From Longimicrobium sp. (GTDB taxonomy: Bacteria > Gemmatimonadota > Gemmatimonadetes > Longimicrobiales > Longimicrobiaceae), in contig DASVTZ010000110.1 of the NCBI GenBank assembly GCA_036387335.1, positions 1-64,000 of the forward strand: 64,000 nt of DNA, in the 5' to 3' direction. The notes beneath the pieces were generated by a model, which was not told the DNA's origin, did not search any database, and saw only the letters and a list, made by a program, of their open reading frames with translations. The position numbers and the translations under genes were made by a program. Of this stretch, positions 1-64,000 are shown one piece after another (position 1 is the first letter of the stretch; every line of letters starts with the position of its first letter).

Positions 1-505
1 CGCGCCATTCCGGCGGGGCCTGCGGATGCGCGGCGTCCATCTCCTCCAGCGCCAGGTAGGTGGCGAGGTAGCCCGCGCGCTCCATTCCCGCCAGCGCGGC
101 GCCCGGCTGCGGAAGCGACGCCAGCATCCGCTCGTGCTCCGCGGCGCGGGCGCGGGCGGCGGCGGCCACCTCCGCCCAACCGGGAAGCGAGCGGAGCGAG
201 GCCAGGTCCGGGTCGCGCTCCAGCAGCAGGTCGTAGCCTTCGAAGCCGGCGTCCAGCGCGCGGCGAAGGAGCGCCAGCGCCTCGGGCGCGCGGCCGGCCA
301 GCGCCGCGCTGCACGCCGCGTTGTAGAGGTCCAGCGCCGAGGGTGAGGGCATGGCGGCGAGGCGGAGGTAGAGAGCGGCCGACGCCGGGTAGTCGTGCCG
401 GCCGTACGCCTGCGCGGCGGCGCTCCGCAGCGAGTCCGCGGACTGCGCGGCCAGCGGCGCCGCGCACAGCAGCAGGGCGGCGAGCGCCGCGACGGTCTTC
501 TTCAT
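1..505 (-). CDS. Secreted TPR-like protein, partial at left window edge
   Basis: Only the first 168 codons lie in the window. The ATG at 505 opens with a clear Sec signal peptide (MKKTVAALAALLLCAAPLAA, then QS). The mature part has alanine-rich helical repeats of TPR type, including an ALxLLRRALDAGFE-like segment followed by a DPDLASLRSLPGW stretch that is common in secreted TPR proteins. It starts 14 bases after the HlyD stop, so it is probably the last visible gene of the RiPP transcription unit. Its role there is unknown; a periplasmic scaffold or an immunity-related protein is possible but only a guess. Confidence 0.75.
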   Translation of the reverse strand, partial: MKKTVAALAALLLCAAPLAAQSADSLRSAAAQAYGRHDYPASAALYLRLAAMPSPSALDLYNAACSAALAGRAPEALALLRRALDAGFEGYDLLLERDPDLASLRSLPGWAEVAAAARARAAEHERMLASLPQPGAALAGMERAGYLATYLALEEMDAAHPQAPPEWR

Positions 506-519
506 CGGTGATGCTCCCC

Positions 520-2568
520 TCAGTCTGTACCGGAGCCGAGGACCTGGTCGAAGAGGCGGGCCACCAGGCGGCGGTCGCGCGTCACGATCTCTGCGTCGCC
601 GCGCATCTCCTGCCGGAAGGGGAGGCGGCGGCGGTAGGTGGTCACCAGGTCCTGTGGCACTTCCACCTCCACCAGGTACTGCGTCTCGTCGCTGTCCCGC
701 TTCTCCATGGCGAGTTGCGAGACTCGCGCCACCCGGCCCGCCACCGCCCCGAACTCGCGGGAGGGGAAGCTCTCCAGCCGCAGCAGCACCCGCTGCCCCA
801 CTTCCACCTTGCCGGCGCCGGCGGATGCCAGGAGCACGCGCCCCACGGCGCGCCCGCCCTCGGGGACGATGGCGAGGAGCGGCGCGCCCTGCTCCACGAA
901 CTGGTGCTCGGCCAGCGCGCGGAAGTTGGACACGCGCCCGGCGGAGGGCGCCCGCATCACGTTCTCCTGGTCCCACCGGGCCACGGCGCCGCGCAGGGTG
1001 GCGAGCGCCGCGCGCAGCGCCAGTCCCTGGTTGCGCCCCATGTCCTCCATGGACCTGCCCAGCTCCAGAAGCTGCGAGCGCGAGGCGGAGATCTGCACGT
1101 CGGCCGCGGCCACGGCGCTCTCCCCGTCCTGCATCGCGGAGCGGCGCTGGAGGTACTCGGCCTCCGCGCGCTCGGCGTCGGCCTCGGAGATCAGGCCGCG
1201 CGAGGCCATGGCGCGGGCACGGTCACGGTCGCGGCGGGCGAGATCCAGCTGGTCCGCCTGCACGCGCTGCTTGGCCGCCGCGTTGGCGCGCACCACCTGC
1301 TGGTCGCGGATCTGCTGCTCCACCTCCGCCACGCGCCGCGCGTCGTACCCCGCGGCGGACGATGCGCCGCGGTCGGAAAGGCTCTGCAGGAACGCCGCGT
1401 AGGCGGGGTGCAGGTCTCCCAGGCTGAGCATGGGGTCGAACGAGGCGGCGATGCGCCCCAGGTCGCCTCCCAGCTCACCCTCCACCTGCTCCAGCCGGCG
1501 CGAGAGCGCGAACACGTCCTCCCAGCGGGCGGAGCTGCGCAGCACCAGCAGGGGGGCGCCGGGCTTCACCCGCTCGCCGTCGCGCACGAAGAGGTGGGCC
1601 ACCTCGCCGCTCACGCGCGGCACCAGGCGCACCGGGGGCTCGGGGGTGGTGAGCACCACTTTGCCGCTCACCACGTCCGGATAGCGCACCAGCCAGCCCA
1701 CGGCGAAGAGCATGGCCACGGTGGCGAACACCAGCGTCGTACCCCAGCGCACCAGCCAGTGGGGGATGAAGCCGATGATCTCCTGCAGCTCCTCGCTGCG
1801 CAGGTTGAGGTCCGGCTCCGCGTCGGAGTCCGCCGGCTCGGAGCGCGCCGGGAGCGGGCGTGCGCTCGCTACCGGTACGGGCGCCGGCGCTTCGGGCTCC
1901 GCGGAGTCGTGGGGCGACGACAGGTCGATGCGGTGCGCGCCGGCCACCAGGTGCCTGCGGCCTCGGGCATCGGTCTCCACGCGCGCGGAGCGGGCCTCGG
2001 CGGGGGTGAGCACGACGCCGGGGAGCGGGGTGCGCTCGCCCGCGTGCAGCAGCACCGTCTGCCCCGCGTCGTCCTTGAGCACGATGGCCGGCTCGCTGCG
2101 CGTCTCTACCACCGGGGGGGCGGAGGCGGCGGGCGGGGCGGCGATCACCACCCGGTTCGGCCCGGCCACCAGGATGTGCCGGCCCGAGTCGTCCACCAGC
2201 ACGCGGGCGGCGGCGGCCTCCTGCGCCGTGAGCGAGAGCGGCGCGATCTCCACGCGGCGCCCGTCGAACGACACGTACGTGCGTCCCGTGGCGTCCGCCT
2301 CCACCCGCGCCAGGTGGCCGCCCAAGAGGCTCAGGTCGGGCGCCGCCGCCTCGGGGGGAGCGTCGCCCGCCGGGAGCGGGATCTCCTCGGCGCCCAGCAG
2401 CAGCACCCGGCGGCCGTTCTGGTCCTCCGCCACGCGAGCCTCGGGCACCGCCCCGCCGCCGTGCAGGCCGGGAAGGGGAATGCGCTGCATCCCAAAGACG
2501 AGCACCCGGTGCCCGGCACCGTCCACCACCACGCGGATCCCGCCGGCGGCCGTTCCGTTCGCGGACAT
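520..2568 (-). CDS. HlyD-family membrane fusion protein with N-terminal repeat domain (peptide exporter subunit)
   Basis: A 682-residue periplasmic adaptor protein, expected to link the adjacent C39-peptidase ABC exporter to an outer-membrane channel. I chose the ATG at 2568, four bases after the exporter stop; an in-frame TTG at 2583 would overlap the exporter. Residues ~10-240 hold about six imperfect ~40-residue repeats with the pattern V-x-x-D-x-x-G-R-x-x-L-V-x-G-x-x-R-I-x-L-P. One transmembrane helix follows (LVFATVAMLFAVGWLV), then the biotinyl-lipoyl-like strand (SGEVAHLFVRDGERVKPG), a long coiled coil and the C-terminal beta domain typical of bacteriocin HlyD proteins. The repeats are not part of a usual HlyD protein, which is about 400-450 residues. 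They would lie on the cytoplasmic side if the single helix has the standard orientation. Confidence 0.9.
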   Translation of the reverse strand: MSANGTAAGGIRVVVDGAGHRVLVFGMQRIPLPGLHGGGAVPEARVAEDQNGRRVLLLGAEEIPLPAGDAPPEAAAPDLSLLGGHLARVEADATGRTYVSFDGRRVEIAPLSLTAQEAAAARVLVDDSGRHILVAGPNRVVIAAPPAASAPPVVETRSEPAIVLKDDAGQTVLLHAGERTPLPGVVLTPAEARSARVETDARGRRHLVAGAHRIDLSSPHDSAEPEAPAPVPVASARPLPARSEPADSDAEPDLNLRSEELQEIIGFIPHWLVRWGTTLVFATVAMLFAVGWLVRYPDVVSGKVVLTTPEPPVRLVPRVSGEVAHLFVRDGERVKPGAPLLVLRSSARWEDVFALSRRLEQVEGELGGDLGRIAASFDPMLSLGDLHPAYAAFLQSLSDRGASSAAGYDARRVAEVEQQIRDQQVVRANAAAKQRVQADQLDLARRDRDRARAMASRGLISEADAERAEAEYLQRRSAMQDGESAVAAADVQISASRSQLLELGRSMEDMGRNQGLALRAALATLRGAVARWDQENVMRAPSAGRVSNFRALAEHQFVEQGAPLLAIVPEGGRAVGRVLLASAGAGKVEVGQRVLLRLESFPSREFGAVAGRVARVSQLAMEKRDSDETQYLVEVEVPQDLVTTYRRRLPFRQEMRGDAEIVTRDRRLVARLFDQVLGSGTD

Positions 2569-2572
2569 GGCG

Positions 2573-4822
2573 TCAGCTCCCAAGCTCGAGTTGGTTCTTC
2601 ACCAGCGTGTAGTAGTGGCCGCGCAGCGCGGCGAGATCTTCGTGCGTGCCGCGCTCCACCACGCGCCCGCGGTCCAGCACCACGATCTGGTCGGCGTTCT
2701 TCACCGTGCTCAGCCGGTGCGCCACGATCACCACCGTGCGCCCGCGGAACTCGTCCTGCAGCCGCCCCATGATCGCCTTCTCGTTGTTGGCGTCCAGCGC
2801 GCTGGTGGCCTCGTCGAACAGCAGGTACTTGGGCTGCTTGTAGACGGCCCGGGCGATCAGGAGGCGCTGCTTCTGCCCCTGGCTCATCCCCAGCCCGTCG
2901 CGGCCCACGCGCGTGTTGTAGCCCAGAGGCAGCGTTTCCACGTACTCGCGGATGTTCGCCACCGTCACCGCGTGGAGGAGGCGGCGCTGGTCCACCGTGT
3001 CCTCGCCCACCGCGATGTTCCCCGCGATGGTGTCGGAGAAGAGCTGCCCGTCCTGGAGCACCGCGCCGCACTGGCTGCGCCAGCTGCGGGCCGAGAGGGT
3101 GCCCAGGGCGCTCCCCCCCACCGCGATGTCGCCGCGCGACGGGTTGTAGAACTTCAGCAGCAGCTTAAGCAGCGTCGTCTTTCCGCTCCCGCTGGCGCCC
3201 ACGATGGCGGTCACCTTGCCGTCGGGGATCTCCATCTCCACGTCCTTGAGCACCTCCTCGCCCAGCGCGCCGCCGTAGCCGAAGCCCACGCCGCGCAGCG
3301 AGATGGAGCCTTCCTCCGGCAGATCCACGATCTTCTCGCCCGGCTCCTCCTCGTCCGGGTGCCCGTGCAGCTCGCCCAGCCGCTCGGCCGAGATGCGCGC
3401 GTCCTGCGCGTTGTGCACGATGGCGACGAGCTGCCCCAGCGGGCCGTTGAGCTGGCCCAGGATGTACTGCACCGCCAGCAGCATTCCCAGCGTCAGCTCG
3501 CCGTCGATCACCAGCTTGGCGCCCAGGAAGGTGATGAAGATGTTCTTCATCTCGTTGATGGCGATGGAGCCGCCGTCCTCGAACTGGCCGAGCGAGAGGG
3601 ACTTGAGGTTCACGCGAAAGAGCCGCGCCTGGATGCGCTCCCACGCCCACCGCTTCTGCTGCTCCGCGTTGGCCAGCTTGATCTCGCTGATCCCGCCCAC
3701 CAGCTCCACCAGCGCGCTCTGCGTGCGGGCCTGCTCCGCGAACTTCTGGTAGTCCAGCTCCTTGCGCCGCTTGAGGAAGAGGAGCGAGTACACCACGTAG
3801 AGCGCGCTCCCCACCGCGAACACCCCAAAGATTGCCCAGCTGTACACCGCCAGCACCACGCTGAACACCGTCAGCGTCATTACCGAGAAGAGCGTCTGCA
3901 GGATGGTGCCGGTAAGGAACTGCTGGATGCGGGTGTGGTCCTGCACACGCTGCAGGATGTCGCCCACGTGGCGCGTGTCGAAGAAGGGGACCGGCAGGCG
4001 CAGCAGCTTGGCCAGGAAGTCGGATATGATGGAGACGTAGATGCGCGTCCCCACGTGGAACAGGATGCGATTGCGGATGAACTCCACCGACGTGCGGCTG
4101 GCGAGCAGCGCGAGCTGCGCCAGCAGCACCACGTTCACGAAGCCGATGTCCTGGTGCCCGATCCCATGGTCCACCAGCGCCTGCGTAAGGAAGGGGAAGA
4201 CGAGCTGCAGCAGGCTCGCCACCATCATCCCCAGCGCCACCTGCGTGAACAGACCGCGGTAGCTGCGCACGTAGCCCAGCAGGAAGCGCAGGCCGGCGCG
4301 GCTGTTGTCGCCCGCGTCGTCCTGCTCGTAGAACGCCGGCGTGGGCTCCAGCAGCAGCGCCACGCCGCGGTCGCTGGCGGCACCTCCGTCGTGGAGCCAG
4401 CCGCGCGTGAACTCCTCGTGCGTGTAGCTGAGCTCGCCGTCGGCGGGGTCCGCCACGTACACCCGGTCGCGCGTCACCCGGTGCACCACCACGAAGTGGT
4501 TCTGCCGCCAGTGAACGATGCAGGGAAGAGGCGCCTCGCCCCCCAGCGCGGCCAGCGTGGTGCGCACGGAAAGGGTGCGGAAGCCCACCGCCTCGGCCGC
4601 GTAGGCGATGCCCAGCAGCGAGACGCCGCCGCGGTCGATGCAGGCGCGCGCCCGCATCTCGCGCTGGCTGAAGCGCTTGCCGTGGTGGCTGGCCACCATG
4701 CGCACGCAGGTGGGGCCGCAGTCCATCGCGTCGAACTGGCGGAGCGAGGGAAAGGTGGGCTTCAGGCGCGGGCGGGCGCGCAGTATGGAGGAGGACATTC
4801 GAAGGCGGGGTCGCGGGGTCAC
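2573..4822 (-). CDS. Peptidase C39-containing ABC transporter (leader-cleaving peptide exporter)
   Basis: A 749-residue protein that should cut precursor leaders after Gly-Gly and export the core. The N-terminal C39 domain shows Gln29, Cys35 (in DCGPTC), His109 (QNHFVVVH) and Asp125 (VADPADG), the expected oxyanion and catalytic residues. A six-helix ABC membrane domain follows. The ATPase domain begins around residue 490 with Walker A GASGSGKTT, signature MSQGQKQR, Walker B YLLFDEATSALD and the switch histidine IVAHRLSTV. The start is GTG at 4822, one base after the upstream stop; an ATG at 4798 is an alternative. Neighbouring precursors with an IKGG junction are the obvious substrates. All catalytic motifs are intact. 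Confidence 0.93.
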   Translation of the reverse strand: MTPRPRLRMSSSILRARPRLKPTFPSLRQFDAMDCGPTCVRMVASHHGKRFSQREMRARACIDRGGVSLLGIAYAAEAVGFRTLSVRTTLAALGGEAPLPCIVHWRQNHFVVVHRVTRDRVYVADPADGELSYTHEEFTRGWLHDGGAASDRGVALLLEPTPAFYEQDDAGDNSRAGLRFLLGYVRSYRGLFTQVALGMMVASLLQLVFPFLTQALVDHGIGHQDIGFVNVVLLAQLALLASRTSVEFIRNRILFHVGTRIYVSIISDFLAKLLRLPVPFFDTRHVGDILQRVQDHTRIQQFLTGTILQTLFSVMTLTVFSVVLAVYSWAIFGVFAVGSALYVVYSLLFLKRRKELDYQKFAEQARTQSALVELVGGISEIKLANAEQQKRWAWERIQARLFRVNLKSLSLGQFEDGGSIAINEMKNIFITFLGAKLVIDGELTLGMLLAVQYILGQLNGPLGQLVAIVHNAQDARISAERLGELHGHPDEEEPGEKIVDLPEEGSISLRGVGFGYGGALGEEVLKDVEMEIPDGKVTAIVGASGSGKTTLLKLLLKFYNPSRGDIAVGGSALGTLSARSWRSQCGAVLQDGQLFSDTIAGNIAVGEDTVDQRRLLHAVTVANIREYVETLPLGYNTRVGRDGLGMSQGQKQRLLIARAVYKQPKYLLFDEATSALDANNEKAIMGRLQDEFRGRTVVIVAHRLSTVKNADQIVVLDRGRVVERGTHEDLAALRGHYYTLVKNQLELGS

Positions 4823-4823
4823 G

Positions 4824-5885
4824 TCAGCGCGCCGCGGCGGGCGCGCTGGCGGGGAAGGGGGCGGGGTCTCCGCCCCACTCCGCCGTATACGGGTCGTAGC
4901 TGCAGCGGGCCGGCTTGCTGAGGGCGTCGGCGGGGTCGCGCACCCAGGCGCGGCAGTCGGTGCACACGTAGCGGAACTCGCAGTCGCGGCACGTCGCCAC
5001 CTGGTCCTTGGTCACTCCCCAGTGCTGGCGGAAGCCGTCGGCCTCCAGCGCGGTGGCGAGCGGCACCCGCGCCGCGTTGCCGAACGCGCGGGGCATCGAC
5101 GGGCAGTTGCGGATCTCGCCGTACTCGTCTACCGAGATCTTGCGGTTGAGGCACGAGTTGGCCGTGCTCGCCTCGGTGAATGCGCCCATGTTGACGGCGA
5201 AGACGGCCGGGTGCACCTGCCCGCAGTGCGAGTGGTGGTCGATCGCCTGCGTGGTGTAGTGCACCGGCGTGTCGCCCCGCCTGAACTCCTGCGTGCGCCC
5301 CTGGGGGGCCGAGTGCACCAGCATGGACGACACGCGCTGGTGGCGGAACACCAGCTCCGCCATCTCCTGCGCGCTCCACTCGTCGGACCAGGGAAAGACC
5401 ACCTCGATGGTGCGCAGGCGGCTGCCGGCGGCCTCGGCCAGCGCCGCGTCCAGCCGGGCGAGCGGCCACGGGGCGAACACGCGCAGCTCCAGCGCCCGGC
5501 ACCCCAGCCCGTCCAGCTGGCGGACCAGCGAAGCGAAGTCGTGGTCCGATGCGGGGCCTACGTCCACGATGGCGTTGCTCACCAGCCCCGGGTGGTCCCA
5601 CGAGAGGTCCAGGTCGGGAAAGGCGTCCGGGTCGTCGCACCAGAAGCCCAGCTCGTTTTCCAGGAGGAAGGTGAAGTACTCCTCCAGCGTCTCGGCCGCG
5701 GCGGGCCCGTAGATGCAGCGCAGCTCCGCCAGTGTGCGTCCGCGCCCCGCCGTGACCACCTCGTGCAGCCCGTTGGGGACGGGGTGCACGCGGCCGCGCT
5801 GCAGGTCGCAGATGGTGCTGCGCCGGGCGCCGCGCACGGGAACGCAGTTGGCGAACAGCACGAACGGCTTGTCTTCGTGGAGCAT
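4824..5885 (-). CDS. gwsS: SPASM-domain peptide maturase, grasp-with-spasm type
   Basis: A 353-residue protein whose C-terminal third is cysteine-rich: Cys in HSHCGQ, NSCLNRK and RNCPSMP, a CRDCEFRYVCTDC cluster, and a last Cys in ARCSYDPY. This is the layout of a SPASM iron-sulfur domain. I see no CxxxCxxC radical-SAM motif in the N-terminal half. This agrees with my recollection that GwsS-type proteins of grasp-with-spasm loci are SPASM proteins without the canonical radical-SAM motif. The gene starts four bases after the small upstream gene and is followed within one base by the exporter, so it is co-transcribed. The chemistry is unknown; it may be a leader-binding or redox partner of the ATP-grasp enzyme rather than a true radical enzyme. 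Confidence 0.8.
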   Translation of the reverse strand: MLHEDKPFVLFANCVPVRGARRSTICDLQRGRVHPVPNGLHEVVTAGRGRTLAELRCIYGPAAAETLEEYFTFLLENELGFWCDDPDAFPDLDLSWDHPGLVSNAIVDVGPASDHDFASLVRQLDGLGCRALELRVFAPWPLARLDAALAEAAGSRLRTIEVVFPWSDEWSAQEMAELVFRHQRVSSMLVHSAPQGRTQEFRRGDTPVHYTTQAIDHHSHCGQVHPAVFAVNMGAFTEASTANSCLNRKISVDEYGEIRNCPSMPRAFGNAARVPLATALEADGFRQHWGVTKDQVATCRDCEFRYVCTDCRAWVRDPADALSKPARCSYDPYTAEWGGDPAPFPASAPAAAR

Positions 5886-5889
5886 GGCG

Positions 5890-6099
5890 TCACACCTCCA
5901 TGCCGACGCAGCGGGAGATCGTCTTGTAGAAGCCGGCGCAGCCGTACACCTGCGCGCGGTGCCAGTCGCTGTGCGCGGTGCGCGTGACCTCGGGGGGCGT
6001 GGGCGCCACGCGCAGGTAGCCGTACGCCAGCGGCACCGCCGCGGGGTCGCTCGCCAGGCCGGCGATGGCCGGCGGGGGGGTGGGGTTCTCGGCGCTCAC
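5890..6099 (-). CDS. Small 69-residue protein of the RiPP operon, unknown function
   Basis: The ATG overlaps the ATP-grasp stop by four bases (ATGA), and the SPASM gene starts four bases downstream, so it is translationally coupled inside the maturation operon. The protein has a proline/alanine-rich N-terminus and a C-terminal half rich in aromatic residues (SDWHRAQVYGCAGFYKTI), with two cysteines about ten residues apart. It has no signal peptide and no double-glycine leader, so it does not look like a fourth precursor. A partner or adaptor for the maturases, or an immunity peptide, is possible. I do not recognise the family. Confidence 0.65.
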   Translation of the reverse strand: MSAENPTPPPAIAGLASDPAAVPLAYGYLRVAPTPPEVTRTAHSDWHRAQVYGCAGFYKTISRCVGMEV

Positions 6100-7079
6100 T
6101 GGGCCTCCGTGCGGATCAGGTACTCGGCGACGCGCCGGTACAGCGGGTAGTTGCAGGGCTCCGCCACCATCGCGAACTGCCCCACCGGGTTCACTTCAAG
6201 AAAGACGTGCCGCCCGTCCGGCGTGCGGATCAGGTCCAGCGACCCCGTCTCCAGGCGCATCTCGGCCATGAAGCGGTGCACCGCCGCTTCCACGTCCGCC
6301 GGCAGGCGGTAGGGGACGTTGCGGTTGGGGTGGACGTGGTTGTAGAGGCGGAAGTCCACCGCGGTCTGCTCGTCGGCCTGCGAGAAGATCGCCATCGGCC
6401 AGCACTCGCCGTCCAGGTAGAAGACGCGCAGCTCGCAGTTCTTTTCCACGCGCGCCTGCAGCAGCGAGGGGAAGAAGGCTTCCGGAAGCGCGAGCGCGTC
6501 GTCGCGGGTCACCACCGAGGTGTAGGTGGCCCAGCTTCGCCCCTCTTCGTCGGGAAACATCTCGCCGTCGCTGGCGCACTTGGTGATGGCGTCGCCGTGC
6601 TCGTCGATGAAGGCCAGCACCTCGGCGCGCTGGTTGGTCACCAGCGTTTCGGGGATCTCCAGCCCGGCGCGCCGCGCGAGCCGCAGCGCGCGCACCTTGT
6701 TCACGGCCACGGGGCGGGAGAGCCAGGGCTGCTCCTCCATCAGCGCGAACACGGACTGCGAGACGGCGTGGACCTCGGAGGCCAGGTGGCGCTGCGCCAG
6801 CTGCCGGAGCTCGGGCGTCGTGTCGGGCAGGGCTCCCACCCCACGCAGCGTGTGCCACCGGCGCCGCCACACCGCGCCGACCTCTGCGCCGCCGATCTCG
6901 CGGCCGCCCACCTGCAGCCGCAGGTCGTCGCGGCCGGGGCCCAACCGCACGGCGAACGCGCCGCCCTCGGTGAGGTCTTCGCCGTTCAGGCGCGTGGCGT
7001 CGCCGCCCAGGTGCTCGATCCAGTCCTGCACTACGTCGGTGGTGGCCTCGTACGCCGCCTGGCTCAAAACCAAGATCAT
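6096..7079 (-). CDS. gwsG: ATP-grasp peptide ligase (graspetide-type, grasp-with-spasm)
   Basis: A 327-residue ATP-grasp enzyme related to the microviridin ligases, expected to join acidic side chains of the precursor core to Ser/Thr hydroxyls (ester) or Lys (amide). I chose the ATG at 7079 because MILVLSQAAYEATTDVVQDW is the usual start of this family; the upstream in-frame codons are low-complexity. The C-terminal half has the ATP-grasp metal and nucleotide core: SLLQARVEKNCELRVFYLDG, then GSLDLIRTPDGRHVFLEVNP and GQFAMVAEPCNYPL, with the metal-binding E and N in LEVNP. It lies downstream of three precursor genes and overlaps the next small gene by four bases. Confidence 0.88.
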   Translation of the reverse strand: MILVLSQAAYEATTDVVQDWIEHLGGDATRLNGEDLTEGGAFAVRLGPGRDDLRLQVGGREIGGAEVGAVWRRRWHTLRGVGALPDTTPELRQLAQRHLASEVHAVSQSVFALMEEQPWLSRPVAVNKVRALRLARRAGLEIPETLVTNQRAEVLAFIDEHGDAITKCASDGEMFPDEEGRSWATYTSVVTRDDALALPEAFFPSLLQARVEKNCELRVFYLDGECWPMAIFSQADEQTAVDFRLYNHVHPNRNVPYRLPADVEAAVHRFMAEMRLETGSLDLIRTPDGRHVFLEVNPVGQFAMVAEPCNYPLYRRVAEYLIRTEAQ

Positions 7080-7210
7080 CGTTCGCCGCTGCGCTGCATG
7101 GGTTTTCCGGCTCGCGCGGCAAGTGCCCTGGGCCCACTGCCCGGGGTGCCACGCGTATGAAATCAGTAAGGAGTGTCGATTGATCGGGCTGATTGTGTTG
7201 AGTCCGGGGG

Positions 7211-7240
7211 GTGGAGAGAGGGCCGGAGTCCCCTCTCCAC
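7211..7240 (-). terminator. Stem-loop between precursor 1 and the ATP-grasp gene
   Basis: The arms at 7211-7222 and 7231-7240 pair (right arm CCCTCTCCAC, left arm with a short bulge). There is no U tract. A similar G/A-rich hairpin follows precursor 2 and a degenerate one follows precursor 3, which supports a functional role such as mRNA protection or attenuation. Confidence 0.45.
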
Positions 7241-7262
7241 CATCCGAAGAACCTCGTTGTCG

Positions 7263-7296
7263 GGCGGTGGCGGCACGGCGTGGTGCCGCCACCGCC
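7263..7296 (-). terminator. Strong stem-loop immediately after precursor 1
   Basis: A perfect 14-bp GC stem (arms 7263-7276 and 7283-7296) with a 6-base loop, 8 bases beyond the precursor 1 stop codon. No U tract follows, so it is more likely a partial terminator or an RNA-stability element that keeps precursor mRNA more abundant than enzyme mRNA. This is inferred from position. Confidence 0.55.
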
Positions 7297-7304
7297 GAGC
7301 CGTG

Positions 7305-7508
7305 TTACGCCAGCTGCGTCGACGGCTGCTGCGGCGCCGGGCTCTCGTCGGTGAACACGTCCTTGTCGAGGCCGATGTACTGGCCGTTGACCCACGTGTT
7401 GCTCCACACGGTGCTGGAGGTGGCCTGAGCCAGCCCGCCCTTGATCGCGGCGGCTTCGGTGGTGCTCATCGGGGCGAACAGGTCGTTCTTGAGGGACTCG
7501 AGCTTCAT
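7305..7508 (-). CDS. RiPP precursor peptide 1 (graspetide-type, double-glycine leader)
   Basis: A 67-residue peptide. The leader MKLESLKNDLFAPMS... ends in IKGG at residues 24-25, the cut site for the C39 exporter, leaving a 42-residue core. The core holds a Ser/Thr-rich segment (TSSTVWSNTW), then NGQYIGLDKDVFTDE, then a Pro/Gln tail. Possible cross-link partners are hydroxyls at core positions 5-13 and 28 and Lys24, against acids Asp23, Asp25, Asp29 and Glu30; the linkage pattern is not known. The start is chosen by conservation with two paralogues and an AGGAG ribosome site within a palindromic GGAGATCCTCC before the ATG. It is nearest to the ATP-grasp gene. Confidence 0.9.
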   Translation of the reverse strand: MKLESLKNDLFAPMSTTEAAAIKGGLAQATSSTVWSNTWVNGQYIGLDKDVFTDESPAPQQPSTQLA

Positions 7509-7767
7509 GGGAGGATCTCTTGGTACGGTGGTGTGAAAGGTGGCCGCGGTCGCGGCCGGGGGGTACTGCAATGTTTTACAGCGGGACGTGTGAAATGATG
7601 GATTGTCCAACACCATGATCGAGTAATTCGCGCCACCGCCCGTCGCTCGGCATGCGGCCGCGCTATCGAGCGTAGTGCGGCCCGGCGCGCCCCGCTGGCG
7701 GAGATCAGCGCGCGAGAGGAAACACGGAAAGAAAAGTAAATTTAGTCCGATTGTATTTTTGGGTAGT

Positions 7768-7797
7768 GTGGAGGGGAGACCTGCGCCTCCCCTCCAC
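7768..7797 (-). terminator. Stem-loop after precursor 2
   Basis: A perfect 11-bp stem (GTGGAGGGGAG with CTCCCCTCCAC) around an 8-base loop, about 60 bases beyond the precursor 2 stop. It resembles the hairpin at 7211-7240. It lacks a U tract on the minus strand, so a role in RNA stability or attenuation is as likely as termination. Confidence 0.5.
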
Positions 7798-7856
7798 CCG
7801 GGAGCCTTCAGAGAGCGGTGGCCGCGGTTGCGGCCGTACTACAGGGTGCTGATGTG

Positions 7857-8060
7857 TTACGCGAGCTGCGTCGCCGGCTGCTGCGGGGCCGGGCTCTCGT
7901 CGGTGAACACGTCCTTGTCGAGGCCGATGTACTGGCCGTTGACCCACGTGTTGCTCCACACGGTGCTGGAGGTGGCCTGGGCCAGCCCGCCCTTGATCGC
8001 GGCGGCCTCGGTGGTGCTCATCGGAGCGAACAGGTCGTTCTTGAGGGACTCGAGCTTCAT
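7857..8060 (-). CDS. RiPP precursor peptide 2 (graspetide-type, double-glycine leader)
   Basis: A 67-residue paralogue of precursor 1. It differs by one residue near the C-terminus (QQPATQLA instead of QQPSTQLA); leader, IKGG cleavage site and the rest of the core are the same. The ATG at 8060 has the same palindromic ribosome-site region and the same GC-rich 5' leader as its two neighbours. Such close identity at the DNA level points to recent tandem duplication or gene conversion. Expected fate: modification by the ATP-grasp/SPASM pair, cleavage after Gly25, export. Confidence 0.9.
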   Translation of the reverse strand: MKLESLKNDLFAPMSTTEAAAIKGGLAQATSSTVWSNTWVNGQYIGLDKDVFTDESPAPQQPATQLA

Positions 8061-8488
8061 GGGAGGATCTCCTGGTACGGTGGTGTGAAAGGTGGCCGCG
8101 GTCGCGGCCGGGGGGTGCTGCGTGGGGGTACCTGCCGGCTCCGGACGAGAGCCTGTCGCAAATATCAGTTTACGGCAGACGCGACTGCGTGGTAAAACCT
8201 CATCCGTAGCTATTTCTCTGCGCGCCAGGCAGTACGCGGGGTCGGAAGCACGGCGGCGCGGTGAAAACCTACCGCGTTTTCGTGGTCCGGTGGCCGGCGC
8301 GTGGCGATTCCGGGGAACTATCCCGGCTGCCTCACGCCCGCAGAGTGTTCGAACAACGTCTCTTTCGGTGATTGCGGAATGTGGAGAGGAGGAAGTGGCA
8401 CCTCTCCGCCCGGCGAGCCTCTGGAGAGCGGTGGCCGCGGTTCGCGCGGCCAGGGTACTGCGGTTGCGCTGCTGGTACGGCGAGCTGC

Positions 8489-8686
8489 TTACGCCTCGGA
8501 CGGCTTGACCGGGGCGGGGCCTTCGTCGGTGAACACGTCCTTGTCCAGGCCGATGTACTGGCCGTTGACCCACGTGTTGCTCCACACGGTGTTCGAAGTG
8601 GCCTCGGCCATTCCGCCCTTGATCGCGGCGGCTTCCGTGGTGCTCATGGGTGCGAACAGTTCGTTCTCGAGGGACTCGAGCTTCAT
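8489..8686 (-). CDS. RiPP precursor peptide 3 (diverged graspetide-type copy)
   Basis: A 65-residue, most distal and most diverged copy. The leader reads MKLESLENELFAPMS..., the IKGG junction is kept, and the core keeps TVWSNTWVNGQYIGLDKD and FTDE, but it begins MAEATSN and ends EGPAPVKPSEA. All four central acids (Asp23, Asp25, Asp29, Glu30), Lys24 and most Thr/Ser positions are conserved across the three copies, marking them as the likely cross-linking residues. Position 7 is Asn here and Ser in the other copies, so it cannot be an essential hydroxyl acceptor. It lies closest to the predicted promoter and so would be first in the transcript. Confidence 0.88.
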   Translation of the reverse strand: MKLESLENELFAPMSTTEAAAIKGGMAEATSNTVWSNTWVNGQYIGLDKDVFTDEGPAPVKPSEA

Positions 8687-8776
8687 GGGAGGATCTCCTG
8701 GTACGGTGGTGTGAAAGGTGGCCGCGGTCGCGGCCGGGGGGTACTGCGTGGGGGGTCCCTACCGGCTCCGGACGAT

Positions 8777-8805
8777 AGTTTACGGGAAACATCTATTCCT
8801 GTCAA
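8777..8805 (-). promoter_or_regulatory. Predicted sigma-70-type promoter for the RiPP operon
   Basis: On the minus strand, TTGACA (8805-8800) and TAAACT (8782-8777) are separated by 17 bases. The expected transcript start near 8770 leaves a leader of about 85 bases before precursor 3. A TAAACT also occurs upstream of precursor 2 (near 8182-8177) but without a convincing -35 box. Confidence 0.6.
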
Positions 8806-8859
8806 GGCGTTTTTATGGCAAATAATCGGCCTATAACATGCGGTACCCCAACGCAGTAT

Positions 8860-8887
8860 GGCACGGAGACCCGTTGGTTTCCGTGCC
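8860..8887 (-). terminator. Hairpin downstream of the DUF2207 gene
   Basis: Inverted arms GGCACGGA (8860-8867) and TCCGTGCC (8880-8887), about 60 bases beyond the DUF2207 stop. It has no strong U tract, so it is a weak terminator candidate. Confidence 0.4.
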
Positions 8888-8948
8888 ACGCCGCCTCCCC
8901 TTCGGGTGTCGTTCCTTCCTGTTGCGCCTGCGTAAGAGCCGCCCTTCC

Positions 8949-10796
8949 TCAGAAGCCGCTACCGCCCCCGCCGCCGCTCCCGCCGCCGCTCGACCCGCCG
9001 CCGCCCGAGCCGGACCCGGACGAGCTGGGGCTGGACGACATCGTGCTCCCGGCCGTGCTGGACATGGCGCTCATCCGCTGCGAGAAGCCGGTCGCGTGGA
9101 AGTGCCCGGTGCCGGTGCCGCGGTACCACTGCGGCGGCTCGCGGTAGATGTCTTCGAAGGCGCGCGCCCAGCGGCCCTCCACGCCGAAGGCCATGGCGTA
9201 GGGCAGGAAGCGCTCGAACATCTCCGGCGAGGTGATCATCCGCTTGTAGCGCTCGCTCTCCACGCGGCTCAGGAACTCGCGGAAGCCCAGCGCGCCCTCC
9301 CGCGCCCGCGCCCCGGCCGGGGTGCGCGCCGGCATGATGCGCGAGAAGATGAAGACGATGATGGCGCTCGTCACACCGCCGAGCGCCAGCGCGCCCGCCG
9401 ACACCCAGGAGATCGTGGAATCGAATGCGATGAAGGCGCCCACCACGCTGACGATGAGCACCGCGAACGACATCCCCAGCCACAGGTTCTTCACCTTGTC
9501 TGGCCGGCGCAGGTAGTAGCCGCGCTCCACCAGGTTCGCGTACAGCGCGTCGCGGATGCCGGGGAGGGACGTGTAGAACTTTTCGGAGAGATCGGACAGC
9601 ATCACCGATTCGCTGCCACCGCGCGCGCGGCGTCGGCGCGGGTGATCCGGCTCGTCGCCCGAAGCGTGGGCGACGGCGCGCAGCTCTTCCCAGCTCTCCT
9701 CCGACTCCTCGGCGTCCTGGAAGAGCGCGGTCAGGTAGAGCCGCTCGTGCTCCGCAAGCTCGCTCCACTCGTCGCGCGGGCGGCGCCGATAGAACGTGTA
9801 GTCGGTGCTGGTGAAGAGGCCCATCAGCTTCTTCTCCGTCGTCTCCTCGATCCCGATGTAGCCGCGCACCGCCATGTCCACCAGCGTGGAGGTGATGTCG
9901 CGCATCTCGGCCGTGTGATCGACCAGCGTCCCCACCTCGGCGGGGGTCATGGCTTCGGGCGGCTCGTACTGGACGACGATGGACTCCTCCTGCGGATCGC
10001 GCCCCCGCCGGCGCCACGCACGGAAGCTGAGCCCGAACGCCAGCAGCGGCAGGGCGAGCGGCCACAGGCGCACCATCTCCGCGGTGCGGTGCGCCTCGTC
10101 GCTGGGGCGCGTGGCGACGAAGCCCGGCGGCCATCCCACGCCGACCGTCACTCCCTCAAAAGGCGCCAGCGGACGAGTAGAGGCGAACTCCACCCCAGTC
10201 TCCGTCACGCGCGACTCGCCGTTGGAGCCGGCGAGCGTGGTCCCCTCCGCGCCCGTGTACACGGCCACCGGACCCGCCCGCGCGCCGGCGGGGAGCACCA
10301 CGCGGCCGTGCACGCGGTCGATCGGCATGTCCCACTGGCTGCCGGTCACGTTCCAGTACAGCTCGTCCAGCGGCCCCGTCTTGCTTCCGTCGTAGAAGAA
10401 GCGGATCGCGTTGGCCACGTGGTAGCGGATCACCACCTGCCGGTCCGCGTCGCGCGCGCCGGGGATGTAGATGCGCAGGCGCTTGGTCCACCCGTCCTCG
10501 AGGTCCGTGGTCTCCACGCGCATCGCCTTGCCGTCGCCATCGGTCACGGAGGTGACCTCCAGGTCGAGCACCTCCTTGCGCCCCTCGCCGGTCACGTGGC
10601 GCAGCAGGAGGTCGCGGTTCAGCCCGTTCCACTCGCCCGTGAAGCCGATGGTGAGCCGCTCGGTGACGTCCAGCTCGCCGTCGCGCCCCACCGTCAGGAG
10701 CGCGTCGAAGTCGCGGATGCGGATGGAGCGCTCCTGCGCGTGCAGCGGCGCCCCGAGGGCGAGGAGTATCGCCCCGAGCGCGAGCAGGCGGCGCAT
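8949..10796 (-). CDS. DUF2207 domain-containing membrane protein
   Basis: A 615-residue protein with a signal peptide (MRRLLALGAILLALGAPLHA). An extracytoplasmic DUF2207 N-terminal domain (RIRDFDALLTVGRDGELDVT; later GEWNGLNRDLLL) covers roughly residues 20-240. A transmembrane helix follows around 260-280, then a cytoplasmic region and two more helices around 440-490. The C-terminus is a glycine/serine tail ending SGGGGGSGF, a known feature of this family. Function is unknown. It overlaps the upstream LemA gene by one base (TGATG); the two families often occur as a pair, so they probably act together at the cell envelope. Confidence 0.85.
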   Translation of the reverse strand: MRRLLALGAILLALGAPLHAQERSIRIRDFDALLTVGRDGELDVTERLTIGFTGEWNGLNRDLLLRHVTGEGRKEVLDLEVTSVTDGDGKAMRVETTDLEDGWTKRLRIYIPGARDADRQVVIRYHVANAIRFFYDGSKTGPLDELYWNVTGSQWDMPIDRVHGRVVLPAGARAGPVAVYTGAEGTTLAGSNGESRVTETGVEFASTRPLAPFEGVTVGVGWPPGFVATRPSDEAHRTAEMVRLWPLALPLLAFGLSFRAWRRRGRDPQEESIVVQYEPPEAMTPAEVGTLVDHTAEMRDITSTLVDMAVRGYIGIEETTEKKLMGLFTSTDYTFYRRRPRDEWSELAEHERLYLTALFQDAEESEESWEELRAVAHASGDEPDHPRRRRARGGSESVMLSDLSEKFYTSLPGIRDALYANLVERGYYLRRPDKVKNLWLGMSFAVLIVSVVGAFIAFDSTISWVSAGALALGGVTSAIIVFIFSRIMPARTPAGARAREGALGFREFLSRVESERYKRMITSPEMFERFLPYAMAFGVEGRWARAFEDIYREPPQWYRGTGTGHFHATGFSQRMSAMSSTAGSTMSSSPSSSGSGSGGGGSSGGGSGGGGGSGF

Positions 10797-11350
10797 CAGA
10801 AGCGGACCGCGGGGGTCGCGCGCTCGGCCTCGGCGGCCTCAAAGAACTCGCGCTCGTGGAAGCCCATCGGCCCGGCGAGCAGGTTGGAGGGGAAGGTCTG
10901 CACGGCGGTGTTGAGGTCGCGCACCACCGCGTTGTAGTAGCGGCGCGAGTCGCTGATCTTGTCCTCGGTGTCGGAGAGCTGCGTCTGCAGGTCGAGGAAG
11001 CTGGCGGAGGCCTGCAGCTCCGGGTAATCCTCCACGGCGACGGTCAGCCCCTGGAGCGCACTGCTCAGCGCGGCCTCGGCCTCGGCCCGCTCGGCGGGGC
11101 CGGCACCGCTCGCCGCGACGGCGCGCGCGCGTGCGGCGGTCACGGCCTCAAGCGTGCCGCGCTCGTGGCCGGCGTATCCCTTCACCGTCTCCACCAGGTT
11201 CGGCACTAGGTCCGCGCGCCGCTTGAGCTGCACGTCGATGTCGGACCACGCGTTCTGCGACGTGACCCGCAGCTTCACGAGCCGGTTGTACATCCCCACG
11301 ATCAGGAACGCAATCACGACGCCGACTGCGAGGACGATCAGGATGGTCAT
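10796..11350 (-). CDS. lemA: LemA family protein
   Basis: A 184-residue membrane-anchored helical protein. The start is the ATG at 11350, giving the N-terminal helix MTILIVLAVGVVIAFLIVGM followed by the family signature YNRLVKLRVTSQNAWSDIDV and QLKRRADLVPNLVETVKGYA. Upstream in-frame codons are low-complexity and unlike the family. The rest is long amphipathic helices ending in NLLAGPMGFHEREFFEA. The function of LemA proteins is not established. It is translationally coupled to the downstream DUF2207 gene. Confidence 0.92.
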   Translation of the reverse strand: MTILIVLAVGVVIAFLIVGMYNRLVKLRVTSQNAWSDIDVQLKRRADLVPNLVETVKGYAGHERGTLEAVTAARARAVAASGAGPAERAEAEAALSSALQGLTVAVEDYPELQASASFLDLQTQLSDTEDKISDSRRYYNAVVRDLNTAVQTFPSNLLAGPMGFHEREFFEAAEAERATPAVRF

Positions 11351-11484
11351 GCTTGGGCTCCGGGGGGGGTGGGGGTACGGCAGGATGAGGTGTGAAGCGC
11401 AAGGTAGTGCCAGACGCGCCCCCTGCACAGCTTCATCGACGCGCGTCGTGCACGCGGGGGGATCAAAAAACCGGGAATAACCGT

Positions 11485-11496
11485 TATATTGTGGGA
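11485..11496 (+). promoter_or_regulatory. -10-like box directly before the ABC-F start codon (possible leaderless mRNA)
   Basis: TATATT at 11485-11490 ends five bases before the ATG at 11496, so a transcript starting at the usual distance would begin at or next to the start codon. There is no ribosome-binding sequence in between. The -35 region is weak. Confidence 0.4.
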
Positions 11497-13181
11497 TGAT
11501 CTCCGTATCCAACCTCGAAAAATCGTTTGGCGACCGCGTCCTCTTCCAGGATGCCGCCTTTCAGCTGAACCCGGGCGAGCGCTACGGCATCGTGGGCGCC
11601 AACGGGTGCGGCAAGACCACGCTCCTCAGCATCCTCAGCGGCGACGCGGATGCCACCAAGGGCTCCGTCTCGATCCCCAAGTCGGCCCGGCTGGGCGTGC
11701 TGCGCCAGGACCAGTTCCTCTACGAGAGCGAAACGATCCTGAACGTCACGCTCATGGGCAACCCGGAGCTGTGGCGGGCGATGGTGGAGAAGGAAAAGGT
11801 GCTCGCCAACGCGCACGAGTACTTCGACGCGGACCGCTTCAGCGAGCTGGAAGACACGGTCATGCGCCTGGACGGCTACACCGCCGAAGCGCGCGCCGCC
11901 GTCATCCTGGAGGGGCTCGGCCTACCCGCCGAGATCCACGACAAGCCGCTGTCGACGCTTTCCGGCGGCTTCAAGCTGCGCGTGCTGCTGGCGCAGGTGC
12001 TGGCCGGCAGCCCGGACGTCCTCCTGCTCGACGAGCCCACGAACCACCTGGACATCCTCTCCATCCGCTGGCTGGAGAAGTTCCTCCACGACTTCGAGGG
12101 CCCGGTCGCCGTGATCTCGCACGATCACCGCTTCCTGGACAACGTAGCCAGCTACATCCTGGACGTGGACTACCAGACGGTCACGCTTTACAAGGGGAAC
12201 TACTCGGACTTCCTGGAGCAGAAGGTGGAAGACCGGGAGCGCAAGGAGAAGGAGATCGAGGGGCGGCAGAAGGAGATCGCCCATCACCAGAAGTTCGTGG
12301 ACAAGTTCAAGGCCAAGGCGAGCAAGGCCCGGCAGGCGCAGAGCAAGGCCAAGATGATCGAGCGCAAGGTGGAGGAGATGGAAGAGCTCCCCGGCTCGTC
12401 GCGCCGCTACCCCAAGTTCCGCTTCAACCAGCGGCGGGAGAGCGGCAAGGAAGTGCTGCGCATCAAGGGCGTGCGCAAGTCGTTCGGCGACAAGGAAGTC
12501 CTCCCCGGCGTCGACCTGGAGGTGCGCCGCGGCGACCGCATGGTCATCATGGGGCCCAACGGGATCGGGAAGTCCACGCTGCTCAAGATCGTGATGGGCG
12601 AGCTGGCTCCGGACCAAGGCGGGGTGGAGTGGGGGTACGAGGCGCAGCGCAGCTACTTCGCCCAGGACCACCACGAGCAGCTCGAAGACCAGGAGGGCAC
12701 CGCCGAGCAGTGGCTGTGGGGCTTCTGCCCGGACAAGGACCGCGGCTTCGTGCGCGGCCACCTGGGGATGATGCTCTTCAGTGGCGACGACGGCGAGAAG
12801 CGCCTCAGCGCCCTCTCCGGCGGCGAGGCGGCGCGGCTGGTGTTCAGCAAGATCGCGCTGGAGCAGCCCAACGTCCTGGTACTCGACGAGCCCACCAACC
12901 ACCTGGACCTCGAGTCGATCGAGGCGCTGGTGGCGGGGCTGCAGAGCTACGAGGGCACGCTGATCCTGGTGAGCCACGACCGGTGGTTCGTCGCCCAGCT
13001 CGCCACCCGCGTGGTGGAGATCAGCCGCGCCGGCATCCGCGACTTCCTGGGCACCTACGAAGAATACGTCCACTCCTGCGGCGACGACCACCTGGACGCA
13101 GACGCCGTCGTGCTCAAGGCGCGCCAGGAAGACCGCAAGGGCAAGCAGCAGGGCGAGAAGCGGGAGCTGGCGGGCCGCTGA
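11496..13181 (+). CDS. ABC-F family ATP-binding protein
   Basis: A 561-residue soluble protein with two ABC ATPase domains and no membrane segment. Domain 1 has Walker A VGANGCGKTT, signature LSGGFKLR and Walker B LLLDEPTNHLD. Domain 2 has GPNGIGKST, LSGGEAARL and VLDEPTNHLD. A charged linker around residues 240-300 (EGRQKEIAHHQKFVDKFKAK) is the P-site tRNA interaction motif region. ABC-F proteins act on ribosomes as translation factors or antibiotic-protection proteins. The absence of long extensions suggests a housekeeping type like YbiT or YkpA. A strong terminator follows at 13209, so it is probably monocistronic. Confidence 0.92.
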   Translation: MISVSNLEKSFGDRVLFQDAAFQLNPGERYGIVGANGCGKTTLLSILSGDADATKGSVSIPKSARLGVLRQDQFLYESETILNVTLMGNPELWRAMVEKEKVLANAHEYFDADRFSELEDTVMRLDGYTAEARAAVILEGLGLPAEIHDKPLSTLSGGFKLRVLLAQVLAGSPDVLLLDEPTNHLDILSIRWLEKFLHDFEGPVAVISHDHRFLDNVASYILDVDYQTVTLYKGNYSDFLEQKVEDRERKEKEIEGRQKEIAHHQKFVDKFKAKASKARQAQSKAKMIERKVEEMEELPGSSRRYPKFRFNQRRESGKEVLRIKGVRKSFGDKEVLPGVDLEVRRGDRMVIMGPNGIGKSTLLKIVMGELAPDQGGVEWGYEAQRSYFAQDHHEQLEDQEGTAEQWLWGFCPDKDRGFVRGHLGMMLFSGDDGEKRLSALSGGEAARLVFSKIALEQPNVLVLDEPTNHLDLESIEALVAGLQSYEGTLILVSHDRWFVAQLATRVVEISRAGIRDFLGTYEEYVHSCGDDHLDADAVVLKARQEDRKGKQQGEKRELAGR

Positions 13182-13208
13182 CCACGGGAGGTCTCACGCG
13201 GAGACGCG

Positions 13209-13251
13209 GAGGCGCGGAGAACCGATCGGGTTCTCCGCGCCTCTTTTCTTT
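13209..13251 (+). terminator. Rho-independent terminator of the ABC-F gene
   Basis: A 15-bp stem (13209-13223 with 13229-13243) is followed by TTTTCTTT. The stem is built from the dispersed repeat that contains GCGGAGACGCGGAGGCGCGG, so a repeat copy seems to have been recruited as a terminator. Confidence 0.8.
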
Positions 13252-13328
13252 GCGTGGTCTTGCGCTCGCCTGGCGTCAGCTCGACTTTTTCGCGCTCGGC
13301 CCCGCCATCCCACCCATCTTCCACACCC

Positions 13329-13853
13329 ATGCCGACCTTCATCCGGGTACTTCTCGCGCTTGCTCTCGTGACGCAGGCCGCGCCGGCTCAGCCCGCGGTG
13401 GAGGCCATCGTCGCCCGCATTCGGCGGGAGGTGCAGCGCATCGACGCGCTCCGCCTGACCGCGCAGCACACGATCGAGCTGGAGGGGTTCTCGCTCGAGG
13501 GCGGAGAGGCGCGCGTGTTCCTGGAGGGCGGTCGGGTCGCGCGGGTCACGGCGACGCACTTCGGCGAATCAGGAAGGACGGTGGAGACCATCTACTTCCG
13601 CGGCGGCTCCCCGGTCTTCGTCTTCCGGCGTTCGATGCGCTACGACCGCCCCCACGGCAGGGTGCAGAACACGGAGGAGGAGCGCTTCTACTTCGACCGC
13701 AACCGCCTGATCCGCTGGCGCGGCGCCGACCAGAAGCTCGTGCCGCGCTCCAACCCGAGGTACGCCGAGGAGGAAGCCGGCCATCTCCGCTTCGCCGCGC
13801 AGCTCCTGTCCGCGGCGCGATCGCGGGTCCGGACCATTAGCCGGGGCGAGTGA
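13329..13853 (+). CDS. Secreted protein of unknown function
   Basis: 174 residues. The ATG at 13329 gives a signal peptide (MPTFIRVLLALALVTQAAPA, then QPAVEAI). The mature part looks like a small mixed alpha/beta domain with strands such as ARVFLEGGRVARVTATHFGE and RTVETIYFRGGSPVFVFRRS, then KLVPRSNPRYAEEE. No catalytic motif is evident. The stop codon lies inside a dispersed repeat (GAGTGAACTCGCTGCAAC), so the C-terminal end may have been set by repeat insertion. I do not recognise the family. Confidence 0.7.
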   Translation: MPTFIRVLLALALVTQAAPAQPAVEAIVARIRREVQRIDALRLTAQHTIELEGFSLEGGEARVFLEGGRVARVTATHFGESGRTVETIYFRGGSPVFVFRRSMRYDRPHGRVQNTEEERFYFDRNRLIRWRGADQKLVPRSNPRYAEEEAGHLRFAAQLLSAARSRVRTISRGE

Positions 13854-14232
13854 ACTCGCTGCAACGACAGCACGAAGTCCGCCTGCGCGGACTCGCGGGC
13901 GGGATCCGCGCCTCTTGTGATTCATTCGCGCCCGCCCCCACCCCTTCCTCCACCTCCGCGGCACGCCTCGAATTTCCGTAGGGGCAGCCCCACGTGGCTG
14001 CCCGTGCCCTGCCATGCGCCGCGCCTCGCCCCAGGAGCGAATGAATTCGCCGCTGGAACCACGCAAAGTCCGCCTCCGCGGACTCGGGGTCCAATGCCGG
14101 ATCGCACGAGCCGGCTTCAGCCGCCTTCCCGTAGTTCCAGCCGGGGGCTTCAGCCCCCGGCGACCAGCCGCCGCACCGATCCCGCCCCCCGGAGCCTGCG
14201 AAGGCAGGCTTCCCGCAGTTGTTGCAGCGGTT
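13848..14232. repeat. Dispersed intergenic repeat, family C (two copies)
   Basis: Copy 1 starts at 13848 (GAGTGAACTCGCTGCAACGA, then AAGTCCGCCTGCGCGGACT). Copy 2 starts near 14037 (GAATGAATTCGCCGCTGGAA, then AAGTCCGCCTCCGCGGACTC) and contains GGGGGCTTCAGCCCCC. Related copies lie at 20092-20165, 44290-44335 and 61525-61650. Each is a string of short palindromes and codes for nothing. This fills the gap between the two flanking genes. Confidence 0.8.
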
Positions 14233-15774
14233 TCAACCGCCGGCCAGCACCGGCTTCTCCCCCAGCACCGGCTTCTCCGCCAGCACCGGTTTCTCCCCCA
14301 CCTCCAGCCTCTGTACCTCGGGCTCTCCCGCGTTCACCTCCGCCTCCACCCGCCGCCCCACCGCGGCGATGCCGGGAAGGTGCCGCGCGAAGACGGAAAA
14401 GATCCCGCGCGATGCATCCACGATGACGCGGGTGACGTCGCGGGCGAGGAGGCCGAGGGCGAATGCGAGGTCGTGGCCCTCACCGTCGGCGGGGCCGAGG
14501 GCGCGCAGGACGGCGGAGCGGTGCTTCATCAGGATGGGCCGCATGTAACGCACCGGGTTGAACCCCGGCACGTGCCGCGCACCCAGCCCCTCGATCAGCG
14601 CCACGGCGCGTCCGAAATACGTCATCTCGCCCGTGAGCACCACAGGCCAGTCGTGCAGCAGGTGCATCACCTCGTCGGCCAGGGCGCGCTGCATCTCGCC
14701 GACGTCGGCGCCGCGGGCGGTCATCTCAAGGAGGAGCACGACCAGGCGGTGGATGGTGGCGCGGTCGGTGCCGGGCTCCACGATGCCGAGCGCGAAGAAG
14801 CCGTCCACCACCCGCTCCGCGTCCCCGCCCACGGCGGCGAGGGCGGTGTGCACGAGATGGCGGCGCTGGACCGGATCGACCTCGATCACCATCCCGAAAT
14901 CGAGAAGCACCAGGGCGCCGTCCGCGCGCACCAGGAGGTTGCCGGGATGCGGATCGGCGTGGAAGAGGCCGTCCACCAGCATCATCTGCACGTACGCCTC
15001 GACCACCGCGTCCACCAGCGCGGAGGGGTCGATGAGACCCGCAGCGACCAGCGGCTCGATGCGGTCCACGCGCGTCCCCTCCACGAACTCCAGCACCAGC
15101 GTCCGCCGGCTCACCATTCCCTCGATGACGCGCGGCACCACCACGCGCGGGCTGCGGGCGAAGCGCTCGCCGATGGCCCGCGCGTACGCGGCCTCCTTGC
15201 GGAAGTCCATCTCGTCCGCGATGCGCCGCTCGAACTCGTCCAGCGCCACGCGGATGCCGCGGAGTTGCGGGTGCGTCCAGCGGCGCTCGACCGCGTCCAG
15301 CACGCGGCGCACGAAGCGGACGTCGTGCTCCACCAGCGCTTCCACGCCGGGGCGCAGCACCTTGACCACCACGTCCTCGCCGCGGTGGCGGGCGCGGTAC
15401 ACCTGCCCCAGCGATCCCGCCGCGATCGGCTCGCGGTCGAGCTCCTCGAACACCTCGTCCACCGGCGCGCCGTACGCGGACACCAGCTCGCCCTCGATCT
15501 TGGCGAACGGCACCCAGGGCACGCGGTCGGTGAGGTCGCCCAGCGCGCCGAGGTACGGCTCCGGCACCACGTCCGGCCGGGCGGCGAACACCTGGCCGAT
15601 CTTCACGAAGGTGGGCCCCGCGCGCGGGATGGCGCGCGCCAGCCGCTCCGCGCGGCGCCGGTGGAACGCGGCGCTTCGGCGCACGGGCGCGCCCCACAGC
15701 AGCCAGCGCCTGCGATCGCGGGCGATGGAGAACGCAAAGGGGAGAAGCTGGACGAGCAGAAAGAGGGTGCGCAT
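14233..15774 (-). CDS. ABC1/UbiB-family atypical kinase
   Basis: 513 residues of the ABC1/ADCK/UbiB family, linked in other bacteria to quinone or lipid metabolism. Visible motifs are the KxGQ segment (FVKIGQVFAARPD), the alanine-rich loop AAGSLGQVYRA, the ATP-binding lysine VVVKVLRPG, FHADPHPGNLLV and the metal-binding LLDFGMV. No C-terminal transmembrane helices are apparent. Instead the protein ends in a short tandem repeat (EKPVLAEKPVLGEKPVL) encoded by an 18-base repeat that abuts dispersed repeat DNA, so the native C-terminus may have been extended. The substrate cannot be told from sequence. Confidence 0.88.
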   Translation of the reverse strand: MRTLFLLVQLLPFAFSIARDRRRWLLWGAPVRRSAAFHRRRAERLARAIPRAGPTFVKIGQVFAARPDVVPEPYLGALGDLTDRVPWVPFAKIEGELVSAYGAPVDEVFEELDREPIAAGSLGQVYRARHRGEDVVVKVLRPGVEALVEHDVRFVRRVLDAVERRWTHPQLRGIRVALDEFERRIADEMDFRKEAAYARAIGERFARSPRVVVPRVIEGMVSRRTLVLEFVEGTRVDRIEPLVAAGLIDPSALVDAVVEAYVQMMLVDGLFHADPHPGNLLVRADGALVLLDFGMVIEVDPVQRRHLVHTALAAVGGDAERVVDGFFALGIVEPGTDRATIHRLVVLLLEMTARGADVGEMQRALADEVMHLLHDWPVVLTGEMTYFGRAVALIEGLGARHVPGFNPVRYMRPILMKHRSAVLRALGPADGEGHDLAFALGLLARDVTRVIVDASRGIFSVFARHLPGIAAVGRRVEAEVNAGEPEVQRLEVGEKPVLAEKPVLGEKPVLAGG

Positions 15775-15865
15775 CGGATTGGTGCGTGTGTGGAGCCTGC
15801 CTGAGGCGCTCTGTACCCGTATCGGCGGGGACTGTTCGTGGGCGGGCTTCTACGGAATGGGCCTC

Positions 15866-15935
15866 ACACAGAGACACAGAGACACAGAGAAAAGACGGGA
15901 AGAGCTTTCTCCGTGGCTCCGGGTCTGTGTGTGAG
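15866..15935. repeat. Dispersed intergenic repeat, family B
   Basis: CTCACACAGAGACACAGAGA with further CACAGAG units and an inverted counterpart (GGGTCTGTGTGTGAG) form an imperfect palindrome. Related copies are at 31372-31405 and 38503-38540. Confidence 0.75.
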
Positions 15936-15959
15936 CCTGCTGTTGCGGTGCCGCTATCC

Positions 15960-15988
15960 TGTAAAGATCGGGACGGAGCGCTTATAAT
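15960..15988 (+). promoter_or_regulatory. Predicted sigma-70-type promoter of the histidine kinase gene
   Basis: TGTAAA (15960-15965) and TATAAT (15983-15988) are spaced by 17 bases, 55 bases upstream of the ATG at 16044. Confidence 0.55.
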
Positions 15989-16043
15989 GATGGCCTGAAG
16001 GTCTTCCGCACCACTCTGTCGTTTCGCCGCCCGGCCGCGCGTC

Positions 16044-19676
<3,633 letters not shown>

Positions 19677-19683
19677 CGGCATG

Positions 19684-19763
19684 CCTCACGCGGAGACGCG
19701 GAGGCGCGGAGAACTTTGCGTGCTCCCTCTGCGTCTCCGCGCCTCCGCGTGAGATTGCTGTTC
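19684..19763. repeat. Dispersed intergenic repeat, family A (palindromic)
   Basis: TCACGCGGAGACGCGGAGGC... faces its inverted partner ...CGCGCCTCCGCGTGAG across a short loop, giving a long imperfect hairpin after the kinase gene. The right end GCGTGAGATTGCTGTTC is identical to the end of the copy at 38590-38622. Confidence 0.8.
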
Positions 19764-19794
19764 GGCGGTTCACCAGAGTTCGCGGAGAAGCTCG

Positions 19795-20055
19795 ATGGAC
19801 GCGCCGGACGAGACGCCCTGGGAGACGATGCGGATCTGGGTGGCGGAGCTGCTGGACGGGCACCCGCTCCTCGGCGACATCCCGTGCGCCCCGGCCGTGG
19901 AGGCGAACCGGCTCGGCGTGCGCCTGGTGTGCGGCGGGTGGATGGTCACGGTGGTGAGCCCGGACTGGTTCCTCCCCTTCACCGAAGAGCGCGCGCGGCT
20001 GATCGCGCTGAACCTGGCCGTGCAGGCGCGCGAGCGGTACGACGAAGGAGGGTGA
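19795..20055 (+). CDS. Small hypothetical protein (86 residues)
   Basis: It begins ATG at 19795 directly after the family A repeat. The sequence is compact with no signal peptide or membrane segment (MDAPDETPWETMRIWVAELL, then LVCGGWMVTVVSPDWFLPFT). A helix-rich end reads RARLIALNLAVQARERYDE. Codon use matches the neighbours and the gap otherwise has no gene, so it is probably real. I do not recognise the family; nothing nearby indicates a function. Confidence 0.5.
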   Translation: MDAPDETPWETMRIWVAELLDGHPLLGDIPCAPAVEANRLGVRLVCGGWMVTVVSPDWFLPFTEERARLIALNLAVQARERYDEGG

Positions 20056-20091
20056 GGGCGGGGGCGAGGATGGGCGCCGGGGGAACCACAA

Positions 20092-20165
20092 CACCGGGGG
20101 ATAAATCCCCCGGCTGGAACTACGCAAAGACCGCTGAAGCGGTCTGGCGAGCCGCGCGCGACAGC
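20092..20165. repeat. Dispersed intergenic repeat, family C (partial)
   Basis: CCGGGGGATAAATCCCCCGG, then TGGAACTACGCAAAGACCGC and further short palindromes, related to the copies near 14 kb and 61.5 kb. The rest of the 20056-20266 gap shows no gene. Confidence 0.65.
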
Positions 20166-20266
20166 GAATCCAGGCAAACGCGCCCCGTGCACGCGTGCAA
20201 CGCCCCTCCCCCAGGCAGTTTTGGGGGAGGGGCCGCGAGGTACGAGCGGGGGAGGGGGCCCGCCCG

Positions 20267-23197
20267 TTATTCCCCCACCCCACCCGCACGCACCACGTCC
20301 ACCAGCTCGCCGCGGGAGCCGATCTCCAGCTTGCGAAAGATGTTGGAGAGGTGCGTGGTGACGGTGCGGGGGGAGATGTCCAGCGTCTTCGCGATCGTCT
20401 TGTTGGACTTGCGCGCGGCCACGAGGCGCGCGATCTCGGCCTCGCGGGCGGTGAGGCCGGCGGCGCCGCTCGCCACCTCGCCGCGCGAGGGAGGGCGGGC
20501 ACCCAGCTCGCGGATCTGCTCGCGCGTCTTCGCCAGCTCCCGCTCGGCGCCGAGGCGCACGAAGACCTCGTGGACCCGGCGAAGCTCCTGCAGCGCCTCG
20601 TCGGTGCGGCCGGAGTCGCGCAGGCGGGCGGCGAAGTGGCGCCGGAGACGGGCCGCCGCGGGGATCACCGGCACCGATTCCAGGCGCTCGGCGGCGGCGC
20701 GCAGGCAGCGGATCCCCTCGTCGATGTCGCCGCGCAGCCAGACGAGGAAGGCTTCGCAGGCATCCGCCCACGCCAGCCCCAGGCCGTGCCCCAGCCGCCC
20801 CGCGTCCTCGCGCAGCCGCGCGCCGATGCGGGTGGCGCCCTCCACGTCCCCCATCGACAGGTACGCCTCTGCCATGATGGGGAGCACGCGGTGCATCGCC
20901 CAGACCGTATATCCCGTGCGGTCCGCGACGGCGAGGCCGCTCTCCCCTACGCGCACCGCTTCGGCGAACTCGCCGGCCGCCAGGTGGTACGCCGCCCGCC
21001 CGCAGTGCGCAGGCACGACGGTGTGCACGTCCAGCGGGTGCTCGGGGTCGCCGGCGCCGGAGAGCTCCCACGCCTCGTCCACGTAGCGCCGCCCCCGCTC
21101 CAGGTCGCCGCGCCCCAGGTAGATCAGCCCCGTCCACACCAGCAGCCGCGCCAGGATCGTGCGCTGCCGCAGTACGCGCGCGGTGGCGAGGGTGCGCTCC
21201 GCGAGGGCGAGCGCCTCGTCCCACTCGCCGGTGTTGGACATCAGCTCCACCGCCAACTCCGCGGCCCGCACGCGGTGGATGGGGGAGTGGATCTCGTCCG
21301 CGACGCGCTGGCACTCGGCCACGTGATGGCGGATGGCGGGGGCGTCACCGGTGAGGCCGGCCAGCATCCCCATCCCCCAGTGCACCATGCAGCGCAGCCC
21401 CGGCTCGCTCTCCTCGCCCGCCAGCGCGAGGGCCCGCTCGCCGTGCGCGCGCGCCCGTCCCGGTGTGCCGGTCCAGGTGTGCAGAAGGAGGAGGATCAGG
21501 TGCACGCGCCCCAGGAGCGGCGCCTCGCCCAGCCGCTCGGCGATGTCGAGCGCCTCCTCCACCTCCTCGCGCGCCTCGCCGGGCGATCCCATCTCCATGA
21601 AGCACTCCGCGCGCGCCAGCCGCAGCCGCGCGCGCAGGCCATCGTCGCCGGCGCGGAGGGCGGCGTCGAGGCCCGCATCGAAGTGGCGCAGCGCCTCCGG
21701 ATAGCGCCCGCCCCAGTAGTCTAGCAAACCGAGGCGCCGCTCCGCCGCACCCACCCGCGCGTCGGCCCCCGCATCGGCGGCGGCGGCGCGTGCGCGCGTC
21801 CAGAGATCGACCGCGGCGTCGAAGTCGCCCAGCCGCTGCCGCGCGCGGGCGAGGTCTTCCACCAGACCCGCGGCGGTGCCGTCCGACCGCTCCAGCGCGG
21901 CGCCCAGGTAGTCCGCGGCCTCGTGGTTGGCGTAGCGGGCCAGCGCCGCCCGCCCCGCCGCGGCCAGGTAGCGCACCGCCTTTTCCGCGTCGCGCGCGTG
22001 TGAGCGGACGAAGTGGTAGGCGAGGCGCCCCGCGTGCTCCGGCGTATCCGCGCCGTGGAGCGACTCCAGCGCCTCGGCCACGCGCGCGTGCAGCAGACGC
22101 GCGCGCGCCAATCCGAGCCCGCCGTACAGCGTCTCGCGCAGCATGGGGTGGGTGAAGTCGTAGACGACCGCCGCGCCCTCCAGCCGCTCGTCCAGCACGC
22201 GCTGCCTGCGCAGCTCCTCCAGAGCCTCCACCAGTTCCGCGTCACTGGCCTGCGACACCTCGCACAGCTCGTCGTAGCGCGCGCCGGTGCCGATCACGGC
22301 GAGCAGCTCCGCCACCTCGCGCGTGGCCGGCGCCAGCGTGGCGACGCGCTCCATCACGGCCTCGCGGATGGAGCGCGGCAGCTCGATCCCCTCCAGCTCC
22401 GACCCCTTCCAGCGCCCGTCCTGCAGCGCCAGCCGGCCGGACTTCACCAGCATCTTGAGGATCTCTTCCAGAAAGAAGGGATTTCCACGTGTCCACCAGT
22501 ACAGCAGCTCCGCGAGCGCTTCGTCATCCCCGAACAGCTCGCTCACCAGCGCCCCGGTCCCCTCGCGCGACAGGGGAACGACGGGGTGCACGCGCGCGTT
22601 CCCCCGCGACTGCTCCAGCGCGCGCAGCCACGCGGCGCCCTGCGTGTCGTTGTACGATGCCAGCAGCGCGATCCGCTTGTCGCCCAGGTGGCGCGCGGCG
22701 AAGTGCAGCAGCTCCAGCGACGATGCATCCGCCCACTGCAGGTCGTCGATCAGCAGGAGGAGGGGACGGCGCGCGGCGAGCCTTCCCAGGAACTCGGTGA
22801 AGCTCCAGAGGAGGCGCGTCTTGAGCTCGGGTTGCGCTTCGGGGCCAGGGCGATGCAGGGCGGGGATGAGCCAGGCCAGCTCCGTCTCGCCGCCGCGCGT
22901 GAGCGTCGCCAGCGCCTCGGGGGACAGCGCGCGGACGATGGGGAGGAGGAGGTCCGCGACGGGGGCGTACGGGATGCCGGCCTCGACTGGATACGCTCGA
23001 CCCACGGCCACGCTCCACCCGCGCCGCTCGGCGTCCTCGGCGGCCGCGCGCAGGAGGCGGCTCTTCCCGATCCCGCTCTCGCCCGAGAACACCAGCATCC
23101 CGCCGCGCCCCGCATCCGCCGAATCCAGCAGCTCGCGCAGCATCGCAACCTCGGCTTCGCGGCCCACCAGCGGAAGGGGAGGGAGGGGTGAGGACAT
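20267..23197 (-). CDS. Large AAA/LuxR-family transcriptional regulator
   Basis: 976 residues, LAL/MalT-like design. The N-terminal ATPase (starting VGREAEVAMLRELLD) has Walker A GESGIGKSRL and Walker B LLLLIDDLQWAD. A long middle region of TPR-like helical repeats (residues ~400-880) is the usual ligand- or partner-sensing part. The C-terminal LuxR helix-turn-helix is clear: LTAREAEIARLVAARKSNKT, SPRTVTTHLSNIFRKL, then GELVDVVRAGGVGE. The start is the ATG at 23197, because VGRE should be near the N-terminus. It lies 11 bases after the radical SAM gene on the same strand, so the two may be co-transcribed. Targets and inducer are unknown. Confidence 0.88.
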   Translation of the reverse strand: MSSPLPPLPLVGREAEVAMLRELLDSADAGRGGMLVFSGESGIGKSRLLRAAAEDAERRGWSVAVGRAYPVEAGIPYAPVADLLLPIVRALSPEALATLTRGGETELAWLIPALHRPGPEAQPELKTRLLWSFTEFLGRLAARRPLLLLIDDLQWADASSLELLHFAARHLGDKRIALLASYNDTQGAAWLRALEQSRGNARVHPVVPLSREGTGALVSELFGDDEALAELLYWWTRGNPFFLEEILKMLVKSGRLALQDGRWKGSELEGIELPRSIREAVMERVATLAPATREVAELLAVIGTGARYDELCEVSQASDAELVEALEELRRQRVLDERLEGAAVVYDFTHPMLRETLYGGLGLARARLLHARVAEALESLHGADTPEHAGRLAYHFVRSHARDAEKAVRYLAAAGRAALARYANHEAADYLGAALERSDGTAAGLVEDLARARQRLGDFDAAVDLWTRARAAAADAGADARVGAAERRLGLLDYWGGRYPEALRHFDAGLDAALRAGDDGLRARLRLARAECFMEMGSPGEAREEVEEALDIAERLGEAPLLGRVHLILLLLHTWTGTPGRARAHGERALALAGEESEPGLRCMVHWGMGMLAGLTGDAPAIRHHVAECQRVADEIHSPIHRVRAAELAVELMSNTGEWDEALALAERTLATARVLRQRTILARLLVWTGLIYLGRGDLERGRRYVDEAWELSGAGDPEHPLDVHTVVPAHCGRAAYHLAAGEFAEAVRVGESGLAVADRTGYTVWAMHRVLPIMAEAYLSMGDVEGATRIGARLREDAGRLGHGLGLAWADACEAFLVWLRGDIDEGIRCLRAAAERLESVPVIPAAARLRRHFAARLRDSGRTDEALQELRRVHEVFVRLGAERELAKTREQIRELGARPPSRGEVASGAAGLTAREAEIARLVAARKSNKTIAKTLDISPRTVTTHLSNIFRKLEIGSRGELVDVVRAGGVGE

Positions 23198-23208
23198 CGG
23201 GTTCGTGG

Positions 23209-24267
23209 TCAGAAGAGGCCGAGCTGGGGACCCGCCGGCTTCCTGAACGCCGCCGACGAAAGGGGTTCGAACGTCTCCGGGATCCCCGCCTTGCGCCGCG
23301 CGACGCGAAAGAGCGACTCCAGGTGGTCCGCGTACACCCCCTCGCCCCGGCCGCGGGCGTGGAAGCGCGCGTCGTACAGCTCGCCGCCGCGCATCTCGCG
23401 GATGCGGTTCAGCACGCGGTCCTTGCGATCGGGATAATGGCGCTCCAGCCACCCCGTGAAAAGCTCCTTGAGCCCGTGCGGCAGCCTGAGCGCCACGTAC
23501 GACGCGAATCTTGCCCCCGCGCGGGCGCTCTCCGCCAGGATCGCGGGGATCTCGTGGTCGTTGAGCCCGGGGATCACGGGCCCGATCAGCACCCCAGCCG
23601 GCACCCCCGCATCCGCCAGCTTCGCGATCGCCTCCAGCCGCCGCGCCGGCGTGGACGCGCGCGGCTCCAGCACCCGCTGCAGCTCCGCATCCAGCGAGGT
23701 GATGGAGATGAAGACCTTGGCCGCGTCGTGCCGCGCGAGCTCCGCGTACAGGTCCGCGTCGCGCGTGACGGTGTGGCTCTTGGTGATGACGGCGACGGGG
23801 TTGCGGAATTCGGCGAGCACCTCCACGCAGCGCCGCGTAAGCCCCAGCTTGCGCTCCACGGGCTGGTACGGATCGGTGACGCCGCTCAGCCCCACCGCGT
23901 CGCCCTTCCACCCGCGCGCGGAGAGCTCGCGGCGCAGGATCTCGGGCGCGTCCTCCTTTACCAGGATCTTCGTCTCGAAGTCGAGCCCGGCGGAGAAGCC
24001 CAGGTATTCGTGCGTGGGCCGCGCGAAGCAGTACGCGCACCCGTGCTCGCAGCCGCGGTACGGGTTGATGCCGTAGTCGAAGCTCACGTCCGGGCTGTCG
24101 TTCTTTACGATCAGCGTCTTCGCGGGGTCGCGCAGGAAGACGGTCTTCGGCCCGGGATCGTCCGGATCGTACGCGTCCACGTCCGCCACCACTTCGATGC
24201 GCTCGAAGCGGTTGGGCGGGTTCTCGGCCGCGCCGCGGCCACGGATCTGGATCGGTGCAGATGACAC
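23209..24267 (-). CDS. PA0069-type radical SAM protein (SPL-like)
   Basis: 352 residues. The iron-sulfur motif is CEHGCAYC within INPYRGCEHGCAYCFARPTH, followed by GVTDPYQPVERKLGLTRRC, VAVITKSHTVTRDAD and IGPVIPGLNDHEIP. These are hallmarks of the PA0069/Rv2578c group, often annotated as DNA-repair-photolyase-like from distant similarity to spore photoproduct lyase. Its true substrate is unknown. Length is normal for the family. It starts at the ATG at 24267 and is followed closely by the LuxR regulator gene, with no sign of a peptide precursor nearby. Confidence 0.88.
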   Translation of the reverse strand: MSSAPIQIRGRGAAENPPNRFERIEVVADVDAYDPDDPGPKTVFLRDPAKTLIVKNDSPDVSFDYGINPYRGCEHGCAYCFARPTHEYLGFSAGLDFETKILVKEDAPEILRRELSARGWKGDAVGLSGVTDPYQPVERKLGLTRRCVEVLAEFRNPVAVITKSHTVTRDADLYAELARHDAAKVFISITSLDAELQRVLEPRASTPARRLEAIAKLADAGVPAGVLIGPVIPGLNDHEIPAILAESARAGARFASYVALRLPHGLKELFTGWLERHYPDRKDRVLNRIREMRGGELYDARFHARGRGEGVYADHLESLFRVARRKAGIPETFEPLSSAAFRKPAGPQLGLF

Positions 24268-24348
24268 TCGCGCATGGGGTTGGGGTGCTTCCCGAGTACC
24301 CCTTTGCGTCTCGAAAGTGTCCGTGGCGGGAGAACATCAGGGAAAAGC

Positions 24349-24395
24349 ATCACGCGGAGTCGCGGAGGGAACTACAAGGCGCAGAGAAAACCTCT
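24349..24395. repeat. Degenerate family A repeat
   Basis: CATCACGCGGAGTCGCGGAG followed by a diverged GCGCAGAGAAAACC tail; a single half of the palindromic element. Confidence 0.45.
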
Positions 24396-24455
24396 CGGGG
24401 CCGCATTCAGGTGAGATGCGCAACGTAAAGCTTGCGTATTCCTCGGCGGCCGGTT

Positions 24456-24485
24456 ACGATACGCAACGTGGATGTTGCATATCGT
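24456..24485. promoter_or_regulatory. Inverted repeat, candidate operator of the ArsR-type regulator
   Basis: Two 12-base arms, ACGATACGCAAC and GTTGCATATCGT (11 of 12 positions pair), with a 6-base spacer, 32 bases before the SRPBCC gene whose partner encodes an ArsR-type repressor. ArsR proteins bind such dyads; autoregulation is inferred from position. Confidence 0.5.
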
Positions 24486-24516
24486 GGATAGACTACCCGC
24501 TACGGAGACATGAACG

Positions 24517-24999
24517 ATGAGCATCGAAACCGAAGCAGCCGGAACCGGGACCAGCACGGACCGCATCGAAAAGGTGATGGAACTGCGCGCCCCGCGCTCG
24601 CGTGTGTGGCGTGCGATTTCAAACGCGGAAGAGTTCGCGCAGTGGTTCCGGGTGAAGCTCGATGGGACGTTCGCGGAGGGGGCCACCGTGACGGGAGACG
24701 TCAGCCATGCGGACGGCCGGCATGCATGCGCCATCGAGATGCAGATCGAGCGCATCGAGCCCGAGGGGTACTTCTCGTATCGCTGGCATCCCTACCCGAT
24801 GGATCCCACGGTGGACTACTCGTCCGAGCCCACCACGCTGGTCGAGTTCACGCTGCAGGAGACGGAGAGCGGCACCACCGTCACCATCGTGGAGTCCGGC
24901 TTCGACCAGATCCCCATCGCCCGCCGGGCCGAGGCGCTCCTCATGAACACGGGCGGGTGGGCCGGGCAGATGAAGAACCTCGCGCGCTATGTCGAGTAG
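24517..24999 (+). CDS. SRPBCC (AHSA1-like) domain protein
   Basis: 160 residues with the START/Bet v1-like fold of the AHSA1 group: MELRAPRSRVWRAISNAEEF, then AQWFRVKLDGTF, EPEGYFSYRWHPYP and TTLVEFTLQETESGTTVTIV. The fold forms a hydrophobic ligand pocket; this family is commonly paired with ArsR regulators and its ligand is usually unknown. The start is the ATG at 24517; an overlapping out-of-frame ATG precedes it by seven bases. It overlaps the downstream regulator gene by 11 bases, so the two are co-translated. Confidence 0.88.
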   Translation: MSIETEAAGTGTSTDRIEKVMELRAPRSRVWRAISNAEEFAQWFRVKLDGTFAEGATVTGDVSHADGRHACAIEMQIERIEPEGYFSYRWHPYPMDPTVDYSSEPTTLVEFTLQETESGTTVTIVESGFDQIPIARRAEALLMNTGGWAGQMKNLARYVE

Positions 25000-25333
25000 C
25001 CGGGGCGCGGCGGCTCTTCAGATCACCGAGGCCGCGCCCGTGTTCGCCGCCCTTGGAGACGCGACCCGGCTGCGCCTCCTCGGGCGCCTCTCCGCCGAGG
25101 GGTCGCTCTCCATCACGCGCCTCAGCGAGGGCGCCGGAGTGACGCGCCAGGCGATCACCCGCCACCTCCACGCGCTGGGAGATGCGGGTCTGGTCCGCGA
25201 TTCACGCCATGGACGCGAGCGGCTCTACGAACTGGATCTGAGGCGCCTCGAAATCGCGAAGCGCTACCTCGATCAGGTCGCGACGCGGTGGGACGAGGCC
25301 GCGGATCGACTGAGGGCGTTCGTCGAGGAGTGA
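24989..25333 (+). CDS. ArsR-family winged-helix transcriptional regulator
   Basis: 114 residues. The winged helix-turn-helix is visible as VFAALGDATRLRLLGRLSAE, LSEGAGVTRQAITRHLHALG and GLVRDSRHGRERLYEL. There is no metal-binding cysteine motif of the ELCVCD kind, so it is probably not a metal sensor. This subgroup often regulates the SRPBCC gene beside it. The start ATG at 24989 lies within the end of the SRPBCC gene. The dyad at 24456-24485 is its likely operator. Confidence 0.88.
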   Translation: MSSSRGAAALQITEAAPVFAALGDATRLRLLGRLSAEGSLSITRLSEGAGVTRQAITRHLHALGDAGLVRDSRHGRERLYELDLRRLEIAKRYLDQVATRWDEAADRLRAFVEE

Positions 25334-25401
25334 TGACGAGTGACGGCCGGCTGGGGCGGGACGACCAGCCGGCCGTGCCCGATCAACGCTGGACCGGCCG
25401 C

Positions 25402-25959
25402 TCACTCCGGCACGGCGAGCTCCGCGATCCACAGCCCCTCGTACAGGCGCACCCGTCCGATCGCGTCCGTGTCCAGCCGCGCCGTGAAGTCCTCACCATC
25501 GAGCAGGGCGCGATAGCGATAGACGCTCTCGGCCTCGCGGGTGTACGTCTGCTCGAGCGGCTCCAGGCGTACGTCCGGGAACCTCAGCCAGGCACTTCGT
25601 ACAGCCCTGGTTTCCCCGACCGCGAGTGCCAGGCGGCGGATCGGAAGCGTGTTGGTTGCGGGGGTGAACCCGAGGTCGACGTCCAGCGCGCCGTCGAGCT
25701 CCTGAAGGGGCGCGCCATCCCGCGACCACCCTCCATCGCCGTCCGCGTCGAGTGCCACGTGGATCGCACGGCCGCCGACCTCGCCCTCTACCAAGGCCGA
25801 GCGCGTGAGCCACCACGGGTCGCAGTTGATCTCGTAGCGCAGCGATGCGGCCACGCCGTCCTCCTCCACCGCAACCTCCCCGGTCAGCCGCCAGCCCGTG
25901 GCTACGCGTGCCACGCGCGCCTTCTCGCGCCCCGGCACATCGAGCCGACGCCAGCGCAT
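25402..25959 (-). CDS. Putative glycolipid-binding family protein
   Basis: 185 residues. The pattern RWRRLDVPG, GWRLTGEVAV, LRYEINCDPWWLTRSALVEG, DVDLGFTPATNTLPIRRLAL and RFPDVRLEPLEQTYTRE matches what I recall of the putative glycolipid-binding family (PF06475). That function rests on weak evidence in the literature. The ATG at 25959 is preferred because the family normally begins close to RW; the in-frame upstream part to 26067 does not look conserved. The gene converges with the ArsR gene. Confidence 0.75.
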   Translation of the reverse strand: MRWRRLDVPGREKARVARVATGWRLTGEVAVEEDGVAASLRYEINCDPWWLTRSALVEGEVGGRAIHVALDADGDGGWSRDGAPLQELDGALDVDLGFTPATNTLPIRRLALAVGETRAVRSAWLRFPDVRLEPLEQTYTREAESVYRYRALLDGEDFTARLDTDAIGRVRLYEGLWIAELAVPE

Positions 25960-26139
25960 CAGCGATTCAGCGGGGTAGGCAGGTAGGGTCACGTTGGCCG
26001 GATGAAAGCGCTCGGGTGGTTCACCATCGAAGGTACCAGCGCCCGAATGGGCAAAGGTTGCAGGCACCGCTCATCAGACTCAGAGTGGCATCCGGAAGCG
26101 AATGATCGGATGCGTAGCGCGCTCCCATAAAATCGGAGA

Positions 26140-27960
26140 TTATGATGCTCCAGTCACCGTCAAGCTTGCGCCAAGGCCACGGCAGGCGGTGTCGATGCCG
26201 TTCAGTAGGGAGTTCAACTGGCGCAACCGTCCCCCCGCCTGCGACTCTGGATTTTCAGCGGCGCGTTCCCAAATGGCCTTCTGGAGGTGCGGTTGGACGA
26301 TTACAACGCGTCTACTGCAACGTGGCTGCATTCGCGACAGCGCTTCGATGAAATCTGCGCGATCGCACCCAGTGCCGTCGCGCCAAGTAAGTACTCGACC
26401 GTCGCCGTTCAGTCTGGACAGTAGTCCCGATTGTAGGTTCTCCCGATCTAGAAAGCGAAGATTCTTGATTGCTTGACTAACAACCACTTCATATGTAGCA
26501 ACCGCCACAGAGCGGTTAGGAGAAGCAGAATCACTCGCTTTCACGTGAATGAGCGTGAGCACCTGAGCCTCCTCATCGAAATGGATAAAGTCGGCCTTTT
26601 CTCCCGCGCCATCGTCGCACGCAAGCCATCCACCGCCGAACCCCGCCTCAAGCAATCCACTCCACCTGCCCCATACCCAGCAGAAAAGGGACGTCTCGTC
26701 ACCGATCCGGTCGAGAGTAGACGGCTTCTCATCTGTAATCGTCCAACCCGTGAGATCTACCCATTCGTAGCCAGAAAACGGATTGTCTCTAAATCGGTAC
26801 CGATACAGCAATCCTCCACTGATCACGTGCTCAGAATCATACCGGACGACCAACATATCGCGCTCTTCACAGTAACGCTGGATCTTTTCGACATCTTCAC
26901 GATCGTGATCGTGGTCTGCGTGCGCCTGAGCATTGCAGAAAACGTGTTCCTCCTCGATCTCAAAATGGAGTGAGATCGAGCCGATGCGTACGCCCTCTCT
27001 ATGAATGATTGCACTCAGATTTGGGCCAACCTGCGGTATCACGGAAAATGCGACCTGAGTCGCGATTCTTTCGCGGTCTTCACGATTCTGATTATCTCCA
27101 CCATCTCTCTCAATTATCTCCGGCAGATAGAATCCCATGTCGAAAGCCGAGTTCACCTCTTTGCCCCCAGATCCCGGAACGGCAAGGAAGCGGATCGGGG
27201 CGAAACTCGGACGAGTCGTTTCGGATACGGTTGTGAGGATAACGACGGTCGCTGCTCGGAAAGCGTCCCAATTTCCCGGGCGTGAAATCCAGACACGGGA
27301 ATCCGCAGGCGCGACGCCGATTGTAACATCTGCTTGTCCGTCATCGAACGAGCAACGCACGGCCGTAAAGTGGTACGTCTGGTCCCCGAGAGGATCAATC
27401 GCGTCACCTAGATCCGCTCCAGATAGCATTTTCGTGTCCGATTTAAGACTTGTCGGATGGTGAATACCTCTTAACCAGACGGTTCGAGTTACGCCGTGAA
27501 CGAACGCAGCGTTCATGATTCCCTGGGAGATAAATGCCAGCGAGCCCAAACCTGGAACTGAGTGATCGCCAACACGAGCGGCAATCTTGTCGCGAATGCT
27601 GGAATCAGACGAGTGAATTCCGAAGAAATTCCCCAGTCTGACTACAACTACGACATGGTTACGAATGTCCCGGATCTCCGTATTCGCTGTCCACGCCGGT
27701 ACTGTATGTTCCTCTATAATGATCGCGCCTGTTTGAACCGTCTCAACGTTTTCGTACTTCGGCTGTGCGCCTAGGAGGCGGCGCTTACGGGTGGTATCGA
27801 CTCGGCTCACTTCAGAGCAGCCTTGGACGACTTTCCGGAACAAAGCATCACTGGCTTCGTCTTCCTCTGACTGAAGCAGTAGCAGCGAGACGAATGGTCG
27901 AAGTTCATGAAGCTCCAGCCGTGCAACCGGCAATTGCTGAGCAGGGGCCAGGGATGTCAT
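26140..27960 (-). CDS. Large hypothetical protein with a PD-(D/E)XK nuclease-like motif
   Basis: 606 residues encoded in DNA clearly poorer in G+C than its surroundings, which suggests acquisition by transfer. No close family is recognised. Around residues 440-475 there is WLACDDGAGEKADFIHFDEE, then VLTLIHVKAS: an acid followed by a beta-strand ending in H-x-K, the arrangement seen in restriction-endonuclease-like (PD-(D/E)XK) domains. The N-terminal part has mixed strands and no transmembrane helices; a histidine-rich stretch (NAQAHADHDHDRED) lies near residue 345. It stands alone with no methylase or helicase next to it. A role in phage or plasmid defence is plausible but inferred. Confidence 0.6.
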   Translation of the reverse strand: MTSLAPAQQLPVARLELHELRPFVSLLLLQSEEDEASDALFRKVVQGCSEVSRVDTTRKRRLLGAQPKYENVETVQTGAIIIEEHTVPAWTANTEIRDIRNHVVVVVRLGNFFGIHSSDSSIRDKIAARVGDHSVPGLGSLAFISQGIMNAAFVHGVTRTVWLRGIHHPTSLKSDTKMLSGADLGDAIDPLGDQTYHFTAVRCSFDDGQADVTIGVAPADSRVWISRPGNWDAFRAATVVILTTVSETTRPSFAPIRFLAVPGSGGKEVNSAFDMGFYLPEIIERDGGDNQNREDRERIATQVAFSVIPQVGPNLSAIIHREGVRIGSISLHFEIEEEHVFCNAQAHADHDHDREDVEKIQRYCEERDMLVVRYDSEHVISGGLLYRYRFRDNPFSGYEWVDLTGWTITDEKPSTLDRIGDETSLFCWVWGRWSGLLEAGFGGGWLACDDGAGEKADFIHFDEEAQVLTLIHVKASDSASPNRSVAVATYEVVVSQAIKNLRFLDRENLQSGLLSRLNGDGRVLTWRDGTGCDRADFIEALSRMQPRCSRRVVIVQPHLQKAIWERAAENPESQAGGRLRQLNSLLNGIDTACRGLGASLTVTGAS

Positions 27961-28259
27961 GTTGTGTTAAAGGGGTGGGGTGGCGTTTGCAGAGATTGAA
28001 CCCTTCGGAGCGCGGTATCCAGGTTCAGGCAGCGTGCCCCCATCAACCGCCAAGTGGGGGTGGAGAGCAAGTATAATGCTGCTCACTAACGTACATCGTG
28101 CCGATGAACTTGGCGAGAGCAGGGGAGCCGGTGCGTGTGCCTCGGCCAACGCGAGGAGCGCCCCGGACCTCTTTGAGAATGTAGTGGATACGCTGCCTGC
28201 TTTGCATATCGACTCGCGAAGTTCCTATCCGCAGTGATGCCCACCTAAGTCTCCGCTCC
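27961..28259. other. Intergenic region with no recognised gene
   Basis: About 300 bases between the nuclease-like gene and the YceI gene. I see no conserved reading frame, tRNA or strong terminator. It should hold the promoter of the minus-strand nuclease-like gene, but no clear -35/-10 pair is visible. Confidence 0.5.
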
Positions 28260-28871
28260 TCACCGCCCGAACACCAGGTTCAGCCCCAGGTGGACCGTGT
28301 CGTCCACCGCGAGCTCTCCCAGCGACGTTCCGCGATACGCCACCCCCCAGCGCTGCCGGTCGATGGCGAGCTGCGCCGTTGCGCGGAGGCCGCCGCCGGG
28401 TAGAGGGACGGCGCGCGCGGCGAAGCGGACCGGGTGCGTCTGGCCGCGCAGGGTGAGGTCGCCCACGACGTCGTAGTGGACCGGGCCGGAGGGCGTCACG
28501 CTGCGCAGGCGGAAATCCGCCGCGGGATAATGCTCGGTGGCGAAGAAGTGGTCGCTGCGCAGGTGGTCGCGCAGGCGGCGGCGGGGGATGGGGTCGCTCT
28601 CCGGGATGTCGGTGACCTCGATGGCGTGCATGTCGATGCGGAAGGCGCCGCCGCGCACGTTCCCTCCGTCGGCCAGCAGGTAGCCGCCGGCGAGGCGCAC
28701 GGTGCCCTCGTGACTCCCCCTGCCGCGGAACTTCGTGCCCTTCCAGCGGATGACCGACCGCGCGGGGTCCAGGCGCAGCGTGTCCTCGCGTGCGGCGGGC
28801 GCCGGCTCCGGGTGCGCGCCCGGGGTGCCGGGCGCGCAGAGGAGGGCCAGCGCGAGCAGTCCGCCGATCAT
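28260..28871 (-). CDS. YceI-family secreted protein
   Basis: 203 residues with a signal peptide (MIGGLLALALLCAPGTPGAH). The lipocalin-like YceI domain follows: RLDPARSVIRWKGTKFRGRG, GGAFRIDMHAIEVTDI, LRSDHFFATEHYPAADFRL and VGDLTLRGQTHPVRF. These match the family's conserved strands. YceI proteins bind long-chain isoprenoids or similar lipids in the periplasm. The ATG overlaps the upstream dioxygenase-like gene by four bases (ATGA), so the two are made together. Confidence 0.9.
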   Translation of the reverse strand: MIGGLLALALLCAPGTPGAHPEPAPAAREDTLRLDPARSVIRWKGTKFRGRGSHEGTVRLAGGYLLADGGNVRGGAFRIDMHAIEVTDIPESDPIPRRRLRDHLRSDHFFATEHYPAADFRLRSVTPSGPVHYDVVGDLTLRGQTHPVRFAARAVPLPGGGLRATAQLAIDRQRWGVAYRGTSLGELAVDDTVHLGLNLVFGR

Positions 28872-29563
28872 CGGCCGACGTCCCGCAGGACGATGGTGCG
28901 CTCGCCGCGCCAGATGCCGTCGGGACCCCGCGTGAGCCGCACGATGCCGGAGCCGCCTCGATTCCGCACCTGCGCGCGGTAGGTGGGGGTGACGCGCGGG
29001 TCGCCCTCGAACACGAAGTCATCGATGTACCCCTCCGCGCCCCGGCCCTCCTGCACGGTGGCGTGGATGTGCGCGGGGTCCAGCCGGCCGGGGTAGTGCC
29101 CGGGGCGGAGGGTGGCGACGCAGTAGCGGCCCTGCGCGTCGGTGCGCAGCCAGCCCCGAAGGTAGCCGTGGCGGCGGCCGTTACCCGTCTCGTCGCCGCG
29201 TAGCGCGTAGACGCCGGCGGCGTTGGTCTGGTAGAGATAGAGGAGGACCCCCGCGGCAGGGGTGCGCCCGTCCGCGCGCAGCACCCTGCCGGTGAGGACG
29301 AGCGGCTCGCCGGGCTCCGCGTGGTCCGCCAGGCGCACGGCCCAGGAGAGCCGCGACGGCGCCTCGGGAGCACCGCACCACTCGCACGGCGGTGGATCGC
29401 GCCGCAGCGCCGCCAGGACGCGATTGCGCGGCGCGTTGACGGCGGCGACCGCGCCGGGGCAGCCGGGCTTCAGCAGGGGGATGGAGCGATCGGGGAGGGC
29501 GTCGGACGACGGCGATGCGGATGCCAGCGTCGCGAGGAACAGGGCGGGGAAGAGGTTCGGCAT
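28868..29563 (-). CDS. Secreted intradiol ring-cleavage dioxygenase-like protein
   Basis: 231 residues. The ATG at 29563 gives a signal peptide (MPNLFPALFLATLASASP). The domain resembles the catechol-dioxygenase core: GRVLRADGRTPAAGVLLYLY, TDAQGRYCVATLRPGHYPGR and AHIHATVQEG, with Tyr and His residues in the positions that hold iron. It lacks the N-terminal helical dimerisation domain of true catechol 1,2-dioxygenases. Extracytoplasmic proteins of this kind are common in this sort of bacterium and their substrates are unknown. It overlaps the downstream YceI gene by four bases. Confidence 0.8.
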   Translation of the reverse strand: MPNLFPALFLATLASASPSSDALPDRSIPLLKPGCPGAVAAVNAPRNRVLAALRRDPPPCEWCGAPEAPSRLSWAVRLADHAEPGEPLVLTGRVLRADGRTPAAGVLLYLYQTNAAGVYALRGDETGNGRRHGYLRGWLRTDAQGRYCVATLRPGHYPGRLDPAHIHATVQEGRGAEGYIDDFVFEGDPRVTPTYRAQVRNRGGSGIVRLTRGPDGIWRGERTIVLRDVGR

Positions 29564-29672
29564 TGTGGGGCTCCTGCTCGGGAGACGATCCGCGGACATT
29601 CACCGCGGAGGCGGGACGGTTGTCCCGCTCTCCCATACAGGTTGCGCCGACTCCGGTTGTGTTAGCGGCGGG

Positions 29673-30632
29673 CTACCAGAGCAGCCCCAGCTTGCGCTGC
29701 CACAGCTCCAGCGCGCGCCCGTCCAGCCGCAGCGTGGCGGCGCGATCCTCCCCCGCCGGCAGCGACGACACGGCGGCGAGACGATCGTACACGCGCCCAC
29801 GCTCGGCGGCGGGTACGCGCTGGAGGAGGTGCCAGAGCATTGGCGCGGCGTCCAGTCCTGCCGCGCCGGCGAGCGCCACGTCCAGGTCGGCGCGCCTAAA
29901 AGTGCCGAAGTCCATCGCCGCCAGCGCGTTCCGCAGCGGCGCAGGGCTCCCGGCCGGGAACGGGGTGCCGGGGCCGCGGCCGGGGCGCATCAACGCCACG
30001 CTTCCGGCGGGGACCACCGAGCGGCGGCCCCCGTTCACCAGCTCCACGTAGCCGGACGTCACGCGGATCTGGCCGGATCCGTCGTCGTCCACCGTCAGCA
30101 GGTAGGCGCACCCCAGGTCCACGGCGAGCGCCGCGGGCGTCTCCACCATGAAGACTCGGGGCGGCGACCACACCTTCGCGTCGATGGTGCCCCGGCGCAA
30201 CGCCATGCGGTGCTCCCCGCGGCGCGAGCGGAGCGCCGAGAGGAGGCTGTTCGGACCCACCTCCGCGAAGCCGATCCCGCCCAGCTCAACGCGGGCGCGG
30301 GATCGCGCGTCCGTCTCCAGCCACCTCCCCGGACGCAGGCGCTCCTCGCCATCGACACGTCCGCCATCCACGCGCGGCGCTCCGACCAGCCCCGCCACCT
30401 GCCATCCGTGAGGATCGTCGCGCAGCCACATCCGGCCTCCAAAGATCGCCAGCAGCAGCGTGGCGGCCATCGCGAGCGGCGCCCACACGCGCGTGGGGAA
30501 GCGCCGCCGAGCGGCAGGCACAGCAAGGGCGCGCTCCTGGTACGCCAGCGGGCGGAGGAGGCGCTCCAGCTTCTCCACCTCCGCGTCCGGCCGGGCGGAC
30601 GGGTCCCACAGGTAGTCGTCGTGCTCAACCAT
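29673..30632 (-). CDS. FecR-like anti-sigma factor/membrane protein
   Basis: 319 residues. The start ATG at 30632 lies inside the end of the sigma-factor gene. A cytoplasmic N-terminus (MVEHDDYLWDPSARPDAEVE) is followed by one transmembrane helix (VWAPLAMAATLLLAIFGG) and a periplasmic FecR-type domain: RVELGGIGFAEVGPNSLL, IRVTSGYVELVNGGRRSVVP, AGSVALMRPG. It probably holds the co-encoded ECF sigma factor inactive until a signal arrives. The 8-base overlap with the sigma gene suggests matched production. Confidence 0.82.
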   Translation of the reverse strand: MVEHDDYLWDPSARPDAEVEKLERLLRPLAYQERALAVPAARRRFPTRVWAPLAMAATLLLAIFGGRMWLRDDPHGWQVAGLVGAPRVDGGRVDGEERLRPGRWLETDARSRARVELGGIGFAEVGPNSLLSALRSRRGEHRMALRRGTIDAKVWSPPRVFMVETPAALAVDLGCAYLLTVDDDGSGQIRVTSGYVELVNGGRRSVVPAGSVALMRPGRGPGTPFPAGSPAPLRNALAAMDFGTFRRADLDVALAGAAGLDAAPMLWHLLQRVPAAERGRVYDRLAAVSSLPAGEDRAATLRLDGRALELWQRKLGLLW

Positions 30633-31287
30633 CGAAACCTCCAAGCTCTTCCCTGAGCTGTTTCATGCCGCGATGCAGGTTCACCCGCACCGATCCGGGA
30701 GTGAGCCCCGTGCGCTCGGCGATCTCGGCGCCGCTCATCCCTTCCACCAGGCGCAGCACGAGCGGCTCGCGGTACGCTTCCGGGAGCCGGTGGATCGCCG
30801 CGAGTACGTCCTCCACCTTCAACTCGCCGGCCGACGGTGCCGCGGCCGGATCGGGGACGTCGTCCTCGAGCGCCACCAGCCTGCGCCCGCCGCGGTGCAG
30901 CATGCGCGCGCGGTTGCGGGCGATGGCGGCGATCCACTTCACGAACGCCGCCGGCTCGCGCAGCGTGTGCATCCGCGCCAGCGCGGCGAGGAAGACGTCC
31001 TGCACCAGGTCTTCCGCCTCCTGCCGCGGCGCGTGGGCCAGCAGGATGCCGTGCACCAGCCGGCCGTGCAGCCGGTACAGCTCCGCGAAGGCTCCGCGGT
31101 CGCCCCCCTGCGCGGCGCGGACCAGCGCGTCGTCCACCCCCGCGGCGGGCTCGGCGCGCAGGCGGGCGAACGGGTTCAGCCCCACGCGTACCGGCGTATG
31201 GACGGAGAGCGCCTCATCCACCCGCCGCTCCTCGTAAGTCCGTGCGGACCATGCCACCTCCGGAAAGCCGGGAAAGCCGCCATGCAC
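30625..31287 (-). CDS. ECF-type RNA polymerase sigma factor
   Basis: 220 residues. Region 2 is visible as DRGAFAELYRLHGRLVHGIL and EAEDLVQDVFLAALARM. Region 4 is LPEAYREPLVLRLVEGMSGA then EIAERTGLTPGSVRVNLHRG. About 55 residues precede region 2, more than usual; the only ATG that keeps the frame is at 31287, so either the extension is real or a GTG start within it is used. The downstream, overlapping gene encodes a FecR-like membrane protein, its probable anti-sigma partner. Confidence 0.88.
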   Translation of the reverse strand: MHGGFPGFPEVAWSARTYEERRVDEALSVHTPVRVGLNPFARLRAEPAAGVDDALVRAAQGGDRGAFAELYRLHGRLVHGILLAHAPRQEAEDLVQDVFLAALARMHTLREPAAFVKWIAAIARNRARMLHRGGRRLVALEDDVPDPAAAPSAGELKVEDVLAAIHRLPEAYREPLVLRLVEGMSGAEIAERTGLTPGSVRVNLHRGMKQLREELGGFDG

Positions 31288-31371
31288 CCTCGTATTGTCT
31301 AAGATGCACTTCCGCCGCGGATGTTAACCGGAGACCAGAGATGCTCGGCGAGAACGGCAACTGCTTGGCTC

Positions 31372-31405
31372 ACACAGAGCCACAGAGACACAGAGGAGAC
31401 GAAAG
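31372..31405. repeat. Dispersed intergenic repeat, family B (partial)
   Basis: CTCACACAGAGCCACAGAGA followed by CACAGAGGAGACGA; one half of the palindromic element seen at 15866-15935. Confidence 0.65.
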
Positions 31406-31469
31406 GAAAGGGGGTGTGGGTCCCGCTGCACGGGAGTTTTGCCCGCGGAAGGCAGTGTCCGAACCGAGC

Positions 31470-31730
31470 TCAGAGGTCACCTTCGACTTCCCAGTCCTCG
31501 CCGATCGGAGCTATAAGGTCCTCGCGGGTGACCGAGATGACGCCGCGCGACCTCCCGACGAAGGGGCGCAATCCCTCCCCTACAGGCGCGAGCTTCGCAA
31601 CAGGTCGGTTACGCTTGAAGATGATGAACTCCGCGCCGGTTTCTTCCACCTGGTCTATCAGCTTCAGGCAGATGGCTTCGAATTCCCCGGCCTGAACCTG
31701 CCGGCGGCCACGGATCGTTTCCGTCGACAG
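31470..31730 (-). CDS. Phd/YefM-type antitoxin, apparently without a toxin
   Basis: 86 codons reading QVQAGEFEAICLKLIDQVEE, then TGAEFIIFKRNRPVAKLAPV, the classic Phd/YefM antitoxin pattern, and an acidic C-terminus (IGEDWEVEGDL). No ATG or GTG fits. A CTG at 31730, preceded by AAGGAG four bases upstream and followed by STETIRG, looks like the start; a mutated ATG would give the same picture. Downstream DNA to the sigma gene is under 200 bases and is partly repeat, so the usual PIN or RelE toxin is missing. It is either a solitary antitoxin or a decayed module. Confidence 0.6.
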   Translation of the reverse strand: MSTETIRGRRQVQAGEFEAICLKLIDQVEETGAEFIIFKRNRPVAKLAPVGEGLRPFVGRSRGVISVTREDLIAPIGEDWEVEGDL

Positions 31731-31822
31731 ATCGCTCCTTGGCGACCGCCGAGTGTGCTCATGCCGATGTCGGCAGAAGCCACCGGGGCACCGCGCTGGT
31801 GCTACCTCCTCAGGACCACCCT

Positions 31823-33739
31823 CTATGCAAACGACCGGGGTGCGGCGCGCCGGCCGCGGACGTACACGTCGGAGCCGCGGACGGCGGCGACGGGCTTGCG
31901 TAGGTTCTTGAAGTTGCCCTCGAGCGTCAACACGACGGCGTTACCGGGGATGGGGATCTCCTGCACCAGCCGCTGCACGAGATTGGCCGCGTGGTTGCCG
32001 TGCTCCGCGCGCTTCCACGTCCAGTCGGGGACGACGGCGAGGATGTAGAGCGGGTGCTCGGGGAGGATCTTCACCTCCTTGCGCACCAGGAAGGCGCTGG
32101 CGACGTCGCGCTGGCGGCGCAGCGCTTCCTCGATCGCGCGCACGGCCTCGTCATCGAGCCCATGCGGAAGGAACACGTCGCGCGCGGACAGGGCGCCGGC
32201 GTTCCGCTCCTCCTGCGCGGCCGCCATCAGGTCCGCGTGCTCCTGCAGGCGCCGCCAGTACGCCTCCGCCTCCTCCACCCGGCCGGCGCGATGCAGAAAG
32301 GCGTGCGCTGCCGCGCATCCGGCGTGCACCAGACCGACCTCCGCCGCCATCGCCGACTCCAGGTGCCGGAGACCTTCCTCGTTCTCGCACTCCAGCAGCA
32401 TCTGACCCAGCATATAGCGGATCTGGGCGTCGGCGGGCTCGGCCTCAGCGAGATCGCGGAAGAGCGGGACCGCCGCCTCCGCACCGCGCAGGTTGGCGAC
32501 GGCGAACGCGCGCTCCTTCGCTTCGTCAGGCGTGAGCGACTCCGTCCGCGCTTCGAGCTCGGCCAGGCGCTCGGCGGCCTGCCGCGCCTGCTGGTGCTGG
32601 GCCGTCCAGCCACCCCTGATCTGCTCCAGCCATACCCGGTCCATACGGCGCAGGGCGTCATCGGCGGGGCGGCCCAGGTATGCCTCCGCGGCGCTCGGTA
32701 CCCCGTCGGCGGGCGCGATCAGCGCGGGCCCGGGCGCCACGCCCAGCGCGGCGATGCGCTCTCCTAGCTCGGGGTGGGTATCGCCGCTCCGCGTGGGGGC
32801 GTTCAGCGCCTGCGCCAGGAGGATCGCCGCTTCGGCTTCCGGCATGGGCGCGCGCAGGCTGCGGCCCATCGTGGTGAACGCGTCGGTGGGCGGCTCCGGC
32901 TCGGCGGCGGCGCGCTTCCACAGGGTGGGCCAAAAGGACTCCACGAGGTGCCGCGACCGCACCGCGATCCGCGCCAGCGCCGACGCCATCACCCCTGGAC
33001 CCACGAGCGCCGCCGCCCGAGCATCCGCCTCGAACTCCTGCGAGCGGGCCAGCACGAATGAGTACGCGGCGAAGCGGGGCGCGTACCAGGCGAAGAAGCG
33101 CTCGAAGATAAAGGTGGCGCCGTGCTCGTTCTGCCGAAGCTGCTCCAGGATGCGCGCCCAGGTGGCGCGGATGCGGTAGCTCCACGCGCCGCTGCGCCCG
33201 TGCGCGCGGGAGAGGTGCCCGAACTCGTGCGCCAGCACCGCGCGGAACTCGTCCGCGGGGAGTGCGTGCATCAGCGGCACGCCCAGCACCAGGTAGTTGC
33301 GGTGCCATCCGAACATCCCCAGCCGCGGCACCTGCGACACGGAGGCGTTGAAGTCGTCCGTCAGCAGCACGTGGTGGGCACGCGGCGCCTGCACCCCCTT
33401 TCGGATTGCATCCACCTCCGCGAAGAGCCGCGGCGCATCCGTGGGAGCCAGCTCCCTTCCCTGGGGCGGATCGATCCGCACCCACATCGCCCTGACGATC
33501 GTCCACACCAGCAGCCCGATCGGAATGGCGAGCTTGATGAGGAGCACCCACCCGCCATGCGCCGCCACCAGCGCGCCTACACCCAGGCCGAGCGCCACCA
33601 GCAGCGTGAGCACGGCGAAGACGTACACGTAGCCGAGCGCCCCGAAGAGGAGCACTCGCGCGCGGTACCTGCCCGGGTTCGCCCGAGCGACACGCTCCAG
33701 CCGTGCCACGTAGCTGTCGAATTCTGCGGAAGTCTGCAT
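31823..33739 (-). CDS. M48-family membrane metalloprotease with C-terminal repeat region
   Basis: 638 residues. Hydrophobic helices at ~30-100 (FGALGYVYVFAVLTLLVALG, then a second segment) anchor the protein. The zinc motif HEFGH sits in AVLAHEFGHLSRAHG, and the third ligand is the first Glu of RSQEFEADARAAAL. The C-terminal half (~370-560) has TPR-like helices (for example AVPLFRDLAEAEPADAQIRY), which may bind partners. It resembles HtpX/Ste24-like peptidases used in membrane protein quality control, but the long C-terminal region is not in those. It begins at the ATG at 33739. Confidence 0.87.
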   Translation of the reverse strand: MQTSAEFDSYVARLERVARANPGRYRARVLLFGALGYVYVFAVLTLLVALGLGVGALVAAHGGWVLLIKLAIPIGLLVWTIVRAMWVRIDPPQGRELAPTDAPRLFAEVDAIRKGVQAPRAHHVLLTDDFNASVSQVPRLGMFGWHRNYLVLGVPLMHALPADEFRAVLAHEFGHLSRAHGRSGAWSYRIRATWARILEQLRQNEHGATFIFERFFAWYAPRFAAYSFVLARSQEFEADARAAALVGPGVMASALARIAVRSRHLVESFWPTLWKRAAAEPEPPTDAFTTMGRSLRAPMPEAEAAILLAQALNAPTRSGDTHPELGERIAALGVAPGPALIAPADGVPSAAEAYLGRPADDALRRMDRVWLEQIRGGWTAQHQQARQAAERLAELEARTESLTPDEAKERAFAVANLRGAEAAVPLFRDLAEAEPADAQIRYMLGQMLLECENEEGLRHLESAMAAEVGLVHAGCAAAHAFLHRAGRVEEAEAYWRRLQEHADLMAAAQEERNAGALSARDVFLPHGLDDEAVRAIEEALRRQRDVASAFLVRKEVKILPEHPLYILAVVPDWTWKRAEHGNHAANLVQRLVQEIPIPGNAVVLTLEGNFKNLRKPVAAVRGSDVYVRGRRAAPRSFA

Positions 33740-33822
33740 GTGGATCGGTCGAGTCGCGCGTCGTGCGTTGGGCTAACTGCGCGAAAAAACAGCGAAGTCA
33801 CACTGCTGCCGGGGTGCTAACG

Positions 33823-33987
33823 TCAGTACTCCGGCCAGCCGGCCAGATCCGCCGGGAGCCCCTCTTCCGCGAGCGCCCGCTCCTCGGCGGGATCGAGCTT
33901 CGCGCACTCGTCGTCGAAACGGGCGCGGCGAAGCGCAGCCTCTTTCTCAGAGACCAGGTCGGAATCAGGGGAGCGCGGATATCTCAA
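33823..33987 (-). CDS. Antitoxin-tail paralogue (54 residues), TTG start coupled to upstream gene
   Basis: Encodes MRYPRSPDSDLVSEKEAALR and continues RARFDDECAKLDPAEERALA to EEGLPADLAGWPEY. The last ~43 residues are nearly identical to those of the antitoxin at 34629-34838. A TTG at 33987 overlaps the TGA of the preceding small gene (TTGA), with GGGAG upstream, so translational coupling is plausible. No toxin gene follows. It may be a solitary antitoxin able to bind the nearby MazF, or a remnant of a duplicated module. Confidence 0.5.
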   Translation of the reverse strand: MRYPRSPDSDLVSEKEAALRRARFDDECAKLDPAEERALAEEGLPADLAGWPEY

Positions 33988-34160
33988 CTGTTTCTCCCGA
34001 GCCTGGGAACTCCGAGCTTCTTCACGGTGGTCGTGAGGTTCTGTTTCATGCGGTCCGAGAGCTCAATGCGCTCCACGCGGATCGCTGCCCCCTTCTGCGA
34101 CACCACTGTCGACTTGAATGCGGGCGATCCTCGCCGCTTCAGACGACCGATCTTGTTCAT
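33984..34160 (-). CDS. Small basic protein (58 residues) in the toxin-antitoxin region
   Basis: The ATG at 34160 gives MNKIGRLKRRGSPAFKSTVV and then IRVERIELSDRMKQNLTTTV, a positively charged peptide without membrane segments. It is followed by the antitoxin-tail gene in a TTGA overlap. It might be a DNA-binding half of a split antitoxin (a basic N-terminal part plus an acidic toxin-binding tail), but I do not recognise the family and this is only a suggestion. Confidence 0.4.
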   Translation of the reverse strand: MNKIGRLKRRGSPAFKSTVVSQKGAAIRVERIELSDRMKQNLTTTVKKLGVPRLGRNS

Positions 34161-34289
34161 CTCAGTACACCTCGTCGATGTAAAGAGGTAATCCCGCACA
34201 TGCCGTCAGGACCGATCCGCTGCACCTCTCCGCCAGTGACATCCGGTTCTTCGCCGCCTGCACGCACGGAACCTCCGCCATCGCCACGC

Positions 34290-34625
34290 TCACGCACGGA
34301 TGATCTCGTTCAGTCCAGCGATAACAAGCTCGATCTCTCGTCGGGACGCCTCGCCCAGCCGGTCGCTGATGCGCTCCACCGCGAGCACTCGCACCTGGCT
34401 GATCTTGACCCAGGACGGGCGCGGGAGTGTCGGCGCTTTGAGTGGCAGGCTGAGCGGGAAGCCCGCGCTTGGGGGCTGGCTCGTCAGTGCCACCGCGATC
34501 ACAGTCCCAGAACGCACGTTGAACGAGTCGCGGCTGAGGACGAGCACAGGACGACGGCCTGCCTGCTCCTGTCCACGCACCGGATCGAGCTCTGCCCAAC
34601 GGATCTCACCTCGGCGGATGATCAC
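34290..34625 (-). CDS. mazF: MazF/PemK-family toxin (endoribonuclease)
   Basis: 111 residues, GTG start at 34625. The SH3-like MazF fold is clear from RRGEIRWAELDPVRGQEQAG, RRPVLVLSRDSFN and GTVIAVALTSQPPS. MazF toxins cut mRNA at short sequence motifs and slow growth when the antitoxin is lost. The length is normal and nothing is truncated. The antitoxin gene ends three bases upstream, giving the usual antitoxin-then-toxin order. Confidence 0.88.
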   Translation of the reverse strand: MIIRRGEIRWAELDPVRGQEQAGRRPVLVLSRDSFNVRSGTVIAVALTSQPPSAGFPLSLPLKAPTLPRPSWVKISQVRVLAVERISDRLGEASRREIELVIAGLNEIIRA

Positions 34626-34628
34626 CGG

Positions 34629-34838
34629 TCAGTACTCCGGCCAGTCAACCAGATCCGCCGCGAGCCCCTCTTCCGCGAGCGCCCGCTCCTCGGCGGGATT
34701 GAGCTTCGCGCACTCGTCGTCGAACCGGGCGCAGCGAAGTGCAGCCTCCTCCTCAGAAGAGAACTGAGTGCGTCCGCCGCTTTCCACGCGGAGTTCATCC
34801 ACCGTGTCGACGGCCCGTGTCTGCTCTTGTCCCCGCAT
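34629..34838 (-). CDS. MazE-like antitoxin partner of MazF
   Basis: About 69 residues from the ATG at 34838, or fewer if a downstream GTG is used. The C-terminal part SSEEEAALRCARFDDECAKL to DLVDWPEY is acidic, as expected for a toxin-binding tail, and is shared with the paralogue at 33823-33987. The N-terminus contains MRGQEQTR, which resembles DPVRGQEQ of the MazF protein next door; the upstream DNA may therefore include a scrap of a second mazF gene rather than true antitoxin sequence. The start is therefore uncertain. It is placed directly before mazF. Confidence 0.6.
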   Translation of the reverse strand: MRGQEQTRAVDTVDELRVESGGRTQFSSEEEAALRCARFDDECAKLNPAEERALAEEGLAADLVDWPEY

Positions 34839-35034
34839 AGGGTCCACCTTGCCTAGGATTGTGTTTGCCTCGTCCTCGCGAACGCCACAGAAGCAACCTA
34901 AGCACATGTTCCAACTTCATCCAGGGGCGCCACTTAACCGGTTCGCGGGGTGGCTGATTCCAGGCGGCAGGCGCACTCTGAGGACCCGCAGTGCGACCAT
35001 ACGGCGCTCCAAGCACCAGTATCGCAGCCGCTCC

Positions 35035-35849
35035 TTACGCGGTCTCCGCCCACCACTGGCGGAGAAGGTTGCCGGCGACGCGCAGGCGGTACTCGGCGGT
35101 GGAGCGCACGTCATCGATGGGGCGGATCTCGGAGTTGAGGGCGCGGTGCGCGTCGTCGATGGAGCCGCCGTCGGCGAGGACGCGCTCGGTGGCGGGGGCG
35201 CGGACGACGGTGGCGGCCACGCTGCCGAACGCCACGCGCGGCTCGGGGCCGCGGACGCCCGCCATCACCACCTTGCTGATGGCCTGCGCGGCGCGCGTTC
35301 CCACCTTTCGGAACCACTGCGTGCCCTCGACGCGCGGGACCTCGATGGCGACGATCAGCTCGTCGGGGCGGATGACGGTGGCGCGGTAGCCGGTGTAGAG
35401 CTCCGTGATGGGGACGCGCCGCTCGCCCGACGCGCTGCGCAGCACGACGACGGCGTCCGCGACGGCGAGGACGGGGAGCGAGTCGCCGGCGGGGGAGCCG
35501 TTGGCGACGTTGCCGGCCAGGGTGCCGCGGTTCTGGATCTGCGCGCCGCCCACCTCGCGCGAGGCGGACACCAGCGCGGGGAGCCAGTCGTTCACGGCGT
35601 CGGAGCGTATCAGCTCCGTGTACGTGGTCAGCGCGCCGATGCGCAGCACGCCGTCCGCGGTGATGCCGCGCAGCTCGTCCAGCGCCCACAGGTTGAGGAA
35701 GCGCCGCGCCGGCGTCGTGCCGAAGTGCAGGTTCACGAAGACGTCCGTGCACCCCGCGATCGGCGTGCGCGGGCCGTCCTCGGCCAGGATGGCGAGCGCC
35801 TCGTCCAGCGTGCGCGGGTCGCGCAGGTCGAGCGGTGTGGTGGCGGTCT

Positions 35850-35853
<4 letters not shown>
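35035..35853 (-). CDS. Molybdenum hydroxylase, FAD-binding subunit (xanthine dehydrogenase type)
   Basis: 272 residues. FAD-binding motifs of the CoxM/XdhB family are visible: PIAGCTDVFVNLHFG near the N-terminus, RIGALTTYTELIRSD, and NRGTLAGNVANGSPAGDSLP. It accepts electrons from the iron-sulfur subunit and passes them to NAD or another acceptor. The ATG at 35853 overlaps the iron-sulfur gene by four bases, and the order large, iron-sulfur, FAD places all three subunits in one transcript. Purine context elsewhere in the window favours xanthine or hypoxanthine as substrate. Confidence 0.9.
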
Positions 35854-36262
<409 letters not shown>

Positions 36263-36278
<16 letters not shown>

Positions 36279-38380
36279 GCCACCTCCATGATGCTCTCCG
36301 GGACCGCGGGGATCGAGCGCACGTCCAGCCCGATGTGGCGGATGGCGTTGACGAGCGCGGGGGCGGGGCCGTCGATCGGCATCTCGCCCACGCCCTTGGC
36401 GCCAAAGGGGCCGTATCCGCTCGGATTCTCCAGCACGATGACGTCCATGCGCGGCGTGTCCAGCGTGGTGGGGATGGTGTAGTTGGTGAGCGTGGGGTTC
36501 GCCATCCCGCCGTCCTTCATCACCACGTTCTCGTTGAGCGCCCAGCCTACGCCCTGCGCCGTGCCGCCCTCGATCTGCCCCACGACCATCGACGGGTGGA
36601 TCGCCTTGCCGATCTCGTGGACGATGGTCATGCGCAGCGGCCTGACCTCGTAGGTGACCGGATCCAGCTCCACTTCGGCCACGTCGCAACCCCATCCGTA
36701 CGCGGCGTAGGCGTCGCCGGTGTACTCGGTGTCGTCCCAGGAGATCTCGTCCGGCTTCTGGAACTGCTTGGTGACGGAGAGCGGGCCGTGCTCGCGGACG
36801 TACTCGCCGGGCGTCATCACGCCGATCGTCTCGCGCATCTCCTCCGCGCAGCGCTGCAGGATCTTGCCGACCACCATGCAGGTGCGCGACGCGACGGTGG
36901 GGCCGCTGTCGGGCACCTGGTGCGTGTCCGGCTGCACGATCTCCACCTGCTCGTACGGGATGCCGAGCGCGTCCGCCACGATCTGCGCGTGCATGGTGCG
37001 CGTCCCCTGGCCCATCTCCACGCTCGCCACACGGATGCGCGCGCCGGTCTCCGTCGCCTCCAGCGTCGCCTTAGATGACAGGTAGATCTCGCCGCTCCCG
37101 GTGAAGCCGGAGCCGTGGAAGAAGAGCGAAAGGCCGATCCCCCGGTTGCTCCCGGCGTATTCGGCGCGCTTGCGATGGTAATCGGAGCGCTCCACACCGG
37201 CCTTCAGCGACTCCAGGGCGCTGCAGTCCTCGCCCATGATCTGGCCGGTGGCGCTGGTGTCGCCGGGGCGCAGCGCGTTCAGCTCGCGGAGGCGCACCGG
37301 GTCCATCCCCAGCGCCTCGGCGATGCGGTCCATGTGCACCTCGGTGGCGAACTGCGTCTGCGGCGCGCCGAAGCCGCGGAAGGCGCCGTTGGGCGGCGTG
37401 TTCGTCATCACCACGCGGCCCTCGATGCGCGTGTGGTCGCACCGGTACGGCCCCGCCGCGTGGATGCACCCGCGCGAAAGGACCACGGGGCTGAGCGTGA
37501 CGTAGGCGCCGCCGTCCATCAGCACGTCGATCTCCATGGCGACCAGGCGGCCGTCGTTCATCACGCCCGTGCGGTGGCGGATGATGGACGGGTGGCGCTT
37601 GGTGGTCGCGATCATGTCCTCCACGCGGTCGTACACCATCTTCACCGGCCGCCCCGCCTTTCGCGCCAGCAGCGATGCATGCCCGGCCAGGATGTTGGGA
37701 TACTCCTCCTTCCCCCCGAACCCGCCGCCCGTCTCCGTCTGCACCACACGCACCTGCCGGTCGCTCATCTGGAGGAGCGCCTTGATGGCCTTGTGCACGT
37801 AGTACGGGCACTGCATGGAGCCGTGGATGGTCATCCCGCCCGCCTCGGGAACGGCGATCACCCCGTTGGTCTCGATGTAGACGTGCTCCTGGTGGCCCGT
37901 GCGGTACGTCCCTTCCACGACCCGGTCCGCCGTTGCCATCGCCGCGTCCACGTCGCCTTTGCGGATGCGGATGGTCTTGAAGACGGTGGACGACTGCTCC
38001 GGGTCGAGCACGGGCTCCTCGGTGTCGTACTCGATGCGCACCTCGGCGGCCATCAGCCGCTCGCGGTCCTCGTGGGCCAGGAGGAGGATGGGCTCGGCGA
38101 AGTGGTTGATCTCCTCCGCCACCAGGAACGGCTGGTCGTCCTCGATGAGCGCCACGAAGTTGCAGCGCGGCCCGGGGATGTCGCGGTAGTCCACGACGGT
38201 GAAGCCCGCCGGATCGAAGTCCAGGCTGATGGAGCGGATGCGCCCCTTCGCGATCGTGGAGCGGATCGTCCGCCCGTAGATCATCCCCGGAAAGCTGAGG
38301 TCGTCCACGTACCGGGCGGCGCCGGTCGTCTTGGCCATCCCGTCTTTGCGCGATACGCTCCGGCCGACGGCTGGGGTCAT
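36263..38380 (-). CDS. Molybdenum hydroxylase, molybdopterin-binding catalytic subunit
   Basis: 705 residues from the ATG at 38380 (MTPAVGRSVSRKDGMAK). Family landmarks are GGGFGGKEEYPNILAGHA, FRGFGAPQTQFATEVHMD, EMGQGTRTMHAQIVADALG, and near the C-terminus GAKGVGEMPIDGPAPAL, whose Glu matches the catalytic base. It lacks the AYRCSFR-type active-site loop of aerobic CO dehydrogenase, so xanthine dehydrogenase or a related heteroaromatic hydroxylase is more likely. It overlaps the iron-sulfur gene. A deaminase gene lies divergently just upstream. The maturation gene xdhC is not seen. Confidence 0.9.
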
Positions 38381-38456
38381 GCGGGCCTGTGTGTAGAAAG
38401 GGCGGTGGGCGTGCTGTGGTACAAATAGCTGTTTTTCGCCGAACGGCAACTGCTGG

Positions 38457-38622
38457 GCTCACGCGGAGACGCGGAGACGCAGAGAGAAACCGCGAACCGC
38501 ATGGCTCACACAGAGACACAGAGACACAGAGGAAGAACGACAAGAGGGTTTCCTCCGTGGCTTTCAGCTTTTCTGTTGTTCCCTCCGCGGGCTCCGCGCC
38601 TCCGCGTGAGATTGCTGTTCGT
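38457..38622. repeat. Composite of dispersed repeat families A and B
   Basis: A family A half (TCACGCGGAGACGCGGAGAC), then a family B half (CTCACACAGAGACACAGAGA), then the inverted family A end (GCGCCTCCGCGTGAGATTGC). Two element types are nested in the divergent promoter region between the dehydrogenase and deaminase genes. Confidence 0.75.
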
Positions 38623-38683
38623 GTGTCCGCGGGCTATGGTTCGAAAAGGGCAGCTCATCCGCCACCTCTCTCAGACTCGCCTC

Positions 38684-39253
38684 ATGCGCATCCCGCCCAT
38701 CCACATCGAGTACCCCGACTGGGTCGAGAGCACCGTCGACTGGGACCGCCGCTACACGACCGACGAGGAGAAGATGCGCCTCGCCATCGACGTCTCGCGC
38801 GCGAACGTGGTGCATGGGACCGGTGGCCCGTTCGGTGCGGCCATTATCGAGCAGGGGACGGGCGCGCTGGTGGCGGTGGGGATGAACAGCGTGGTGCGGC
38901 TGAACAACTGCACGCTCCATGGCGAGATGGTGGCGTTCATGATGGCCCAGTCGCGGCTCCAGTCGTTTTCGATGCGCTCGGATGGCGGCACCGTCTACGA
39001 GCTCGCCACCTCGTGCGAGCCGTGCGCCATGTGCCTGGGCGCCACGCTGTGGAGCGGCGTGCGCCGCGTCCTCTGCGGCGCGCACCGCGACGACGCGCGC
39101 CGCCTCAACTTCGACGAGGGCCCCGTCTTCCCCGAGTCGCACGCGTACCTGGAGGCGCGCGGCATCGAGTTCGTGCACGGCGTCCTGCGCGAAGAGGCCA
39201 ACGCGGTGCTGGAGCTGTACCGCGCGGGCAAGGGAGTCATCTACAACGGATGA
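38684..39253 (+). CDS. Nucleoside/guanine deaminase-like enzyme (CDA fold)
   Basis: 189 residues from the ATG at 38684 (MRIPPIHIEYPDWVES). The zinc site is NCTLHGEMVAF, with His and catalytic Glu but Gly in place of the usual Ala, and SCEPCAMCLGATLWSG for the two Cys ligands. The fold is that of cytidine/guanine deaminases; next to xanthine-dehydrogenase-type genes, conversion of guanine to xanthine is the most likely role. An upstream in-frame ATG at 38636 is less likely because it adds an unconserved stretch. It is divergent from the dehydrogenase operon and shares its repeat-rich promoter region. Confidence 0.82.
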   Translation: MRIPPIHIEYPDWVESTVDWDRRYTTDEEKMRLAIDVSRANVVHGTGGPFGAAIIEQGTGALVAVGMNSVVRLNNCTLHGEMVAFMMAQSRLQSFSMRSDGGTVYELATSCEPCAMCLGATLWSGVRRVLCGAHRDDARRLNFDEGPVFPESHAYLEARGIEFVHGVLREEANAVLELYRAGKGVIYNG

Positions 39254-39262
39254 GGGGTTGAG

Positions 39263-39733
39263 ATGAAGGTTGCACGCGTGCCCCGGCTTCTCGCGCCGGC
39301 TCTGCTCCTGTTGGCCGCGGCGTGCGGCGACACTGCCGGCGCCGACCCGCTGAAGCGGGTGTACGTCCTCAGCACCGCAGCTGGGCGTCCACTACCGTTA
39401 AGCGTAGAGCAGTCGCTTCCCGATGGGACTCGGCGTGTCCACACCGTGCTGTCGGACACTCTCCTGTTCGTCTCCGATTCCATACTTCATCGCCGGCGGG
39501 AAGAGCTTTTCTCCCATGTGACCCCCGGCAACCTCGCGCTCGGGTCTTCGCAACGGGTCGAGAAAACCGGCCGCTACCGCAGGCGTGGAGAGGTGCTGTT
39601 CATCACATGGCTGGATCAGGGTCGCGACACGCTCTGGGTGCGTTCCGGTACGCTGGTCGCCGCCGAGAACGTGGGCTCTGTTTGTACCAGCTGCCAGCCG
39701 TTGGTACAAACGGTGGAATTCGTGTACCGTTAA
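39263..39733 (+). CDS. Putative lipoprotein of unknown function
   Basis: 156 residues. It begins MKVARVPRLLAPALLLLAAA followed by CGD, a lipobox-type signal. The mature part looks beta-rich (RVYVLSTAAGRPLPLSVEQS; RYRRRGEVLFITWLDQGRDT) and has a CTSC pair near the end before LVQTVEFVYR. It starts nine bases after the deaminase gene but is unlikely to be functionally linked. A second lipoprotein gene follows after 22 bases. I do not recognise the family. Confidence 0.7.
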   Translation: MKVARVPRLLAPALLLLAAACGDTAGADPLKRVYVLSTAAGRPLPLSVEQSLPDGTRRVHTVLSDTLLFVSDSILHRRREELFSHVTPGNLALGSSQRVEKTGRYRRRGEVLFITWLDQGRDTLWVRSGTLVAAENVGSVCTSCQPLVQTVEFVYR

Positions 39734-39755
39734 CGCCGGACCTACTCCCGCGAGA

Positions 39756-40337
39756 ATGAACATGCATATGTACCGCAGGATCTCGGTTCTGATCTTCAGC
39801 ATTCTCCTGTACGCCGGATGCGACTCACCAGCCGAAGCAGACGACCCGTCCGCTCGAACGGTGAGTTTCGACTTCAGCGGGCACCGTTCGGGAACCTTCC
39901 AGGTCCAGGGGCCCCCCGCGGAAGGAGGGCCGCACTCGGGAGCATTCGTGCGCGGCGAGCAGATACAGCCGACGCGTGACATCGGGATCCAGGCATTCCG
40001 GCCCACTCAGGGGACTGTGGGCGACCGGATCAGCCTCGCATTCCCGCCGCGAACGGGCACACATTCATGCACCTGTCCGGTGGAGAACCCCACTGGCTGT
40101 GTCTTCCTGCTCGTGCGGTTCGGCATCGACCCGGCTCGTGGCGGAGGATTCGGTCCTGGGGAGGAGCGGTTCCTCGCGGAGACGTGCACCCTGACCGTCG
40201 AGGAACTGACCGCGGAACACGCGCGCGGATCGTTCTCCGGTAGCGGGATCATCTCCTGGCGCGTGGATGGGTTGACCCGGGAAGCTCCCCTGACGATAAC
40301 CAACGGACGATTCGACGCGGAGCTGCACCCGGAGTAG
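39756..40337 (+). CDS. Putative lipoprotein of unknown function
   Basis: 193 residues. The N-terminus MNMHMYRRISVLIFSILLYA is followed by GCDSPAEAD, a lipobox. The mature region is beta-rich (RTVSFDFSGHRSGTFQVQG, later SGSGIISWRVDGLTREAPLT) with several cysteines (HSCTCPVENPTGC). It seems to form a two-gene unit with the preceding lipoprotein gene and converges with the glycosyltransferase gene 15 bases away. No function can be assigned. Confidence 0.7.
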   Translation: MNMHMYRRISVLIFSILLYAGCDSPAEADDPSARTVSFDFSGHRSGTFQVQGPPAEGGPHSGAFVRGEQIQPTRDIGIQAFRPTQGTVGDRISLAFPPRTGTHSCTCPVENPTGCVFLLVRFGIDPARGGGFGPGEERFLAETCTLTVEELTAEHARGSFSGSGIISWRVDGLTREAPLTITNGRFDAELHPE

Positions 40338-40352
40338 GGGATCTCGCCACCT

Positions 40353-41147
40353 CTACGGGGTACCCCTGTCACGCCCGGACACCCCGGCTTGCGCGCGGGG
40401 GTGGGCAAGGCGATGCGCCGGCCCTCCCGGCGAGGCGTACACAGGCGTCCCCGCACGCGAGAGGTTGAAGCGCAGGATGTGCCAGACCGCGGCGACTCCG
40501 TCTTTCCAATCGATCTTCTTCCCCTCCGAGTAGGTGCGCCCGGCGTAGCTGATGGGCACCTCGTAGATGCGCGCCCGCGACTGCGCGAGGCGCGCCGTCA
40601 GCTCCACCTCGATTCCGAAGCGGGTGGAGCGGAGCGGGAGGCTCCGCAGCAGGTCCGTGCGCGCCATCTTGTAGCACGTCTCCACGTCGGTGAGGTTCAG
40701 GTCCGTGAGCATGTTGGAGAGGAGCGTCACGAGCCCGTTCCCAACGCGGTGCCAGAAGTAGAGCACCCGGCGCGGGCTCCCCAGGAAGCGGCTCCCGAAC
40801 ACCGCGTCGGCGCGTCCGTCCGCGATGGGCTCCAGGAGGCGCGGGAGCTCGAAGGGGTCGTACTCCAGGTCCGCGTCGTGGATGACCACCACGTCGCCTC
40901 GCGCCCGCTCGAAGCCCGACCGCACGGCCGCGCCCTTGCCGCGGTTGCGCGGGTGCGTGACGAGGATGTCGATCACCCCATCGCGCTGCAGCTCCGCCAG
41001 GATCTCCTGCGAGCCGTCCGTGGATGCGTCGTCCACGCAGATCACCTCCATGTGGAGCGGCACGGCGCGGAGGCGCTCCAGCGATGCGCGCACCGCGCCC
41101 GCCTCGTTGTACACGGGGACGACGACGGAGAGGAGGATCTCGCTCAC
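40353..41147 (-). CDS. Family 2 glycosyltransferase (DPM1-like)
   Basis: 264 residues from a GTG at 41147 that overlaps the upstream stop (GTGA). GT-A motifs: LSVVVPVYNEAGAV, VICVDDASTDGSQEIL and the metal-binding DADLEYDP, plus YRWH-like and RFGIEVELTARLAQ segments typical of dolichyl/polyprenyl-phosphate sugar synthases. It has no membrane domain. With the methyltransferase and the large membrane protein it forms a three-gene overlapping operon, probably making or transferring a lipid-linked sugar. Confidence 0.88.
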   Translation of the reverse strand: MSEILLSVVVPVYNEAGAVRASLERLRAVPLHMEVICVDDASTDGSQEILAELQRDGVIDILVTHPRNRGKGAAVRSGFERARGDVVVIHDADLEYDPFELPRLLEPIADGRADAVFGSRFLGSPRRVLYFWHRVGNGLVTLLSNMLTDLNLTDVETCYKMARTDLLRSLPLRSTRFGIEVELTARLAQSRARIYEVPISYAGRTYSEGKKIDWKDGVAAVWHILRFNLSRAGTPVYASPGGPAHRLAHPRAQAGVSGRDRGTP

Positions 41148-41884
41148 GGCTCCTCCCTGCGCGTCGCCACCAGGAGCAGGCTCTGCCCCAGCGGCGGATG
41201 CCAGCGGCTTTCCACCGCGCGGATCAGCGGGATTGCCCATCGGTCGTACAGGCGTGCGTCGCGGGGGGTGACGGTGCGCTTGCGCAGGAGAACGCCGCTG
41301 GCCCACCACGCCAGCACACCGGGTAGATTGACGTAGTGCAGCTCGTCCACGCCGAACCCCGCTTCGGTCACCTTCTGGCGGAGCGTGGAGCGCGTGTAGC
41401 GGCGGAAGTGCTCGAACGCCGCGTCCAGCGTGCCGTAGATGGCGGGGAGCGCGGGGACGAAAAGGAGGAGCCGCCCGCCCGGCGCCAGCACGCGGCGCGC
41501 GGCGCGAAGGAAGGCGCCGTCGTTCTCCACGTGTTCCAGCACGTTGACGGCCACCACGCTGCTGGCGCCGCTCTCGGGCGCATCCGCGTCCAGGTAGCCG
41601 TGCCGCACGCGCACGCGCGCCTCCCCCGCCATCCGCTCGCGCAGCACGCCGAAGTTGTTCTCCGCCGGCTCCACCAGCGTGAGGCGGGCGTGCGGGGCCG
41701 CGCGCAGCAGGTGCTGGGAAAAGGTGCCGATCCCCGCGCCCACCTCCACGGCGTGGCTTCCCAGGTGGGGCGCGAAGCGGGACGCGATCCACCGGTAGTA
41801 GTTCTTTGCCTCCGCCATGGAGTCCAGCTCGGCGCTCGCGTAGCGGAAGCCGGTCGATGCGTCGTTCGGCGCCGTGTCGCTCAT
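41144..41884 (-). CDS. Class I SAM-dependent methyltransferase
   Basis: 246 residues. Motif I HAVEVGAGIGTFSQHLL and the later VVAVNVLEHVENDGAFLRAA place it in the Methyltransf_11/23-type group that often acts on glycolipid or cell-envelope intermediates. The C-terminal RYTRSTLRQKVTEAGFGVDE followed by a hydrophobic stretch is common in methyltransferases paired with DPM1-like glycosyltransferases. It overlaps the genes on both sides by four bases. The methyl acceptor is unknown. Confidence 0.88.
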   Translation of the reverse strand: MSDTAPNDASTGFRYASAELDSMAEAKNYYRWIASRFAPHLGSHAVEVGAGIGTFSQHLLRAAPHARLTLVEPAENNFGVLRERMAGEARVRVRHGYLDADAPESGASSVVAVNVLEHVENDGAFLRAARRVLAPGGRLLLFVPALPAIYGTLDAAFEHFRRYTRSTLRQKVTEAGFGVDELHYVNLPGVLAWWASGVLLRKRTVTPRDARLYDRWAIPLIRAVESRWHPPLGQSLLLVATRREEP

Positions 41885-43557
41885 CGCTCGGGGAGGATGC
41901 CGCAGGGGCGGAATGCGTTGGGCGGCGCATCGGCGGCGCGGGGCGGCCCGCCGGGCACGATGCGGGCGAGCGCCGCGTTCTCGCGCGACACCGCGCCCAC
42001 GACGCAGAAGTCGTCGCGGTGCTCCAGCAGGACCGGATGCAGGTAAAAGGGCGCGAGGTCCTCGATCTGGTCGACCACCACGTACGACGCGTTCACCTCA
42101 CGCGCGGCGCGGAAAAAGGTGTCGGGCGGTGCCACGGCCAGCGGGTACACGCGCCCCGGGTAGCCTGAGATGGCGTAGAACAGAGTCGGCTTGCGGTTGA
42201 TGACGGCCGAGCCCGCCGGCAGCCTCCCGCGCAGGTCGCGGGCGAGGATGAAGAAGTCGCGCCACGGCTGCTTGATGCACGCGTACGTTCGCCCCGCCAC
42301 CGCCGCCGCCCGGCACGATGCCCCGATCTGCACCTCATCGACGAGCGAAGGGAGCATCGCCGCGCCCATCGCGGCCGCCGCGAGGGCGGCGGGCCAGCGC
42401 GCCGTGCTCCATCGCGCCGCGAGGTCACGAACCGCCTCGCCGGCGTAGCGCAGCGCCAGCGGCAGAAAGGGGATCAGGAAGCGGTCGCCTGCCCAGGTGG
42501 GCGGCCACAGGAGCAGGAGGCCGACGTACATCGGCACCCACAGCTCGGCCACTCCCGGACGCCGCGCCGCCCGCGCCCACCCCGCGATGGCGAGCGCCGT
42601 CACGACGCATCCGAACAGGAATCCCGCGCCGGGTGTGCCCAGGAGGACGACGCCCTCGAGGGTACCGAGGTACCGCCCGCCGTTGTCCGGGATGCGCTGG
42701 AGCAGGTCCAGCGGCCCGACGGTGCCGAGCGCGGGCTGGTACGGATTCACGTACCGGAACGCTCCCAGGTAGCCGGGCGAACCCAGCCGCGCGCCGCGCA
42801 CCCCCCACAGGATGATGGCGGGACCTAGGGTGGCCGCGAGTGCCGCGAGCGCCTTCCACCGCCGCGTCGCCGCCAGCCACACGGCCGCGGCGACCAGCAG
42901 CGGCAGACCGGCGGAGCGGGTGAAGTGCGCCAGCCCCGCCCCCACGATCGCCACCGCCACCCACCCCGCTTCGCCCGTCCGCCTCCCCTCGGGCGCGACG
43001 GCCGGGCGGGAGTCCAGGTGCGAAAACCCCCACAGCGCGAGCATGGTGAACGCCCAGAACGGCACGTCCGACAGCTCGTAGTGCGCGTTGAGGATCACCC
43101 CCGGGCAGAGCGCCAGCAGCACCCCGGACGCGAGCGCCACGCCGGGCGTGCTGGTGCGCCGCACCCAAAGGTACGAGAGCGCGACCGCGGCGGCCGCGAA
43201 CAGCGCCACGATCAGCTTGAACCCGGCCCACGAGCTCACCCCCATCATCATCCCCGCGGCGAGGATGGCGGGGAAGACCGGAGGATACTGCGCGTGCGGC
43301 CGGCGCGCGGGGTCCCACAGCTCCAGGTATCCACGGCCTTCGGCCAGCGAGCGCGCCAGGGCGTAGTATGCGCCGTTGTCGCCCCCGGTGTACGGCGTGG
43401 GCTCGAGCGCGAGCAGCACCAGCGCCAGGTTGAGCGCCGCCAGCCCGAGCGCAATCTGCCACGCGCGAGGCTTCCGCCTCGTCTTTTGGGGCGCGGGCGG
43501 CGTGTCGGGCACGGCGGTGCTGGTTTGCGGCGGACGCGCGGTGCGGCGTCGGGGCAT
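41881..43557 (-). CDS. Polytopic membrane glycosyltransferase (GT39/ArnT-like)
   Basis: 558 residues from the ATG at 43557. After a basic N-terminus comes WQIALGLAALNLALVLLALE and then the first-loop acidic motif PTPYTGGDNGAYYALARSLA, followed by about ten more membrane helices. The GGDNGAYY motif with a DE/DN acid in the first extracytoplasmic loop marks GT-C enzymes that use polyprenyl-phosphate sugars. The adjacent DPM1-like enzyme would supply such a donor. It overlaps the methyltransferase gene by four bases. Confidence 0.82.
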   Translation of the reverse strand: MPRRRTARPPQTSTAVPDTPPAPQKTRRKPRAWQIALGLAALNLALVLLALEPTPYTGGDNGAYYALARSLAEGRGYLELWDPARRPHAQYPPVFPAILAAGMMMGVSSWAGFKLIVALFAAAAVALSYLWVRRTSTPGVALASGVLLALCPGVILNAHYELSDVPFWAFTMLALWGFSHLDSRPAVAPEGRRTGEAGWVAVAIVGAGLAHFTRSAGLPLLVAAAVWLAATRRWKALAALAATLGPAIILWGVRGARLGSPGYLGAFRYVNPYQPALGTVGPLDLLQRIPDNGGRYLGTLEGVVLLGTPGAGFLFGCVVTALAIAGWARAARRPGVAELWVPMYVGLLLLWPPTWAGDRFLIPFLPLALRYAGEAVRDLAARWSTARWPAALAAAAMGAAMLPSLVDEVQIGASCRAAAVAGRTYACIKQPWRDFFILARDLRGRLPAGSAVINRKPTLFYAISGYPGRVYPLAVAPPDTFFRAAREVNASYVVVDQIEDLAPFYLHPVLLEHRDDFCVVGAVSRENAALARIVPGGPPRAADAPPNAFRPCGILPER

Positions 43558-43812
43558 AGACGTGGAAGACTTCTGCGGGGGGAGGGCCGGAAGCCGAAAA
43601 GGTAACGACGCGGGGGAGCGCTGGACAGACGCCCATCGCCGCCGCATCTTGACAGCTTCGCGGACTCCGGCTAAACTCGTCGCTCGGGAGTCGCGTCCCT
43701 CTGGCAGCCCCTCACCGGGCCGCCCGGTCCTCCAGCAAGGAGGCCGTGGATGCGATTCCCGTTTTGCGTTGTACCCTTTGCCGATCACACGAACGAGCCG
43801 GAAGACCGACCC

Positions 43813-43974
43813 ATGACCGCGAGCTTCGCCCCCACGACGCACTCAGCCGCGCAGATCCGTCTGCGCAGCCTGGCCGCGCCGTGCGATGCGGCGATGAAGC
43901 TGGGGCTCGGCCATGCGCGAGATTCGCGACGGGGTTGGGATTACGGTTATACGTTCGGGAGGTGGCCGGAGTAG
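43813..43974 (+). CDS. Possible 53-residue small protein
   Basis: An ATG at 43813 opens MTASFAPTTHSAAQIRLRSL and ends GWDYGYTFGRWPE, just before a strong plus-strand terminator. It has no obvious ribosome site or domain. The neighbouring 43558-43812 stretch has no gene. It could be a real small gene or chance. Confidence 0.2.
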   Translation: MTASFAPTTHSAAQIRLRSLAAPCDAAMKLGLGHARDSRRGWDYGYTFGRWPE

Positions 43975-44016
43975 GGCGTTCGTCGCCCTGCCACGGCCAG
44001 TGCGGCGCCAGACCAG

Positions 44017-44063
44017 GCGCCCCGCCTTCCCGAACGCGATGGGAAGGCGGGGCGCTTTTTCTT
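44017..44063 (+). terminator. Rho-independent terminator before the tRNA pair
   Basis: A 15-bp perfect stem (44017-44031 with 44041-44055) is followed by TTTTTCTTT. It ends 12 bases before the tRNA-Arg gene, insulating it from upstream transcription. Confidence 0.8.
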
Positions 44064-44074
44064 TGTGACGACAC

Positions 44075-44149
44075 GCGCTCGTAGCTCAGCTGGAACAGAG
44101 CACCGGATTACGAATCCGGGGGTCGGGAGTTCGAATCTCTCCGAGCGCA
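44075..44149 (+). tRNA. tRNA-Arg (anticodon ACG)
   Basis: 75 bases. The acceptor arms GCGCTCG (44075-44081) and CGAGCGC (44142-44148) pair fully. The anticodon stem CCGGA/TCCGG surrounds the loop TTACGAA, giving anticodon ACG for CGN arginine codons. The T arm has GGAGTTCGAATCTCT. No CCA is encoded. Confidence 0.92.
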
Positions 44150-44156
44150 CTGATTT

Positions 44157-44230
44157 GGGGCGTTAGCCAAGTGGTTCAAGGCGCCGGCCTGTCTCGCCGG
44201 AGATCGTGGGTTCGAATCCCACACGCCTCG
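44157..44230 (+). tRNA. tRNA-Asp (anticodon GTC)
   Basis: 74 bases. The acceptor arms GGGGCGT (44157-44163) and ACGCCTC (44223-44229) pair with one G-T. The anticodon stem CCGGC/GCCGG surrounds CTGTCTC, giving anticodon GTC. The T arm is GTGGGTTCGAATCCCAC. It follows tRNA-Arg by 7 bases, so both probably come from one transcript. Confidence 0.9.
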
Positions 44231-44289
44231 TTGAACAGAAGTGCGTGAGTGCGTGAGTGCGCTGGTGCGCCATGCCCGTCCGCGCGAGC

Positions 44290-44335
44290 GCCCGGGGATG
44301 AATGAATCCCCCCGGCTAGAACGACGGGAAGTCGG
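44290..44335. repeat. Dispersed intergenic repeat, family C fragment
   Basis: CCCGGGGATGAATGAATCCC, then CCGGCTAGAACGACGGGAAG, related to the elements near 14 kb and 61.5 kb. Confidence 0.55.
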
Positions 44336-44338
44336 CAC

Positions 44339-44535
44339 TTTTGTCATCCTGAGCGACGCGCCACTCCGGCCTCGCCCGTTCACCAATCTATGGCGCGGAG
44401 CGAAGGATCTACTGCGCGTGGCGAGAGACCCGTAAGGAACCGCAGGCCTCCTGCTTCGCCGGCTAGATCCTTCGGTCGCCGCAAGAGTCTGGCGTCACGC
44501 CGCGGTCGGTGGGGCGGCTCCCTCAGGATGACAAA
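44339..44535. repeat. MITE-like element with inverted ends (family D)
   Basis: About 197 bases bounded by TTTTGTCATCCTGAG at the left and CTCAGGATGACAAA at the right, which are inverted copies of each other. The inside is non-coding (GCGCGGAGCGAAGGATCTAC). Short GTGCGTGAG and CGCACTAACGCAC tandem units lie outside on either side (44241-44270 and 44586-44612). No transposase is encoded. Confidence 0.65.
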
Positions 44536-44624
44536 TGGGGGGGAACACCCGGTGGTTCAGCACTTAGCACTTAGGACTTAGCACTTTCACGCACTAACGC
44601 ACTAACGCACTCCCCCACCGACCC

Positions 44625-45233
44625 ATGCCCACCCCCACCCTCCCCCCGCCCTCCCCCCGCCGCGGATGCCTTGCGCTGAACGCGTCGTTCGAGCCGCTGG
44701 CGGTGATCCCGGCGGCGCGGGCGGTGCGGCTGGTGCTGGAGAGGCGCGCCGAGCTCGTGGAGGCCGACCCCGCGCGCCCGCTGCGCTCCGCCGGAACCGA
44801 GCTCCCGTTCCCGGCCGTGATCCGCCTCGCGCGGTACGTGCACGTGCCGCGGAAGCTGCGCCGCGGCGTGTCGAACCTCCTGCTCCTGGCGCGCGACGGC
44901 TACCGGTGCAGCTACTGCGGACGGCACCGGTCCGAGCTGCGCAGCCGCGAGTTCCTGACGCGCGACCACATCGTTCCGCAGCAGTGGTTCAAGGAGCACG
45001 GGGGCGATCCGAACACGTGGACCAACGTCGCCACCGCGTGCAGCACGTGCAACGGGCGCAAGGGAAACCAGTCGCTGGCGCAGTTCACCCGCGCGACCGG
45101 GCTCCGGCTGCGGATCACGCCCGCCGAGCCGCACTTCGTCCACCTGGAGTGGGCGGTGCGCGCGCTCACCCCGCTGCAGCGCAAGTACGTCACCGAGTTC
45201 TTTGGCGCAGCCGCGGCCGATGCGCTCGGGTGA
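44625..45233 (+). CDS. HNH endonuclease-domain protein
   Basis: 202 residues. The N-terminal half (CLALNASFEPLAVIPAARAV) is typical of stand-alone housekeeping HNH proteins. The nuclease site shows YRCSYCGRHRSELRSREF, TRDHIVPQQW and TACSTCNGRKGN: two zinc CxxC pairs around the DH and N catalytic residues. These proteins are common in genomes and are not specific to phages or introns; their role is unsettled. A hairpin terminator follows. Confidence 0.88.
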   Translation: MPTPTLPPPSPRRGCLALNASFEPLAVIPAARAVRLVLERRAELVEADPARPLRSAGTELPFPAVIRLARYVHVPRKLRRGVSNLLLLARDGYRCSYCGRHRSELRSREFLTRDHIVPQQWFKEHGGDPNTWTNVATACSTCNGRKGNQSLAQFTRATGLRLRITPAEPHFVHLEWAVRALTPLQRKYVTEFFGAAAADALG

Positions 45234-45252
45234 CAGCGGGGCTCGGATCATG

Positions 45253-45289
45253 AAAGGGAGGCACGGAGATGGTTTCCGTGCCTCCCTTT
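45253..45289 (+). terminator. Hairpin terminator after the HNH gene
   Basis: A 15-bp stem (AAAGGGAGGCACGGA at 45253-45267 with its complement at 45275-45289) ending in CCCTTT. It lies only eight bases before the pseudouridine synthase ATG, so it may also affect that gene's leader. Confidence 0.6.
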
Positions 45290-45296
45290 GAGTTCG

Positions 45297-45935
45297 ATGG
45301 ATCAGGAACCGCTCGTTCTGCACCGCACCGATTCCCTCTGGGTCGTCTCCAAGCCCGCTGGAATGCTGGTGCACCCCGTCACGCCCGAGGGCGGCGGGAC
45401 GCTGGCGGAGTGGATCGCGGAGTGCGAGCCCGGGCCGGTTCACCTCGTCGGCCGCCTGGATCGCGACACCTCGGGGCTCGTGCTGGTCGCGCGCAGGCCG
45501 GAGGTGCACCGGTACTTCGCACGGCACCCGCCCGAGCGCCGCTATCTCGCGCTCGTCCGCGGCCATCCCCCGGACGCGGGCATCGTCGACGCGCCCATCG
45601 GACGCGATCGTGACGACCCACCGCTGCGCGCCGTGCGGCCGGAGGGTCAGCCTGCGCGCACCCGCTTCCGCACCCTGCACCGGCTGCGGGACGCCGCGCT
45701 GGTCGAGCTGGTGCTCGATACCGGGCGCACCCACCAGATCCGCGTGCACATGATGCACCTCGGCCACCCCGTCCTCGGCGACCGCTGGTATGGACGCGCC
45801 GGCCTGGAGCTGATCGGCCGCCAAGCGCTGCACGCCGCGCGGCTCGCCTTCACCGATCCGGACACCGGCGCGCCCATCACCGTCGAGTGTCCGCTCCCGC
45901 CCGACATGGCCGTGCTCCTCGAATCTCTCGCCTGA
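45297..45935 (+). CDS. RluA-family pseudouridine synthase
   Basis: 212 residues from the ATG at 45297. VVSKPAGMLVHPVTPEGG at the N-terminus and the catalytic HLVGRLDRDTSGLVLVARRP, whose Asp in RLDRDTSG attacks the uridine, identify the family. The later segments ELVLDTGRTHQIRVHMMHLG and HPVLGDRWYG agree. It has no S4 RNA-binding domain, like the TruC/RluA subgroup. The RNA target (23S rRNA or tRNA) cannot be told. A TTG nine bases upstream is an unlikely alternative start. Confidence 0.92.
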   Translation: MDQEPLVLHRTDSLWVVSKPAGMLVHPVTPEGGGTLAEWIAECEPGPVHLVGRLDRDTSGLVLVARRPEVHRYFARHPPERRYLALVRGHPPDAGIVDAPIGRDRDDPPLRAVRPEGQPARTRFRTLHRLRDAALVELVLDTGRTHQIRVHMMHLGHPVLGDRWYGRAGLELIGRQALHAARLAFTDPDTGAPITVECPLPPDMAVLLESLA

Positions 45936-46004
45936 CCCAGCAGGCGATCGCGATGGCGCGGCGGGTCCGGGGCCGGTAGTATCCGGCATCGCCCCAGCCA
46001 TCAA

Positions 46005-47333
46005 ATGAAAATGAACCGTTCACTCGACCCCGCCGAGCTGGAATCCGCCGCGGCCCGGCTGCGCCCCGCGAACCTGGCCTTCGCCGCACGCTACACCGGC
46101 GAGACGGCGCAGCGGCAGCCGGTGCACACGGTCTACCAGGGCGCCCAGCACTTCCGCCACGATGCAGCCGCCGAGCACGGCCGCACCGCGCTCGAAGCGC
46201 TGCGCGAGTACGCGCCCAACGCGCACGATTTCGCCCACGCCCTCGGCATCGCCGCGGACCAGGCGCTCTACGCGCGGGTGATCGAGAAGCTGGAGCGCGA
46301 GCCGGTGGAGGACTTCCGCGTGGACTTCGAGGACGGCTACGGCTACCCGCCCGACGACGAGGAGGACGCCACCGCCCTCGCCGTCGCCGACGAGATGGCG
46401 CGCGGGATGGAGGCCGGGACGCTCCCCGCGTACATCGGCCTGCGGCTGAAGGCGCTCAACGAGGAGCTTCGCCCGCGCAGCATCCGCACGCTGCACGTCT
46501 TCCTCACGCGCCTGCTGGAGCGCACGGGCGGACGGCTGCCGACGGGCTTCATCCTCACCGTCCCCAAAGTCACCATCCCGGAGCAGGCGGCCTTTTTCGC
46601 CGACGTGCTGCAGATGCTGGAGGCGCGGCTGGGCCTTGAGGACGGCGCGCTCCGCTTCGAGCTGATGGTGGAGGTCCCGCAGGCCGTGCTCGGCGCGGAC
46701 GGGCGCACGCCGCTCCCCGCCTTCCTGGATGCCGCGCGCGGGCGCCTGACCGCGGCGCACTTCGGCACCTACGACTACACCTCGGGGCTCGGCATCACCG
46801 CCGCGCACCAGCAGATGCGCCACCGGGCCTGCGACTTCGCGCGCCACGTCATGCAGGTGGCGTTCGCGGGCACAGGGATCTGGCTGTCGGACGGCTCCAC
46901 CGCCGTCCTCCCCGTGCTGGTCTACGCCCAACCCACCAGCTTTACCGAGCGCGATGAAAACCGCACGGTTGTCCACCGCGCCTGGCGGATGCACTTCGAG
47001 GACGTGCAGCACTCGCTCGTCCACGGCTACTACCAGGGGTGGGACCTGCACCCGGCGCAGCTTCCCACGCGCTTCGCGGCCGTCTTCGCCTTCTTCCTGG
47101 CCGGCCGCGATGCCGCCGCCATCCGCCTCCGCGCCTTCCTCGCCAAAGCCGCGCAGGCCGGCGACTCCTTTGACGACCCGCACGCGGGGCAGGCGCTGCT
47201 CAACTACTTCCTCCGCGGCATCGCATCAGGAGCGTTCACGGATGAAGAGGTGCGCACGCTCACCGGCCTGACCGAGGACGAGCTGGCGAGCCGGTCGTTT
47301 CACCACGTGCTGGAGGTGCGGCAGCCGAGGTAA
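46005..47333 (+). CDS. DUF6986/citrate-lyase-like TIM-barrel protein
   Basis: 442 residues. The pattern VEDFRVDFEDGYGYPPDDEE, GFILTVPKVTIPEQAAFFAD, RFELMVEVPQAVLGADGR and AHFGTYDYTSGLGITAAHQQ resembles HpcH/HpaI or malate-synthase-like metal-dependent aldolases with acidic metal ligands (Glu in MVEVPQ, Asp in YDYTS). I believe it belongs to the family called DUF6986, sometimes misannotated as a PEP kinase. Such genes may serve glyoxylate handling after allantoate breakdown, but that link is a guess. It starts at ATG 46005; an ATG two codons later is equivalent. Confidence 0.7.
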   Translation: MKMNRSLDPAELESAAARLRPANLAFAARYTGETAQRQPVHTVYQGAQHFRHDAAAEHGRTALEALREYAPNAHDFAHALGIAADQALYARVIEKLEREPVEDFRVDFEDGYGYPPDDEEDATALAVADEMARGMEAGTLPAYIGLRLKALNEELRPRSIRTLHVFLTRLLERTGGRLPTGFILTVPKVTIPEQAAFFADVLQMLEARLGLEDGALRFELMVEVPQAVLGADGRTPLPAFLDAARGRLTAAHFGTYDYTSGLGITAAHQQMRHRACDFARHVMQVAFAGTGIWLSDGSTAVLPVLVYAQPTSFTERDENRTVVHRAWRMHFEDVQHSLVHGYYQGWDLHPAQLPTRFAAVFAFFLAGRDAAAIRLRAFLAKAAQAGDSFDDPHAGQALLNYFLRGIASGAFTDEEVRTLTGLTEDELASRSFHHVLEVRQPR

Positions 47334-47340
47334 GCGGCGT

Positions 47341-48612
47341 CTATTTGGGCTCCCGCACCGGCCGCGGGGTGGGAGAGCAGTGGCCGCGCGCCAGCGACGA
47401 CAGGCACGGCGTCTCCCCATCGACGGGGCCGGTGCCGCCCTGGCCCCAGCCGTTGGCTCCCCAGCACCAGGCACGCCCCTCGGCATCGGTAGCACACACC
47501 GCCTCGTGCACCGCCACCGTGCGGAAGCGGATCTCGCTCGGCACCTGGACAGGGGTGGGGTGAGGGTCCATGTCCGTGCGGCCGGTGCCGAGCTGGCCCC
47601 AATTGTTGCGGCCCCAGCACCAGAGCGCGCCTTCCGCGGTCAGCCCGCACGTCACGCGTTCACCCGCGCTCAATGCCGTGAAGCGATGATCCCCTTCCAC
47701 GGGAGCAGCGGTGGTTCGGGTGCCGGTGGTGCCGTCGCCCAGGTCTCCGAAGCTGCCCGTGCCCCAGCAGTACGCCCGGCCGCTCCTGCCCAGCGCGCAC
47801 GCGTGCATGGAGCCCACCGACACGTCGCCCACCGGCTCCGGCAGGTTCACGCGTACCGGCCGGCCGCTGCCGCGCCCCGCCTCACCGCCCGACGCGGTGT
47901 CGCCCGCCTGGATCCCCCAGCAGTACGTGGCACCGTCCCGTGCCACGCCGCAGGTGAGGTATTCGCCCGCGCTCACCCGCGTGAAGCGCACCGGGCCACC
48001 CACCGCCGTCGGCGTGCGGTTGCACGGGTACATGCCGCAGGGGCGCGCGCCCATCCCTCCCTGGCCGTGGTCGTTGATCCCCCAGCAATACGCCACGCCA
48101 TCCGTCGCCACTCCGCACGTCGTCCCGCTCCATCCAGAGATCGCGGTGAAGCGCAGCGGGGTCTCCATCAGCCGCGGCGTGCCGGACCCCCGCGTCACGT
48201 CGGCGGGCGTGCCGAAGCTGCCCAGCCGGTTTTCTCCCCAGCAGAAGACCCGGCCGTCCATGGCGAGCGCGCAGGTGTGGGCGTTCCCCACCGACAGCGC
48301 CTTCACCGGCGCCGGCACCGCCACTCGCAGCGGGACGCGGCTGCACGGGCGCGTCTGGTCGTACGCGGTGCACCTCTCCATCTCCCGCTCTCCCACACCC
48401 AGCAGGGAAACGCGCGAGTAGCCATCCGAATCCTGCCCCCAGCACGCCACACCGCCCGCCGCGTCGATGCCGCACGTACGGTCGGTGCCTGCGACGATGG
48501 TGGCGAACCGCGCCTGCCCCGCGCCCTGTGCCACGGCGGGGGCCGCCGCCAGCGCGGCGAGCAGGGCAGGGATGAAGCGTCGACCACGCGAAGCGGAGTG
48601 GTGCAGAGTCAT
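47341..48612 (-). CDS. Secreted RCC1-repeat (beta-propeller) protein
   Basis: 423 residues. A signal peptide (RRFIPALLAALAAAPAVAQG) is followed by about seven RCC1-type blades, each with a CG(V/I/L)xxDG...CWG core, for example TCGIDAAGGVACWGQDSDGY, THTCALAMDGRVFCWGEN and CGLTAEGALWCWGRNNWGQL. The regularly spaced cysteines may form disulfides outside the cell. Bacterial RCC1 proteins of this kind bind unknown partners. It converges with the aldolase-like gene, and a broken relative lies upstream. Confidence 0.87.
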   Translation of the reverse strand: MTLHHSASRGRRFIPALLAALAAAPAVAQGAGQARFATIVAGTDRTCGIDAAGGVACWGQDSDGYSRVSLLGVGEREMERCTAYDQTRPCSRVPLRVAVPAPVKALSVGNAHTCALAMDGRVFCWGENRLGSFGTPADVTRGSGTPRLMETPLRFTAISGWSGTTCGVATDGVAYCWGINDHGQGGMGARPCGMYPCNRTPTAVGGPVRFTRVSAGEYLTCGVARDGATYCWGIQAGDTASGGEAGRGSGRPVRVNLPEPVGDVSVGSMHACALGRSGRAYCWGTGSFGDLGDGTTGTRTTAAPVEGDHRFTALSAGERVTCGLTAEGALWCWGRNNWGQLGTGRTDMDPHPTPVQVPSEIRFRTVAVHEAVCATDAEGRAWCWGANGWGQGGTGPVDGETPCLSSLARGHCSPTPRPVREPK

Positions 48613-48849
48613 GGTGGCACGGGGGGAGGAATAGGGAACCCGGTCCCGTCCTACAAAGAGCGCACCCTGGGAATCTCAGCGGTAATGGCTGCACACATAG
48701 GAGGCAGCAACAGCATCTCGTCTACCAGAACGCGGTGGTTCGTCTCCGGCGGGTCAGGAGTTCGGGTACCCGATTTCCGCTACTAGCCTACTGCTCGGTG
48801 GGCTCCCTGGTCTGCGGTCGAGCCCGGCGGGAGTCACTCCTGCCGGTTA

Positions 48850-49130
48850 ACGACTGGGGGCGAGGCATACTGCTTGGGTATCGGAAACTTCGGCCAGTTC
48901 AGGACAGAGGTTTCGACGACCTGCGAGAACGTAGGCTTCCCGCCCGCCTATAGCTTCGCGCCTGTGTGGGTATCTGGTGGGCTGCGGTTTGCCTCAATCA
49001 GCGTGGGAACGAGCCACGCCTGCGCCATCACCGTATTGGCGAGGCCTACTGCTGGGGTGTAAACGGCGGGAGGCTGGGTGATGGAACAGAGACGAACCGG
49101 GCCGCTCCGGTGCGGATGGCGGGGCCATAG
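48850..49130 (+). pseudogene. Remnant of an RCC1-repeat gene
   Basis: On the plus strand, LGIGNFGQFRTEV leads to FASISVGTSHACAITV in one frame. After a frameshift near 49045 the frame reads GEAYCWGVNGGRLGDGTETN and ends RAAPVRMAGP at a TAG (49128-49130). Together they make roughly one and a half RCC1 blades; start and repeats are missing. It is likely a decayed copy related to the intact gene at 47341-48612, in opposite orientation. Confidence 0.65.
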
Positions 49131-49253
49131 CAAGGGCGCCGCAGGTACACCTTGGTTCTTAGCTGTGCTCCACGACGGGAAAGATCCACAATTGCAGAGG
49201 CCCGACCGATGATCGGGCCTCTCACCTTTGCAGTCGAGCGGTAGGGGCGCCGG

Positions 49254-49505
49254 TTAGTACGCTCGCTGTACCAACTCGTATCCCGGCCAGATCTTCTGTG
49301 CACCGGTTGGATCATTCCCATACAGCGCATCGAGTTCCGCGTGGAGTTGTTCGCGAGACGCGTTGTCGAACGCCTCGACGTTGAATTCGAACTCCGTTGT
49401 TCCGGGGGAGGTTTGCTCAAAGACGAAGATCCGCTCGGGTACTTCCTTGCTCGTGCCGTCGCCGAACTCGGGGGTGTCCAGCTCGGAACTGCCAGTGACG
49501 TTCAT
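49254..49505 (-). CDS. Small hypothetical protein (83 residues)
   Basis: Starts at an ATG (49505) with MNVTGSSELDTPEFGDGTSK and includes RIFVFEQTSPGTTEFEFNVE and a C-terminal KIWPGYELVQRAY. It is acidic with no signal peptide or membrane segment. Base composition is less GC-rich than the genome norm, as in the next gene. It may be a short accessory gene; I do not recognise the family. Confidence 0.45.
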   Translation of the reverse strand: MNVTGSSELDTPEFGDGTSKEVPERIFVFEQTSPGTTEFEFNVEAFDNASREQLHAELDALYGNDPTGAQKIWPGYELVQRAY

Positions 49506-49687
49506 CGCGACGCTCCGCTATTTAGGGCGTGCTACCCGTGCGACACTCGCGCACGTCACGCACCCCCGTTAGGTAAACCCTTCTGCGTCTCCTTCTAAGT
49601 GATTGTGTGTTACCATCTTACTACGTCGGTGGTTCCCTGGTCAAATTCTATTCCACAAGCAGGGAGTCCATTCCAGTTATCGAAGCG

Positions 49688-50698
49688 TCATCCAGAACCG
49701 CTAGCGCCAGTGACTCGCTTTCCGATTACCTCTTTTGCGTAGAAGAGGCCTGCGAGTGACAACGCGAGATTTGCGCACAGGGCGTGGTGATCGTCGGTCA
49801 GACGCTCGCCGACGTTCGAAGAGACGCAGATCGCGCCATGTGCGCGGTGCGGGCGGTCATCCGCAGCTGGGATGGGGGCAGCGATCCGGCATCGGAACTG
49901 CACCTCATCGCTCGACCGTTTCTGATCATCAAGGTCCGGACGCGGATCTTTGTCATAGTTGATCAGGACCGTTTTGCCTCGTTGCACCGCGTAGCCAACG
50001 TGTCCTTCGCCGACCCTCCAAACTCTGCGGTGTTCGATAGCGTCTGGGTGCTTGCTCCGCCCGATCACGTGAAGCTCTTCCCCACGCAGTTCTAAGATGT
50101 CGAAGAAGAAGAGTTCGTCGTTGCCCGCGAACCCAAATAGCTCGAACCGCTTGTCGGCTAGGCGCTGTGCAACACGGGCGGCGATACTTTGAAACTCCGC
50201 GTGGATCTCTTGGAGGGTTTCGAGATGGGTTTGCTGCGAGGCGGCATTCGGGGCGGCGAGACTAGCGTTCACTTGGCGAACGAACTGGAGAACCTCTTGG
50301 CTGGTAGAATGCTGTAGCGCTCCCCACGCCTCCAAGCTGTTTCGATGGTGTCGCAGCTCGCTTACCTGTCCCTGAAGCTGAAGTACTTGCACCGGCGCGT
50401 CGAGCAGAGAGAGTTCTCCAAGCTGCTGGAGTTCGCGCTGAATTCCGAACTTGGCCAAATGGGTATAGAGGGCCACAACGAACAGGATAACTGAGAGTGC
50501 AACCATCAAGACAGTCTGTGTGGAATTTTTCGATTCCAAAGCCAGCCCGACTAATAGACCTCCAATGCCAAGAGCCATGCTTCCGCCGTACTCATACCAG
50601 GGCAGATGTCTTTGCTGCGTGCGTAGCCGGTCCTTTTGATGGTTGTTGAATTCATCGATCTTTTGAACGTCACGAGGGGAAAGAGAAACAGTGCTCAT
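49688..50698 (-). CDS. GAF-domain membrane protein
   Basis: 336 residues. Two transmembrane helices near residues 37-85 (YGGSMALGIGGLLVGLALES; TVLMVALSVILFVVALYTHL) are followed by a coiled coil (~90-185) and a C-terminal GAF domain: RVWRVGEGHVGYAVQRGKTV, then FRCRIAAPIP and GAICVSSNVGERLTDD. No kinase, cyclase or DNA-binding output domain is present, so it is a sensor module without a visible effector. It lies alone in an A+T-richer, gene-poor stretch. Confidence 0.75.
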   Translation of the reverse strand: MSTVSLSPRDVQKIDEFNNHQKDRLRTQQRHLPWYEYGGSMALGIGGLLVGLALESKNSTQTVLMVALSVILFVVALYTHLAKFGIQRELQQLGELSLLDAPVQVLQLQGQVSELRHHRNSLEAWGALQHSTSQEVLQFVRQVNASLAAPNAASQQTHLETLQEIHAEFQSIAARVAQRLADKRFELFGFAGNDELFFFDILELRGEELHVIGRSKHPDAIEHRRVWRVGEGHVGYAVQRGKTVLINYDKDPRPDLDDQKRSSDEVQFRCRIAAPIPAADDRPHRAHGAICVSSNVGERLTDDHHALCANLALSLAGLFYAKEVIGKRVTGASGSG

Positions 50699-51710
50699 AA
50701 GCGGTTTATCCCTGGAGGTGGTCTAGATTGTCGAATCTTGCGCGCTAGTGTGGGATAACTTTTCTCTACGTCGAATGTATGGGTTTAGCACGGGGGATGT
50801 GCAAGAAAAAAATCGTCAGAGGCGGGTCGGCGCGCGGAACTGTATGACGGCGCCATCGGACCTGGGGGTATCCGATTCAGAGTGCAGCCAGCCCGCAGTG
50901 CACTATACGCGTTAACGACGGATCTGATCTCGGTTTTGCCACGATTTTCCGGACATGTAGGGTCGGTACTCATCATTGGAGCGCCACGGGTGTCTTCGAA
51001 GTGACGGTTGGCCAGCTGAGCACAGGTCGAATACGCGCGCACATTCCCCCGCCACGGTGTAGGGCGCCTCTGGGCCGGAAAACCTCACCGATGCGTCCGG
51101 CCGCCCCGGTGTCCGCCATCCGCCTACGGCGCCACGATCATCAAAATGCCAGCAAGATTTCAAAACCTAGTGCATCAGAGTTCGATGATCGCACCTCGTC
51201 CAGATTCGCAGAACCCGATTATGCCGAGGACAAGTTGATTTGTGTGCCCCCGAGCGGAAACGTGCGGGTTCTCTCCACAAAGCGCCGGTGCCTTCCGAGG
51301 CGATGGATCGAAGTATACACGCCCCGAAAAGGCTTGGTAGCTGGTGGCGAAAAGCCGTCCGACCGTTGGCCGATCTGGGCTGACGACCGCGCTTTTGAAC
51401 ACGAACGGCTACACAGAAAGTGCGTTTGCTGACGCGATGAGCGTGCAGCCCGGAGCTGCTGAACGTAAGAAGTCTGGGACGTGCGAAGGCACGTTTGAGT
51501 TGCGGCACGCGTGGTGCGCAAATTCGGATGGTTACGCGCCGCGCCTGACGAAGGATTCCAACTCCCGCTGTCTCGACTCCGCGAAAGTTCGGAATCTGTC
51601 GCGGGGAGACCTGCGCTCTATCCACACACCGGGAAGCCCATGACGCGAATGCCCTCTCTCCTTCCCTTCGAAGCGCTTCCGCTCGCGTCAGAACTGGGTC
51701 GGTAGCCCCA
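50699..51710. other. Gene-poor, A+T-richer intergenic stretch
   Basis: About 1 kb without a convincing gene on either strand. Several frames are open for 200-750 bases, but their translations are low in hydrophobic pattern and lack plausible starts with ribosome sites. No tRNA, repeat or transposase was recognised. It may be decayed accessory DNA. Confidence 0.5.
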
Positions 51711-52424
51711 GTGGGTACGCACGGAGACGCCGAGACTCCGCTGGAGGCGCTCGCCCGCGAGGGGAGGACGCGCGCGCAGGCTGCCGCGGCCGAGGAAGCG
51801 CGCCGCCAGCGCGAGGAAGAGCGGGCTTCCAGGCGCGAGGTGCTCCGCATCGGGAGGACGTACCTGCTCGATGCGCTGGTGGAGCAGCCGCGCGTGCCGC
51901 AGAGGATCACCCTGCTGCGCGTGATAGCGGCGACGGCGGTGTGCTGCGTTCTGTGGATCGGAGGCGACGCGCTGGGGCTGCCGCGCCTGTCGGGCGTGGG
52001 CCTGGCGGGGGTGCTCGTGCTGCCGTTCGCGTGGTTCGCCGTGCGCCGGTGGAACGCGGTGCGGCTCCTGCGCGTCGAGCGCGCCTGGCTGCACGACCTC
52101 CCGTTCCCGGTGTTCGGCTACTTCGACACCCTCAGCGCCAGTCCCGACGAGGAGTGCACGCTTCGTGTAAAGGTGTGGACACACGGCGAAGGACCCTCGG
52201 ACGAGGTGATGGAAGGGATCGCGGGCCTGGCGGGCGGCGCCACGTCGGTGACGCGCTCGCGTGGCGGCTGGCGGATACAGAGCGGTGTCCTGCGCAGCCC
52301 CGCCTTCGAAGATTCCGGGCCCACGAACGGCGCGCGGCTCGGGTGGATGCGCTCCGTGATCGAGCAGTCGCTCCTCCCGCTGCACCGAGTCCACCCGATC
52401 CGGTGCGTGGAGTTCGGGGAGTGA
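51711..52424 (+). CDS. Hypothetical membrane protein (237 residues)
   Basis: GTG start at 51711. A charged coiled-coil-like N-terminus (LEALAREGRTRAQAAAAEEA, rich in Arg/Glu) is followed by two transmembrane helices (LLRVIAATAVCCVLWIGG; GVGLAGVLVLPFAWFAV) and a soluble C-terminal domain (ERAWLHDLPFPVFGYFDTLS). Codon use is typical of the genome, unlike the stretch before it. No family is recognised; it precedes the S41 peptidase gene on the same strand by 110 bases. Confidence 0.65.
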   Translation: MGTHGDAETPLEALAREGRTRAQAAAAEEARRQREEERASRREVLRIGRTYLLDALVEQPRVPQRITLLRVIAATAVCCVLWIGGDALGLPRLSGVGLAGVLVLPFAWFAVRRWNAVRLLRVERAWLHDLPFPVFGYFDTLSASPDEECTLRVKVWTHGEGPSDEVMEGIAGLAGGATSVTRSRGGWRIQSGVLRSPAFEDSGPTNGARLGWMRSVIEQSLLPLHRVHPIRCVEFGE

Positions 52425-52534
52425 GCCATCCCGGCTCGGGTGAGATTCCAACCAAGTGGAGGATTAGGGCGTCAGAGAGGAACGGCGCGGCAACCCGCAT
52501 CGCGCCGTCTCCCTCCGCGCTCCCCGATCCCTCG

Positions 52535-54178
52535 ATGACACCCCTTCGCCGCACCGCCTGCATCCTCCTGGCAACTCTGGGCCTCGGCGGAGGGCTGGCC
52601 GCCCAGCAGCCCGCCGCAACGGGCAACGGGCTGCACGGGAGTTGGGAGGGGGTGATGAGCTCGCCGACCTCGCCGCAGTTCATCACGCTCACCCTGCGCC
52701 CCGAAGGTGCCGAGCCGGGGAGCACGCTAGAGGTTCTGGGGCAGACGCTGAAGGCGAGCGAGGCGCGGGTGGCCGGCGACTCCGTGGTGATGCGCATCGG
52801 CGAGGGGCCGCGCGCGGTGCTGATCGACGGAGCGATGCGGGATCGCGAGCTCGTCGGCAGGCTGCGGCAGGGGGCGGACACGCTCGCCTTCACCCTGCGC
52901 CGCATCCCCGACTATCCCAGGCCGCGCGACCGCGTGGAGGCGTGGCAGCAGGACATCGACGCGCTGACGACGCGGTTCGTGGAGCTGGACCGCAGCTTCA
53001 CCGCGGCCGAGCGGGCGCGCTTCATGGAACGGCTCGCCGAGACGCGGGGCCGCCTGGCGGAGCTGAACGACGACGAGGTCGTGGTGCGGCTGGCATCGGC
53101 CATCGCGCTTGCGAACAACGCGCACACGCGGCTCTACATCCTGCGCAACGCCACCGAGCTGCGGCGCCTGCCCCTGCGCCTGTGGTGGTTCAGCGACGGC
53201 CTGTACGTGGTGCGCACGACGCCGGAGCACCGCCGTCTGCTGGGGTGCCGCATCGACGCGGTGGCGGGGGTGGATGCGAGGGAGGCGAGGGAGCGCGTGG
53301 CCCCTCTGTTCGCCGGCAACCGCTCTTGGGGCGACTACATGAGCGTGTACTCGCTCACCAGCCCCGAGGTGCTGCGCGGGCTGGGGATGATCGCGTCGTC
53401 CGACTCGGTCGCGTTCGCGGTGTCGCGCTGCGGCGGGGCGGCTCGTGCGGTGGTGAAGCCGCTCTCGCTGGCCCGGCGCGACCGGGCGGTGGAGGCGTGG
53501 TGGGACCTGTCGCCCCGCCACCCCGGCATCGACTCGACGTGGGTGCAGGCGCTGTCGGCGAGGGGCGGCGCGCTCCCGCTGTACCTCCGCAACCCCACGC
53601 GCAACTACTGGTTCGAGTACCTGCCGGAGAGCGGTGTGCTCTACTTCCAGTACAACCGCGCGCAGGACGCCGCGGACGAGAACACCGCCCGCTTCGGCGA
53701 GCGGCTCCTGGCGGCGCTCGGGGAGCATCGTCCGAAGGCCTTCGTAATGGACGTGCGCTTCAACACCGGCGGGAACCTGACGCTCGCCACGGGCCTGATG
53801 AAGACGCTGGAGGAGCGGACGCGCGGCACCCCCCGCTTCATCATCACCGGGCGCTCCACGTTTTCCGCGGGGATCTCGCAGGTGGCGTTGTGGCGACAGG
53901 CGGGCGACGTGACCATCGTGGGGGAGCCGGTGGGGGACGAGCTGGAGACGTGGGCGGAGGGCGGCAACGTGCGGCTGCCGAACTCCCGCCTCAAGGCTCA
54001 CTTCGCCAACGGCGCGCACAGCTACTCGCCCGCGCCCTGCCCGGCGAACACGCCCTGCTACGACCTATCCTCGCCACCGCTCACCCCCGACATCCGCGCG
54101 ATGGCGAGTTGGGCCGACTACCGCGCCGGCCGCGACCCCGCCATGGACGCCATCCTCGCCCGTATCCGCGGCCGCTGA
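52535..54178 (+). CDS. Secreted S41-family peptidase
   Basis: 547 residues. The ATG at 52535 gives a signal peptide (RRTACILLATLGLGGGLAAQ). The C-terminal half is the S41 domain: LPESGVLYFQYNRAQDAADE, KAFVMDVRFNTGGNLTLATG, and the nucleophile region RFIITGRSTFSAGISQVALW followed by VGEPVGDELETWAEGG. The Ser in TFSAG is the likely catalytic residue. No PDZ domain is obvious, as in the variant S41 peptidases common in this kind of genome. An N-terminal beta-rich domain (residues ~30-130) precedes it. The substrate is unknown. Confidence 0.85.
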   Translation: MTPLRRTACILLATLGLGGGLAAQQPAATGNGLHGSWEGVMSSPTSPQFITLTLRPEGAEPGSTLEVLGQTLKASEARVAGDSVVMRIGEGPRAVLIDGAMRDRELVGRLRQGADTLAFTLRRIPDYPRPRDRVEAWQQDIDALTTRFVELDRSFTAAERARFMERLAETRGRLAELNDDEVVVRLASAIALANNAHTRLYILRNATELRRLPLRLWWFSDGLYVVRTTPEHRRLLGCRIDAVAGVDAREARERVAPLFAGNRSWGDYMSVYSLTSPEVLRGLGMIASSDSVAFAVSRCGGAARAVVKPLSLARRDRAVEAWWDLSPRHPGIDSTWVQALSARGGALPLYLRNPTRNYWFEYLPESGVLYFQYNRAQDAADENTARFGERLLAALGEHRPKAFVMDVRFNTGGNLTLATGLMKTLEERTRGTPRFIITGRSTFSAGISQVALWRQAGDVTIVGEPVGDELETWAEGGNVRLPNSRLKAHFANGAHSYSPAPCPANTPCYDLSSPPLTPDIRAMASWADYRAGRDPAMDAILARIRGR

Positions 54179-54332
54179 TCGGGTCCGTGCAGGTGCGTGC
54201 GTAGCTCTCAGCGAGGGCTCCCCAACCTGCCGATGTGGTTGCGCCACGAATGCGAGGCCCGACGAGCACCAAAACGACCGCCGCAGTCGATATCGTCCGC
54301 GGCGGCCGGATGTTTCTCGCAAGGGGGCGGGC

Positions 54333-54722
54333 TCAGCCACCGTAGATTCCGGGATGTCTCGCGCCCATCGGCGGAGTCGCGGCGGGCGCCTGTATCGAGG
54401 TCACGTCCGCGCCGAACGTTTCGAGTTGCCGCACCAACTCCTTCGCCGACTGGTAGACCTTGCTCGGATTTACGCCCAGAGATCCCGCCACGGCAGTCGG
54501 GAACGAGGTGAGGAACCCGGCGACGGTGACAGCGTCATTTCCGAGCGCATAGGGAGCGAGGGCGTCCGCGAGGGATTTCGAGACCACGACGGAATTGGGA
54601 GCCACCCGGATGTCCAGCACCCGGTCCTTCACGTCTGGGTTCTGGTCGACATGTATCTTGAATCTCGACATTCGCAGCTCGCGATCAGGGGTTCCGCCCT
54701 TCCGATCCGTCAGCTCGGGCAT
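54333..54722 (-). CDS. Small protein downstream of the papain-like protease
   Basis: 129 residues from the ATG at 54722; an ATG at 54671 (MSRFKIHVDQNPDVKDRVLD) is an alternative. Sequence: a strand-like start, then APNSVVVSKSLADALAPYAL and AVAGSLGVNPSKVYQSAKEL, predicted as mostly helical, and a Pro/Ala-rich tail ending GARHPGIYGG. It starts six bases after the protease stop, so it is its operon partner: possibly a substrate, inhibitor or chaperone. The family is not recognised. Confidence 0.6.
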   Translation of the reverse strand: MPELTDRKGGTPDRELRMSRFKIHVDQNPDVKDRVLDIRVAPNSVVVSKSLADALAPYALGNDAVTVAGFLTSFPTAVAGSLGVNPSKVYQSAKELVRQLETFGADVTSIQAPAATPPMGARHPGIYGG

Positions 54723-54728
54723 CGCGCG

Positions 54729-56153
54729 CTACAGACGCAGGAGTTCCCAGAGGAACTTGTCGACGTAGCTCGCGGAAAGATACCCGTAGCCCGCCGGAAC
54801 TCTGGGGTGGCCCTCCGGCGCTGACTCCTTCTGGTCGCTCCACCTTAGTGTGCTCCAACTGTTCTTGAACACGAACCAGCCGCCACCAGGCGCGGCCTCG
54901 GACGGCATGAACCCGCAGACGCAGACCGCATGCCCCCCACCGACGACCGAAAACTGGGTCGGGTCCAGTACGTGCCCATACCGCAGCGCCTGTGACCAGC
55001 CCCAGTTGCTCACCTGAGTCAGCGGATCGAAGAACACGGGAAGCGAGACCGCCACCGCGCCCCGCTCGACTTCCGCCAGCAGCAGGCGCGCCTTCCCGGC
55101 CGAACGGGCCGCGACGTCCTGGTAAACCGCCGCCGAGTGAAGCCTCCCTCTTCCGTCCGCCGCCGCCGCCGCCGACGGGTGAACGCCGGCGATCTCCTGC
55201 GACTCGTTCCCCGGCAGCGGCACGGGATTGTAGGGCCATTTGCCCTCGTCGCATACACCCTCCCTCTGCAGAGCGTTCCTCGCGCACCGCAGCAGCGTTC
55301 CCTCGTCTGAAGGATGCGGGTCGCCCCCGCGGATCTTGGCGCCCCAGTACAGATGCTGCTCGGACAGGTCGTCGTGGCGGAAGTGCTCCTCGCTGCAGGC
55401 CACGACCGCGTGGGCCACGCACGTGCCGCGCTGCCCCTGGTCGCGAACCGGGGTCGCCAGGGCGCACTCGACTGTATGAGATGAGGACACCAGGGATTCA
55501 GACGCCGTCGGGAGCTCCTCCTGGCGGTACCCGTCTCCCGTGAACGCGTCCTCAGGAGGCGCCGATCCCAGGGAGAACGTAGCGGGCGCCGCGGCATTGG
55601 AGGCGATCCCGGCCCGGGCTGCGGCAGAGATCGTGCTCGCCGCCACGTTGCTCATCCTGGGGAGGCTTATCTCCGGGTTCTTGGCGATCGAGGGGAATTG
55701 TAGCGTCAGCGCATACATCTCTTCGTAGCTACCGACGCCCGCCGCCTGCAACGTGCGATGCTCGGTACGCTCGACCCGGGTCTTCACCAGGTCGGTGAAG
55801 CGAACGGACACCGGTACTTCGGCGCGAATGCGTCGCGGCGGAACCACGGCTCGCTTCCTCACTTCAACCGGCAGCACCGTCTCGACCGCTCGCCGGAAGG
55901 ATGCCCTCCTCAGCACCTGTCGTCTGTGGGATGCGGCCCCGGCCCGAACGGTCCCCAGGATCGCTCCCGCGATCGCGCTGACGCGCGCCCAGGTGACTGT
56001 AGCCTCCGCGGCCGGAACGGGCCGTTCCCGAAGCGACGCGCGGACACTCCGATGCAGCTCGGATTGGGCGCTGTCGGAGAGGCGTACCCTGGATCTGTGT
56101 ACTTCCCGGATGGTGTCCCGAACGATCCTCTGCTCTGCAAGGGATATCGGCAT
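54729..56153 (-). CDS. Papain-like (C1 family) cysteine protease
   Basis: 474 residues from the ATG at 56153 (MPISLAEQRIVRDTIREVHR). The first ~210 residues are a basic, helical region unlike a classical propeptide. The C1 domain shows ALATPVRDQGQRGTCVAHAV with the oxyanion Gln and nucleophile Cys, GGGHAVCVCGFMPSE with the catalytic His, and WFVFKNSWSTLRWSD with Asn. All catalytic residues are intact. There is no signal peptide, so it should act in the cytoplasm or be exported by an unknown route. It forms a two-gene unit with the downstream small gene, set apart by an intergenic gap of about 265 bases. Confidence 0.87.
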   Translation of the reverse strand: MPISLAEQRIVRDTIREVHRSRVRLSDSAQSELHRSVRASLRERPVPAAEATVTWARVSAIAGAILGTVRAGAASHRRQVLRRASFRRAVETVLPVEVRKRAVVPPRRIRAEVPVSVRFTDLVKTRVERTEHRTLQAAGVGSYEEMYALTLQFPSIAKNPEISLPRMSNVAASTISAAARAGIASNAAAPATFSLGSAPPEDAFTGDGYRQEELPTASESLVSSSHTVECALATPVRDQGQRGTCVAHAVVACSEEHFRHDDLSEQHLYWGAKIRGGDPHPSDEGTLLRCARNALQREGVCDEGKWPYNPVPLPGNESQEIAGVHPSAAAAADGRGRLHSAAVYQDVAARSAGKARLLLAEVERGAVAVSLPVFFDPLTQVSNWGWSQALRYGHVLDPTQFSVVGGGHAVCVCGFMPSEAAPGGGWFVFKNSWSTLRWSDQKESAPEGHPRVPAGYGYLSASYVDKFLWELLRL

Positions 56154-56417
56154 TTCTCCTCCGTCCCGGTTCTCACACCCCGCTACGACTGGAAGCGGAC
56201 AGTTAAGACGGTAGTGTAGCCTATTCTCCCCTCGCGATACAAGAACTAAATCGTACTCCACGAGCCACTCTGCACGACGAGCGCGTGGGCATAGACGGAG
56301 CGTCCGGCCCCGAACGGCTGTTTTGTAGGGAGGTGCGTCCGCACGCCCGTGCAAGCGCTCGTGGCCTTTGCTGAACGGTCGGACGTGGGTGCGGTGGGCG
56401 CTTGGTTCACTAAAATG

Positions 56418-56456
56418 GAAGCGGCGCGGAGAAGGACGTCGTCTCCGCGCCGCTTC
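56418..56456 (-). terminator. Hairpin terminator after the PQQ-type dehydrogenase gene
   Basis: A 15-bp stem (GAAGCGGCGCGGAGA at 56418-56432 with its complement at 56442-56456). On the minus strand it is followed by CATTTTAG. It lies 14 bases after the dehydrogenase stop. Confidence 0.65.
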
Positions 56457-56470
56457 GGTCAAACCGCCGG

Positions 56471-57733
56471 TTACCTGCGCGGCGCGATCCTCAGCAGCTC
56501 GCCGTTCTCGGCGTCGGTGACCAGGTAGAGTGCGCCGTCCGGCCCCTGGCGCACGTCGCGGATGCGCTGCCTGCGGTCGGTGAGGAGGTGCTCCTCGCCC
56601 GTCACGCGCCCGTTGGCGAGCGTCAGGCGGACGAGGCGCATCTCCCGCAGCGCGCCCACGAAGAGGCTGCTGCGCCACGCCGGGAACGCGCTCCCCGTGT
56701 AGACCTGCGCACCGGACGGGGCGATCACCGGGTCCCAGTAGTAGACGGGCTGTTCGGTGCCCGGGCGCTGCGTGGTCGCGGCGCCGAGCGCGGAGGTGAT
56801 GGGCGAGCCGTTGTACTCGATGCCGTACGCCACGATGGGCCAGCCGTAGTTCTTCCCCTTCTGCACCCGGTTCAGCTCGTCGCCGCCGCGCGTGCCGTGC
56901 TCGATCGTCCAGAAGTTGCCCTGCGCGTCGAAGGCGGACGCCTGGATGTTGCGGTGGCCGGTCGACCAGATCTCCGGGAGCGCACCCGCCCGCCCGATGA
57001 ACGGGTTTCCCGGCGCCGGCGCGCCGTTCGGGGTGATGCGCAGCGTCTTCCCCAAGTGGCTCCCCAGCTCCTGCGCCTGCGGCCTCGTGTTGCGGTCGGA
57101 GCGCTCGCCCATGGTGACGTACAGCATCCCGTCCGGCCCGAAGGCGAGGCGGGAGCCGAAGTGCATGTTGTTCTGGTACGTCGGCCGCGTGTGCAGAATC
57201 ACCCGCACCTGCTCCAGCCGCGTGCGGTCCGCCGAGAGCACGCCGCGCGCGACGCTGGTGCCGTTGCCGCCCTCCCGCGGCTCCGTGAAGGTCCAGAAGA
57301 CGGTGCGGTCGGTGGCGAAGCGCGGGCTCAGCGCCACGTCCAGCAGCCCGCCCTGCCCGCGCGGATCCACCTCGGGAAGCCCCGCCAGCGGCGCCCCGAT
57401 CTGCCCGTTCGCGGAGACGATGCGCATCCGCCCCGGCTTCTCCGTCACGAGAAAGGTCCCTCCGGGAAGCGGCTCGACGGCCCACGGCTTGGTGAGCCCG
57501 CGCGCCACCACGGTCACGTTGAAGGCGGCGTTCGACCTCACGCCGCACGCCCGCGTCTGCCCCGCGGAGGCCGGACGCTGGTCGGGCGCGTTCGCGGTGC
57601 CCGTGGGGAGCGGCGTGCACGCCTGCGCCTCCGCCGTCTGGACGAGCGAGGCGTCCGCCGCCTTGCCGCCCTCGGGAGCGCAGGCCGCCGCGAATGCGAG
57701 AATCGGTATCCCAGCTACGACCATCTTGCGCAT
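56471..57733 (-). CDS. PQQ-dependent sugar dehydrogenase-like lipoprotein (YliI/Asd type)
   Basis: 420 residues from the ATG at 57733, which gives MRKMVVAGIPILAFAAAC, a lipobox. The six-bladed propeller shows family motifs: VVARGLTKPWAVEPLPGGTF, LVTEKPGRMRIV, DPRGQGGLLDVALSPRF, TYQNNMHFGSRLAFGPDGML and IWSTGHRNIQASAFD, then EHGTRGGDELN. Such proteins oxidise aldose sugars in the periplasm with PQQ. Genes for PQQ synthesis are not in the window. Confidence 0.9.
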   Translation of the reverse strand: MRKMVVAGIPILAFAAACAPEGGKAADASLVQTAEAQACTPLPTGTANAPDQRPASAGQTRACGVRSNAAFNVTVVARGLTKPWAVEPLPGGTFLVTEKPGRMRIVSANGQIGAPLAGLPEVDPRGQGGLLDVALSPRFATDRTVFWTFTEPREGGNGTSVARGVLSADRTRLEQVRVILHTRPTYQNNMHFGSRLAFGPDGMLYVTMGERSDRNTRPQAQELGSHLGKTLRITPNGAPAPGNPFIGRAGALPEIWSTGHRNIQASAFDAQGNFWTIEHGTRGGDELNRVQKGKNYGWPIVAYGIEYNGSPITSALGAATTQRPGTEQPVYYWDPVIAPSGAQVYTGSAFPAWRSSLFVGALREMRLVRLTLANGRVTGEEHLLTDRRQRIRDVRQGPDGALYLVTDAENGELLRIAPRR

Positions 57734-57815
57734 GAGTCCAGCCCCGGTAGTGCTTAGAAGATCGGCCATTCGCTGGCCGGTGATGGGCGCCGGGTGCTGC
57801 AAGAACGGTGCGGGG

Positions 57816-58388
57816 TCAGCGCAGTCGCTTGCGCCAGATGAGCTGCACCTCGTGTGGCAGCGACGGGTACACGCCGCGGTTGGCCTCCGCGAGCACGCAC
57901 CCCTGCTTCGCGTAAAACCGGCAGGCGGGGACGTCGATGTTCTGCGTCTCCACCTTGAGCTCCGCGCACCCTCTCGCTCGCGCCCACGCCTCGGCCGCGC
58001 GAAAGAGCGCGGTGCCCACGCCCTGCGCGCGCACGTCGGGCGCGACGCGGATGTCCCAGAGCACGGCCAGGTCGCGCCGTCCCTCCAGCATGTCCACGCC
58101 GGGAGTGTCGAACGCGACCGCCGCCCCGCCCACCCGCCGCCCGTCGCGCCACGCCGCGAACAGCACCCACTTCGACAGGTCGAAGTGCTTCGCCCACCCG
58201 GCCGGCCCCTCCCCGGGAATCGCGTCGTGATCCTTGACGTACGGCGCCTCGACCGGCCTCTCCGTCATCTCGAACCCCCCGCCCGCCTCCACCACCTCGA
58301 ACACCGAACGAACCTCGAACGCGATCGGCACCGTCGCGTACTCGCCGAGTGTCGTGACCGGCTCGTCGCGGATTTCCAGGTTCGCCAT
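57816..58388 (-). CDS. GNAT-family N-acetyltransferase
   Basis: 190 residues. The acetyl-CoA-binding motif is DIRVAPDVRAQGVGTALFRA, with R-x-x-G-x-G/A as RAQGVGTA, and the C-terminal part KVETQNIDVPACRFYAKQGC completes the GNAT core. The N-terminal half (PVTTLGEYATVPIAFEVRSV) is family-specific; the acceptor is unknown. It stands between a lipoprotein dehydrogenase and a DUF488 gene on the same strand, with gaps of 30-80 bases. Confidence 0.9.
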   Translation of the reverse strand: MANLEIRDEPVTTLGEYATVPIAFEVRSVFEVVEAGGGFEMTERPVEAPYVKDHDAIPGEGPAGWAKHFDLSKWVLFAAWRDGRRVGGAAVAFDTPGVDMLEGRRDLAVLWDIRVAPDVRAQGVGTALFRAAEAWARARGCAELKVETQNIDVPACRFYAKQGCVLAEANRGVYPSLPHEVQLIWRKRLR

Positions 58389-58418
58389 CGTGATTCGGGG
58401 GATGAAGACGAGGACGGG

Positions 58419-58871
58419 CTATTCGTCTTCCACCCGCAGGTGCGTGACCTCCACCGGCACACGCTCCGCGAGCGCGTCGGCGACGAGGCTGCGGTGGCAG
58501 TGGGTGGGGTCGGCTTCCAGGCAGAGCAGGCAGACGCGGCGGCCGGAGGTCACGAGCGTGGCCAGCGTTTCGAGGTCGGCCTGCGCGGCGGGAGTGGCGA
58601 GGTGCTCCGCGAAGACGGTGCGCATCTCGTCGTGCCGTCCCGCGCGGGCGGCGGCGCGTCCTTCTGCCGGCGTCCCGAGGCCGCGCAGGTGGAGGTACTC
58701 GATGCCGGCGCCCGACAGGTTCGCGGCGAGCGCGGTCTTGGCGAACCCAGGCCTCCGCGAGCTGGCCAGGGCGCGCACGTCCACGACGAGCTCCACCTCC
58801 GCATCCCGCAGCGCCGCGAGGAACCGCTTGACCGTCGCGTCTTCGTAGCCGATGGTGGCGACCGGCGTCAT
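58419..58871 (-). CDS. DUF488 family protein
   Basis: 150 residues. TIGYEDATVKRFLAALRDAE, VDVRALASSRRPGFAKTALA and VCLLCLEADPTHCHRSLVAD are the signature segments of DUF488, with the two conserved cysteines and histidine near the C-terminus. The function is unknown. It overlaps the DUF433 gene by four bases and so shares its transcript. Confidence 0.9.
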   Translation of the reverse strand: MTPVATIGYEDATVKRFLAALRDAEVELVVDVRALASSRRPGFAKTALAANLSGAGIEYLHLRGLGTPAEGRAAARAGRHDEMRTVFAEHLATPAAQADLETLATLVTSGRRVCLLCLEADPTHCHRSLVADALAERVPVEVTHLRVEDE

Positions 58872-59299
58872 GCGTCCGGCGGGGTCTTCGCGGCCTGCGC
58901 GCGCAGCATCTCCACGTTGCGCTTGAGCGTCGTCAGCATCTCCGAGTACACCGGGTCCGGGGAGTGGGCGAGCACGTCCGCCACCGCCGCCATCGCGTCC
59001 TCATGCGTGTTGATCGCCTTCTGCAGGTTCACCTTGAGGTTGTCCTGTGGCTCCATCGAATGCTCCGCGATGTGGAATGTGGAAGTGGATAGCTTCAGCA
59101 GCGCGACCGCCTGCTCTCGCCGGACGCTGGGAAAGTGATCGAGGAACTCTTCGAGCGTGTAGCCGCCTTCAAGGTACTCAACAAGGCTTTGCACTGGCAC
59201 GCGCGTCCCGACGAACACGGGATCTCCGCTGTGAACGTCGGGATCGCTGTGAACGACGCTGCCGTCCGGCAGTGTCAGTGGGCGGGCATCCTTGTCCAT
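58868..59299 (-). CDS. DUF433-domain (antitoxin-like) protein with C-terminal extension
   Basis: 143 residues from the ATG at 59299. Residues ~1-80 match DUF433: VHSDPDVHSGDPVFVGTRVP, VQSLVEYLEGGYTLEEFLDH, FPSVRREQAVALL. DUF433 proteins are usually ~75 residues and often act as antitoxins to DUF5615 toxins. Here a helical extension follows in the same frame (NLQKAINTHEDAMAAVADVL, later LKRNVEMLRAQAA). No DUF5615 gene is adjacent; the next gene is DUF488. The extension could start separately at an internal ATG (MEPQDN), but no stop separates the two parts. Confidence 0.75.
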   Translation of the reverse strand: MDKDARPLTLPDGSVVHSDPDVHSGDPVFVGTRVPVQSLVEYLEGGYTLEEFLDHFPSVRREQAVALLKLSTSTFHIAEHSMEPQDNLKVNLQKAINTHEDAMAAVADVLAHSPDPVYSEMLTTLKRNVEMLRAQAAKTPPDA

Positions 59300-59396
59300 C
59301 TTCCCCCCCCGCTGTCGAGTCGCCCGAGATTCCCCTTCTACATCCCAGCAACCCGCGAGCCAGCAACAGAAACCCTCAACTCCAGCGTTCCCGATG

Positions 59397-59440
59397 TTCT
59401 CTCTCTGCGTCTCCGCGCCTCCGCGTGAAACCAGCAGTTT
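59397..59440. repeat. Dispersed intergenic repeat, family A (half)
   Basis: CTCTCTGCGTCTCCGCGCCT then CCGCGTGAAACCAGCAGTTT, one arm of the palindrome. It runs to the stop codon of the urate hydroxylase gene. Confidence 0.65.
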
Positions 59441-60624
59441 TACTCGCGGTGCGCCCCCTGCGCGATCCAGCGGCCAAGGAGCGCGCGCTCTTCCGGCGTC
59501 GCAAAGGTCTTGTTGGCGGGCGGCATCGTCGCGGTCTCGACGGCGCGGACGCGGATGCGCTCCACGCGGGCCAGGATCTGCTCCGGCGTGTCGAAGGCCA
59601 CACCCGCCGGTGCCGCTCCAAAGGTGTGATCGGCCGCGCTGGCGGAGTGGCAGACGGCGCATCGCTTCTGGATGACGGCGTTGGCCTGCGCAAAGGTGAC
59701 GCGCTCACCCGCGGACGCCTCGGTGCGGGACGCGGCCGGACGCGCCAGGAGGAGGAAGAGGGCGCCGAGCGTCGTCGCAAAGGTGGCGGCGAGCGCCAGC
59801 CTCCATCGCGGAAAGGTGAAGCGGACGTTCAGGATGTGGCGCACCGTGGCGCCCGCCAGCACGAGGATGCCGAGAAAGAGCCAGTTCAGCCGGTGCCCGT
59901 ACAGGTCCGGGAAGTGGCTGCTCAGCATCAGCGCGATGACCGGAAAGGTCATGTAGTTGTTGTGGATCGACCGTTCCTTGGCGCGCTTCGAGGGCGCGGG
60001 GTCCGGCCGCTCCCCGCGCTCCGCGGCGGCCACCAGCACGCGCTGCGAAGGCATGATGACGCGGAACACGTTCCCCGCCATCAGCGTCCCCAGCATCGCG
60101 CCCACGTGCAGAAAGGCCGCGCGCCCGCTCAGCAGGTGCGTGAGCGCGTAGCCGACCCCAAGCACCAGCGCCAAGCCCGCCACCGCGCCCATCCGCCCCA
60201 TCCGCGAGATCGCGCGGCCCAGCACGAAGTCGTACGCCAGCCAAGCCCCCACGATCGACCCCGCGGCCACGCCGACTGCTTGCGCCGGGGTGAGATCGCG
60301 CACCGCGGGGTCCACCAGGAGCGCGCCGCCGCTGGCGTAGTAAACCACGACGAGGAGTGCGGCGCCGGTGAGCCAGGTGGTGTACGCCTGCCACTTGAAC
60401 CAGTGCAGCGGCCGCGCGCGGTCCCACCCCACCACGTTCTTCTCCATGCGGTAGAACGCGCCGCTGTGCAGCAGCCAGATCTCCCCCTCCTTGCCCGGCT
60501 CAGTTGGGAGGAGGTTGCGGTCGATCCAGTTCCACAGCAGCGAGTTGCCGATCCACATGATCCCCGCGATCACGTGGATCCAGCGGAAAACGAGGTCGAG
60601 AATCTCGCGAACGGCGGGGTTCAT
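59440..60624 (-). CDS. puuD: Membrane urate hydroxylase PuuD with C-terminal cytochrome c domain
   Basis: 394 residues. The N-terminal part is polytopic (RWIHVIAGIMWIGNSLLWNW, then about eight helices), with the conserved IHNNYMTFPVIALMLSSHFP. The C-terminal domain carries a c-type heme site CAVCH (RCAVCHSASAADHTF) and a distal Met candidate in ATMPPANKTF. PuuD oxidises urate to 5-hydroxyisourate and replaces soluble uricase, passing electrons to the respiratory chain. It overlaps the HIU hydrolase gene by one base. The enzymes downstream in the pathway (uraH, uraD, alc, allB) are in the same operon. Confidence 0.92.
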   Translation of the reverse strand: MNPAVREILDLVFRWIHVIAGIMWIGNSLLWNWIDRNLLPTEPGKEGEIWLLHSGAFYRMEKNVVGWDRARPLHWFKWQAYTTWLTGAALLVVVYYASGGALLVDPAVRDLTPAQAVGVAAGSIVGAWLAYDFVLGRAISRMGRMGAVAGLALVLGVGYALTHLLSGRAAFLHVGAMLGTLMAGNVFRVIMPSQRVLVAAAERGERPDPAPSKRAKERSIHNNYMTFPVIALMLSSHFPDLYGHRLNWLFLGILVLAGATVRHILNVRFTFPRWRLALAATFATTLGALFLLLARPAASRTEASAGERVTFAQANAVIQKRCAVCHSASAADHTFGAAPAGVAFDTPEQILARVERIRVRAVETATMPPANKTFATPEERALLGRWIAQGAHRE

Positions 60625-60965
60625 CAGCTTCCGCGGTAGGTGGAGTAGCCGAAGGGGCTCAGCAGGAGCGGGACGTGGAAGTGCTCGCCTCCGTTCTTTA
60701 CCTGGAAAACGATGGCGACCTCCGGGTAGAACGCCTCGACTCCCTGCGCCGCGAAATAGGCGCCTGTGTCGAAGACGAGCCGGTACGTCCCCTTCTCGAG
60801 CGGAGCGCCTGCGGGAAGGAGGGTGCGCAGGCGCCCGTCCGCATCGGTCTCGCCGCGCCCGAGCGGTGTCGCGGCGCCATCCCCCACGCGCTCCAGCACG
60901 ATCGCCACGCCCGATGCGGGCCATCCGCGGGCGGTGTCCAGCACGTGCGTCGTGATCGCGCTCAT
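60624..60965 (-). CDS. uraH: 5-Hydroxyisourate hydrolase
   Basis: 113 residues, transthyretin-like. The start has the signature ITTHVLDTARGWPASGVAIV with catalytic His. FYPEVAIVFQVKNGGEHFHV and the C-terminal SPFGYSTYRGS (the conserved YRGS end) confirm it. It hydrolyses 5-hydroxyisourate to OHCU. No signal peptide is present, so it acts in the cytoplasm. It shares one base with puuD and follows uraD by 28 bases. Confidence 0.94.
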   Translation of the reverse strand: MSAITTHVLDTARGWPASGVAIVLERVGDGAATPLGRGETDADGRLRTLLPAGAPLEKGTYRLVFDTGAYFAAQGVEAFYPEVAIVFQVKNGGEHFHVPLLLSPFGYSTYRGS

Positions 60966-60993
60966 GGTTCGGTTGGTGGGGTGTGGATCTGGT

Positions 60994-61512
60994 TTACTCG
61001 CCGCGGACGGCCAGCAGCTTCTCCAGCCGAATCCGCGTGATCTTGCTCTGCTCCCCCGCCGCGACGCGCAGCTCGGCCGCCGGGTCATTGCCGAGCCGCT
61101 GGCGGAGGAGGGCGAGCATCTCGTCAGCCGTCTTCCCCGTCGCGCAGACGATGTAGATGAAGCCGAAGCGCTCGTCGTATTCGCGATTTCCCTCCGCAAG
61201 CGCCCGCTGCGTCTCGGCGGCGGCGCTGCTCACCCCCGCCTGCTCCCCCGCGGACCACGCCTGCTCGCGCGAAGTCTGCCCCGCCTCCGCCTTCTTCTCG
61301 CCAATGCGGGGATGGCTGCGAAATGCTTCGAGCCAGTCCCGTTCCTCGAGCGCCCACCACACCTCGTCTGCCCGCTCCAACAGCGCCGCCTCGTCCGCGA
61401 ACGGCCGTGCCGCCGCCATCCGCCGCGCCCACTCCCGCGATCCGCAGCAGGTGAGTAGCTCGCGCATGGCGTCATCGTGCGGAAGGGAGTTGAGGTGGTC
61501 GAGGGCGGTCAT
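60994..61512 (-). CDS. uraD: OHCU decarboxylase
   Basis: 172 residues. Conserved features include LTCCGSREWARRMAAARPFA, the active-site FRSHPRIGEKKA (His followed by P-R-I-G) and ERFGFIYIVCATGKTADEML. It converts OHCU into S-allantoin, the third step from urate. It starts at the ATG at 61512, next to a family C repeat, and lies between the allantoicase and HIU hydrolase genes. Confidence 0.94.
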   Translation of the reverse strand: MTALDHLNSLPHDDAMRELLTCCGSREWARRMAAARPFADEAALLERADEVWWALEERDWLEAFRSHPRIGEKKAEAGQTSREQAWSAGEQAGVSSAAAETQRALAEGNREYDERFGFIYIVCATGKTADEMLALLRQRLGNDPAAELRVAAGEQSKITRIRLEKLLAVRGE

Positions 61513-61524
61513 TGTGGGTCAGGT

Positions 61525-61650
61525 GGCGAGTGAACTCGCTGCAACAACAGCACAAAGTCCGCCTTCGCGGACTCCCGGTCGAATCTCGCGTTCGTCGAGC
61601 CGGCTTTAGCCGCCTTCGCGTGGTTCCAGGCGGGGGCTTCAGCCCCCGCC
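61525..61650. repeat. Dispersed intergenic repeat, family C
   Basis: GAGTGAACTCGCTGCAACAA, AAGTCCGCCTTCGCGGACTC and GGGGGCTTCAGCCCCCGCCG; nearly the same as the first copy at 13848. Its right end overlaps the allantoicase C-terminal codons. Confidence 0.75.
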
Positions 61651-62736
61651 GCTCCCGCCTCCGCTGCCCTCGCCCCGGTCGATTTCGCCCCTGCCGATCT
61701 CGCCCCCGCCGCTATCCCCCCCGCCGCCCTCACCCCCGCTGTGCCGCGCATCCAGCACCCCGAACAACCGTAGCCGCGCGATCCCGCCGTCCGGAAAGAC
61801 GTTGAGACGCACGTGGGTCGCGGGGCCTGCGGCGATGACCTGGTCCTCGAAGCGGTGGCGCGCGTGGGGCTGGAGACCGGTTTCGGCCAGGAGCGGCGTC
61901 CAGGGCGCGGAGGGGGCGGCGAGCGCGTCTGCGGTGGCGCCGGGGAGGTGGATCGCCTCCAGGGTGCAGCGCTCGGGCGCGTTTCCCTTGAAGTGGTCGG
62001 TGTCGATCTCCACGCGGTGGATCGTGCCCGGCGCGGCGAGGCGCACGATGCTCCAGTCGTGGCCCGGCCCGCGGCGGCGTCGCGTCTCCCATCCGTCGCC
62101 CATGTGCGTGGAACGCCCGGGGAGCACCAGGTTCTGCCGGTCCCCAAAGAACATGTCGCTGCACGACACCACCCACCCGCCGTTCTCCATCGCAGCCAGA
62201 TCCACCTCGCCCCCCGACCGGGCGAAGCGCGTCCACTCGGGCACCACCTCGCCGTGCACCCGCAGTCGCGCCACACCCCCATCCGGGTAGATGTGGAAGC
62301 GCAGATGCGTCAAACGCCGGTCGTGCGATACGTCAAAACGGTTCTTGTGATCGCCCAGCAACGGCGATTTCGGGAGGATCTCGGTCCACTCCGCGTGTGC
62401 CAGCTCGGCGGCGGACGGTGTGCCGGGGACGGAGCAGCCCTCCAGCGAGCAGTGCTCGGGGTAGTTGCCGCGAAAGAACGCCGTGTCCGCCACCACGCCG
62501 CGCACCATGCCTGGCGCGCCCAGGCGAATGATGCACCAGTCGTGGTCCGGCGAGTGGCGGCGGGTCTCCCAGCCGTCCATCCACTTGCCGCGCTCGGTGT
62601 ACTCGCCCTCGCGCCACTCCGCGGGGCCGGGCTTCAGCAGGCCTTCCTTGGGGGCGAAGAACTCGTCATTGGCCGCCAGCACCGCGCCGCCCAGCCTCTC
62701 AGACGCCAGGTCCGGCAGCTCCTCGAAGTCGGTCAT
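61639..62736 (-). CDS. alc: Allantoicase with low-complexity C-terminal tail
   Basis: 365 residues. The protein is two tandem allantoicase domains, each with MDGWETRRHSPDHDW- or GDGWETRRRRGPGHDW-type motifs and the beta-sandwich segments HLRFHIYPDGGVARLRVHG and VRLNVFPDGGIARLRLFG. It hydrolyses allantoate to ureidoglycolate and urea. After residue ~330 the sequence turns into a Gly/Glu/Ser string (HSGGEGGGGDSGGGEIGRGE) encoded partly by a dispersed repeat, so the tail is probably not functional. It overlaps the allantoinase gene by four bases. Confidence 0.92.
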   Translation of the reverse strand: MTDFEELPDLASERLGGAVLAANDEFFAPKEGLLKPGPAEWREGEYTERGKWMDGWETRRHSPDHDWCIIRLGAPGMVRGVVADTAFFRGNYPEHCSLEGCSVPGTPSAAELAHAEWTEILPKSPLLGDHKNRFDVSHDRRLTHLRFHIYPDGGVARLRVHGEVVPEWTRFARSGGEVDLAAMENGGWVVSCSDMFFGDRQNLVLPGRSTHMGDGWETRRRRGPGHDWSIVRLAAPGTIHRVEIDTDHFKGNAPERCTLEAIHLPGATADALAAPSAPWTPLLAETGLQPHARHRFEDQVIAAGPATHVRLNVFPDGGIARLRLFGVLDARHSGGEGGGGDSGGGEIGRGEIDRGEGSGGGSGGG

Positions 62737-64000
62737 GCGTCGTCGCGAAGGAGGATGCGCCCGGCCGGCTGATCCGCAAAGCGGCCGCGGTCGTACACCT
62801 GCACCCCACGAACGTACGTCGCCAGCACCTCCCCGGCAAAGACTCCGCCCGCGTACGGAGTCACTTTGTGCCTGTGATGAAGCTCCTCCGGCCGCACGGT
62901 GGCCTCCGGGTCCGGGTCCCACACCACCAGGTCCGCATCGCATCCTACCGCAATGGAGCCCTTGCGCCCCTCCAGCCCCGTGAGTCGCGCCGGGGCCGCG
63001 CACATCCATTCGGCGACGCGATCGAAGCCGATCCCGCGCGCCCTCGCGTCCGTCCACATCACGCGCATCCCGAGCTGGAGCGACGCGATTCCGCCCCACG
63101 CCGTGAACCAGTCGCCGGCCTTCATCGACGGCGGGCACGGCGAGTGGTCGGACGCGACGAGATCCAGCTCGCCCGCCGCGAGCGCATCCCACAGCCGGTC
63201 GCGGTTCGCCCGGTGGCGGATCGGGGGCGCGCACTTCCACTCCAGCCCATCGTCGCGGATCTCCGCCGCCGCGAAGTGCAGGTAGTGCGGGCACGTCTCC
63301 GCGGTGACCGGCAGCCCCTCCGCGCGCGCCGCGCGGAGCAGCGGGAGCGCCTCCGCCGCCGCCAGGTGGACGATGTGCACCTGTGTGCCGAACTCGCGGC
63401 AGAGGCGGATCATCATCTCGATCGCCTCGACCTCTGCCTGAGGAGGGCGGGAGCGCAGATAAGTGGCATACGCGCGCGGGTCCTCGCCGGCGATGGCTGC
63501 GGCGGCGCGCTCCAGCGGCGCCGGAAGCTCGGCATGCACCAGCAGCGGCGCACCCAGCTCGGCCATGATCGGCATTGCGAGTCGCAGCTCCGCCTCGCCC
63601 ACGTGGCCGAACTCAGCGACGCCGGAGGGGGCGAGGAAGCACTTGAAGCCGAGCACCCCCGCCTCCCACAGCGGGCGCAGCTCGGCCTCGTTCCCCGGCA
63701 CCACGCCTCCCCAGAACCCCACGTCCACGCCGCACTTCCCGCGCGCCGCGTCCAGCTTCGCCCGCAGCCCATCCGCCGAAGTCGTGGCGGGGATGCTGTT
63801 CAGCGGCATGTCCACGATCGTCGTCACCCCGCCGGCCGCGGCGGCGCGGGTGGCGGTCGCGAAGCCCTCCCACTCCGTCCGCCCCGGCTCGTTGACGTGC
63901 ACGTGCGTGTCCACGAGTCCCGGCATCAGGACCGCATCGCCCGCATCCACCACCGTCGCGCCATTTCCCGCATCGTCGAACGCCCGGATCGCCGCGATCC
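62733..64000 (-). CDS. allB: Allantoinase, partial at right window edge
   Basis: At least 422 codons are inside the window; the N-terminus lies beyond 64000. The amidohydrolase metal motifs are GLVDTHVHVNEPGRTEWEGF, the carboxylated lysine in VLGFKCFLAPSG, PLLVHAELP, VHIVHLAAAEALPLL and VASDHSPCPP, all typical of allantoinases. It opens allantoin to allantoate. The enzyme overlaps allantoicase by four bases and is the first visible gene of the urate-to-ureidoglycolate operon. Confidence 0.93.
   Translation of the reverse strand, partial: IAAIRAFDDAGNGATVVDAGDAVLMPGLVDTHVHVNEPGRTEWEGFATATRAAAAGGVTTIVDMPLNSIPATTSADGLRAKLDAARGKCGVDVGFWGGVVPGNEAELRPLWEAGVLGFKCFLAPSGVAEFGHVGEAELRLAMPIMAELGAPLLVHAELPAPLERAAAAIAGEDPRAYATYLRSRPPQAEVEAIEMMIRLCREFGTQVHIVHLAAAEALPLLRAARAEGLPVTAETCPHYLHFAAAEIRDDGLEWKCAPPIRHRANRDRLWDALAAGELDLVASDHSPCPPSMKAGDWFTAWGGIASLQLGMRVMWTDARARGIGFDRVAEWMCAAPARLTGLEGRKGSIAVGCDADLVVWDPDPEATVRPEELHHRHKVTPYAGGVFAGEVLATYVRGVQVYDRGRFADQPAGRILLRDDA

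Follow-up and report, generated by a model that had tools for sequence, protein, structure and literature searches.

Does a grasp-with-spasm locus found outside the Bacteroidota encode a working graspetide pathway, and is the SPASM protein of such a pathway an enzyme in its own right or a partner of the cyclase? Both questions were raised by the window analysed here, a stretch of 64,000 nucleotides from a contig of a 5.8-Mb assembly. On its minus strand, between positions 520 and 8686, three precursor genes are followed by those for an ATP-grasp ligase, an LPL protein of 69 aa and a SPASM protein, and lastly by the exporter (C39-ABC) and adaptor (HlyD) genes (Table 1). All of the ORFs are intact, with GC3 values of 0.89-0.99. 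Little space separates the genes, and the GTG start of the LPL gene overlaps the stop of the ATP-grasp gene by 4 nt (6096-6099). The original prediction had described a complete locus in this order on one strand; the named parts were indeed all intact and correctly ordered on the minus strand, but "complete" could not be upheld, as the gene past HlyD (1 to about 510) is truncated by the start of the contig. An intact relative of this truncated gene, in locus L028, encodes 538 aa with a weak Tiki/ChaN-like stretch. The prediction had also passed over the conserved gene at 5890-6099, in which LPL motifs were found. A promoter consensus scan returned 2 sites against 0.3 in shuffled sequence, one of them upstream of precursor 1.

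Table 1. Features of the locus and its flanks in the window.
Feature	Position	Strand	Basis
Promoter-like TTGACA-17-TAAACT, upstream of precursor 1	8777..8805	-	consensus scan; lead only
Precursor 1, 65 aa; leader MKLESLENELFAPMSTTEAAAIKGG, core MAEATSNTVWSNTWVNGQYIGLDKDVFTDEGPAPVKPSEA	8489..8686	-	ORF, own-genome tblastn, tandem repeat family
Precursor 2, 67 aa; core LAQATSSTVWSNTWVNGQYIGLDKDVFTDESPAPQQPATQLA	7857..8060	-	ORF, own-genome tblastn
Precursor 3, 67 aa; 1 residue apart from precursor 2 (A/S in tail)	7305..7508	-	ORF, own-genome tblastn
ATP-grasp peptide maturase, 327 aa	6096..7079	-	TIGR04192, PDB neighbours, motifs
LPL-family protein, 69 aa, GTG start	5890..6099	-	position and motifs common to loci of other phyla
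SPASM protein, 353 aa	4824..5885	-	TIGR04193, conserved Cys, AF2 model
ABC exporter with N-terminal C39 peptidase, 749 aa	2573..4822	-	Pfam
HlyD-type adaptor	520..2568 (or TTG at 2583)	-	PF13437 4.8e-14 (HlyD_3)
N-terminal part of secreted TPR-like protein, cut by contig edge	1..510	-	locus membership tentative

Identity of the locus and its ligase

The profile check proposed with the original prediction was run, and both family models scored above cut-off, TIGR04192 on the ATP-grasp protein (241.7-243.5 bits, cut-off 230) and TIGR04193 on the SPASM protein (296.3 bits, cut-off 175). Judged by sequence, this is a true grasp-with-spasm locus, as had been predicted. The ATP-grasp protein carries the DFR motif (QTAVDFRLYN), which is critical in graspetide synthetases (PMC13097080), together with an ATP-grasp metal-site motif (FLEVNPVG). 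Its closest solved proteins were 5ig8, 5ig9, AMdnB and CdnC (E 1.7e-29 to 1.4e-22). The prediction had allowed for the protein clustering with an unrelated ligase family; its PDB neighbours proved to be microviridin and chryseoviridin ligases, with the DFR motif kept. RimK and MvdC/MvdD were ruled out as its family by profile score, MvdC/MvdD falling far under their cut-offs. A distant ATP-grasp protein in another genome (G016, locus L029; 60 bits), which lacks a SPASM partner, was rejected as a member and kept as an outgroup.

The locus resembles the grasp-with-spasm systems of Bacteroidota (branch 5 of Makarova et al. 2022, and probably graspetide group 14 of Carter et al. 2026) in having the same ATP-grasp (TIGR04192) and SPASM (TIGR04193) families, precursors with a GG leader upstream, an LPL-type gene between the ATP-grasp and SPASM genes, and export proteins of the C39-ABC and HlyD types. 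It differs from them in its Gemmatimonadota host, its new core family and the N-terminal repeats of its HlyD protein. The window locus is likely a member of this group 14, in which every member has a SPASM protein and for which no characterised member is given (PMC13097080).

Precursors, core family and distribution

All three precursors have Gly-Gly at residues 24-25, and an AGGAG- or AAGAG-like site lies about 10 nt 5' of each ATG. They are contained in 268-nt direct repeats, with 97% and 87% identity to the reference copy, and thus constitute a tandem family rather than chance ORFs. No NCBIfam precursor model matched them, PF14406 reached only E 0.034, and tblastn against the window genome revealed no further precursors of the same kind, other matches having E >= 0.8.

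The window core TVWSNTWVNGQYIGLDKDVFTD has relatives in two genomes of the same family, TVWSNTFLNGTYIGNDKDIFTD in G003 and TIFSNSYVNGTYIGPDKDTFTD and TIFSNSYVDGTYIGNDKDTFTD in G015, with the consensus T[VI][WF]SN[TS]..[ND]G.YIG.DKD.FTD. Residues T33, S36, T/S38, D48, K49, D50, T53 and D54 are invariant in all six precursors of G000, G003 and G015, and eight of the 14 other core positions are variable in the same set. As read from this alignment, the eight kept residues are every possible donor or acceptor of a link (T, S, T/S, D, K, D, T, D). Both G015 precursors have exactly FTD as their last residues, so the Pro-rich tails of the window precursors seem dispensable. Beyond these cores, G003 carries six additional precursors downstream of HlyD, with like leaders and different cores, several of which show D-x-D-x(3)-D after an [ND]G turn, and further loci of the family have yet other cores. 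This variety agrees with the report that branch 5 precursors are extremely diverse beside similar ligases (PMC8939145).

Export of a product from these precursors would fall to an ABC protein with a clear C39 domain (PF03412, E 2.8e-30) and with PF00664 and PF00005 above cut-off; its best NCBIfam model, NHLM_micro_ABC1, stayed under its cut-off. The N-terminus of the adaptor, from about residue 10 to 225 and ahead of its membrane segment, is made up of six units of about 35 residues (consensus V..D..GR..LV.G..RI.LP). There are likewise six units in G015 and eight in G003. Among the 21 genomes searched, these repeats were limited to the HlyD proteins of loci with a YIG.DKD core, G015 lying outside that draw and its repeats being seen separately, and so they travel with this core type. 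Their position ahead of the membrane segment should make the repeats cytosolic, and we speculate that they may serve as a dock for cargo or cyclase. Pfam returned nothing above cut-off for the repeat domain, and its model (pLDDT 64, pTM 0.31) reads as six three-strand units.

Eight loci were found in six of the 21 genomes of the window's family, while 395 Gemmatimonadota genomes, drawn evenly, gave no locus above cut-off in any other family. TIGR04193 was matched in 77 of the 395 genomes, but in most of these only weakly; such matches cover the SPASM region only, lie far under cut-off and were rejected as members. The closest named locus, with a SPASM protein 82% identical to that of the window, is in the MAG RYN_364, a 'Gemmatimonadetes bacterium'. 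The host itself is a member of the Gemmatimonadota, probably Longimicrobiaceae-like to judge from phylum, genome size and GC. Among named genomes, full-length relatives occur mostly in Bacteroidota, in addition to two Acidobacteriota and one Aminicenantes MAG. The expectation of a host outside the Bacteroidota was thus borne out, as was that of a core unlike those of known graspetides: among the sequences searched, the core family appears new, with counterparts confined to three genomes of the window's family. The surprise attached to the phylum was overstated, however, because Acidobacteriota and the Aminicenantes MAG also carry loci and the precursors of the branch were already known as extremely diverse (PMC8939145). 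In the ATP-grasp tree, Bacteroidota formed one group (85/83) with the Gemmatimonadota sequences outside it, at moderate support, which leaves a recent import from Bacteroidota unsupported.

The presence of loci in only six of the 21 family genomes could be taken to mean that this one is a decayed or silent remnant which yields no product. We consider this highly improbable, given that every ORF is intact with GC3 of 0.89-0.99, that a promoter-like site is present, that gene order and core family recur in two other genomes, and that the core copies of the window differ by a synonymous change alone. A dN/dS analysis of the core was uninformative.

The SPASM protein and the small LPL protein

The SPASM protein of this branch has been called a radical SAM enzyme (Makarova et al. 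2022, PMC8939145). This assignment was examined across 31 family members, which come from Gemmatimonadota, Acidobacteriota and Bacteroidota. Eight SPASM cysteines (residues 221-328 of the window protein) are invariant in all 31, which fits two auxiliary Fe-S clusters, and PF13186 (SPASM) was matched in 24. Within the first 230 residues, C-x(2-4)-C-x2-C was found in none of the 31, and no radical-SAM Pfam model matched any of them up to E 10. Relatives of the protein were also absent from viral contigs.

As the SPASM profile had no relative among PDB sequences, a fold search was undertaken with an AlphaFold2 model of the window protein (pLDDT 91, pTM 0.84). Only four PDB matches were obtained at E <= 0.001, all of them CteB or TigE chains (E about 3e-4, probability 0.99-1.00). 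With TM-scores of only 0.36-0.45 by query length, the domains were assigned from the succession of secondary-structure elements together with partial superposition. CteB and TigE, which have an RRE, a radical-SAM barrel and a SPASM domain, have in common with the window protein a SPASM end and, as predicted, an RRE-like start. In the model, strands at 7-36 are followed by helices at 38-76 and a strand at 80-82, then by strand-helix units at 104-191 in a (ba)3b arrangement, or about half a barrel, with the SPASM part last. Residues from about 7 to 82, strands and then three helices, are thus a predicted RRE-like domain, although no RRE domain was matched by Pfam at the N-terminus of the family members. 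In contrast to CteB and TigE, the window protein lacks the motif for the radical-SAM cluster, and its barrel is about half missing. From the model we infer that the family would have shed the portion housing that cluster while retaining leader binding and the Fe-S sites.

These features bear directly on the proposal that the SPASM protein works as a radical-SAM tailoring enzyme, adding a second kind of cross-link, be it thioether, C-C or C-O, to the product of the ATP-grasp enzyme. SPASM domains usually occur on radical-SAM peptide maturases, the fold relatives CteB and TigE are themselves radical-SAM enzymes, and this is the assignment of Makarova et al. 2022 (PMC8939145). With CxxxCxxC in 0/31 members, no radical-SAM Pfam match and a modelled barrel that is only about half present, however, such activity seems to us quite unlikely, and a thioether would in addition require Cys, from which the window cores are free.

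The gene missed in the prediction lies where small 'LPL' proteins have been described in this branch, directly upstream of the SPASM gene (Makarova et al. 2022, PMC8939145). The window protein has a PL-type motif, VPLAY, and a C-terminal FYKTISRC. A PL-type motif was present in 24 of 29 small proteins at the equivalent position, and K-x-[ILVF]-[ST]-[KRP] near the C-terminus in 26 of the 29. An LPL gene was present in a different reading frame in an Acidobacteriota locus (L044), with GFHKPISRC. The C-terminal motif is an observation of the present analysis and was not seen in the text of PMC8939145. In all phyla seen, the LPL and SPASM genes adjoin the ATP-grasp gene, with LPL directly upstream of SPASM.

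Proposed mechanism and significance

We regard it as probable that the window holds a working grasp-with-spasm graspetide operon, operating as follows. The RRE-like N-terminus of the SPASM protein would hold the precursor leader, the protein being an Fe-S partner rather than a catalyst of radical-SAM chemistry, and the LPL protein would bridge to or activate the ATP-grasp enzyme. The latter would phosphorylate side-chain carboxylates, which would then be joined to hydroxyls, and we infer from the sequences that the locus forms esters in this way. For precursor 1 the simplest product would be a ladder in which as many as three esters are nested (T38-D48, S36-D50, T33-D54), with K49 as an alternative nucleophile; since the NG turn is off-centre in this proposed ladder, another ring pattern is quite possible. 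The multicyclic depsipeptide named in the original prediction is thus a putative product. The C39 domain would cleave after Gly24-Gly25, and the ABC/HlyD pair would export the product.

A different reading is possible for leader recognition. Microviridin-type ATP-grasp enzymes bind their leader, and the precursor leaders of the present family share LESL...[LMI]F.P[LM]; the ATP-grasp enzyme could therefore recognise the leader by itself, as in microviridin biosynthesis, leaving the SPASM and LPL proteins a later role, such as handing over to the exporter. In the model, however, the RRE-like fold sits at the N-terminus of the SPASM protein, the LPL and SPASM genes stand beside the ATP-grasp gene in every phylum seen, and the microviridin-type leader motif is reported to be absent from this branch (PMC8939145). 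We therefore consider recognition by the ATP-grasp enzyme itself unlikely, though it is the strongest of the other readings, and return to the SPASM protein as the proposed holder of the leader.

Known systems offer partial parallels. The microviridin and chryseoviridin ligases, as the closest solved ATP-grasps, have the DFR motif seen in the window and the Thr/Ser to Asp/Glu logic proposed for it, but both the leader motif and the core are different. To our knowledge, their clusters contain no SPASM or LPL gene. A precedent for a partner-dependent graspetide synthetase is provided by MirB/MirC of rosaritide, where the partner MirC is essential for the synthetase and one MirC domain is weakly RRE-like (PMC13097080); MirC, unlike the window protein, is no SPASM protein and contains a SurA-like domain. 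Tentatively, and at somewhat less than even confidence, we extend the proposed mechanism to grasp-with-spasm systems in general: the SPASM protein may be a leader-binding pseudo-enzyme (an RRE-like domain, a half barrel and an Fe-S SPASM domain) that forms an obligate three-protein cyclase with LPL and the ATP-grasp enzyme, the leader's binding and activating roles being split between the precursor and LPL, the latter acting in trans.

All graspetides characterised by 2022 were protease inhibitors (PMC8939145), and the literature searched gave no characterised product for this group, for which the compact and conserved core family now offers a testable set. The analysis also places in further phyla a branch of graspetides that had been reported as highly specific for Bacteroidota. 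The 2022 survey listed 190 loci of the grasp-with-spasm branch (PMC8939145), and the radical-SAM tailoring assumed in them becomes a question, namely whether the SPASM protein is an enzyme or a leader-binding partner of the cyclase, a doubt that extends to the whole family.

SPASM and HlyD proteins of the locus

The SPASM proteins of grasp-with-spasm systems have been named radical-SAM enzymes (PMC8939145); the radical-SAM cluster motif was found to be absent from those of three phyla in an alignment of 31 loci (A3), which included the window member (4824-5885). The N-terminal repeat of the HlyD adaptor, a probably cytosolic segment, was seen solely in HlyD proteins from loci of the YIG.DKD core type, that of the window.

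Features in and around the grasp-with-spasm loci
Feature	Position	Strand	Remark
Secreted TPR-like protein, truncated by contig end	window 1-510	-	after HlyD
Six-fold N-terminal repeat of HlyD adaptor	window 1890-2541	-	motif V..D..GR..LV.G..RI.LP
Near-palindromic elements, type CCGGCCGCGACCGCGGCCACC	window 7530-8735	-	around each precursor copy
DUF2207 membrane protein and adjoining LemA-family protein	window 8949-11512	-	immediately upstream of locus
Second precursor array, six precursors	L023:16952-18521	+	downstream of HlyD in G003

Neighbouring genes

In two genomes, those of the window and of locus L028, the gene after HlyD encodes a secreted TPR-like protein that contains a stretch weakly resembling Tiki/ChaN. 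The DUF2207/LemA-family pair seems unconnected with the grasp-with-spasm locus.

Precursor arrays

Every precursor copy was flanked on both sides by near-palindromic elements of the CCGGCCGCGACCGCGGCCACC type, which may form RNA hairpins with a role in processing or attenuation. The second array of the relative G003 encoded six distinct cores behind leaders all of the same kind as those of the other precursors, and is apparently served by a single ATP-grasp enzyme.
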